A stretch of 35,946 bases of DNA from Planctomycetota bacterium (GCA_022563315.1 JADFNO010000018.1:1-35946); one strand, 5' to 3'. Shown: positions 1 through 35,946, numbered from the stretch's first letter. Notes: generated by a model not told the origin, from the letters alone. Program-made: numbers and translations.

Positions 1-1
1 G

Positions 2-622
2 CGATGGCGACGGGCCCTCAGGCCCTGGGGTGCGGCGGCCGTAGGGACGGCCGTGTCCGCATGGGCGTGGCTGGTCATCGGCGGGATGGTCGTCTACGGA
101 GTCGGGTCGCTCGTGCCGGATATGGCGACGGCTCTTTTCGGCAAGCATCTGCGCCATGCCGAAATCGGGGGCACCGACTTTTACGCCAACGTCCTTTACG
201 TCGTCCGTGACGACAGCACTTCGATGCAGGGAACGGAGCAACAACTCGAGACGCAGATCGAGACGCTCGAGCGATCGGGGATGAAAGTCGACCAAATAAC
301 AGTGAATGGGTTTGGCGTCAAGGAAGCACGTGATGACAACCTATTGCACGCGATCGAAGAATCGCTCCTGGCAAAGCCGAAGCCCGACGCCATCTATGCT
401 TTCTCCGACTTCATAAGACTCGATGGAGAAGGACAAGTCCTGGCATATTGGGCCAGCGATGACGCGGGCTGGACAGAGCTTGAGCGCCTCCTGGAGACGC
501 ATCGCGTGCGCCTGTATCTCGGTACGGTGAGAGATGAACCGGTTTCACGGCTCGAGAAAATCGCTCGAAAATCAGGCGGCGGGCTCGTGGATATGAAACC
601 CCCGAACACGGAGACCCCATGA
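2..622 (+). CDS. Membrane-anchored VWA-like domain protein (5'-partial)
   Basis: The frame is open to the left window edge, so the true start is probably just outside; a GTG at 53 is the first internal candidate. The visible part starts with basic residues and one hydrophobic segment (AWAWLVIGGMVVYGVGSLV), giving an N-terminal membrane anchor. The soluble part then runs VLYVVRDDSTSM: DDSTS fits the DxSxS metal-ion-dependent adhesion site of von Willebrand A domains, and the later AFSDF can supply the distal Asp. This supports a divergent VWA-type fold that could bind a partner protein through a metal ion. The stop overlaps the next start by 4 nt (ATGA), so the two genes are translationally coupled. 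The specific function is unknown to me; the VWA call rests on motif reading only. Confidence 0.65.
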   Translation, partial: RWRRALRPWGAAAVGTAVSAWAWLVIGGMVVYGVGSLVPDMATALFGKHLRHAEIGGTDFYANVLYVVRDDSTSMQGTEQQLETQIETLERSGMKVDQITVNGFGVKEARDDNLLHAIEESLLAKPKPDAIYAFSDFIRLDGEGQVLAYWASDDAGWTELERLLETHRVRLYLGTVRDEPVSRLEKIARKSGGGLVDMKPPNTETP

Positions 623-1131
623 TGTTTCAGCCAGAGATCACTGAGACCGGAGAGGAAGCTATGCTGGAAGTAGCCAACAGCGACATCGGCGGAGTCGCTA
701 CGCTCGTCTTGATCCTCGTCCTCGCGTTCGCCATCGACCGGGTGGTGAGAGCGGTACTCTTCGTCCTGTCGTTCATCGCCCCCTGGGCGCGTCTTGTCCC
801 TGATCCGGCCGCGATCGAGGAGTCGGCTGCCCGGGCCAAGGCCGAAAAGCGGCAGAGGCTGGCGTATTATGCCATCGCCGCGGCTTTGGGTCTGCTCGTC
901 GTGGCCATGTATGGGAACATCCGAGTGTTCGGCGCGCTGGGCTACGAGCAGGTCAAACCTCTTTTCGATGCGGTCGCAACTGGAATCATCCTGGTCGCCG
1001 GCTCGGACTTCATAAGCAGGCTGTTACAGATCTCCGGAATCGGCGGAGCCTCATCGTCGAGCAGCCAACCGCTGGAGATCACCGGCAAGATCACCCTGGA
1101 AAACGGACCCAGGAGCAAGGACGAGGGATAA
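619..1131 (+). CDS. Small integral membrane protein, function unknown
   Basis: The 170-residue protein starts on the ATG that overlaps the upstream stop, so it is in one operon with the VWA-like protein. A second in-frame ATG at 661 follows GAGAGGAAGCT and could be the real start. I see three hydrophobic segments: around residues 27-55, 83-105 and 115-140. A charged loop rich in Ala, Lys and Arg (EESAARAKAEKRQR) lies between the first two. The tail is Ser-rich and ends charged. No family is recognised. The overlap suggests that it works with the VWA-like protein at the inner membrane (inference). Confidence 0.7.
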   Translation: MMFQPEITETGEEAMLEVANSDIGGVATLVLILVLAFAIDRVVRAVLFVLSFIAPWARLVPDPAAIEESAARAKAEKRQRLAYYAIAAALGLLVVAMYGNIRVFGALGYEQVKPLFDAVATGIILVAGSDFISRLLQISGIGGASSSSSQPLEITGKITLENGPRSKDEG

Positions 1132-1172
1132 GCGGCAATTGGGCAGTCGGACCTTAGGCGGCAACGCGCGCA

Positions 1173-1403
1173 ATGAAGCAAGATCACTACCGGATCCTCA
1201 TCGGGCAGAGCGGAGCCCTCTCAAAGCTCATCAGTTACCGGCTCGCTCCGACGGACGGTTCACTCTACATCTCTCTGGTTCGAACAAGCAAGCCGCGCTC
1301 GCACTGGACCTTTGACATCGACAAGACAAACAAGAAAAGGGGACGGGAGTCGTTTTCGGAGCCGGGCTTGTCACCGTCGATTCCGGTCAGAAGCAAGCGA
1401 TGA
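1173..1403 (+). pseudogene. Hypothetical small ORF, probably truncated by repeat sequence
   Basis: The first 50 or so residues (MKQDHYRILIGQSGALSKLI...) look protein-like. From about residue 53 the reading continues as KRGRESFSEPGLSPSIPVRSKR. That tail is encoded by DNA resembling the interspersed repeat found at 4808 and, reversed, at 28868. The simplest reading is the 5' part of a small gene cut by a repeat. No clear ribosome binding site precedes the ATG. It may never be translated. Confidence 0.35.
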
Positions 1404-1512
1404 GGAACTTGGGTTTCCGGGGCGGGGTGAGAGCGTTACACTCGTGCTCGAAGAAAAGAAAGCTCGGCGGTGTGGCCGGGCGAAGGTCAAATGCGGTCTG
1501 TCGGATGAAGCG
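1374..1512 (+). repeat. Interspersed repeat, copy A
   Basis: This stretch of about 139 bp starts at CCGTCGATTCCGGTCAGAAG and is clearly similar to 4808-4942 (same strand) and 28746-28868 (reverse strand). Shared blocks include GGGGCGGGGTGAGAGC, TTACACTCGTG and GCCGGGCGAAGGTC. It contains a hairpin, GCTCGGC (1462-1468) with GCCGGGC (1475-1481), in which one pair is a T:G wobble relative to copy B. The adjoining 1334-1373 (AAAAGGGGACGGGAGTCG) may belong to the same element. It lies between two operons and contains no credible gene. Confidence 0.75.
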
Positions 1513-1592
1513 CCACGGACTCGCAGACGCGTTTCCCACGGGCATCGCCGATCGGTACATTGCGGATCATGTGACGGGACCCGGAGGATTCG

Positions 1593-3350
1593 GTGTTGGC
1601 CCGGAGTACAACGACAACCGGCGTTCGGAACCGCCCGACGTTGCGCACAGGAATCCTCGGCGGCGCTGCGCTTGTCGTCGTCGGGGCATCGGTCTGGATC
1701 ACCGTCGACAAAGGCATCGGGCAATCTGAAGATACGACAGCGGCAGATCCGTCAACGGTCAATGATCGTGCCGCGCAGGTGAGCGGTCGCATCCAACTGC
1801 GTGTAGTGAATGAGCTGGCCGGCATTCAGTTCACTCATGTCGCTGAGGCGAATCACGAGCTTGCAGGGATCATGTCCGGCGGCGGCGGATTCCTTGACTA
1901 CGATGGCGATGGGTATCTCGATATTTTTCTCGTTCAAAGCGGTACTTTGGGGCAAGATCAGCCGGACTCGACGAGCCGGCTGTATCGCAACAATGGCGAC
2001 GGCACCTTCACCGATGTGACGGATGAAAGCGGTGCGGGGGTCGGCGGTTTTGGGATGGGATGCGCTGCCGCCGACATCGACGGCGACGGTGATGTGGACC
2101 TGTACATCACGCGCGTCGGCGAGGATGTGCTGCTGGTCAATGACGGCCAGGGCGGCTTTGTCGACCAGACAGCCGCCGCGGGCCTTGCCACGCCCGGGTT
2201 CTCAACCTCCGCCACGTTCCTCGACATCGACCGAGACGGCCTCCCGGATCTGTACGTCGCGCGGTATGTGCGAATTACGCCTTCAACGGCCAAGTCCTGC
2301 TTTGGGATCGACGGCGAACGCGATTTCTGCAACCCCACCGTCTACCCGCCGCAAACTGATCGGCTATATCGAAACCTTGGCAACGGCCGTTTTGAGGACA
2401 TCACCCGCGCGGCCGGGATCGACGCGGTGGCGGGATACGGGCTTGGTCTGCTGGCGAGTGATTTCGACGGCGACGGCTTTGTCGATATCTACGTGGCCAA
2501 TGATCAGTCTCCGGCGTTCCTGTGGCATAACCGCGGCGACGGTACGTTCGAGGAAATAGCAGTGATTCACGGCTGCGCGTTCAACGGCAACGGTGAAGCC
2601 ATCGCGGGTATGGGAACCGCCGCCGCAGACTTCGATGCCGATGGCGATCTGGACCTGTTCGTCACCAACATCAATCACAGGAGCAACCTCTTTCTACGCA
2701 ATAGCAGCGGCATGTTCGAGGATGTCTCGCGCCAATGGGGCAGCTTTTCATGGCTCGTGCCCTTCACCGGATTCGGAACTGTCGCCGTTGATCTGGATCT
2801 TGACGGCACACGCGAGCTGTTCATCGCCAACGGCGCCGTGGCGCGAGCCGGCAGCGGTTATGGTCAGCCGGACCAACTCTTGCAACTCGATATCAACGGC
2901 ACGTTCCGCGACATCTCCGGTTCACTGCCATGGCAGGTTCGGCAACCGGCGATCTCGCGCGGCGTGGCGCACGGCGACTACGACAACGACGGTGATATCG
3001 ATCTGCTTGTGATGCGGAACAACGGGCCGGCGCTTCTGCTCCGCAACGATCAACGAAGCTCAAATCACTGGCTCATCGTCCGGACCGAATCGTCCAAGGC
3101 GAGTGGGAGCGTGCTGAACACGCGGATCGTCGTTGATGACGGCCGCCGCCGGCATGTGGCCGAGGTGCGACCGCAGGACAGTTATCTTTCGACCAGCGAT
3201 CCGCGCGTGCATTTCGGCCTTGGCGACGCGACGAGCGTGCGCCTCATCGTGTCCTGGCCGGACGGGTTGACCGAGGCGTTTGCGGATGTCGGGGTTGATC
3301 AGATCTTCACGGTTCGGCGGGGGAGCGGAGAAACGGTGACGGGGCCATGA
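1593..3350 (+). CDS. CRTAC1 family protein (FG-GAP/VCBS repeats plus ASPIC/UnbV domain)
   Basis: I chose the GTG start at 1593 because GGAGG lies 5 nt upstream. The 585-residue protein has one N-terminal hydrophobic segment (about residues 22-38), so it is anchored or exported. Residues of about 95-480 carry repeated FG-GAP/VCBS-type calcium-binding blades, with many DxDGDG motifs (FLDYDGDGYLDIF, DIDGDGDVDLYI, DFDGDGFVDIYV, DYDNDGDIDLLV). The last 90 or so residues match the ASPIC/UnbV domain (HFGLGDATSVRLIVSWPDG). Such proteins are predicted extracytoplasmic seven-bladed propellers of unknown substrate, and in planctomycetes and acidobacteria they are often paired with TPR proteins. The next gene overlaps by 4 nt and is a TPR protein. 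Confidence 0.9.
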   Translation: MLARSTTTTGVRNRPTLRTGILGGAALVVVGASVWITVDKGIGQSEDTTAADPSTVNDRAAQVSGRIQLRVVNELAGIQFTHVAEANHELAGIMSGGGGFLDYDGDGYLDIFLVQSGTLGQDQPDSTSRLYRNNGDGTFTDVTDESGAGVGGFGMGCAAADIDGDGDVDLYITRVGEDVLLVNDGQGGFVDQTAAAGLATPGFSTSATFLDIDRDGLPDLYVARYVRITPSTAKSCFGIDGERDFCNPTVYPPQTDRLYRNLGNGRFEDITRAAGIDAVAGYGLGLLASDFDGDGFVDIYVANDQSPAFLWHNRGDGTFEEIAVIHGCAFNGNGEAIAGMGTAAADFDADGDLDLFVTNINHRSNLFLRNSSGMFEDVSRQWGSFSWLVPFTGFGTVAVDLDLDGTRELFIANGAVARAGSGYGQPDQLLQLDINGTFRDISGSLPWQVRQPAISRGVAHGDYDNDGDIDLLVMRNNGPALLLRNDQRSSNHWLIVRTESSKASGSVLNTRIVVDDGRRRHVAEVRPQDSYLSTSDPRVHFGLGDATSVRLIVSWPDGLTEAFADVGVDQIFTVRRGSGETVTGP

Positions 3351-4693
3351 GCGAAACGCTAACACCTCATCGAAATACGCGGCGCTGGTTGTGGCTGGAC
3401 TACACGTTCGGAGCGATCATCGTTGGGGGCGCGGTGTACCTGGTTTGGGTATGGCGTGGCGCCGACGCGCCGCCGGTGACGCCAAGGGCGCAGATCGAGG
3501 ACGGCGCGTCGGTGGGCACGTTCGATCCTGATGCGGTCTCGGCGTTTCTTTCGTGGCATGGTCTAACCGCGCCCCGGTTGCCGTTGTCGGAACTAGAGGC
3601 AGGGCTTGCACGGCGCGTCGAGGAGGTGCTTGGAGGACTTTCCCAAGACGGCACGGCCGCCAGCTTTGGCCGCGCCGGTCAGGTCTTTGAATTCCTCAAG
3701 CGACCGGCTGTGGCCCGGGACTGTTATCGCCGTGCGGGAAGTATGGACTCGACGGATCACCGTTGGCCGCACTATCTGGGACGCTTGGCGCTCGCCGCAG
3801 GTGATCTGAACGAGGCCGAGAGGCAGTTTCTGCAGGCGATCGAGCTGCGACCGTTCTTCGCCGCCAGCCAAGCGCAGCTTGCGCGAGTGTATGTCGAGGC
3901 GGATCGGTTGAGCGATGCGGTCGCCGCGCTGCAGCGCGCCATCGAGAAGGCTCCTGAGAATGCGTTTGGCCACGTGCTGCTCGCGCGAATCGCGATGCGG
4001 CAGGAGCAGTATGAGGAGGCGATCCGCCACAGTCTGGACGCCCTGCAGCGCGATCCCGATCACGGGCAGGCCCATGCGATTCTTGGCCAGGCCTACGCGC
4101 ACACCTCCCGTCACGAACAGGCGGTCGCGCACGCCCGGCGTGCGGCCGGAGCGCGCCCGGAAATGGCCGATGTCGGTGATCCGTTGGTTACCGAGCTGCT
4201 TGAGGCGTCGGGGTCGACGACTTGGCTGTCGATACTGGCCACGACTCAGCATGCCCAGGGCGACTGGCCGGCCCTGATCAGGACGCTTGAATCGCTGGTG
4301 CAACGGGAACCGGAGAAGATATCGCACCAGCTCGACCTGGCGGAAGCGTACGTTGCTGAGCGGCGTTTAGATGACGCAAGCACAGTCGCCGAGACCGCTG
4401 TAACGGCGTCGGGCGGGACTCCGCGCTGCTATCAAGTACTTTCGGTGATCGCACTCTATCGAGAGGACTATCGCTTGGCCCTGACGCGCGCCGATGAGGC
4501 GATCGAACTGGACGGTGCGTATGCAGCCGCCCACAAATCGCGCGCCGCAGCGCTGGGTGGGCTTGGCCGACTGAACGAAGCAATTCAAAGCGCAGAAACG
4601 GCGGCGAAACTGAGCCCGCAGGACGCACACATTCGTGCGCTTGTCGATTTCCTGCGGACCCAGCAGGCGACAAGGCAATCCGGAGGATCGTGA
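3347..4693 (+). CDS. Membrane-anchored TPR-repeat protein
   Basis: The ATG lies inside the ATGA overlap with the CRTAC1 gene, so the two are coupled. The 448-residue protein has one transmembrane segment (about residues 20-36, TFGAIIVGGAVYLVWVW). Several tetratricopeptide repeats follow, from about residue 95 to the end. Recognisable repeats include GDLNEAERQFLQAIELRP, DRLSDAVAALQRAIEKAPE, QYEEAIRHSLDALQRDPDH and GRLNEAIQSAETAAKLSPQ. TPR arrays are protein-binding scaffolds; here the array probably projects into the periplasm and may act on the CRTAC1 partner (inference). No enzymatic domain is visible. Confidence 0.88.
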   Translation: MSETLTPHRNTRRWLWLDYTFGAIIVGGAVYLVWVWRGADAPPVTPRAQIEDGASVGTFDPDAVSAFLSWHGLTAPRLPLSELEAGLARRVEEVLGGLSQDGTAASFGRAGQVFEFLKRPAVARDCYRRAGSMDSTDHRWPHYLGRLALAAGDLNEAERQFLQAIELRPFFAASQAQLARVYVEADRLSDAVAALQRAIEKAPENAFGHVLLARIAMRQEQYEEAIRHSLDALQRDPDHGQAHAILGQAYAHTSRHEQAVAHARRAAGARPEMADVGDPLVTELLEASGSTTWLSILATTQHAQGDWPALIRTLESLVQREPEKISHQLDLAEAYVAERRLDDASTVAETAVTASGGTPRCYQVLSVIALYREDYRLALTRADEAIELDGAYAAAHKSRAAALGGLGRLNEAIQSAETAAKLSPQDAHIRALVDFLRTQQATRQSGGS

Positions 4694-4807
4694 ATACGAT
4701 CGCTGACATGGGTTCACGCTGCTTGGCACGCGGGCATGCGATCCTCAATGCCCCTGAGACAAGAGCGTAGGTCAACGGCAAATATCTCAATCGGACTCGG
4801 CCGGTCT

Positions 4808-4942
4808 CCGTCAATTCCGGTCAGAAGTAAGCGACAGGAACATGGGGCTCCGGGGGCGGGGTGAGAGCATTACACTCGTGGTCGAAGAAAAAGCCCGGCG
4901 GTAGAGCCGGGCGAAGGTCGAATGGGAAATGTCGGATAAAGC
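4808..4942 (+). repeat. Interspersed repeat, copy B
   Basis: This is the second copy of the repeat at 1374-1512, in the same orientation, with scattered substitutions and small indels. Its hairpin is perfect: GCCCGGC (4893-4899), loop GGTAGA, GCCGGGC (4906-4912). The element fills most of the convergent gap between the TPR gene (ends 4693) and the B12-like gene (its stop is at 4949). The hairpin could therefore also act as a terminator, although no T-run follows. The remaining 4694-4807 shows nothing I recognise. Confidence 0.75.
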
Positions 4943-4948
4943 AACGTC

Positions 4949-5659
4949 TTAGGCGGCCGCGGTCTTCTTGATGCGGCGGTGGCGGCCGACGGTGTGTTGC
5001 TCGGGCGTGGCGCGGCGATCGGTCTCGCTGGCGAGCTTGCCGATCAGCGTGGCGGGATCCTTGGCCCACAGGTCGGCGCCGATCTCCTCGGCCAAACCTT
5101 CTGCCCGGTTGAACACGCCGCCCCCCACCACGATCTGCATCTCCGGACAGGCGCCGACGCTTCGGATCGAATCGATCAACTGTCGGATATTCGGGGCATC
5201 GCTCGGGCCGGAGGCGAACATCAGCAGGACGTCGGGATTTCGTTCCCCAACCTCGGCGAGGATCTCATCGTTCGCGACGCCTCCCCCACCGAAGTAGATT
5301 TCGTATCCGTCGGCTTCGAGCAGGTCCGCGACAAGTTGCCCCGCCAACTCGTCCGCCTCGCTCGTCCCACAGAAACTGACGATTCTGCGCCTGCGCGCCG
5401 GCTGTTGGGAATACCGAACCTGCGCCTGATCCACGAGGCTGCGCAGCAGCCTGATGCCATAATGGTGCGCGAGCGTGCTGAGTTGATCAGCGCGGAAAAG
5501 AGTGTTGATCATCTCCAGGACCGGCCAGTACACCTCGTGGGTGATCTGCTCCGGCGAGATTCCTTCGTTGAGGATCTCCTGCACGATCCTGCGAGCGCTG
5601 ATGCGGTCGCCCGAGATCAGCGTTTGAAACAAATGTTCGACAAGAAGTTCCTGGTCCAC
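4949..5659 (-). CDS. Cobalamin-binding-like (B12-binding-2 / B12-binding) regulatory protein
   Basis: I chose the GTG start at 5659 because TTGGAGG lies 7 nt upstream on the minus strand. The first 85 or so of 236 residues form a helical cap like the B12-binding-2 (methionine-synthase cap) module. Residues of about 92-215 form a Rossmann-like B12-binding module, with FGGGGVANDEILAEV and IVVGGGVFNRAEGLAEEIGAD as typical stretches. The usual DxHxxG cobalamin-ligand motif is not visible: the equivalent segment reads TSEADELAGQL with no His. It may bind B12 in base-off form without a protein ligand, or have lost B12 binding. The tail is Arg/Lys-rich and ends KKTAAA. No methyltransferase domain is attached, so a sensor or regulatory role is more likely. 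Confidence 0.75.
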   Translation of the reverse strand: MDQELLVEHLFQTLISGDRISARRIVQEILNEGISPEQITHEVYWPVLEMINTLFRADQLSTLAHHYGIRLLRSLVDQAQVRYSQQPARRRRIVSFCGTSEADELAGQLVADLLEADGYEIYFGGGGVANDEILAEVGERNPDVLLMFASGPSDAPNIRQLIDSIRSVGACPEMQIVVGGGVFNRAEGLAEEIGADLWAKDPATLIGKLASETDRRATPEQHTVGRHRRIKKTAAA

Positions 5660-5930
5660 GTTACTGCCTCCAAGGTATGCGGCCTTCCCGGCCGTGAGCG
5701 ACTCCAGTCGCGGGTATGCGCTTTCTTGCGCGACCGATCAGCCTGCGCGCAGCGGATCAGTCGTGGAGTTCGTCATCGAACCCAACCGGCTTTGATCTGG
5801 AGAATTAACGAGGTCGCCTTGCGTCGGCCCATATCGGACGCCGTCGACCCGCTGCTTGGGCGTCAAACGTCATCATCACCGCCCGATAAGTGCCAGGCTG
5901 ATTCTCGGACAGTGCCCAGGAATCCTACGG

Positions 5931-6064
5931 CGGGACGTGTCCGAGGTATGCGACGCAGACGCCGAACGTCATCGGGTGCTGGGTGATGTCGGCGAAACCC
6001 GCATCGGCCAACATGGCGACGAGCGCTTGGCGGTCGGCGAACGTCGCGACGGACTTTGGAAGGT
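5931..6064 (-). pseudogene. Duplicated 3' fragment of ubiE
   Basis: This 134-bp stretch matches 7239-7372, the last 44 or so codons of the neighbouring ubiE. By eye I see about two substitutions (5936 C against 7244 G, and one in GCGACGAGCG against GCGACAAGCG). It carries only the C-terminal coding part and no start. Its right edge abuts the stop codon of the SUMF1 gene at 6065. It is not expected to give a protein. The remaining 5660-5930 shows no recognisable gene. Confidence 0.9.
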
Positions 6065-7072
6065 TCAATAATCGTGCGGTGCGCGTCGAATGTTGGGCTC
6101 AACAGGGACTGCGGAGGCCAAGCGCAACCCATTCGTGGCGGCATCCCAAACGAACCCAGGCGCCAACTTTAGGATACCATCTTCCCACTGATACGAGAAA
6201 TCGTCGCTGAAGAAGCTGGAACCCTTGGTGATGCGCTGGGAGTGGTTGATATTTCCAAACTCCTCGGTCCATTCCCTCATGCCGCCGGAGGCGTCCAGTA
6301 ATCCCCACGGGCTGCGAATCCACGGATACGCCCCGACTTCAATCGCTTCAATCGGCGGCGGTGGGCCGGCAAATAAACTCCCGTTGGTTTGTCCATGCTC
6401 CCAAGGAAAACCGGCCTCCAGAGGCTCATCGCTGGAGCCGGGATGCCACCACCAGCCGCCGCGGCCATGGTTGAGCGTGCGGTCGTAGTAGACCCCCTTG
6501 ATCCATTCATCCAGGCTTGGAATCCAGTACCTCGCACCCGGTGATCGCGTCCGCTGGTCGTTGTAGGAGCCGTCCTTGTTTACGGTGAATGTAGACGTGT
6601 CGTACGCGCCGCTCGCAAACGCTTTCTCCGTCCGTTCTTTGTTGTTGTGAAGCCAGTTGCAATAACGAGCAGCCATCCGCCAACTCTGATTGGTTGGGAA
6701 GTCCTCGGCCCCTTCGACCATGTGATATGAATCGGGATCGGTGAGTGGTCCGGCGATGTAGATGAAGGAGCCGGTGAGTCCGAAGCTCTGTCCGTAGGAC
6801 CCCTCGTAGTAGGGCGCAAAGGCCTGGACGAACTGGAACCACTGGCGGACGGTGATCTCCGTGCGCGTGAGGCGGAAGCGATACTCGATCCCGCCCCGGC
6901 CTTTGAGCTGCCCCTGACCTCCGCCCTCAAACGCCGGATTGCCGGGATCGCCAATTATGACCCAGTCCAAGCCGTCCAAGTGCGATCGAAGATCGGGAGC
7001 CTGCTGAGCGGGAACGGCCGCTGCTGCCGCCAGCACGATCGCACATATCAAAGCTATCCATCCCTTGAGCAT
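6065..7072 (-). CDS. Secreted SUMF1/FGE-sulfatase-family protein
   Basis: The ATG at 7072 follows AAGGA with good spacing. The 335-residue protein begins with a signal peptide (MLKGWIALICAIVLAAAAAVPAQ). The rest follows the formylglycine-generating-enzyme (SUMF1) fold. Signatures are FRLTRTEITVRQWFQF, SWRMAARYCNWLHNN, ARYWIPSLDEWIKGVYYD, SPWGLLDASGGMREWTEEF and ITKGSSFF. The C-terminal signature reads NGLRLAS, without the paired copper-binding Cys of true FGE, so sulfatase activation is unlikely. Such proteins in planctomycetes are probably non-catalytic or have other functions. The gene lies between two direct copies of the ubiE 3' end, and its stop codon begins at the repeat boundary. Confidence 0.88.
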   Translation of the reverse strand: MLKGWIALICAIVLAAAAAVPAQQAPDLRSHLDGLDWVIIGDPGNPAFEGGGQGQLKGRGGIEYRFRLTRTEITVRQWFQFVQAFAPYYEGSYGQSFGLTGSFIYIAGPLTDPDSYHMVEGAEDFPTNQSWRMAARYCNWLHNNKERTEKAFASGAYDTSTFTVNKDGSYNDQRTRSPGARYWIPSLDEWIKGVYYDRTLNHGRGGWWWHPGSSDEPLEAGFPWEHGQTNGSLFAGPPPPIEAIEVGAYPWIRSPWGLLDASGGMREWTEEFGNINHSQRITKGSSFFSDDFSYQWEDGILKLAPGFVWDAATNGLRLASAVPVEPNIRRAPHDY

Positions 7073-7232
7073 CGTGGGTTTCCTTGTTCTGGAGGTCTAT
7101 GGCCGAATACGTGGCGAGTAGGGATATCGTCAATACCACCAGCGCCGACTTCAATACTCTATCGGATTCAGCCGCGCTGCCGTGCTATTGACGGACCGGC
7201 TGAGCTTGGGAATTGAGAATCGGTCCTCGCGA

Positions 7233-8018
7233 TTAGGACGGGAGGTGTCCGAGGTATGCGACGCAGACGCCGAACGTCATCGGGTGCTGGGTGATGTCGG
7301 CGAAACCCGCATCGGCCAACATGGCGACAAGCGCTTGGCGGTCGGCGAACGTCGCGACGGACTTTGGAAGGTAGCGATACGCGCCGGACCGATCGCCGGA
7401 GAGTATCGTCGCACTGAATGGCATGATGTGACCGCAGTAGATCGCGTTGACAAAGCGCAACACGCGATTCGTTGGGTGGCTGAACTCGAGGATTACAATT
7501 CGCCCGCCTGGACGAAGGACGCGCCGAAACTCGCCCAGCGCCGTTGCCGGGGTTGTGACATTGCGAATGCCGAACGCGATCGAGACGATGTCGAAACCGG
7601 CGTCCTCAAACGGAAGATCCATGACGTCAGCTTGGACGTAGCGCGGCGAGATAATCCCCGCGCGGCGGCGGACTCGTTCGGCCTTGCGTCGAGCCAGCGT
7701 CAGCATTGGTGCGGTGAAATCCGCGCCGACCACCGCGCCCGCGCCGGCGGCGGCAAACGCTTCGGCCAGGTCGCCCGTGCCACAGGCGGCATCCAGCACG
7801 TGATCCGTCGGCTTTACCCGGCAAAGTGCGACCGCGGCTCGTCGCCACGCCTGATCGCGCCACAGCGAGTGAACGCGGTTGTTCAGATCGTATCGATGAG
7901 CGATCGCTGCGAACATCCGCTGTACCCGAACCGCCTTGTCGGGGGCCTGATGCGGATCGCCGGTCAGGTCATTTGCAGACCATACGACATCCGAAGAAGA
8001 TGACGTCCGGCGGGTCAT
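7233..8018 (-). CDS. ubiE/menG: UbiE/MenG-type quinone C-methyltransferase
   Basis: The 261-residue protein starts at ATG 8018, directly divergent from the M48 gene. It is a class I SAM-dependent methyltransferase. The family signature near the N-terminus reads IAHRYDLNNRVHSLWRDQAWR. SAM-binding motif I is VLDAACGTGDLAEAF. A later signature is FGIRNVTTPATALGEFRRVLRPGG, followed by ILEFSHPTN. UbiE/MenG methylates demethylmenaquinone or the ubiquinone precursor, at the membrane face of the cytoplasm. In a planctomycete the product would be menaquinone, so menG is the likelier role (inference). The last 44 codons are duplicated at 5931-6064. Confidence 0.93.
   Translation of the reverse strand: MTRRTSSSSDVVWSANDLTGDPHQAPDKAVRVQRMFAAIAHRYDLNNRVHSLWRDQAWRRAAVALCRVKPTDHVLDAACGTGDLAEAFAAAGAGAVVGADFTAPMLTLARRKAERVRRRAGIISPRYVQADVMDLPFEDAGFDIVSIAFGIRNVTTPATALGEFRRVLRPGGRIVILEFSHPTNRVLRFVNAIYCGHIMPFSATILSGDRSGAYRYLPKSVATFADRQALVAMLADAGFADITQHPMTFGVCVAYLGHLPS
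7239..7372. repeat. Direct repeat (parent copy, inside ubiE 3' end)
   Basis: This is the right-hand member of the 134-bp direct repeat pair (other copy 5931-6064). It is the in-place C-terminal coding end of ubiE. Between the copies lie 1174 bp containing only the SUMF1 gene and its upstream region. Confidence 0.9.
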
Positions 8019-8066
8019 ATGATTGGGATCATACCCGCCGCCTCGCGGTCCACGACGGAGATTGTC

Positions 8067-8885
8067 ATGCGCCGATTACTCGTCCTTATTCTCATCGTCT
8101 CGTGCGGCGCGATCAGCGCCTGTAAAACGAATCCTGCGACCGGTCGAAGCCAACTGATCCTGATCTCGGCTGACAAGGTTAGCGCGATGGGCGCGGCGGC
8201 CAAGCCGGAGCTGGTCGAGCAATACGGCGGCGAAGTCGAATCCGAGACGCTCCGCGCGTTTGTCACTCGCGTCGGCCGACGTGTCGCCGCGCAAGTCGAG
8301 CCCGAGTACGCCCACATCAAGTGGGAGTTCATCGTATTGGATTCGGAGATTCTCAACGCGTTCGCGTTGCCCGGCGGTCATGTCTTCGTGAGCCGCGGGC
8401 TCCTGGCCAAGTTCGACAATGAGGCGCAGGTTGCGGGTGTGCTCGGCCACGAGATTGGTCACGTGACGGCCCGGCATGTTGATGAACGGTTGAGCCAGGT
8501 TGTCGCGGCGGAGTTCGCCGTCGGCGGTGTCGGTCGCGGAACCGACTCACAGCTCGCCGTGCTTGCCGCAAGGATGATCAGCCAAGGCACGCTTCTGAAG
8601 TTCAATCGCGATCAGGAGCAGGAGGCGGATGGGCTGGGCGTCAAGTACATGACCCGGGCCAAGTACGATCCGCACGGGATGCTTGAGGTGCTCGAGGTAC
8701 TTGCCGAGGCGAGCGAGGGCTCGGGCAAGCTGGAAATCCTCTCAACTCACCCAGACCCCAAGCGACGGATCAAGACTGTGCGCGGGCTGCTGGCGGGTGA
8801 GTACGCCTACACCCAAGGCGACCCCAAGTACAAGAAGCAAGTTCGTCGCTTCGCCCGGGACGCCGCACCGCACCTCGGGCAGTGA
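8067..8885 (+). CDS. M48-family metalloprotease, lipoprotein
   Basis: I prefer ATG 8067 because GGAG lies a few bases upstream and the resulting N-terminus (MRRLLVLILIVSCGAISAC) is a lipoprotein signal with lipobox Cys19. The frame is also open from 8019. In the 272-residue protein the zinc site HEIGH is at about residues 128-132, and the third ligand Glu lies in EQEAD (about 184-188). LNAFALPGGHVFVSRGLL is typical of the family. The protein resembles the periplasmic M48 proteases of the BepA/YfgC and LoiP group, which degrade misassembled outer-membrane proteins, but it has no TPR part. It is divergent from ubiE with only 48 bp between the starts. Confidence 0.9.
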   Translation: MRRLLVLILIVSCGAISACKTNPATGRSQLILISADKVSAMGAAAKPELVEQYGGEVESETLRAFVTRVGRRVAAQVEPEYAHIKWEFIVLDSEILNAFALPGGHVFVSRGLLAKFDNEAQVAGVLGHEIGHVTARHVDERLSQVVAAEFAVGGVGRGTDSQLAVLAARMISQGTLLKFNRDQEQEADGLGVKYMTRAKYDPHGMLEVLEVLAEASEGSGKLEILSTHPDPKRRIKTVRGLLAGEYAYTQGDPKYKKQVRRFARDAAPHLGQ

Positions 8886-9063
8886 CGGCCGGTCGGCTCA
8901 GCCCACCGCGGCTGGGCGGTCGCTTGCGGCTCTGACTCCGCCGGGGTCACCAGCCCTGTGGGTCTCGTGGACCTCCGAAGCTCGATATCCGCACTATGCT
9001 TGTACCCCAACCCACGGGCACGGTACCATATGCACTGCTAAGACCCGGTTGGGATGGATAGCC

Positions 9064-10011
9064 ATGATCATCGACCTTCACACGCAAGTCTGGGCGAATC
9101 TGGAGCAGCTCGGCTGTGATCTGGCGGCCCAGATCCGCGCGCGGCCTGTGCTGGCAGGCGCTGATCCGCTTGAGGGCACACCTATCGCCCACGAACGGGC
9201 CATGGCCTGCGTGGACGGGGCGGTCGTACTTGGATTTCGATCAGAACGGCTTGGGGCTCGGATTCCCGATGAGTTCGTAGCGGAGTTTGTGGCCAAGGAC
9301 CCCCGCCGACGGGTTGGAGTGGCCGGGGTCGATCCCCTGAGCGGGGATGCGCTGGATCAGATCGACGCGGCGGTTGGCCTGGGGTTGGTCGGGGTCGCGG
9401 TTTCGCCGGCCTGTCAGGGCTTCCACCCAGCCCACTCGGAGGCGATGCGCGTGTACGAGCGTTGTGCGGAGCTTTCTCTTCCGGTGTTCGTGACGATGCA
9501 GTCGCCCCTGACGCCCGCCGCCGAGCTCGAGTTTGCCAGACCAGGCGCCTGGGACGAAGTTGCCCGCGCTCTGCCGACGCTACCCATCGTCATCAGCCAA
9601 CTCGGCCATCCCTGGATTGACGAAGCGTTACTGTTGTTGGGCAAACATGAGCGCGTCTTCGCCGACATCTCCGGCATCGCGTCGCGCCCGTGGCAGTTGT
9701 ACAACGCCTTGCTCAGCGCTTCCAGCCTCGGGGTCATGGATCGGCTGCTCTTTGGATCGGGCTTCCCATTGGAAACACCCGCCCGAGCGATTGAGTCGCT
9801 GTACACGGTCAACGCCTTCAGCCACGGCACGCAACTGCCGTCGATCGCCCGCGCGTCGATTCGATCGATCGTAGAGCGCGACAGCTTGGCCTGCCTGGGC
9901 ATCGATTCGGAGATCTCGGCGCCACCGCCCAGAACCGAGGACGACGAGCCGCAGACCATTGACGAACTCTCGCCGGCCGGGGGTAGCGCCGAGAGTATCA
10001 ACGATTTGTAG
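9064..10011 (+). CDS. Amidohydrolase-2-like TIM-barrel protein with degenerate metal site
   Basis: The frame is open much further upstream, but the family N-terminus (MIIDLHTQVW) begins at ATG 9064. The 315-residue protein resembles metal-dependent hydrolases of the amidohydrolase-2 type: IDLH at residues 3-6, VGVAGVDPLSGDALDQID, PIVISQLGHPW, and RLLFGSGFPLETP near the end. Two usual ligands appear altered: the DxHxH motif reads DLHTQ, and the Asp normally found in G[ST]DxP reads Gly in GSGFP. It may be inactive, or use a single metal. The tail (about residues 285-315) is acidic and low-complexity. The next gene starts 10 nt after the stop. Confidence 0.75.
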   Translation: MIIDLHTQVWANLEQLGCDLAAQIRARPVLAGADPLEGTPIAHERAMACVDGAVVLGFRSERLGARIPDEFVAEFVAKDPRRRVGVAGVDPLSGDALDQIDAAVGLGLVGVAVSPACQGFHPAHSEAMRVYERCAELSLPVFVTMQSPLTPAAELEFARPGAWDEVARALPTLPIVISQLGHPWIDEALLLLGKHERVFADISGIASRPWQLYNALLSASSLGVMDRLLFGSGFPLETPARAIESLYTVNAFSHGTQLPSIARASIRSIVERDSLACLGIDSEISAPPPRTEDDEPQTIDELSPAGGSAESINDL

Positions 10012-10021
10012 AGGACGATCC

Positions 10022-10693
10022 GTGGGCGCGTCAATGCCGACAGCAACCTCAATGACCATCAAGGGCCTCGGCCTGTCGATGAGCCTTCTGCTGCTTTGGA
10101 CCGGAGCAGGCTGTGCCGGGCCGGTACAGCATGGATCGCTTCGCGCCCAATCGCTGGGCGACGATCCGGTGGCGTTGGAAGGCGAGTACATCACGGCGTT
10201 CTATGCCGACGGCAGCTCGGTGGAGACCTCGTTCATCCTGTCCGATGTCGGCTTGGATCAACTGCTCAGCGGCCAGTTCAGCCGAGGGCAAGTGGTGCGG
10301 GTTGATCTGTTGTGGGTGCCGAAACCTGGGGCGACGCCGATGGACTCCTCCGCCACGAACGTCAGCATTCAGTACGTCATCGTCGCCGACGGCGAACTGG
10401 GGGTGTACGCGGGGGCAGGCTTTGCCTTGCCGGAGGGCGATGCAAGCGGCCGGTCGCTCACGGTTTGGCTGCGCGACGGTTCGTTAAACCTGCTGGAGTC
10501 AACGGACGGGTTTATCGATCTGCTGTCCCCGGCAAAGCTCACCGGTTCTTTCACCGCAACTCATAACGACCAGCGAGTACGGCAACTGTCCGCCGCGCTG
10601 CGCCGTCTCGTAAACGATGCCCTCCGTTCCAACGCCCGGACCGCCGGTACAACACCGATCGATAGGCGCATCGCACGGCTCGCAGAGGAATGA
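10022..10693 (+). CDS. Putative lipoprotein of unknown function
   Basis: I chose GTG 10022 because GAGGA lies 6 nt upstream; in-frame ATGs at 10034 and 10052 are alternatives. The N-terminus has a hydrophobic core (LGLSMSLLLLW) and a lipobox-like TGAGC. The mature part is about 185 residues and probably beta-rich, for example EGEYITAFYADGSSVETSFIL and SIQYVIVADGELGVYAGAG. No family is recognised. It follows the amidohydrolase-like gene closely and is probably in one transcript with it. Confidence 0.75.
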   Translation: MGASMPTATSMTIKGLGLSMSLLLLWTGAGCAGPVQHGSLRAQSLGDDPVALEGEYITAFYADGSSVETSFILSDVGLDQLLSGQFSRGQVVRVDLLWVPKPGATPMDSSATNVSIQYVIVADGELGVYAGAGFALPEGDASGRSLTVWLRDGSLNLLESTDGFIDLLSPAKLTGSFTATHNDQRVRQLSAALRRLVNDALRSNARTAGTTPIDRRIARLAEE

Positions 10694-10726
10694 TGCTCCG
10701 CCCAGCCGAAAGCTGATTCCTGTTGA

Positions 10727-11065
10727 TTAGCTGCTGGACTTGGGCCCGTCGATCTTCTCGATCTTGATTCGCAGGTAGCGTTGTCGATGACCCGTCTTGC
10801 GGCGATAGCCCTTGCGCCGCTTGAACTTGATCACGTCGATTTTAGCGCCCTTGATTTCCTCCAGCACGGCAGCGGTGACTGAGGCCCCATCGACGTACGG
10901 GGTGCCGATTGACGCAGCCGAATCGCCCTGGTCATCGCCGACGATCAGCACGCGATCGAACTTGATCTTCTTCTTTTTGGCGCCCAGATCGCGCAGGTCG
11001 ATGTCGATCACATCGCCGGGGGCGACCCTTATCTGGGTACCACTGTCCTCTATGACGGCATACAT
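10727..11065 (-). CDS. rplU: 50S ribosomal protein L21
   Basis: The 112-residue protein matches bacterial L21 along its length: MYAVIEDSGTQIRVAPGD at the start, then KIKFDRVLIVGDD, and the family signature KFKRRKGYRRKTGHRQRYLR. L21 binds 23S rRNA in the large subunit. In most bacteria rpmA (L27) follows immediately. Here the next gene downstream on this strand is absent: 10694-10726 is a short gap and then comes the convergent lipoprotein. L27 must therefore be encoded elsewhere. Confidence 0.97.
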   Translation of the reverse strand: MYAVIEDSGTQIRVAPGDVIDIDLRDLGAKKKKIKFDRVLIVGDDQGDSAASIGTPYVDGASVTAAVLEEIKGAKIDVIKFKRRKGYRRKTGHRQRYLRIKIEKIDGPKSSS

Positions 11066-11173
11066 CGTGGAAAATCCTCTCTGGTGCGAGTCGGGGATTC
11101 TATCGCGCGAAATGCGTTTGCCAAGTCAGGGACAGACTGGAAAGTTCGGGCGGCGATTCGGGGACCGCCGGGG

Positions 11174-11797
11174 TTAGCCGGCCGCCACCACTTCAGCCGC
11201 CCACGGCCAGGGTTGGCCCCGGTCGTCAAAGCCCGCGGACCACCGTCGGCATCCCGCGCAGGCGCCGCAGGGCACGTCCTGCGTTCCCGTCTCGCAGGGC
11301 CAGAACGCCATATCCAACACGCCCTGGTCCACCGCGAGGTCCACGATCTGCGTTTCGCCCAGATCGATCAACGGCACATCGATCATCAGCGAATTCTTCT
11401 GGGCCCCGATTTCGGCCAGCGCGACCACCAGGTTGGCCCGCTGAACGGTCTGGCAGATTCGAGACGAGTTGGAGCCGATCTGCACCGGCCACACCATCCT
11501 GGGGCAGTTCAGTCGCATCGCCGCGGCGGCGGCGGACAGCAATCGCACGCTCTGGTCCAACCCTGCCGCCGAAGACGACGACTCGCCGATGCCCCCCCCC
11601 GCCTCCTGGGCGACGACGACCCGCTGCACGTTGAACGCTTTGCCGTGTTCCTGTACCGCTGCCAGCCGGCGCTGGGCCGCATCGCCCGACCCGCGCGCGT
11701 GCCACAGCACGACCCGCTCGGGGTCTCGTTCCAAGGCCAACCCCACCAGTGATGGCAGGTCACCCTCGTCGATCAACAGTACGCCGGTGGATGACAT
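11174..11797 (-). CDS. QueC-like protein with degenerate PP-loop
   Basis: The 207-residue protein ends with a QueC-type zinc site: Cys168-x8-Cys177-x2-Cys180-x2-Cys183 (CETGTQDVPCGACAGCRRW). VPLIDLGETQIVDLA before it also matches QueC (7-cyano-7-deazaguanine synthase). The N-terminal ATP-binding PP-loop, normally SGGxDS, is replaced by IDEGDLPSLV. Known family role: QueC converts 7-carboxy-7-deazaguanine to preQ0 with ATP and ammonia. Inference: this paralogue may no longer bind ATP in the usual way. The gene is divergent from the symporter gene. No other queuosine genes lie nearby. Confidence 0.75.
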   Translation of the reverse strand: MSSTGVLLIDEGDLPSLVGLALERDPERVVLWHARGSGDAAQRRLAAVQEHGKAFNVQRVVVAQEAGGGIGESSSSAAGLDQSVRLLSAAAAAMRLNCPRMVWPVQIGSNSSRICQTVQRANLVVALAEIGAQKNSLMIDVPLIDLGETQIVDLAVDQGVLDMAFWPCETGTQDVPCGACAGCRRWSAGFDDRGQPWPWAAEVVAAG

Positions 11798-11882
11798 TGC
11801 GCAATCAAGATCGGCACAGTTCGCCCAATGTCGTTACAACTGCACCTCACCGAGCCACCGACCCCGCCCGCAGAGATACGCC

Positions 11883-13460
11883 GTGATCCTCGCGTCCACT
11901 GCCTCACTACATCCGCTGGATTGGACGGTGCTGGCGACGTACATGCTGCTGGTCATCGCGATGGGCGTGTTCCTGGGACGCAAACATCGCGGCGCCGACG
12001 AGTTTTTTCTTGCGGGCCGCAGCATGCCCATGTGGGCGGTGGCGATTTCGGTGCTGGCGACAAGTCAATCGGCCGCAACGTTTGTCGGCGGGCCGCAGCA
12101 AGCGTTCGACGGCAACCTCACCTACTTCTCCGCCAATCTCGGGGCGCTGCTGGCGGTGGTGCTTGTCGCGATCTTCTTCATCCCCGCCTATTACCGCCAG
12201 AACGTCACCAGCGTATACGAACTCATCGGCCATCATTACGGCGCAACATCCCAACGCCTCGCCAGTGGTATGTTCATCGTTGGGCGCATCTTCGCAAGCG
12301 GCGCGAGACTCTTCATTGTGGCCATCCCGTTCGCGCTCATTGCCTTTGGCGATATCTCCACTCGTTCGATGATTGGGGCCATCGTGATCATCGCCGCCGC
12401 CGCAGCCGCCTATACCCTCGCCGGCGGTATTCGTGCCGTGATCTGGACTGACGTTGTTCAAGCGATCGTCTATATCGCGTGCATTGTGTTTGCATTGGCG
12501 CTTGTGTGGCAGAAGATCCCCCTTTCGTTCAGCGAGATTATCGACACGCTTCGCCAAGCGGCCGATGGCGACAAGCTGACCATCGTCGACTTTGACCTAA
12601 GTTCCACCAAGGACCTCGCCAAGCCCTACGGTTTCTGGGCCGTCATCATCGGGCTCACACTGTTCAATCTCGCCGCGTTTGGCACCGATCAAGATCTCAC
12701 CCAGCGCATGCTCACGTGTCGCAGCGCACGCCACGGTAGCTGGTCGGTGATCATCGCCAACCTCATCGCTTGGCCGGTCGTTTTTTTGTTCCTCTGCATG
12801 GGGCTGCTGCTGTATGTTTACTACCAGCAGCCGGACGTCATGGGCGCGGCCGCGGTCAAGTACCAAATCGACGACACCCGCAAGGTGTTTCTCGAGTTCA
12901 TTCTTCACGAGATGCCGTTGGGTTTGCGGGGTTTGATGTTGGCGGGCCTGTTTGCGGCCGCGATGAGCAGCACGGATTCCGCGCTGAACGCCATGGCGTC
13001 GACCACGGTGGCTGATTTTTACCGTCCCCTGGCACGAAATCGCAGCGGTGATCCAGCGGCTGAACTCAAGGTCGCGAGGTTGGCTGTGCTATTTTGGGCT
13101 CTTGTACTTGGCGCCTTCGCCTGCTTCTGTGTGTTTTGGCAAAAGGCCAGCGGACACACGCTTATTGATTTTGCCCTGAACGTGATGGTCTTCGCCTACA
13201 GCGGCTTGCTCGCAGTATTCTGTACCGCTTTGTTCACAAGACGTGGTAATGCCGTCAGCGTCGCTGCGGCACTGGCAACTGGATTTCTCTGTGTTCTACT
13301 TCTTCAAGACTTCGCATGGAAGCACTGGGCGCCGTGGTTCAACATCGACTTCACCCTTGCCTTCCCGTGGAAGATGCTGCTCGCGACGTTGCTCAGCTTC
13401 GTCGTGTGTTGCCTGGGAAAGCGAACGACCCAGCCGGCAACGGTTGACTCACCGTCGTAA
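11883..13460 (+). CDS. Sodium:solute symporter family (SSS) transporter
   Basis: The frame is open from 11469, but that part is antisense to the QueC-like gene. The family N-terminus begins at GTG 11883 (ILASTASLHPLDWTVLATYM). The 525-residue protein has about 13 hydrophobic segments. Typical SSS features are DEFFLAGRSMPMWAVAISVL in the first loop and helices, and AAAMSSTDSALNAMASTT, which matches the sodium-site helix. The substrate cannot be told from the sequence; sugars, amino acids, organic acids or sialic acid are all possible. The 3' end overlaps that of the convergent aminotransferase gene by 12 nt. Confidence 0.9.
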   Translation: MILASTASLHPLDWTVLATYMLLVIAMGVFLGRKHRGADEFFLAGRSMPMWAVAISVLATSQSAATFVGGPQQAFDGNLTYFSANLGALLAVVLVAIFFIPAYYRQNVTSVYELIGHHYGATSQRLASGMFIVGRIFASGARLFIVAIPFALIAFGDISTRSMIGAIVIIAAAAAAYTLAGGIRAVIWTDVVQAIVYIACIVFALALVWQKIPLSFSEIIDTLRQAADGDKLTIVDFDLSSTKDLAKPYGFWAVIIGLTLFNLAAFGTDQDLTQRMLTCRSARHGSWSVIIANLIAWPVVFLFLCMGLLLYVYYQQPDVMGAAAVKYQIDDTRKVFLEFILHEMPLGLRGLMLAGLFAAAMSSTDSALNAMASTTVADFYRPLARNRSGDPAAELKVARLAVLFWALVLGAFACFCVFWQKASGHTLIDFALNVMVFAYSGLLAVFCTALFTRRGNAVSVAAALATGFLCVLLLQDFAWKHWAPWFNIDFTLAFPWKMLLATLLSFVVCCLGKRTTQPATVDSPS

Positions 13461-14627
13461 GGCCTCCAGCCGACCGATCGCATCGCGCAAGGTCTGCTCA
13501 TCCTTGCAGAACGCAAATCGCACGAGCTTCTTGCCGTCAGCCGGATCGTGGTAAAACGCGCTGGGAGGAATCGCCGCCACCCCCACTTCCTTGATCAGGT
13601 GTTGGCAGAACGCCACGTCATCGGCAAACCCAAAACAAGTATGATCAGCGAGCACAAAGTACGTTCCGTTCGGCACATACACCTCGAACCCGATTCGCTC
13701 GAGCCCCTCCACCAGCACGTCCCGTCTTCTGCGATACGCCTCGACGAATTCCACGTAATAGGAATCAGGCGCTTCAAGCGCGGCGACCGCGCCATGCTGT
13801 AAGGGCGTGGCGGTGGCGAACGTAATGAATTGATGCGCCGCCCGCACGCCCGCCGTCAATCCCGGGGGCGCGATCGCCCAGCCAACTTTCCAGCCGGTCA
13901 GTGAAAAAGTTTTACCCAGCGATGACAACGTAACTGTCCGTTCATACATCCCATCCAACGTTGCTAATTGAACATGCTCAGCGTCAAAGACGAGTCGCTC
14001 GTACACCTCGTCACAGATCGCGATCGCATCGTGCTCTTTACATAACGCGGCGATCAATTCCAACTCGGTCTTGGTGAACACCTTCCCCGTCGGATTGTGC
14101 GGCGTATTCACAAGAATCGCCCGTGTCTTGGGCGAAAACGCAGCACGCAGTTCGTCCTCATTCACAACAAAGTCCGGCGGACGCAACGTTACGAACTTCG
14201 GAACCGCTCCCGCCATCGCCACACACGCTCGATACGAGTCGTAGTACGGCTCGAACAGAATCACTTCCTCCTCCGGATTCACCAATCCGAGGAAAGTTGC
14301 GATCAATGCCTCGGTGCAGCCCGACGTGATGGTGACTTCCGCATCCGGATCGACGCCCAGTCCGGCGTCAGCGTTGAATCGAGCAGCGATCGCACGATTC
14401 AGCTCCGCGATGCCAAACATCCGTGCGTATTGACCGTGACCGTCTTTGATCGCGTTGATTGCCGCCTGCTTGACGAAATCCGGCCCGTCGAAATTCGGAA
14501 ACCCCTGGCCGAGATTGATCGCATCGTGCTCGATCGCCAGTCGACTTATTTCGGTGAATATGGTCGACCCGAACGCGGAAAGACGATCAGCGACGGATCG
14601 TACGCCGGCGGTTGACGGCTGTGACAT
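13449..14627 (-). CDS. PLP-dependent aminotransferase class I/II
   Basis: The frame opens at 14663, but MSQPSTAGVRSVADRLSAFG from ATG 14627 is the more usual N-terminus. The 392-residue protein belongs to fold type I aminotransferases: INLGQGFPNFDGP near the start, ILVNTPHNPTGKVF in the middle, CDEVYERLVF, and the PLP lysine in SLGKTFSLTGWKVGW. LGQGFPNFDGP resembles the methionine/kynurenine aminotransferase group (YbdL, KAT). It would transfer the amino group of methionine or aromatic amino acids to a 2-oxo acid in the cytoplasm. The exact substrate is not determinable from sequence. Confidence 0.92.
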   Translation of the reverse strand: MSQPSTAGVRSVADRLSAFGSTIFTEISRLAIEHDAINLGQGFPNFDGPDFVKQAAINAIKDGHGQYARMFGIAELNRAIAARFNADAGLGVDPDAEVTITSGCTEALIATFLGLVNPEEEVILFEPYYDSYRACVAMAGAVPKFVTLRPPDFVVNEDELRAAFSPKTRAILVNTPHNPTGKVFTKTELELIAALCKEHDAIAICDEVYERLVFDAEHVQLATLDGMYERTVTLSSLGKTFSLTGWKVGWAIAPPGLTAGVRAAHQFITFATATPLQHGAVAALEAPDSYYVEFVEAYRRRRDVLVEGLERIGFEVYVPNGTYFVLADHTCFGFADDVAFCQHLIKEVGVAAIPPSAFYHDPADGKKLVRFAFCKDEQTLRDAIGRLEALRR

Positions 14628-14689
14628 GGCAACAGCGTACTGCATCCAGAACCGAATGCGCAAACACGAGGTGTCGCTGCGCAGCGGGA

Positions 14690-17600
14690 CTACTTGTCCT
14701 CTTCACTCACGCCCATACCACTTCGATCGGGGTCCTTCGGCCGAGTCGGCGGTGTATAGGGATTGGCCTCGATCTCGGCCAACATCAATTCGATCGCGGC
14801 ATCCAATTGCGGATCACCGCCATTGACCATCAATGCTGGATCGTCGATCACCTCGATGTCCGGGTCAACGCCGTGGCCTTCAACGCCCCACGTGCCGTCC
14901 TTCTCATAGAAGCCGAAGGTGGGCACGGTGACCGCGCCGCCGTCGATGAGGCGGGGGTTGCCGGAGATCCCGACCAGACCGCCCCAGGTGCGCGTACCAA
15001 TGATCTTGCCCAAACCGGCTTGTCGGAAATACCAGGGGAACAAGTCGCCGCCGGAGCCGGCCAGCCCGTTGATCAACATGCACTTGGGCCCATGATGCGC
15101 ATCGGGCGGCCAGGTCCAGTCTTTGGAATCGCGCCTGGCCCAGTAGTTCGTGACCGGGCGATTGAGAATCTCGATAAACCGCGTGGGAATCTGACCCCCG
15201 CCGTTCCAACGCTCATCGATGATCAACGCCTTCTTATCAATTTGACCAAAGAATTGGCGGACGAGATCGCTCTGGCCGTTGATGCCGGTGTTGGGCACGT
15301 AGATGTAACCGACCTCACCGCCACTTTTCTCATCGACGTAGGCGCGGTTATGCTCGATCCAGGCGCGATATCGCAGATTCGATTCGTTGGAGATCGTCTT
15401 GACCACAACGTCGCGCGCATCGTCATCAAGCTCAGGTTTCTCGCTGACGGTGATTGTGATCGTGCGACCGGCCAGCCCGACGAAGGCCGCCCACGGATCC
15501 TTTCTCGTATCAACCGGCACGCCGTTGACAGCGAGCAAGTAGTCACCTTCGTTGACGTCGATACCCTGTGCGCTAAGTGGACCGCGGGCATCGACGTCCC
15601 ACGGCGCGCCGCCGCAGATGCTACCCACACGGTAGGCGCCGTTATCAAGCTCCCAATCTACGCCGAGCATGCCGACGGAAACGCTCGGTTGACTCTCGAC
15701 ATCTCCGCCGCGGTAGTACGCGTGGCCGACGTTCAACTCGGCGATCATCTCCCGAATAACGTAGCTGACGTCCTCACGAGTGATGCAGTCGTCGAGCATC
15801 TTTGTGTAGTGTTCGCGCACGGCCAGCCAATCGACGCCGTGGAGGTTCGCAACGTAGAAGAAGTCGCGGTAGAGCCGCCAAGCTTCGGTGAACAGTTGCC
15901 GCCATTCTTCGCGCGGGTCGATCGAAACGTTCATCCCGGCTGTTACCACCTTCTTGCCGGTGGCTCCCGCCGAGGCCTTCTGGATCGTAGCGCTGTTGCC
16001 GCGGATCACGAGCAGCTTCTTTCCGTCACTTGAAATCTCAAATGTGGTTGCGCCGGTGACGACGCTCTTTTCCTCTTTCTTATCATCTTTGAGATCAAAG
16101 AGCTTGATCCCGGCGTCGCCGTCACCCAGCCGCGCGTAGATGAGCTGGTTCTTGTTGTTGACCGCCAACTGACCAAAGCTTCCGTTGGGTACAGGGAGGC
16201 TGAACGCACGACTTTCAAAGTCTTCGATCTCGATCTCGACCGTTTCGCGCGCATCCTCGTCTTCATCGGCATCTTTGTCGTCGTCGCCGCCGCCGGAAGT
16301 CCGCGTCGCCGTGACTTGCAGCACAACTCCCTCAACGTCCGCCGTCCCGGTCATGGTCGAGCCTTCGATCTTCAGCTCGAGCACCGCAATACTTCCGTCG
16401 GGGCGATTGACGGTAAGCGACAAGGTCTTGGCCTCTGGATCATAAGTTCCGTTGACCGGTCCGGTTCCGCCCTCTGCGGTGGCAGAACCGGTCACGGTGT
16501 TGTCGGCATGGAGGGTAAGCGACAGCGTGAAGTCGATCGCGCCTTCGGGCGTTTGGACGATGCAATCCCACGTGCCGGAGACGCCATCGTCCGCGACGGC
16601 CGCTTCCGGTTCGTCGTCATCGCCCTCGTCCGCCTCGGCTTCCTCGGCGTCTGCGTCCTCGTCGTCGGCTGCCTCGTCTTCAGCCTCTTCTTCTTCGTCT
16701 TCGTCCTTCCAATCCTCTTCGTCGCTCTCAGCCAGCCACGGCGCATCGACATCCGTCCGTAGCGGGACCGCGATCAGATTCTGGCTGTCCTTGTAGATGA
16801 AGGTCGTATCCACGTCCGAGTACGTTGGGCGGAACGTTCGGCTACTGGCGAAGTACAAATAATCGCCCTTGCGATCAAACACCGGCGATGCGTCGCCGAA
16901 CATGCCACTGGTTACCTGATGATGTTCATCAATCTGGACGTTGTACAGCCACACCGCCGGCACCGGCTTGTTGTCGTCCGTCTTGGCGTAGGTGATCCAC
17001 TGACTGTCGTGCGACCAGTTTGGTCGCGGGCGCGCTCCCCACGGATCTTTGTCGATGATCTTGGTCTCGCCGGATTCGATCGTGTGCAGGTACAGTTGCG
17101 CTGCCTTATCAGTAAACAGGATGTATTTGGAGTCCGGCGACCAGATCGGCTCGTAGTAATACGTCTCGCTGTTCGAGGTGAGCTGCTTCGTCTCACCTTT
17201 GCCATCGGACTGTGTGATGTAAAGCTCGTACTCGCCCGTGGCGTCTGAGAAATACGCGATCCATTGCTTGTCGGGGCTCCAACTCGGTTCGCGTTCGGCC
17301 ACGCCGCTCGTGCGGGTGAGGTTGCGCGGCGAGCCGTTCTCAGCCGGAAGTGTCCAAACATCACCCCGCGCTTCGACCACGGCTCGCTTGCCCGTGGACG
17401 ATATCTGCCACCATCGCGCGAACTTCGCCGCATCCACGCGCTTGTTGCGGATGGTCGGCCTCGCCCCCGGAATGGTCACGCTCACTTCGCGCGATTGGCG
17501 GGTGCGCAAATCCAAAAGGTACAAATTCGCCCCGTTCTGGAATATGATCTCGCCTTGTCCGCGATCGCCCGGACCGATGGAGGGCCACTTGACATCGTAG

Positions 17601-18394
17601 TCTGTGTATCGCGTGACCTGCTCGTGCTCATCGTCGTCCAGGTCGTATGACCAGAGGTTGAGTCGGTTTCCTTCGCCGCGGTCCGAGAGGTAGTACAGGC
17701 TGTCGCCGTGCCACATCGGAAGCGTGTCGGTTCCTTCCCAATCGGTGATCTTCCTTGACGTGAGATCGGAGAGATTGAACAGCCAGATGTCGGTCGCCAT
17801 GCCGCCGCGGTAGCGCTTCCATGTGCGGGCATCGCGGGTATGCGGGGTATAGGCGAGCCACTCGCCGTCCGCGCTGATCGCCCCTGCGGCGCCGTAGGGA
17901 ACCGGCACCTGTTGGGGAAGACCGCCTGCACTGGCGACCGTATACAACTTGGGCATGCGCCTGAGCCCTGATTGACCGTTGCTGTAGAAGAGCAAGCCGC
18001 CGTCCGGCGTCCAGTCACATAGCGTTTCGCCGGCCGGATGATGTGTCACCCGAACCGGAATTCCCCCGCCGGTGGGAATCGTGTAGAGGTCGCGGTTCCC
18101 GTCGTAGTTACCGACGAACGCAATCGTCTCGCCGTCGGCACTGAACTTGGCGAACAGCTCCTGACCGGGCGGGCTGACAAGTGGGCTGGCGGTGCCTCCC
18201 TCACGCGGCACAAGCCACAGATCGTTGGCATAGCCAAAGACGATGTGACTCTTGCCCACGTCCGGGTACCGCAGCATCCCCGGGTGAGGCTGAACGTCCG
18301 CGGCAACCGCCGACACAACTGGTACGAAGACGGCAGCGACGGCCATGCCGGACATCGCAGCAACACAATATGGGGAGACGGTAACGATCCTCAT
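14690..18394 (-). CDS. Tricorn-type S41 protease with acidic and beta-domain insert
   Basis: The 1234-residue protein has a signal peptide (about 1-31). A six-bladed WD40-like (PD40) propeller follows at about 40-300, for example FAKFSADGETIAFVGNYDG. A second propeller covers about 320-800, and then a helical core, a PDZ domain (about 900-985) and an S41 peptidase domain (about 1010-1190). Candidate catalytic residues by comparison with tricorn are His891 (NVGHAYYRGG), Ser1114 (LAGSGGD) and Glu1172 (VEGHGVDPD). Unusually, residues of about 556-715 interrupt the second propeller. This insert is a very acidic tract, then a small beta domain starting GVSGTWDCIV and ending LQVTATRT, then another acidic stretch. 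The enzyme probably degrades peptides in the periplasm. Confidence 0.93.
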   Translation of the reverse strand: MRIVTVSPYCVAAMSGMAVAAVFVPVVSAVAADVQPHPGMLRYPDVGKSHIVFGYANDLWLVPREGGTASPLVSPPGQELFAKFSADGETIAFVGNYDGNRDLYTIPTGGGIPVRVTHHPAGETLCDWTPDGGLLFYSNGQSGLRRMPKLYTVASAGGLPQQVPVPYGAAGAISADGEWLAYTPHTRDARTWKRYRGGMATDIWLFNLSDLTSRKITDWEGTDTLPMWHGDSLYYLSDRGEGNRLNLWSYDLDDDEHEQVTRYTDYDVKWPSIGPGDRGQGEIIFQNGANLYLLDLRTRQSREVSVTIPGARPTIRNKRVDAAKFARWWQISSTGKRAVVEARGDVWTLPAENGSPRNLTRTSGVAEREPSWSPDKQWIAYFSDATGEYELYITQSDGKGETKQLTSNSETYYYEPIWSPDSKYILFTDKAAQLYLHTIESGETKIIDKDPWGARPRPNWSHDSQWITYAKTDDNKPVPAVWLYNVQIDEHHQVTSGMFGDASPVFDRKGDYLYFASSRTFRPTYSDVDTTFIYKDSQNLIAVPLRTDVDAPWLAESDEEDWKDEDEEEEAEDEAADDEDADAEEAEADEGDDDEPEAAVADDGVSGTWDCIVQTPEGAIDFTLSLTLHADNTVTGSATAEGGTGPVNGTYDPEAKTLSLTVNRPDGSIAVLELKIEGSTMTGTADVEGVVLQVTATRTSGGGDDDKDADEDEDARETVEIEIEDFESRAFSLPVPNGSFGQLAVNNKNQLIYARLGDGDAGIKLFDLKDDKKEEKSVVTGATTFEISSDGKKLLVIRGNSATIQKASAGATGKKVVTAGMNVSIDPREEWRQLFTEAWRLYRDFFYVANLHGVDWLAVREHYTKMLDDCITREDVSYVIREMIAELNVGHAYYRGGDVESQPSVSVGMLGVDWELDNGAYRVGSICGGAPWDVDARGPLSAQGIDVNEGDYLLAVNGVPVDTRKDPWAAFVGLAGRTITITVSEKPELDDDARDVVVKTISNESNLRYRAWIEHNRAYVDEKSGGEVGYIYVPNTGINGQSDLVRQFFGQIDKKALIIDERWNGGGQIPTRFIEILNRPVTNYWARRDSKDWTWPPDAHHGPKCMLINGLAGSGGDLFPWYFRQAGLGKIIGTRTWGGLVGISGNPRLIDGGAVTVPTFGFYEKDGTWGVEGHGVDPDIEVIDDPALMVNGGDPQLDAAIELMLAEIEANPYTPPTRPKDPDRSGMGVSEEDK

Positions 18395-18509
18395 CTAGCT
18401 GCTCCAAAGACTTTGGGTACACCTTAGCGAGTGCTTATACCGACAGCGATGGCGTCGATTTCGCCAAATAACGCCGTCAGTGTATATGGATGCAGTAACC
18501 AGCGACTTC

Positions 18510-18587
18510 TTACGGAAAACGGCCCCAGTTGGCCGGGAGAATGAGAAGGTCGGCCGGGCCCACGTTGCCCTCGGTGCATCCGACCCC
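18510..18587 (-). pseudogene. Remnant of a dockerin-like C-terminal tag
   Basis: Read on the minus strand this stretch gives GNVGPADLLILPANWGRFP and a stop. It is a degraded version of the C-terminal tag GNVGxxDLLxLLANWGPCP-stop that I recall from exported planctomycete proteins. I see no complete gene attached. The tRNA-Gly and a propeller remnant lie just upstream on the same strand, so it may be the end of that lost protein (inference). Confidence 0.55.
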
Positions 18588-18653
18588 CTGCTCTGCTTGC
18601 TGCTTGCGGACAAAAGCAAACAGAAGCAACCGGATGTGAGCGCATGCATCAAA

Positions 18654-18725
18654 GCGGGCGAACGGACTCGAACCGTCAACATTCAGCTTGGAAGGCTGAC
18701 GCTCTACCAATTGAGCTACGCCCGC
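18654..18725 (-). tRNA. tRNA-Gly (anticodon TCC)
   Basis: The reverse strand folds as a complete tRNA of 72 nt. The acceptor stem is GCGGGCG with CGCCCGC. The D-arm contains GCTCAATTGGTAGAGC. The anticodon arm is TCAGC-CTTCCAA-GCTGA, giving anticodon TCC. The T-arm loop contains TTCGAGT. No CCA is encoded. A 5' fragment of the same tRNA occurs at 33045-33087. Confidence 0.97.
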
Positions 18726-18979
18726 AGCGTGGTCGCACATTGTAGCATTGGGTCGCATAGTGTCGCAAAGTCCCGCAGTTCCGGCAGGTTGAGGCTGACC
18801 AGGTACCCTTGGCAGATCGACCGGTTCGTCGCCCGTCTCGTATTGTCTCGCACCTGATCGTGCTCCAACTGCTGGGTGTACTGCTGGGGGTGTACTTGCG
18901 ACAAGTCGTTGTCGCCTGCGCGAGCTGCGCCGACGGCGGGCGCGAACGCCGGCTGTTGCGAACAGACGTACTGCTCGAT

Positions 18980-19308
18980 GCCACCTTCCCTGGCTAGATT
19001 GACCTGCCCCAAGGATGCCCCGTGGAAGGTGTCCTGCACGGCATGGACGTTTTGCCGTCCGATCCGACATTGGGTTCCGCCACGAGGCTGCTGTCTGGGC
19101 AGGGATTGGGAGACTGCCACTTCAGCGTGCGGTCGGGATTGAACGCCGTAATCAGATTGCCGGCGGTGCAGATTGTCCCGTCCGCACCGGCGCTGATGGG
19201 TCTGCGACCACCCGTCCCCGCAGCCACCCACAGCAGATCACCCTCCGGAGTCAGGGCATAGAGCTTCGACCGGTCCGACGCGGAGATCGTGCCGTCCGGC
19301 GCCCCCAT
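18980..19308 (-). pseudogene. Decayed PQQ-like beta-propeller protein
   Basis: On the minus strand, 19308 to about 19055 reads as propeller blades: DRSKLYALTPEGDLLWVA, ISAGADGTICTAGNLITAF, then EPNVGSDG. The sense then shifts frame near a T4 run (about 19051) and goes on as NVHAVQDTFHGASLGQVNLA. No proper N-terminus precedes it, and the sequence beyond 18980 no longer looks like a propeller. It is a frameshifted internal fragment of a PQQ/BamB-like repeat protein, without a function of its own. Stretch 18726-18979 shows nothing further that I can name. Confidence 0.7.
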
Positions 19309-19336
19309 GATAAATCAAGATATCCAGACCCACTAT

Positions 19337-19353
19337 TCTGAATTATATTCAGA
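19337..19353. promoter_or_regulatory. Perfect palindrome, putative operator of the Rrf2 regulator
   Basis: TCTGAATTATATTCAGA is a perfect inverted repeat: 7-bp arms and a 3-bp spacer. It sits in an unusually AT-rich tract (about 19310-19400), roughly 120 bp upstream of the Rrf2-type gene and pointing into the cytochrome cluster. Size and symmetry fit a site for a dimeric Rrf2 protein. Binding is inferred, not shown. Confidence 0.55.
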
Positions 19354-19472
19354 GTTTTCGATCTTTTTATCGTTATTAGTAGATATTTCGCCTATCATGC
19401 CGTAGTAATCCTCCGAGAGAGGACATAGGCCGAGCGACCGGAAGCTGAACGCTCCACTGCTGGGACCCGTCG

Positions 19473-19976
19473 ATGTATGGACGACGAACCGAATACGCCA
19501 TCGCCGTAATGAGTCGACTCGCCGAGGTATACGACGGGGGCGACACACGGCTTTGTGCCGCGGACGTTGCGGACTCGCGCGGCTTGCAGCAACCGTTCGT
19601 GGCGAAGGTCCTCTCGCAGCTCTCACAAGCCGGACTTGTGATCGGATCACGTGGACCGGGCGGTGGGTTCGCGCTGGCCCGCGATCCCAAGACAATCAAG
19701 CTCTACGACGTGTTCAAACTCTTCGAGCGCATCGATAGCGATGACACCTGTCCATTCGCAGAGGGACGATGCGGCGTCGGGCAGTCCTGCCCACTGCACG
19801 ACAATCTGGTCGCGGTAAAGAAGGCCATGGATCACCTTCTTCACGACACCACGTTTGAAGTATTCCGTATCGCGGCCACGAAGGGCCGACGGCGACCCGA
19901 ACCATCACGTACGCGAAAAACAACGCGAAAGAGAGAGTCCTATCGAGCACCGCGAGCAACCAAGCCTCGGCCGTAG
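19473..19976 (+). CDS. Rrf2-family Fe-S transcription regulator (IscR/NsrR-like)
   Basis: The 167-residue protein has an N-terminal winged helix: TEYAIAVMSRLAEVY, then QQPFVAKVLSQLSQAGLV and the wing SRGPGGGFALARDP, typical of Rrf2. It carries Cys93-x6-Cys100-x5-Cys106-x2-His109 (CPFAEGRCGVGQSCPLH), at the positions where IscR and NsrR hold an Fe-S cluster, including an IscR-like His. Such regulators sense Fe-S status, NO or redox state. The C-terminal tail (from about residue 133) is strongly basic and longer than usual. The gene lies 56 bp upstream of the cytochrome cluster on the same strand and downstream of a palindrome at 19337, so autoregulation and control of the cluster are likely (inference). 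Confidence 0.9.
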   Translation: MYGRRTEYAIAVMSRLAEVYDGGDTRLCAADVADSRGLQQPFVAKVLSQLSQAGLVIGSRGPGGGFALARDPKTIKLYDVFKLFERIDSDDTCPFAEGRCGVGQSCPLHDNLVAVKKAMDHLLHDTTFEVFRIAATKGRRRPEPSRTRKTTRKRESYRAPRATKPRP

Positions 19977-20032
19977 TCTCCTTTTTTCACCTGCCGGCGA
20001 CGGCGACCTCAGATTGATAGAATGGATCTGCA

Positions 20033-21301
20033 ATGACTGCTACCAACCTCGCACTCCAAACACGAGCTAGCGACGTGGAGCAAGTCGCCACGGCGACGGT
20101 AGACCAATGCGTCGCTCATGGTCGGTTGCCACAACTGTCCCACCACTTCGACACCATGCCACAGCAGTATGAAGCAGCGAAGCTGGGCATGTGGCTTTTC
20201 CTGGCCACGGAGGTTCTGTTGTTCGGTGGATTGTTCTGTTTGTACGCCGTGTATCGCGCGGGCCATCCCGACATCTTCGCCTATGGAAGTCAATTCCTGG
20301 ACACAACCTGGGGCGCTATCAACACCGGCGTATTGATTGTGAGCAGTCTGACCATGGCGATGGCGGTGTGGTGCGCTCAAAACAACTACCGCCGTGGACT
20401 GTGCTTGTTCCTTGGGCTCACGTTGCTGTGCGCGATCGACTTTCTCGGGATCAAATGGATCGAGTATTCACACAAGTTCCATGACAATCTCGTGTGGGGC
20501 ATGCAGTTCTACGAAGGAGAACATGCCGGCGACCGCGTACACGATCAAGAAGTCGACGCTGGCTTGGCGGCGATCGCAGCCCTTGCACCCGGCGATCCGG
20601 CCAGGGGCGGCGGGCTGTATTTGCGAACTTGCATGTCCTGCCACGGTCTTACGGGCGAAGGACTGCCGGGACTGGGCAAGCCTTTACAAACGAGTGAGTT
20701 CGTCGCCGGTCTCGATGATGCCAGCTTTGTTGCGTTCCTGATCGCTGGCCGGTCGCCAAAGGATCCGCTCAACACGACCGGCGCGGCGATGCTTCCACGG
20801 GGAGGCAACCCGAACCTGCGTGATCAGGATCTCATGGACATTGTCGCGCACGTGCGCATTCTGCAGACGAACGCCCTGACCGCAACGCCCGACGAACGGG
20901 GTGTTGCTGATGGCAAGCTTCCCATCGTGAACGGGCAATTGCTGCTGCCACAATCAGTCATTCCTTTAGCGCCTGATGGACCTTCGGGCTTGGCGTGGCG
21001 GCCGGACGAATCAGATCGGAATTACAGCATCCTCCAATCGAGCGCTGACGCGGCTCCAACAGCTCCCCTCGAACGACCGGCCAACGCACACCTGTTCTTT
21101 GCAATCTACTTCGGCATGACGGGGCTTCACGGCCTACATGTGCTCGCGGGCATCGGCGTCATCACGTGGCTGCTGATCCGCGCTCTAAAGGGACACTTTG
21201 ACAACGGCTATTTCACGCCCGTCGATCTGGGCGGGCTCTATTGGCACATCGTGGATGTCATTTGGATATTCCTTTTTCCCTTGCTCTACCTGATTCGATA
21301 G
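20033..21301 (+). CDS. Cytochrome c oxidase subunit III/NorE-like protein with inserted cytochrome c domain
   Basis: The 422-residue protein begins and ends as a subunit III/NorE protein. Helices lie at about 50-75 (KLGMWLFLATEVLLFGGLF), 92-113 (GAINTGVLIVSSLTMAMAVW) and 122-142. The last two are at 352-384 (FGMTGLHGLHVLAGIGVITW) and 400-421 (GLYWHIVDVIWIFLFPLLYL). Between them, residues of about 188-282 form a class I cytochrome c domain: heme site CMSCH at 200-204 and a candidate Met ligand in AAMLPRGG (about 253). The insert should face the periplasm. No subunit I or II gene adjoins, so it may serve an oxidase or NO reductase encoded elsewhere, as NorE does. The start lacks a strong ribosome binding site. 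Confidence 0.88.
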   Translation: MTATNLALQTRASDVEQVATATVDQCVAHGRLPQLSHHFDTMPQQYEAAKLGMWLFLATEVLLFGGLFCLYAVYRAGHPDIFAYGSQFLDTTWGAINTGVLIVSSLTMAMAVWCAQNNYRRGLCLFLGLTLLCAIDFLGIKWIEYSHKFHDNLVWGMQFYEGEHAGDRVHDQEVDAGLAAIAALAPGDPARGGGLYLRTCMSCHGLTGEGLPGLGKPLQTSEFVAGLDDASFVAFLIAGRSPKDPLNTTGAAMLPRGGNPNLRDQDLMDIVAHVRILQTNALTATPDERGVADGKLPIVNGQLLLPQSVIPLAPDGPSGLAWRPDESDRNYSILQSSADAAPTAPLERPANAHLFFAIYFGMTGLHGLHVLAGIGVITWLLIRALKGHFDNGYFTPVDLGGLYWHIVDVIWIFLFPLLYLIR

Positions 21302-21345
21302 GCGGCCCAACGATGCAACGACAAGCCATACAACGGAGTGACGTC

Positions 21346-22233
21346 ATGAGAAGAACAAATCCGCCGGTCGATACCGAGCGAAGCGTAATCGGATGGGAGT
21401 ACCTCGTCGCGGTCATCGTTGGGGTCATCGCTGTCTCGGTGTTCATTGCGGGCTGTCAGACGAAGGCATCCTTACCTTCTGAACCGACGATGAGCCCCAC
21501 CGTCTCTCCCGGCTCGGTGGGATATGAGCTTTTCCAAGCACATTGCGCTGCCTGTCACGGGACGAACGGTCGAGGCGATGGGATCGCGCGAATGGCGCTG
21601 GACGTCGCACCGCGCGATTTCCGCAACGAACCGTTCCGCTACGTCTCAACGATGGACGGCATCCCCACGCATGACGACCTTGTTCAATCGATCAAGAACG
21701 GGCGCGTGCACGGGCAAATGCCGGCCGGTCCCTGGCTGTCAGATGAAGCTGTAAATGCACTGGCGGATTACGTTTTGGAACTGAACCGGCTCGGTTGGGT
21801 TGACAGACTTACACAAGAGTTTGCTGACGATCAGGACATGACGCCTCGGGACATTGCAGAAATCGCCTTTGAGAGAGTCACAACCGAAGAGCCGATCGTC
21901 GTCGCGATGCCGAGCCCGCAGTTCCGCCCAAACCTTGCAAGCGGCAAGGTGTTGTTCATGGAAAGCTGCGCCGCATGCCACGGCCCGTCGGGTAAGGGCG
22001 ATGGACTGGACACGCCGCTCGACGAGTTGGGGCGACCCATCAAGGTGCGCGATTTGACCACCGACGCGATCCAAGGCGGATCGGACGTCTTTGAACTGTA
22101 CAAACGGATTCGCTGCGGCATACCCGGCACGCCGATGCCCGCGCAGCCGGCCATGACCAACGAACAAATCTGGCAACTCATCTTTTACACCCGCTCCCTC
22201 ATGGGGCAACCACTGGCTGGGCTCGAACGGTAG
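21346..22233 (+). CDS. Diheme c-type cytochrome, membrane-anchored
   Basis: I chose ATG 21346 because GGAG lies 7 nt upstream; ATG 21313 is an in-frame alternative. The 295-residue protein has an N-terminal hydrophobic segment (about 20-36) ending in FIAGC, which could be a lipobox or a plain anchor. Two class I cytochrome c domains follow, with heme sites CAACH at about 67-71 and 208-212. Each has the GxGDG loop after the heme site. Likely Met ligands are in HGQMPAGPW and GTPMPAQPAM. It would carry electrons in the periplasm between the neighbouring proteins. It starts 44 nt after the subunit III gene. Confidence 0.9.
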   Translation: MRRTNPPVDTERSVIGWEYLVAVIVGVIAVSVFIAGCQTKASLPSEPTMSPTVSPGSVGYELFQAHCAACHGTNGRGDGIARMALDVAPRDFRNEPFRYVSTMDGIPTHDDLVQSIKNGRVHGQMPAGPWLSDEAVNALADYVLELNRLGWVDRLTQEFADDQDMTPRDIAEIAFERVTTEEPIVVAMPSPQFRPNLASGKVLFMESCAACHGPSGKGDGLDTPLDELGRPIKVRDLTTDAIQGGSDVFELYKRIRCGIPGTPMPAQPAMTNEQIWQLIFYTRSLMGQPLAGLER

Positions 22234-22276
22234 CCGTTCACTTTCGGCAACCCCACCGATCAAAAGGAGATCACCA

Positions 22277-23050
22277 ATGAACACATTCCAACGCATTACA
22301 ACCTTCGGCCTCTTCAGCGTGCTACTTTTCGGAGCGGGACCGGTGAGCCCGAATGCACCAGATAAGTACACGCCAATTGATGTCGCCTCCGGCGGAACGA
22401 TCCGCGGTGTCGTGCGCTTCGACGGCGCCCGGCCACAGTTGGAGCAGGTTGATATCGCAACAAAAGAAGATGTCTGTCACAGCGAACCTGTCTATAGCGA
22501 AAAGCTCGTCGTGTCCAAGGAGATGCGAGTGCAGTGGGCGGTTGTGTCGCTTACGGACATCAAGACCGGCAAAGCGTTCCAAGAGCCCGAAGATCCGAAG
22601 GATCGACCGACACTGGATCAGAACGGCTGCGTCTTTAGTCCGCACGTTGTTCTTGTTGGGCATGGCAAGCCATTGAAACTGCTCAACAGTGACGGTGTTC
22701 TTCACAACGTCCACACCTGGCCGAAGAAGAACCGTTCAAAGAACATCGCAATGCCGGGGCCGGTCAAAGAAATGACCGTCAAATTCCGGCGTCCGGAGCG
22801 GATTCGCGTGAGTTGCGATATCCACCGCTGGATGGAAGCGTGGATCGTCGTCACGGAGCATCCGTACTACGCCGTGAGCGATGAAGCGGGCGAGTTTGAA
22901 CTCACCGACGTTCCGCCGGGCAACTACACACTTCGAGTGTGGCACGAAACGCTGGGCCAATTCGATCAGGAAGTCGAGGTCAAGGCGAACGCTGAGGCAT
23001 CGGTCGAGTTCGTTCTGAGCGAACGCGGCCAAAACTCAGGAGCGAATTAG
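22277..23050 (+). CDS. Periplasmic cupredoxin-like protein with carboxypeptidase-regulatory-like fold
   Basis: AAAAGGAG lies 8 nt upstream of ATG 22277. The 257-residue protein has a signal peptide (about 1-25). It resembles the methylamine-utilisation/cupredoxin-like group. A conserved DGVLHNVHTW is followed by SCDIHRWMEAW, where C-x2-H-x2-M plus the earlier His could form a type 1 or related copper site. The C-terminal 60 or so residues (AGEFELTDVPPGNYTLRVWHE) are a carboxypeptidase-regulatory-like beta domain. Copper binding is inferred from the ligand pattern. It would be a small electron carrier or copper protein serving the cytochromes in this cluster. Confidence 0.8.
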   Translation: MNTFQRITTFGLFSVLLFGAGPVSPNAPDKYTPIDVASGGTIRGVVRFDGARPQLEQVDIATKEDVCHSEPVYSEKLVVSKEMRVQWAVVSLTDIKTGKAFQEPEDPKDRPTLDQNGCVFSPHVVLVGHGKPLKLLNSDGVLHNVHTWPKKNRSKNIAMPGPVKEMTVKFRRPERIRVSCDIHRWMEAWIVVTEHPYYAVSDEAGEFELTDVPPGNYTLRVWHETLGQFDQEVEVKANAEASVEFVLSERGQNSGAN

Positions 23051-23051
23051 T

Positions 23052-24425
23052 ATGAACACAACACACACGTGTATCGCACTTGTTGGTCTGGCGTTGTGCA
23101 GCGGCGCAGCGCTCGGCCAGGGACAACCTCCAGGTGAAGGCTCGGTCTCCCGCGCGGAACATGAGGCGCTGAGGAGCGATCTGGAAACACTACGGGCTGA
23201 GATGGCGGCAATGCGCAAGGCTCGACAAGCCAACGAGCGTGCCGCGCATCAAGACGCCACACAGGCACCGACTTGGATCGAACTCGAACGAATGCGGCTT
23301 CGCCAGGACATGATCGAGCAAACGCTGCTCGAAGCCAGATATGGCGAATCCAATTTCCACTTCACGGGCTTTGCCTTTACGAGATTCACCAACGTCCAGG
23401 GTGCGGATTCTTCGTTCACAGCCGTGGTAGCGCCAATCATCCTGTGGGAGCTGAGCGATCGTCTGCTCTTTGAAACCGAGCTTGAGTTCGGGTTGGAGAC
23501 CGAAGACGGCGAAGGCAAAACCGAGGTCGAGCTTGAATACGCACACGCCTCCTACATCCTCAATGATTACGTCACGCTCGGAGCCGGCAAGTTTCTCACG
23601 CCGTTCGGCATCTTCGGCGAGCGCCTGCATCCGGCGTGGATCAACAAACTGCCGGACGCACCGCTGGCCTTCGGTCATCATGGCGGTCTTGTGCCCATGT
23701 CAAGTCTCGGCGCGTATGTTCGAGGCGGATTTCCGCTCGGTGACGCCAAGGGGAACTACGCCTTCTATCTTTCCAACGGACCGAGCCTGAACGTAGACGG
23801 CCACGGTGTGGGAACGCTCGATTTCGAGAACTTTGACGACATCAACAACAACAAAGCGTTCGGCGGACGGGTTGGATTCCTGCCTTTTCCCGAAATTGAA
23901 ATCGGCTACTCATTCCAGTTCGCAGATGTAACGCCCAGTGGCTTCGATCAGCAGGCAGATGCGCTGCTCCAATCGATCGACGTCAGCTACGTCACTGAAA
24001 GCGATCTGTTGGGCGGCCTCATCGACTTGCGATTCGAGTGGGTGTTCTCGGATGTCGATGATGTTGCTTTCGCCGCTGAAGAGGGAGGACATGCAGACGA
24101 AGGCGGGCATGCGGAGGAAGAAGAGGATGGAGATGAAGCGTTCATCACATTCAACAACGAGCGCAGCGGTGGGTATCTGCAATTGGCGTTTCGTCCGACG
24201 AAATCGGATATGGAATTCCTCCGCAATCTGGAGTTCGTCGGCCGATACGGCTGGCTCGATTTGCCAAGCGGGGCGCCGGACGCTTTCGATCAGGAACGGT
24301 GGACACTCGGCGTGAACTACTGGCTGAACCCCAGCACGGTCTTGAAGATTGCCTATGAACACACAGAGGTCGACGGCGGTGACGACTTTGACGCAGTCAA
24401 AGCCATGTTCGCTATCGGGTTCTAA
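23052..24425 (+). CDS. Outer-membrane beta-barrel (porin-like) protein with acidic His-containing loop
   Basis: The start lies 1 nt after the previous stop, with AGGAG inside the upstream gene. The 457-residue protein has a signal peptide (about 1-24), a coiled-coil-like stretch (about 33-100, EALRSDLETLRAEMAAMRKA), then a beta-rich part with alternating strands, ending VKAMFAIGF with the terminal Phe typical of barrel proteins. An extracellular-loop-like insert near residues 343-366 is rich in Glu, Asp, His and Gly (EEGGHADEGGHAEEEEDGDE) and could bind metal ions. The N-terminal coiled coil suggests trimerisation or a peptidoglycan contact. Its place among cytochromes suggests a route for a substrate or metal across the outer membrane (inference). 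Confidence 0.82.
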   Translation: MNTTHTCIALVGLALCSGAALGQGQPPGEGSVSRAEHEALRSDLETLRAEMAAMRKARQANERAAHQDATQAPTWIELERMRLRQDMIEQTLLEARYGESNFHFTGFAFTRFTNVQGADSSFTAVVAPIILWELSDRLLFETELEFGLETEDGEGKTEVELEYAHASYILNDYVTLGAGKFLTPFGIFGERLHPAWINKLPDAPLAFGHHGGLVPMSSLGAYVRGGFPLGDAKGNYAFYLSNGPSLNVDGHGVGTLDFENFDDINNNKAFGGRVGFLPFPEIEIGYSFQFADVTPSGFDQQADALLQSIDVSYVTESDLLGGLIDLRFEWVFSDVDDVAFAAEEGGHADEGGHAEEEEDGDEAFITFNNERSGGYLQLAFRPTKSDMEFLRNLEFVGRYGWLDLPSGAPDAFDQERWTLGVNYWLNPSTVLKIAYEHTEVDGGDDFDAVKAMFAIGF

Positions 24426-24439
24426 TAAGGACAACGAAG

Positions 24440-24775
24440 ATGACTACGAAAACAAACTCGCACAAGTCGATCCGGATCTTGTTCGTAGTGGGTCTGAGTT
24501 GGGCGGCCCTTCTCGGATGCAAGACCGAACAGCAGGTCGCTGACCGTCAACCCGACCCGGTCGCCATGAGTCAGATCGGTGACGAGGCCTCCTTAGCTAT
24601 CACAGGCGGTGCGAAATTGTGGGCACAGAACTGCATTCGATGCCACAACATCCGAAACCCAGCCTCGCTCAGCGATCGGCAGTGGGAAATTGTCCTCCAT
24701 CACATGCGCGTGAGAGCGAATCTCACCGCGCAAGAACATGAGTTGATTCTCGAATTCCTAAAGGCAGCAAACTGA
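24440..24775 (+). CDS. Small monoheme cytochrome c lipoprotein
   Basis: The 111-residue protein starts at ATG 24440 after AAGGA. The signal segment (FVVGLSWAALLGC) ends in a lipobox with Cys27. One heme site, CIRCH, lies at about residues 65-69. The rest is short: WEIVLHHMRVRANLTAQEH could supply a Met ligand. The stop shares a base with the next start (TGATG), so the two are coupled. Confidence 0.85.
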   Translation: MTTKTNSHKSIRILFVVGLSWAALLGCKTEQQVADRQPDPVAMSQIGDEASLAITGGAKLWAQNCIRCHNIRNPASLSDRQWEIVLHHMRVRANLTAQEHELILEFLKAAN

Positions 24776-26595
24776 TGCAGACGCTCCTGTACCGTTCCGT
24801 GCGCTGGCTCGGTTCATCCGATGGTGATCGGAAACTCTCGCCAATGGTTATGGCGATTCCGATCGTCGCGGTCTTCGGCCTGAACCTCCTGATCCTGGCC
24901 TATGCCGTGCGAATCAGCTTGCCGGAAGCTGTCGATGCCTCGGCAACTTCACAGGGCGCCGGCGACACGGGACTTGTGACCCAGAACACCGCGGTGACTG
25001 CAAATGTTTCAAGGTCGGCGTCGGGTAGCGCATCGGACGTCGGGAACACCGCGGCATTTGACATTGAGGACGACGAGTGGGATATGGAGCCGCTGCGTGT
25101 CGTCAATATCTTTGCGTTGCCAAGTGTTGCCGAAAGACGAGCGGACTACCTCCGCCATTGTGCATCTTGCCACGGCCCTGAGGGTGGCGGAAACGGTCCA
25201 GCGGCGGACTATCTCCTGCCCCCGCCTCGCGATTTCGTAGGCAGTCCATTTCGCTATTCATCTCCCGGAGCAGAGCAGGAGCACGTGCTCGCGGACCTTC
25301 AACGCACGATCACGCAAGGCGTGCCGCGCAGCGCCATGCCCGGGTTCGGCGGGGTGTTGACCGAAAGTCAAATTGCCGGCCTCGCTGAATATGTACATGC
25401 AATTCGTCAACAGGGTGAGCAAGTAGCGCTACCCGAGGAGGGCATTGGAGTCGGCGTGAGGCCGCCTATCACACCCGCACTCGTCGCGCGCGGCAAAGAA
25501 CTGTTCACCACGCTGGCCTGCAACACGTGCCATGGTGACTCGGGGCGAGGCGACGGGATGAACGCCGAGGCGCTGGTCGATTTCCAAGGGCGTCCGGTAC
25601 GACCGGCCGACTTCACCTCCGGTCTCTTCAAGACCGGTCAAACACCCGAGGATTTGTGCAGAACGATTCTCTCCGGCGTCCCCGGCACGCCGATGGTCGC
25701 CTATGAGGCCGCCGTCACGCAAGACAATGACGATGACGAGGAGACCGTCAACACGTTGGATGCCTGGGCGTTGGTCAGCTACATCAGAAGCCTTCGATCC
25801 GCGCCTCAACCGCCTGGCCGAGCTTCCGGTGCATTGATTGAAGTTCGCCATGCTGCGGACGAGGGCATGATGGCGGACCCGACGCATATCGCCTGGCTGG
25901 GTGTTTGCCCGACGCTGGTTGCCGTAAAACCCTTGCAGCATCGACCGGAAGAGACGACGTCGATTGCCGTACGCGCCGTCCGCACGGCTGAGCAGCTTGC
26001 GATCTGTTTAGAGTGGCAGGACGAGACGCTCGATCTGGCGCGCGGCAATGAGGTGTACCCGGACGCGGCTGCCATGACATTCGGGCTAGGCGACGAGCCG
26101 CCACCGCTTCCGATCGGACTCGGTGTGGAAGATGATAGGTCGGGAGACCCGGTCAATATCTGGCACTGGTCAGCGGATCGACAATATGAGGTGACAACAG
26201 GACAGCCCAGCGCACTCGTGGCCGCAAGTGAATTACAGGGCGATTGGTATCTATTTGTGCAGGGATCAACCGCGAAGATACCCGAGGTTGAGCCGATCGA
26301 TCAGCCTGACCGTGCAATAGCGATCCGCGCCACGCTCGACGCCAATGCACATGGCCTTGGTCCGATCGTCATCCAACCGCCGTCATCACAACACACGTCC
26401 ACGACCGCAACCTGGTCAGGCGGCATGTGGCGGATCGTGATCGTTCGATCGCTGTCATCTGCGGATGAGCAAGATGTGCAGTTCACATCCGCCCGGCGCA
26501 TTCCAGTTTCGTTCGCTCTCTACAACGGCTCGAAAGGAGATCACGCAGCCGTCAAGCTCGTCTCCGCCTGGCACTGGCTGGAGGTGATGCCGTAA
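24775..26595 (+). CDS. Diheme cytochrome c fused to an ethylbenzene-dehydrogenase-gamma-like heme b domain
   Basis: The 606-residue protein has one N-terminal membrane helix (about 25-45). Two cytochrome c domains follow, with heme sites CASCH at about 129-133 and CNTCH at about 249-253. The remaining 250 residues match the ethylbenzene dehydrogenase/DMSO-reductase-family gamma subunit: AIRAVRTAEQL-type strands, GDPVNIWHWSADRQYEV, and the closing SFALYNGSKGDHAAVKLVSAWHWLEV. In that family the gamma subunit holds a heme b, often with Met and Lys ligands. The usual partners (molybdenum alpha and Fe-S beta subunits) are not here. As a fusion it could pass electrons from c hemes to b heme or back. 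It is the last gene of the cluster. Confidence 0.87.
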   Translation: MQTLLYRSVRWLGSSDGDRKLSPMVMAIPIVAVFGLNLLILAYAVRISLPEAVDASATSQGAGDTGLVTQNTAVTANVSRSASGSASDVGNTAAFDIEDDEWDMEPLRVVNIFALPSVAERRADYLRHCASCHGPEGGGNGPAADYLLPPPRDFVGSPFRYSSPGAEQEHVLADLQRTITQGVPRSAMPGFGGVLTESQIAGLAEYVHAIRQQGEQVALPEEGIGVGVRPPITPALVARGKELFTTLACNTCHGDSGRGDGMNAEALVDFQGRPVRPADFTSGLFKTGQTPEDLCRTILSGVPGTPMVAYEAAVTQDNDDDEETVNTLDAWALVSYIRSLRSAPQPPGRASGALIEVRHAADEGMMADPTHIAWLGVCPTLVAVKPLQHRPEETTSIAVRAVRTAEQLAICLEWQDETLDLARGNEVYPDAAAMTFGLGDEPPPLPIGLGVEDDRSGDPVNIWHWSADRQYEVTTGQPSALVAASELQGDWYLFVQGSTAKIPEVEPIDQPDRAIAIRATLDANAHGLGPIVIQPPSSQHTSTTATWSGGMWRIVIVRSLSSADEQDVQFTSARRIPVSFALYNGSKGDHAAVKLVSAWHWLEVMP

Positions 26596-26678
26596 CTGCC
26601 CTGGCGTCAGGTCTCACTATCCGGTGGAGCCGTCATGCTGCTTTCGATGATATGTTTTCGGCATGCCGCCGAGCCGTT

Positions 26679-26743
26679 GTCGGCAACGATATCGGAGATA
26701 TTCACCGCCTTCTGGAACTCGCCGAGCGTGACGCCAGTGTCGA
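26679..26743. repeat. Segment related to 32745-32801
   Basis: GTCGGCAACGATATCGGAGA and the following 45 bp match 32745-32801 with differences every third base over part of the length. Read on the plus strand both give a peptide of the form NDxxDxHxLLELAERxA. The rest of 26596-26678 shows nothing I recognise. Confidence 0.5.
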
Positions 26744-26745
26744 CG

Positions 26746-26912
26746 GTGACGGGCCGAGTCCTGCCCCAAGACGGTGGCCTGGACACCCTGTCGGGCGGCT
26801 TGGGCAGGGGGTGGGGACCGATTGACATCAAGGCCCGCTCGCGTGGACGCGGCGGCGCACAACTGACGCCTTGATGCCTTCCTCTACGGATACGGTCCCC
26901 AGTTGGCGAGGC
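26746..26912 (-). repeat. Interspersed 3'-module repeat, copy 1
   Basis: This stretch parallels 28885-29083 in the same orientation: GTGACGGGCCGAGTCCTGCC, GGCTTGGGCAGGGG, GTGGACGCGGCG, and then the reverse complement of a LANWGP-stop coding end (CCCAGTTGGCGAG). So it contains the end of a tagged gene and about 140 bp downstream of it on the minus strand. There are substitutions and indels between the copies. Confidence 0.6.
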
Positions 26913-26964
26913 GGGCGAGGAGACCGCTTGCGCCGACGTTGCCATCGCCGTCGAAGTTGGGCGG
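26884..26964 (-). pseudogene. Remnant dockerin-like C-terminal tag (LANWGPYP-stop)
   Basis: Read on the minus strand, this gives PPNFDGDGNVGASGLLARLANWGPYP and a stop. It is a mutated form of a DFDGDGNVGxxDLLALLANWGPCP tag. It lies 50 bp downstream of the sugar dehydrogenase stop in another frame, so it may be the frameshifted tail of that gene, or of a lost one. Between the two (26965-27013) there is no other feature. Confidence 0.6.
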
Positions 26965-27013
26965 CGTGCGCGATGATCCAGTCGCGGCGCATCTCCCCGG
27001 CACCGTCATCTAG

Positions 27014-28540
27014 TCATCGGCCTGCAGAGCGACGGGGACTGGCGTTCGACGACACCACGACGATTCGCTCCACCACGCCCGTGTTACCGATCGGGGCCAG
27101 CTCGATTGAACCGCATACATATATCTCACCGTCCTCATCTTCGCCGAATCCCTTGAGGAACAGTCCATATGGAATGTCGTCCTCGGTGATTCTGAAGCGC
27201 CGGATCTCGAAGTCGCCCGGCATGGGCTCGGCGATAAAGTAGAGGCTCCCGGAGGGCACAACGAACTCCTGGGCGAAATCACCGAACACATACGTGCCGA
27301 CCAGGCTGGGTGACTGCGACCCCCGATAGACGAAGCCGCCGATCACCGTAATTCCGCCCTCGAGCGGGAATCCGGACCCGGGATGAGAGTATTCAACGAT
27401 CGGGTCGAGCAACGGCTCGCCAAAGGGGCCGGTGTCGGGGCATATATCCGGGGGGTTGGTGGGGTTGAACGGATCGAAGCAGTGGAAACCCTCCTTGATC
27501 ACCCATCCGTAGTTGCCGCCGTTGATGACGATGTTGACCTCCTCGAAGAGGTTCTGGCCGACGTCAGCGAGGAACAGCGCGCCGTCACCGCCCGGACCAT
27601 CATCGAATGAGAACTTGTATGGGTTGCGCATCCCATAGGCGTAGATCTCGTCCACGCCGGTCGTGGCCGCGAAAGGGTTGTCCGGCGGAATGCCATAGGG
27701 CAAAGGCGCCGGATCGTCGTCCCTATCACAGGTGCCGATCGTATCACCGTGAGCAAGGTGGGCTGGCAATGCCGCCCGGGCAATGGTGATTGTGCGGCCG
27801 TTGATCCGGTTTCCCGGAGGGACATGGCAAATTGTGATGGGGCTGTCGACGTCAATCCGCAAGATGGCGCCGAGTGCGGTCTCGATATTCTGCCCGTTGC
27901 CGATCGGGCCGTGAGAGGGTGGATCGTCGGCAAGCCCGTCGTGGGCCCCGCCGCCGTCGCCCAAGGTGAAGTAGAGAAAACCATCCGGCCCGAACGCGAC
28001 ATCACCGCCATCATGGTTGAACTGGGGTTCGTCGATCGCGAACAGAATGATCTCGGAATCGGGGTCCGCGATGTTGGGGTTATCGTCCGAAACACGATAC
28101 TCCGCCAGGATCGCCGTGTGACAGCCGCGGCTCGTGTCGAAACACGGCTCGTCCGGACTGCCCTCTCGCGGCGCGCTGTAACGAACAAAGAATCGCCCGT
28201 TCACCGTGTACATCGGATGAAAGGCCAACCCAAGCAGTCCGCGTTCGTCAAAAAACTCGTTGAGCTCCGGAAGCTTGTCTGCAATGTCGAGGAACGGAGT
28301 GGCCAAGAGCTCACCGTCCTGGACGATCCAAATCTGGCCGGGCTGATCCGGAATGAACAGGCGTCCCGATCCGTCTCCGGCATGAGTGACGCTAAGCGGC
28401 GCAGCCAGTCCCGTCACGACTGGCTCCAGCTCAATCGTAAAGTCACCGGGGGGGATCTGGGCTTGGGCGAGGTTTGCACCCGCTACGCACACGCACCCAA
28501 ATACGATGACGGTGATGGACTTGCTGGAAATCGTGCGCAT
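27014..28540 (-). CDS. PQQ-type glucose/sorbosone dehydrogenase family protein, secreted
   Basis: I chose ATG 28540: AGGAGG lies 8 nt upstream and a signal peptide follows (MRTISSKSITVIVFGCVCVA, cut near AQAQ). The 508-residue protein is a soluble PQQ-dependent sugar dehydrogenase-like propeller. Signatures are VTGLAAPLSVTHAGDGSGRLF, ERGLLGLAFHPMY, FNHDGGDVAFGPDGFLYFTLGDGGG, YAYGMRNPYKFSFD and LFLADVGQNLFEEVN. It would oxidise sugars or related alcohols in the periplasm with PQQ. Residues of about 236-275 form an insert with CHVPPGN and AHLAHGDTIGTC (27716-27835), which I recall as a Cys/His mini-motif of exported proteins. The C-terminus ends abruptly (SSNASPRRSAGR), perhaps frameshifted away from the tag at 26884. 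Confidence 0.88.
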   Translation of the reverse strand: MRTISSKSITVIVFGCVCVAGANLAQAQIPPGDFTIELEPVVTGLAAPLSVTHAGDGSGRLFIPDQPGQIWIVQDGELLATPFLDIADKLPELNEFFDERGLLGLAFHPMYTVNGRFFVRYSAPREGSPDEPCFDTSRGCHTAILAEYRVSDDNPNIADPDSEIILFAIDEPQFNHDGGDVAFGPDGFLYFTLGDGGGAHDGLADDPPSHGPIGNGQNIETALGAILRIDVDSPITICHVPPGNRINGRTITIARAALPAHLAHGDTIGTCDRDDDPAPLPYGIPPDNPFAATTGVDEIYAYGMRNPYKFSFDDGPGGDGALFLADVGQNLFEEVNIVINGGNYGWVIKEGFHCFDPFNPTNPPDICPDTGPFGEPLLDPIVEYSHPGSGFPLEGGITVIGGFVYRGSQSPSLVGTYVFGDFAQEFVVPSGSLYFIAEPMPGDFEIRRFRITEDDIPYGLFLKGFGEDEDGEIYVCGSIELAPIGNTGVVERIVVVSSNASPRRSAGR

Positions 28541-28745
28541 TTTGATTCGCCTCCTGAAGGATGCGTCGATTTGCTCGACGCGGAACACACGGAACATTGT
28601 CGCCGGAAACTGTTGGCGACCACCCACGCGTTGCTGTCACAACGCCGGCACCCTACCGAACGGGTCCGAACTCTCAAGGATGTTCCAGCCCAGGGCCGCT
28701 CTTGCAGAAAGTCCCAAATTTGACAAGAAAAATTGGTTGACGTCG

Positions 28746-28868
28746 GATGACCCGACATACGCCATTTGACGTTCGCCCGGCTGCACCGCCGACCTTTCCG
28801 AGCACGAGTGGAACGCCCCGCCCGGGAACCCAAGTTCCTTATCACTTGCTTCTGACCGGAATCGACGG
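28746..28868 (-). repeat. Interspersed repeat, copy C
   Basis: This is the third copy of the repeat at 1374 and 4808, on the reverse strand, recognisable from CCGTCGATTCCGGTCAGAAG and AGGAACTTGGG read on the minus strand. Its hairpin is weaker than in copies A and B. It lies upstream of the sugar dehydrogenase gene. The stretch 28541-28745 between them shows nothing I recognise. Confidence 0.7.
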
Positions 28869-28884
28869 TGCCGGGAGTCCGGGG

Positions 28885-29083
28885 GTGACAGGCCGAGTCT
28901 TGCCCCAAAACGGTGGCGAGTAGCCCTTCTTGGGGCGCTTGGGCAGGGGTAGGAACGGATTGACAGCGAGGCCTGCGGGCGTGGACGCGGCGCTGGACGC
29001 GCCGGCGAGCGTCGGTTGACGATCATCCTGCCGTGGCCGGCGGGGCTTCACGTTTACGGACACGGCCCCCAGTTGGCGAGGAG
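28885..29083 (-). repeat. Interspersed 3'-module repeat, copy 2
   Basis: This is the partner of 26746-26912. It holds the same string of blocks (GTGACAGGCCGAGTCTTGCC, GCGCTTGGGCAGGGG, GTGGACGCGGCG) and ends in the coding end of a LANWGPCP-stop tag. It is directly followed on the minus strand by repeat copy C, giving a compound element. Confidence 0.6.
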
Positions 29084-29107
29084 GGTGACGAGGTCGAATG
29101 CGGCGTG
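29054..29107 (-). pseudogene. Remnant dockerin-like C-terminal tag (LANWGPCP-stop)
   Basis: On the minus strand the sequence reads HAAFDLVTLLANWGPCP and a stop. The tag itself is intact, but no gene body precedes it in frame: 29108-29398 has no credible protein on either strand. It is the orphan end of a lost exported protein. Confidence 0.6.
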
Positions 29108-29398
29108 AGAGATGCGATAACTGGCATGACAAGAGAAAGCAACCGTGCCGACCGCGTTGAGCGTACACTGAACCCTGAGACTTGGCGGTTCCTTCGCGAC
29201 CTCTGGCGAGTCGAGGCAGGTCCGCCGCGGGCGGAAGCGGCAGGGGTCGGATTGAATAGCGAGAATGCTGCCAAATGCGCTGAACGTCGAACGACCATCG
29301 GTTTATTGATGCTTGAATTGCCAAATGAATACTTGAGGTAACGAGGGAACCTCAAAACGTGGCCGTCTGAGGATGGTCCTCATTTCGTTGGCGGTTCA

Positions 29399-32300
29399 AT
29401 GTTCAATAAATACCGCCTGCGAGATCAGGTAACGGAAATGACCGGGAAGCGACTGCAACGCATCTTTCTGTTTATCGGCGCCACAGTTGTGCTAGTCGTG
29501 ATCCTGGGCGTCTGGGTATCCCACCAGTTCCCGGCGCTCACGAACGGACCGAAGTCAAGTGCCGAGATGCTGGAAGCTCTGTTCAAGACGCCCATCCGCA
29601 CGGTCACCGCTTCAACGGACTATGTTCTCAAGCACATCGAGCAGGAGGCCGTCAAGCTCTTTGTCAAATCCTGCGATCTTCCTCCCGAAACGGAGAAGCG
29701 ACTGCTTGAAATGGTGAGCGGGGAGGACTTCTCAGAGGTGACGGTCCCCTTCGTCTTCTACCTGTACGAGCTCTACGGCGCACCTGCGACAACCGAAGCG
29801 GTGGCCACCACCGACCTCGCCTACGCGGAGGAAACGATCGAACCCGGGCCGCAGGCCGGCAACGACCGCTCGGGCCTTTCAGAATTGGTGCAGCGATCGC
29901 GCGACGTCAGGAAGCACGTCGAACGTGCGCTGCAACTCTTCGACGCCCTGTTCCTCCAGGTGAAGCCGGGGGCGGCCGAGAAAGGCCTGCCCCTGCGCGA
30001 GCGCTACGATGACGCCGCCTACCAGCGCATCACGGAGATCGTGCGCGAAGCGGCCGACGACTTTCTGGCGAGCGCGGACGATGCGGTCGGCCAGGGAATC
30101 GAGGACAACCAGTACCGTCAGATGCTTGAACAGCTCGTCAACGATGAAGAGCGTTTGACCGTGTTTGTCGAGTTCTTCACCGATTACATCCGCCAGCTGT
30201 CCGACAGCTGGTTCCAATCGTTCGTGCAACGGGAACAGCGCAAGGACGATCGGGCAGCGTGGGTGCAGGATTGTATCAACGGTAATCGGTATTACGCGAT
30301 CGCTGACTATGCCCGTTCCCGCAGTGAGCGGAAGCTGGTCGTTCACGTCGTGGTCGATGGTCTGCAAGGCAAGTTGCTAGAAGGGTTGATCCAGCTCTCC
30401 AGTGGTAACCGCCAGGGGTCCGCCGCGCGCTACGTGACCGAGCTGGTTGATCTGCATCAGTCCGAAAGGATGGACCCATCCCGCTACGACTCGAAGATGC
30501 CGTTCGGGCTGGGAAAGGATGTGATCGAGTTGGTTGAGAAGGCCCTGGATAGGCCCGACTACTTGGAGAATCTCAAGAAGTACGTCTTTGCCCCCGAGGC
30601 GCCCGCGGTGATCGTGAACGTGGCGACGGTCGATACGCCTAGCATCTCAGTGCGGAACATACCGATCGTTAGCAGCGGCCATCCGGTGGCGGGCCCCTTC
30701 GGGACAGGCATTCCAAACTTTTCGTACATCGACCGACGGTCAGGCCGCGACTGGTACTTCTGGGGCAGCGACGTATTGTACATGCGACAGATCTTTGGCA
30801 ACCGCGAGGGCGAAATACCCAATGGAGAAAAACGCTCCGAAGGTCCGGGGGCACGAACACTCTTTGAGCGACTGTGGCGATTCAACACCGTCAGTTCCAT
30901 GGCGAGCGTGGATACCGGTGCGCTGGAGAAGATCGCGGCCGAGGTCGGAATGGTGGTTGGCGAGGTCAAACGCAACTACCCGGAAAAGACAATGCTTTTG
31001 CGCCTCTATCGGCGAGCTCGGATGGAAGAAGAGCTCAACGAACGGCGGCGTTGGCTCCGGGAGCACCGCGATCTGAGTAACAGTTTTCTGGGAGCGCTGC
31101 TGGTTGATTCGATCACCCTCAAAACCTTCCATGAGTACGCCCGATTCCTGGCTGAGCATGAGGACGAGGGGTTGCCCGATTACCTCCTTTGGTACAACCC
31201 CTGGCCTGACCATTTCGCTCATTTCGTGGGCCCGTATTCAGATGAGATCATCGGCTACCAAGGTGAGTACGACCGGCTGGACTTTTATCTCGGCAAACTC
31301 ATCGAGATCTATCAGTCGGTCAAAACCATGGATGGGCAGTCCACCTATGACCGCACGCTTTTCGGCGTGGTCAGCGATCATGGATTGATCTACACGCCCC
31401 GACTGGTTTCCACTGACAAGCTTCTGTTTGAGGCCATGCGCGATGAAGACATCGACATTCGCTACCACAAGCTGACAGCAGATGAAGGTGGGTTGCCCTT
31501 GATCCGCCGTCGCGACGACGTCACGCCCCTCCGTGGTTTTGACGCCGTTGTCGGCTCCACCGCCGGTGGTTCCTACATCATTGATCTCTTCGACATCAAT
31601 GAGGCACACGGAGACGGCGCAGCTTGGCAGCGCCATCCCGGCTATCACCAGATGCGCCGCTATCGCCTCTTGAGCGGCCAGACCATTGACTGGATCGAGC
31701 AACTCAAACATCACCTCAGAGATACGATGGACCTGGCGCTCGTGCGGGAATATGGGCCGAGCGCCGAACAGCGGTGGCCGCTGGAGGTCGAATCGGTCGT
31801 GCGCATCATCACGCCCGATCGTGGGGAGGCCCGCGTTCACCGCATTGGAACGACAGGCGCGGGCGGCAGCCAGACGGTTCGTTACCGCTACGAAGTCCTC
31901 GGCGAGCAGGACCCGCTCGACCTTGCCGGTTCTGTTCGTGCTTATCTCATCGCCCCAGGCGGACCTTCCGTCGAAGAGGTTCAAGCGGCGATCCGCCGGT
32001 GCGTCGAATCACCGGATGGCTGCGACGACCGCCGGTGGCAAGAGCTCCTTTCTTACACGCTTCGCTCTGACGCTGTGTACCAGTATTCGCATCTTTACGA
32101 CTCGGACCGGGCCGGCACGATTAACATCTTCCCGCTGCGGCATGTGGGGATGAACTCGAAGGTACCCGGCCGGCATGCGGGGGAAGCGTTCGGCGAAAAG
32201 AACGGGATCCAGGTTTACTTCGGAGCCTCACTGGAGCGAGCGCGGATCCAAACCGCTCGCAACGGCTCGCTGCCGGTAACCCTGTATCATTGGCTCGTCG

Positions 32301-32407
32301 GCGACGAACGTTTCTATGCTCTCGATCCTAAAAGCGGCGTCAGCCCAGCGAGACAATTCGGCTATCGGTCTCTTTTAGACGAGTCGGCGTTCGAACCAAT
32401 CCACTAA
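29399..32407 (+). CDS. Membrane-anchored alkaline-phosphatase-superfamily protein (1002 residues)
   Basis: The ATG at 29399 and a second in-frame ATG at 29438 both precede a single membrane helix (about residues 21-44, RIFLFIGATVVLVVILGVW). A helical region without recognised family covers about 45-305. The alkaline-phosphatase/phosphodiesterase fold then begins: VVHVVVDGLQGKLLE (about 312-326) holds the first metal Asp, PDHFAHFVGP (about 603-612) and YDRLDFYLGKLIEIY follow, then FGVVSDHGL (about 655-663) and a late His in PGRHAGEAFGEKNG (about 922-935). These give the metal ligands of type I phosphodiesterases. The domain would face the periplasm. The nucleophile is not certain from sequence. 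The gene stands alone; its substrate is unknown. Confidence 0.75.
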   Translation: MFNKYRLRDQVTEMTGKRLQRIFLFIGATVVLVVILGVWVSHQFPALTNGPKSSAEMLEALFKTPIRTVTASTDYVLKHIEQEAVKLFVKSCDLPPETEKRLLEMVSGEDFSEVTVPFVFYLYELYGAPATTEAVATTDLAYAEETIEPGPQAGNDRSGLSELVQRSRDVRKHVERALQLFDALFLQVKPGAAEKGLPLRERYDDAAYQRITEIVREAADDFLASADDAVGQGIEDNQYRQMLEQLVNDEERLTVFVEFFTDYIRQLSDSWFQSFVQREQRKDDRAAWVQDCINGNRYYAIADYARSRSERKLVVHVVVDGLQGKLLEGLIQLSSGNRQGSAARYVTELVDLHQSERMDPSRYDSKMPFGLGKDVIELVEKALDRPDYLENLKKYVFAPEAPAVIVNVATVDTPSISVRNIPIVSSGHPVAGPFGTGIPNFSYIDRRSGRDWYFWGSDVLYMRQIFGNREGEIPNGEKRSEGPGARTLFERLWRFNTVSSMASVDTGALEKIAAEVGMVVGEVKRNYPEKTMLLRLYRRARMEEELNERRRWLREHRDLSNSFLGALLVDSITLKTFHEYARFLAEHEDEGLPDYLLWYNPWPDHFAHFVGPYSDEIIGYQGEYDRLDFYLGKLIEIYQSVKTMDGQSTYDRTLFGVVSDHGLIYTPRLVSTDKLLFEAMRDEDIDIRYHKLTADEGGLPLIRRRDDVTPLRGFDAVVGSTAGGSYIIDLFDINEAHGDGAAWQRHPGYHQMRRYRLLSGQTIDWIEQLKHHLRDTMDLALVREYGPSAEQRWPLEVESVVRIITPDRGEARVHRIGTTGAGGSQTVRYRYEVLGEQDPLDLAGSVRAYLIAPGGPSVEEVQAAIRRCVESPDGCDDRRWQELLSYTLRSDAVYQYSHLYDSDRAGTINIFPLRHVGMNSKVPGRHAGEAFGEKNGIQVYFGASLERARIQTARNGSLPVTLYHWLVGDERFYALDPKSGVSPARQFGYRSLLDESAFEPIH

Positions 32408-32567
32408 TGCGGCCCGCTTCTGCGGTGCGGACTGCACGTTATTCAAATGAAATGGTGCGCAGGGCCTACGCTAGTTTTGGTCCTTGGGGTATTCATTCCG
32501 ACGGAGCGAGCGCCTCCGTCGCCATCCCGTCCGGTTCCAATCTTCAGCCGAACCCATCGAGCATGGG

Positions 32568-32771
32568 TCAGGTGTCTTCGCCCGCGACGAGGTTCTCGAG
32601 CTTCGCAAGCCGCGCCTCAATCTGCAGCAGTTTGTGGATGATGATGACATGCGTCTTCTTGGCGTCGATCCCTACGGGGCTGTCTTCGCTGGCGATCAGC
32701 TTTTCGATCTCGCCGTAGTCCGATGCGGGAATCTCCGGTTCCATGTCGGCAACGATACCAGAGATCCTCAC
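32568..32771 (-). CDS. Possible small protein with C-terminal coiled coil
   Basis: Starting from GTG 32771, this 67-residue reading has protein-like character: SDYGEIEKLIASEDSPVGID, then THVIIIHKLLQIEARLAKLE, a likely amphipathic helix or coiled coil. A TAG stop lies two codons upstream of the GTG and there is no clear ribosome binding site, so it may be the tail of a broken longer gene. Function unknown. Confidence 0.35.
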   Translation of the reverse strand: MRISGIVADMEPEIPASDYGEIEKLIASEDSPVGIDAKKTHVIIIHKLLQIEARLAKLENLVAGEDT

Positions 32772-32909
32772 CAGCTGCTAGAGCTCGCCGAACGCGAGGC
32801 CATCATGGCTATTGACGCCAGCCATTCCTGCGTCTCGGCGATACGGGAGGTGTTCAAGGATGTGGTGAGGGTGGCGGCGCTGTTGGACGGAGACCTGAGC
32901 GATGTATGA
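32745..32909 (+). other. Possible coding remnant on the plus strand
   Basis: The plus frame reads NDTRDPHQLLELAEREAIMA, then IDASHSCVSAIREVFKDVVR, and stops at 32909. Compared with 26679-26743 the changes fall mostly on third codon positions of this frame, which suggests past selection on a peptide. I cannot name a family, and the 5' part lies over the small minus-strand ORF. Confidence 0.25.
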
Positions 32910-33011
32910 GCTGAGCCAGATTAGGTCTGTTTTTTTAGGTCTCGACAGCACGTAGTGGCACGGATTGACGCGTGCTTGACTGTGGTGGAAGTGCGCTGGT
33001 GATGTGAAACC

Positions 33012-33037
33012 CCCCGATCGAGTACGAGGATCAGGGG
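33012..33037. terminator. GC-rich hairpin, possible terminator
   Basis: CCCC-GATC (33012-33019), a 9-nt loop, GATC, a bulged A and GGGG (33029-33037) form a strong hairpin. On the minus strand it is followed by GGTTTCAC, only a short T-run. It could end transcripts of the peroxiredoxin gene, about 150 nt away. Weak evidence. Confidence 0.3.
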
Positions 33038-33044
33038 TCTAAAA

Positions 33045-33087
33045 CAACTTGGAAGGCTGACGCTCTAGCGATTGAGCTGCCCCCCGC
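33045..33087 (-). pseudogene. Fragment of tRNA-Gly(TCC), 5' part
   Basis: On the minus strand the sequence has GCGGG at the 5' end, a D-arm (GCTCAATCGCTAGAGC), and an anticodon arm up to TTCCAAG. It shares an exact 20-nt run, TAGAGCGTCAGCCTTCCAAG, with the intact tRNA-Gly at 18654-18725. The T-arm and 3' acceptor strand are missing; a hairpin takes their place. It cannot fold as a full tRNA. Confidence 0.85.
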
Positions 33088-33189
33088 TGGGCGGGGAGAG
33101 GATAGCTGGCTAGCCGCGTTCGTTCATCTGCGCGATCGCGGCCGTACGTTTGCCGGGGGATTCAGTTCGACTGGGCAACCCTTGCGTTT

Positions 33190-33678
33190 TCAGGTCGCGA
33201 CCTGAGCCGCCCCCGCTGCTTGAACCGCAGTCTTGATCTCATCGAACGGAACTTGGACGCGGGGATCGTCGGTCACCCATTTGTAGGCAATCTTGCCGTC
33301 GGCGGCGATGACGAACGCCGACCGCTTCGCGACACCCTTGAGCCCGATGAGTTCCTCGTGCACGACGCCGTACTGAGTACAGACCTCCTTGTTGAAGTCC
33401 GAGAGGATCGGGAACGGGACCTCATTTTCCTGGCGAAACCGATCCGTCACAAACGGGCTATCGACGCTGATGCCAAAGACCTTCGCCTCCAGCCCCTCCC
33501 ATTGGCTCCAATTGTCCCGAAAATGGCACATTTCGTCCGTACACACCGGGCTGAAGGCCAGCGGGAAAAACAAAAGAACAACCCGGTCCTTCCCGATGAA
33601 CGCGCTGACATCCACCTCGTCGCCCACCTTGGCGAGCAGCTTGAATCCGACCGCGGCGTCACCCTGGTTCAACGTCAT
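33190..33678 (-). CDS. Peroxiredoxin (AhpC/TSA type, Bcp/AhpE-like)
   Basis: I chose ATG 33678, 7 nt after AGGAG; a GTG directly before it (33681) is the alternative. The 162-residue protein has a thioredoxin fold with the peroxidatic Cys46 in PLAFSPVCTDEM (PxxxSxxC, Ser in place of the more common Thr) and the conserved Arg in GVAKRSAFVI. Other Cys residues (CHFRDNW, VCTQYG) could resolve the sulfenate. It reduces hydroperoxides in the cytoplasm. The MoxR-like gene lies divergent, with about 230 bp between the starts. Confidence 0.93.
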   Translation of the reverse strand: MTLNQGDAAVGFKLLAKVGDEVDVSAFIGKDRVVLLFFPLAFSPVCTDEMCHFRDNWSQWEGLEAKVFGISVDSPFVTDRFRQENEVPFPILSDFNKEVCTQYGVVHEELIGLKGVAKRSAFVIAADGKIAYKWVTDDPRVQVPFDEIKTAVQAAGAAQVAT

Positions 33679-33910
33679 CACCGATCTCCTATTTATTCAC
33701 CTTATTAGCTAGATCCACAGCACGCATCGTAACCGGCCAGCGGCTGGACCGCCAGCATGGCCGCGTCCAACAAACGGCCGGGCTCGATACTGATTACACA
33801 AGGGCGATTTCGCTCAACCGGCGGGTCGCCGCCGCCGAACACTGCCTAGCATCCAAGGCCGGGCCCGGCACGCCCGCCCGGCGGAGTAATCAGCGAAGGA
33901 CCGCCGCGCT

Positions 33911-35329
33911 ATGCACGCAACTTGCAGACCAACGACGCTCAAAGAACTCCGCGCAAGTGGATGGCAGTCCAAGCCGATCAAGCACGAACTGCGTGACAAC
34001 TTCATCACCGCCCTGAGCGCGGGTGACGAACTGTTTCCCGGAATTATCGGGTTTGACGACACGGTCATCCCTGAGATCAACAACGGCCTCATCGCCGAAC
34101 ACGACATGCTCTTTCTTGGCGAAAAGGGGCAGGCCAAGAGTCGCCTCATGCGCTCGCTGATTCGATTCCTCGATGAGTATTTGCCATACCTCGACATTCC
34201 GGGATGTCCGGTTCATGAGGATCCATATCACCCGATCACCAAGCCCGGCCGGGAATGTATCACGACCCGATCCGAGGACGAGATCGCCATCGCGTGGTGG
34301 CCGCGCGAGGAGCGTTACGCGGAGCGACTGTCGCCCGGCACAAAGTTCGCTGACATCATTGGCGAGATCGATCCGGCCAAGCTCGCCTCAGGGGCCAGCC
34401 TGTCCGCAGAGGAGGCGTTACATTTCGGATTGATCCCGCGCATGCACCGCGGCATTTTCGCCATGAACGAGCTGCCCGATCTCGATGAGCTCGTGCAAGT
34501 CGGCTTGTTCAACATTCTCGAGGAGCGCGACGTACAGATCCGCGGATATCCCGTCAGATTCGAGATCGACGTGCTGATCCTGTTCTCCGCCAACCCGATG
34601 ACGTACAACCGCTCCGGCAAGGTGATCCCGCAACTCAAGGACCGCATCGGGTCGACGATCCAGACGCACTACCCACGGCAGCGCGATATCGGCATCGCCA
34701 TCATGAAACAGGAAGCGTCCGTGAACCTCGATGGCGAGTACCCCGTCCTTGTGCCCCCCTTCATGGAAGAAATCATCGAGCAGATCAGCATCTGCGCCCG
34801 CAAGAGCAAGTACGTTGACCAACAGTCCGGCGTCAGCGCCCGCTTCAGTATCGCTAACTATCGCACCATGATCGCCAACGCCCGGCAGCGCGCGATCCGT
34901 CTCGGCGAGCGGCCGACCGTTCCCCGTATCAGCGATCTCGGGCATCTATACGCCTCGAGCATCGGCAAGCTCGAACTGGACATGATGGGCAGTCACCAGA
35001 TGACCGAACGCCAGGTCATCGACGCGATCACGGCCGAGGCTATTCAGACGATCTTCGAGGAGTACGTCGATGAACACGGGTTGGGTGAGATCAGCGATAT
35101 CTTTGCACAAGGCGTGAAGATCGAGGTCGGCGACATGCTGCCGTCGTCGGCCTACGCCGAACGACTCGAACGGGTGCCGCCGGCCTGGGAGAAAGCGTTC
35201 GAGGTCAACCCGGCCGAGAGTCCCGCCGTGCGAGCGTCTTGCGTCGAGTTTGTTCTCGCTGGCCTGTACGTGACCGATCGCATCTCCCGCTCGCAGCGCC
35301 ACGGAAGGATCACGTATGAGATCGCCTGA
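33911..35329 (+). CDS. MoxR/magnesium-chelatase-type AAA+ ATPase
   Basis: The 472-residue protein has Walker A GEKGQAKS at about 70-77, a Walker B-like [20 protein letters not shown], and a sensor-1-like [14 protein letters not shown]. The segment [16 protein letters not shown] resembles the arginine-finger region of the magnesium-chelatase-I group. Such ATPases work with a VWA-domain partner as chaperones or metal-inserting machines. The next gene overlaps by 14 nt and is the likely partner. GAAGGA lies about 10 nt upstream of the ATG. Confidence 0.9.
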
Positions 35330-35946
35330 GCGCGGTTCACGGTCCGGCAAGAATCGCCTCGGCGGGATTATTCATACCTACCAAGCGTACGACCCCAAGA
35401 ACTTTCCGCCGCCGACGGCTGAGCCGCCGGACATGGTCTCCTCGGCCTTTGAGCACATGCTCATGTTCGGAAACATGCGGCGGCTGACGGAAGAGGAGCT
35501 GGCGCGGGCGATTCACCTCGACCCCAGTCAGATCAGAGGGTTCGGGCCGAGCATCGACGCCCTGATCGCAATGCTCCTGGAACGCAAGCGCAAGATCCTG
35601 TCAACCTATGAAACCGAACGGGTGCAGGAACGTGCGCGTCGGGCCTATGTCGATCTTGGCCGTGATATGCAGCCGCCCGATCCACTCGTTAAGACATTTG
35701 ATCGAGAGTTCGAGGCTGAGCAACTTCGCGATCTGGAAGCGCTGTGGTATCGCGTCGAGGATGAGCAATCGCCGTTCGCCCGCCAGTTGTTGCACTTGGT
35801 CCAGCGACTGGGCGAGAAGTACCAAATCGATGAACTGGCGGCGAAATACGATTTCACCGGCCGCACGCCGATGACCGTGCCCGAAGCGCTGGCGATCAAG
35901 GAAGAGCTCGAGATGATCGACCGGCTGCTCGAACAGCTTCGTGAGG
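35316..35946 (+). CDS. Probable VWA-domain partner of the MoxR-like ATPase (3'-partial)
   Basis: The ATG at 35316 lies inside the upstream gene (14-nt overlap), and the frame stays open for 210 residues to the window end. The visible part is helical and charged: [20 protein letters not shown], then [40 protein letters not shown] and [20 protein letters not shown]. No VWA fold is visible yet. The VWA-partner call rests on the gene order known for MoxR pairs. Confidence 0.6.

Follow-up and report, generated by a model that had tools for sequence, protein, structure and literature searches.

The chance is about even that the seven genes between positions 19473 and 26595 of the window (the whole stretch of DNA analysed, 35,946 nt) encode a periplasmic electron relay that is partly derived from a nitrite oxidoreductase (NXR) operon, feeds an aa3 oxidase through COX3c, a subunit III-type protein with its own c heme, and has had an outer-membrane end added to it. 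Which genes are present and how they are ordered, their homology to NXR parts, the loss of the catalytic genes from the cluster, a shared upstream motif, the loss of a Met ligand, purifying selection and aa3 as the sole heme-copper oxidase found in one carrier genome (G014) are seen in the sequences; the direction of electron flow, the docking of COX3c on aa3, the identity of the donor and control by the Rrf2 protein are what we infer from them.

The gene cluster and its conservation

The window comes from a MAG of the Planctomycetota (G000), most likely of the class Phycisphaerae, judged via named relatives. An earlier interpretation, made without database searches (the sequence-only reading), had described an Rrf2 gene with a palindrome in front and six further genes on the same strand, and all seven are present on the + strand. 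They are tightly packed, with gaps of 56, 11, 43, 1, 14 and −1 bases. Gene families were assigned by Pfam and NCBIfam models, and the features are as follows.

19315..19330, + strand: conserved motif TCAAGATAnnCAGACC, upstream of Rrf2 genes; exact in the window, G001, OFTM33 (L043) and G601, one mismatch in G014
19337..19353, + strand: palindrome TCTGAAT-TAT-ATTCAGA, candidate Rrf2 operator (inverted-repeat count)
19473..19976, + strand: Rrf2-family regulator of the Fe-S type (TIGR00738, 81.4 bits; three-Cys pattern)
20033..21301, + strand: COX3c, member of the COX3 family with five TM segments and a built-in cytochrome c domain (PF00510, 50.5 bits)
21313..22233, + strand: diheme cytochrome c lipoprotein with two CAACH motifs (two cytochrome c domains) and an FIAGC lipobox (by eye)
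22277..23050, + strand: cupredoxin with type-1 copper ligands and a C-terminal carboxypeptidase-regulatory domain (conserved ligands, Pfam/NCBIfam)
23052..24425, + strand: outer-membrane porin, N-terminal coiled coil and predicted 16-strand barrel, no heme motif (AlphaFold2, Foldseek, Porin_O_P)
24440..24775, + strand: monoheme cytochrome c lipoprotein with CIRCH (cytochrome c domain) and an LLGC lipobox (by eye)
24775..26595, + strand: membrane-anchored fusion of a diheme cytochrome c and an NxrC/EbdC-type heme-b domain (PF09459, EB_dh, 83 bits)

The start of the diheme gene is most likely 21313. There are six CxxCH motifs in total (one in COX3c, two in the diheme protein, one in the small lipoprotein and two in the fusion), one more than the five counted previously. 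As the sequence-only reading had noted, none of the seven gene families is an oxidase I, NorB or molybdenum subunit.

That reading had proposed looking for the same gene order in other genomes, and it was found: the six structural genes follow one another identically in G001, a congener whose proteins are 93–97% identical, and in G014, which belongs to a different genus (about 70–84%), and the last five are kept in G002, where the contig starts inside the diheme gene. The orphan cluster is thus known from four genomes of two genera, all of them MAGs (G000, G001, G002 and G014). Comparison of the window with its relatives gave dN/dS values of 0.09–0.34 in all seven genes, indicating purifying selection. 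The conserved order and these values together argue that the cluster is a maintained unit and not a chance neighbourhood.

The regulator and its upstream region

The regulator scores 81 bits against the Rrf2 superfamily model (cut-off 73), and its three-Cys Fe-S pattern, C93-x6-C-x5-C, is common to six homologues that adjoin NXR genes, NAR genes or a window-type cluster. The suggestion of an NO response through NsrR is not supported: although the three Cys are present, the NCBIfam NsrR equivalog gives 35.3 bits against a cut-off of 182, and G014 keeps the cluster without a NorB-like match.

The palindrome has a chance expectation of 0.04 per window when up to 2 mismatches are allowed. It recurs in imperfect forms, with a spacer one base longer, in G001 and G014, and a similar inverted repeat (TCTGAA-ATAA-TTCAGA) lies upstream of Rrf2 in the NXR operon of G554. 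In the window it comes after TCAAGATAnnCAGACC, for which the chance expectation is 0.00. About 4.7 Mb of fetched DNA was scanned on both strands, with redundant copies included, and the exact matches to TCAAGATAnnCAGACC are at loci of this kind, among them the narG region of G002. The motif separates the Rrf2 gene from narG in G001 and from COX3c in OFTM33. The Rrf2 gene of G014 is found past the opposite end of the cluster, hence adjacency is not constant; the Rrf2 protein presumably controls the cluster.

Relationship to NXR operons

A catalytic gene co-occurring with cluster genes had been sought in relatives, and NXR operons of four other Phycisphaerae provide one. In OFTM33, G554 and G601, a divergent Rrf2 gene is followed by COX3c, fusion, NxrA, NxrB and chaperone genes where contigs allow, with one or two small genes separating NxrA and NxrB, and the short contig of G266 carries COX3c, fusion and NxrA. 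OFTM33 (Phycisphaerales) is among the MAGs of Suarez et al. 2023, who reported putative Nxr genes in it (PMC10732223). Its NxrA has a Tat motif and matches Kuenenia NxrA over the full length at 1451 bits, compared with 216 for the perchlorate-reductase type and 109 for NarG proteins. From the order of genes in these operons, their regulator and first two genes have as counterparts in the window cluster its regulator, COX3c at the front and the fusion at the end. Identities between OFTM33 and the window are 53% for Rrf2, 57% for COX3c and 47% for the fusion (whole protein), and the upstream motif is common to both, but the OFTM33 operon continues into NxrA, the intervening gene, NxrB and the chaperone, and has no cupredoxin, porin or lipoprotein block. 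The description of the cluster as lacking a terminal enzyme is true of the cluster itself, but relatives normally pair two of its genes with molybdoenzymes of the NXR/NAR type.

The N-terminal half of the fusion matches 6h5l_B (E 8e-43), and residues 396–604 in its C-terminal half match subunit C of NXR (7b04_C, E 3e-20). The protein carries two CxxCH motifs and an EB_dh domain, the same architecture as 'alt_NxrC' on Nitrospina contigs. When a profile of the fusion was searched, relatives turned up in many Planctomycetota, Nitrospinota, NC10, Verrucomicrobia and other groups, with NxrA/NxrB-like genes as very frequent neighbours. Like the window fusion, alt_NxrC and the periplasmic NXR set (Kuenenia, Nitrospira, Nitrospina) combine two c hemes with a heme-b domain of the DMSO-reductase type in a single protein. 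Monoheme and diheme cytochromes as well as cupredoxins accompany it in the electron-transfer set of NXR (PMC3578206), and the window cluster shares these. It differs from the NXR set in having no NxrA/NxrB and no bd-like oxidase, in an Ile replacing the Met ligand, and in the added COX3c and porin; in terms of what defines NXR, the EbdC/NxrC-type gamma domain is there, while NxrA and a complete Met+Lys pair of heme-b ligands are missing.

In Kuenenia NXR those ligands are Met155 and Lys305 (PMC8387239). An alignment of 111 rows, including some near-duplicates, has Met at this position in 106 rows, Trp in one anammox protein and Ile in exactly four, the orphan-cluster proteins. All four retain the Lys (Lys594 in the window fusion), and the NXR-linked fusions adjoining COX3c (OFTM33, G554, G601 and G266) all have Met. 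Within the window fusion, dN/dS is 0.16–0.19 in the heme-b half and 0.02–0.06 in the diheme half; the former is constrained, but less strictly than the latter. The b heme of the orphan-cluster fusion is probably lost or five-coordinate, with the c hemes carrying the function. Of the b heme proposed earlier, then, the NxrC-type domain and the Lys stand, and the Ile at the Met position makes the heme itself doubtful.

COX3c, a subunit III-type protein with an inserted cytochrome c

The subunit III-type protein with built-in cytochrome c was recognised correctly before. PF00510 (50.5 bits) and the COX3 fold residues conserved in 16 homologues place it in the COX3 family. It has five TM segments, and the cytochrome c domain (CMSCH at residue 200) sits in the TM3–TM4 loop, which by COX3 topology should be periplasmic. 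C200, C203, H204 and M253, a complete c-heme site, are conserved in at least 15 of the 16 homologues. No published description of a COX3 protein with an inserted cytochrome c was found in the open-access literature. NorE and related subunit III genes encode COX3-family proteins in nitrogen-oxide clusters, for example near norCB in P. aeruginosa (PMC8756737). COX3c differs from NorE by its built-in c heme, and its best-scoring models are aa3/quinol-oxidase subunit III, among a set of models that did not include NorE.

COX3c is present in 11 of 397 genomes of the class. It occurs at NXR genes (G554 and G601, also OFTM33 and G266), at narGHJI (G673 and G001), in the operon of a further DMSO reductase of type II (G023), as the last gene of nosZDFY operons (G011, G021 and G537, one with nosL), near moeA-mobA by eye (G457), and at contig edges or elsewhere (G020 and G698). 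In a COX3/COX3c tree, COX3c forms one side of a weakly supported branch (46/95), so a single origin is possible.

The route from NXR-like enzymes to the terminal oxidase is unsettled, and the structure of Kuenenia NXR leaves the partner of its heme-b subunit open (PMC8387239); COX3c, beside an NxrC-like fusion in four NXR operons, is a concrete candidate. The nosZDFY context would need electron flow to an enzyme, so COX3c may instead be a membrane-held cytochrome of general use rather than part of an oxidase. Its presence by narGHJI as well suggests one such cytochrome common to several nitrogen-cycle enzymes. The respiratory part of the earlier NO or redox-linked proposal, perhaps with a link to nitrogen oxides, is supported by these contexts, along with the fusion, Rrf2 and motif at NXR operons and the narGHJI and NorB/NorC-like genes that share a contig with the cluster in G001.

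The search for a partner enzyme

On the G001 contig that holds the cluster, narGHJI(c)-narK-narK2 is divergent from Rrf2-COX3c2, NorB/NorC-like genes adjoin, and histidine kinase and response regulator genes separate COX3c2 from the cluster. These nar/nor genes also occur in G002, on a contig apart from the cluster. NarG (TIGR01580), present in G001 and G002, was undetected in G000 and G014, while control genomes were positive. NxrA likewise had no match in G000 or G014 and was detected in the positive control, G027. G000 has three molybdopterin matches (a NuoG-like protein, an Fe-S/cytochrome-linked protein of 922 aa and a protein of 725 aa), none of them NxrA-like. A NorB-like protein is found in G000, G001 and G002 and is absent from G014; it lies on the contig of the cluster only in G001, and in G000 forms a NorB-like/diheme pair on a separate contig. 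A PDB search with it gave no match. NosZ was rejected as a partner, being absent from all four cluster genomes (the sole weak match is a CuA-like C-terminal part beside cox genes), and NorB or NarG as obligate partners were rejected, neither being found in G014. The only heme-copper oxidase of G014 is aa3, and G601, an NXR genome assembled as a single contig, likewise has just one heme-copper oxidase. With no NarG, NxrA, NorB-like or NosZ match in G014, no nitrogen-oxide enzyme is obligate for the orphan cluster, within the 96% completeness of that genome, at which an unassembled nar/nxr operon is possible.

These results bear on the alternative that the cluster is an accessory chain of nitrogen-oxide respiration, carrying electrons to or from nitrate, nitrite or NO and serving a NarGHI or NOR-like oxidase encoded elsewhere, with nar lost or unassembled in G000. 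The nar and nor genes of G001 and G002, and the COX3c genes that adjoin narGHJI (G673) or nosZDFY (three genomes), speak for it. We regard it as unlikely, given that the G014 cluster is intact and under purifying selection in a genome without a match to NarG, NorB-like protein, NxrA or NosZ, and that G000 has no NarG where the control genomes do.

The outer block

The copper site suspected earlier is well supported in the cupredoxin, where the type-1 ligands (His in LHNVH, then C-x2-H-x2-M) are conserved in nine aligned homologues. Zixibacteria, NC10 and an anammox contig provide homologues that keep the ligands and have NXR or NxrC-like genes close by; a PDB search gave weak matches only (best E 0.03). 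The porin matches Porin_O_P weakly (21.5, cut-off 20.9), and a PDB search with its profile also gave weak matches only. An AlphaFold2 model from 16 sequences (pLDDT 75), which replaced a discarded one from four sequences (pLDDT 28), predicts 16 strands, each at least 8 residues long, and Foldseek places it closest to general porins of the OmpC/OmpU/OmpM1 type (E ~1e-11).

Relatives of the porin occur in 33 other genomes of the class. Of 12 further porin loci examined, 11 have a small cytochrome lipoprotein adjoining the porin, and six sit behind an Fe-S protein (NrfD was confirmed by Pfam in L242, the one examined). One locus (L238, G594) has diheme, cupredoxin, porin and lipoprotein genes in window order, with kinase and regulator genes alongside. 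Judged from sequence, the outer half is a conserved block separate from the NXR-like inner half.

A parallel in kinds of parts is the rus region of Acidithiobacillus ferrooxidans, which has an outer-membrane porin with one heme, a diheme cytochrome, a cupredoxin and a subunit III, with an Rrf2 regulator (ctaR) and a two-component system nearby (PMC2754497). The resemblance is one of parts list. In the window, porin and heme are on separate proteins, coxBA is missing, an NxrC-like fusion is extra, and subunit III contains a heme. This parallel underlies a rather improbable alternative, outer-membrane electron uptake of the rus kind, in which porin and monoheme lipoprotein would form a split analogue of Cyc2 and pass electrons from a donor such as Fe(II) to the cupredoxin and diheme cytochrome and on to aa3 oxidase. 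The predicted 16-strand barrel, as in Cyc2, the porin–cytochrome pairs, several of them behind an Fe-S protein, and the order kept in G594 fit this scheme; the porin without CxxCH, the lipoprotein without AXPXFAR[Q/K][T/Y], the location of coxA/coxB outside the cluster and the likeness of the barrel to general diffusion porins do not. Membership in Cyc2 itself is rejected on the first two of these points, and membership in MtrCAB/PioAB because a multiheme cytochrome in the barrel is needed and no cluster protein exceeds two CxxCH.

A proposed route for electrons

For a relay ending at aa3, the catalytic subunits of an ancestral NXR operon would have been lost and the inner half (Rrf2, COX3c and fusion) kept, and the outer half (diheme lipoprotein, cupredoxin, porin and cytochrome lipoprotein) would have joined it. 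The donor would be encoded outside the cluster and most likely either act on the outer membrane or outside it, or be a soluble periplasmic component. The cytochrome lipoprotein, diheme protein and cupredoxin would hand electrons to the c hemes of the fusion, from which they would reach COX3c with its own c heme and finally the aa3 cytochrome c oxidase; COX3c would be an alternative subunit III of that oxidase. Electron flow to aa3 via COX3c is the most economical function for the cluster.

That the cluster is a decaying NXR remnant without present function, as the missing catalytic genes, lost Met ligand and rearranged locus might imply, is very improbable, weakened as it is by seven intact genes in two genera and by the selection test (dN/dS 0.09–0.34, and 0.02–0.06 in the diheme half of the fusion). 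The orphan cluster shows that NXR-type wiring can persist without NXR. A more speculative extension of the relay to aa3, which we hold doubtful, is a self-standing wire from outer membrane to oxidase built of NXR output parts, running from an extracellular donor through a split porin/lipoprotein, cupredoxin and diheme proteins, the NxrC-derived fusion, now without its heme-b Met ligand, and COX3c to aa3; COX3c would then be a general plug linking different nitrogen-oxide or extracellular redox systems to the respiratory chain.

The Rrf2–COX3c junction

In G001 the order is Rrf2, COX3c2, transposase, sensor kinase, response regulator, a second small regulator, COX3c1 and the rest of the cluster. 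The window COX3c is a hybrid of the two paralogues, its first ~50 codons matching COX3c2 of G001 and the remainder COX3c1. The longest identical stretch between COX3c1 and COX3c2 of G001, 26 bases, is located at the switch point. Another G000 contig (C204) carries a norCB-like pair, transposase, kinase, regulators and a 5′ stub of COX3c1, without nar genes. The direct Rrf2–COX3c junction is particular to the window contig, and represents either a real rearrangement, by recombination of the two COX3c paralogues, or an assembly chimera.

Divergence of the Rrf2 Gene

The Rrf2 gene of the window (19473–19976) differs from its counterpart in G014, a genome of another genus, by a dS of 0.28, whereas the structural genes of the cluster give dS values of 0.6–1.1 in the same comparison. 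Such a low value at synonymous sites hints at a separate transfer or recombination of the Rrf2 gene.

Related Genes at Other Loci

COX3c-type proteins (COX3 family with an inserted cytochrome c domain) are encoded by the last gene of nosZ-nosD-nosF-nosY operons in three Phycisphaerae, and are candidates for a membrane cytochrome serving N2O reductase.

L186 9389–10777, COX3c-type protein
L192 9264–10574, COX3c-type protein
L193 936–2114, COX3c-type protein (nosL confirmed)

The window's own genome (G000) and G001, of the same genus, each encode a heme-copper protein that resembles NorB/CcoN and has a diheme partner. A PDB search with this protein returned nothing at E 0.01, and none of the NCBIfam NOR models matched; it may belong to one of the divergent NOR families.

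G000 contig C204 (L038 2128–4427), NorB/CcoN-like protein and diheme partner
G001 L031 12399–14698, NorB/CcoN-like protein and diheme partner
G001 L031 6586–8364, NarI carrying two fused cytochrome c motifs, from a planctomycete narGHJI-narK operon

Modules spread over several Phycisphaerae families (L235, L237, L239, L240, L242, L243) have the order Tat-type Fe-S protein, NrfD-like membrane protein, cytochrome c, porin and cytochrome lipoprotein, and look like a quinone-linked outer-membrane electron unit. In genome G594, a diheme-cupredoxin-porin-lipoprotein block is followed by a hexaheme cytochrome, the diheme half of which resembles the window diheme protein.

L238 5584–7272, hexaheme cytochrome

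Candidatus Anammoxibacter OFTM214 (L103) has two fusion proteins, adjoined by cupredoxins and cytochromes, with unusual residues (Trp/Met and Met/His) in the heme-b ligand columns.

Other Features of the Window

ORF calls overlapping the tRNA gene are spurious. The protease has a long, acidic, low-complexity insertion mid-protein.

18653–18725, − strand, tRNA-Gly (TCC)
14690–18394, Tricorn-type protease
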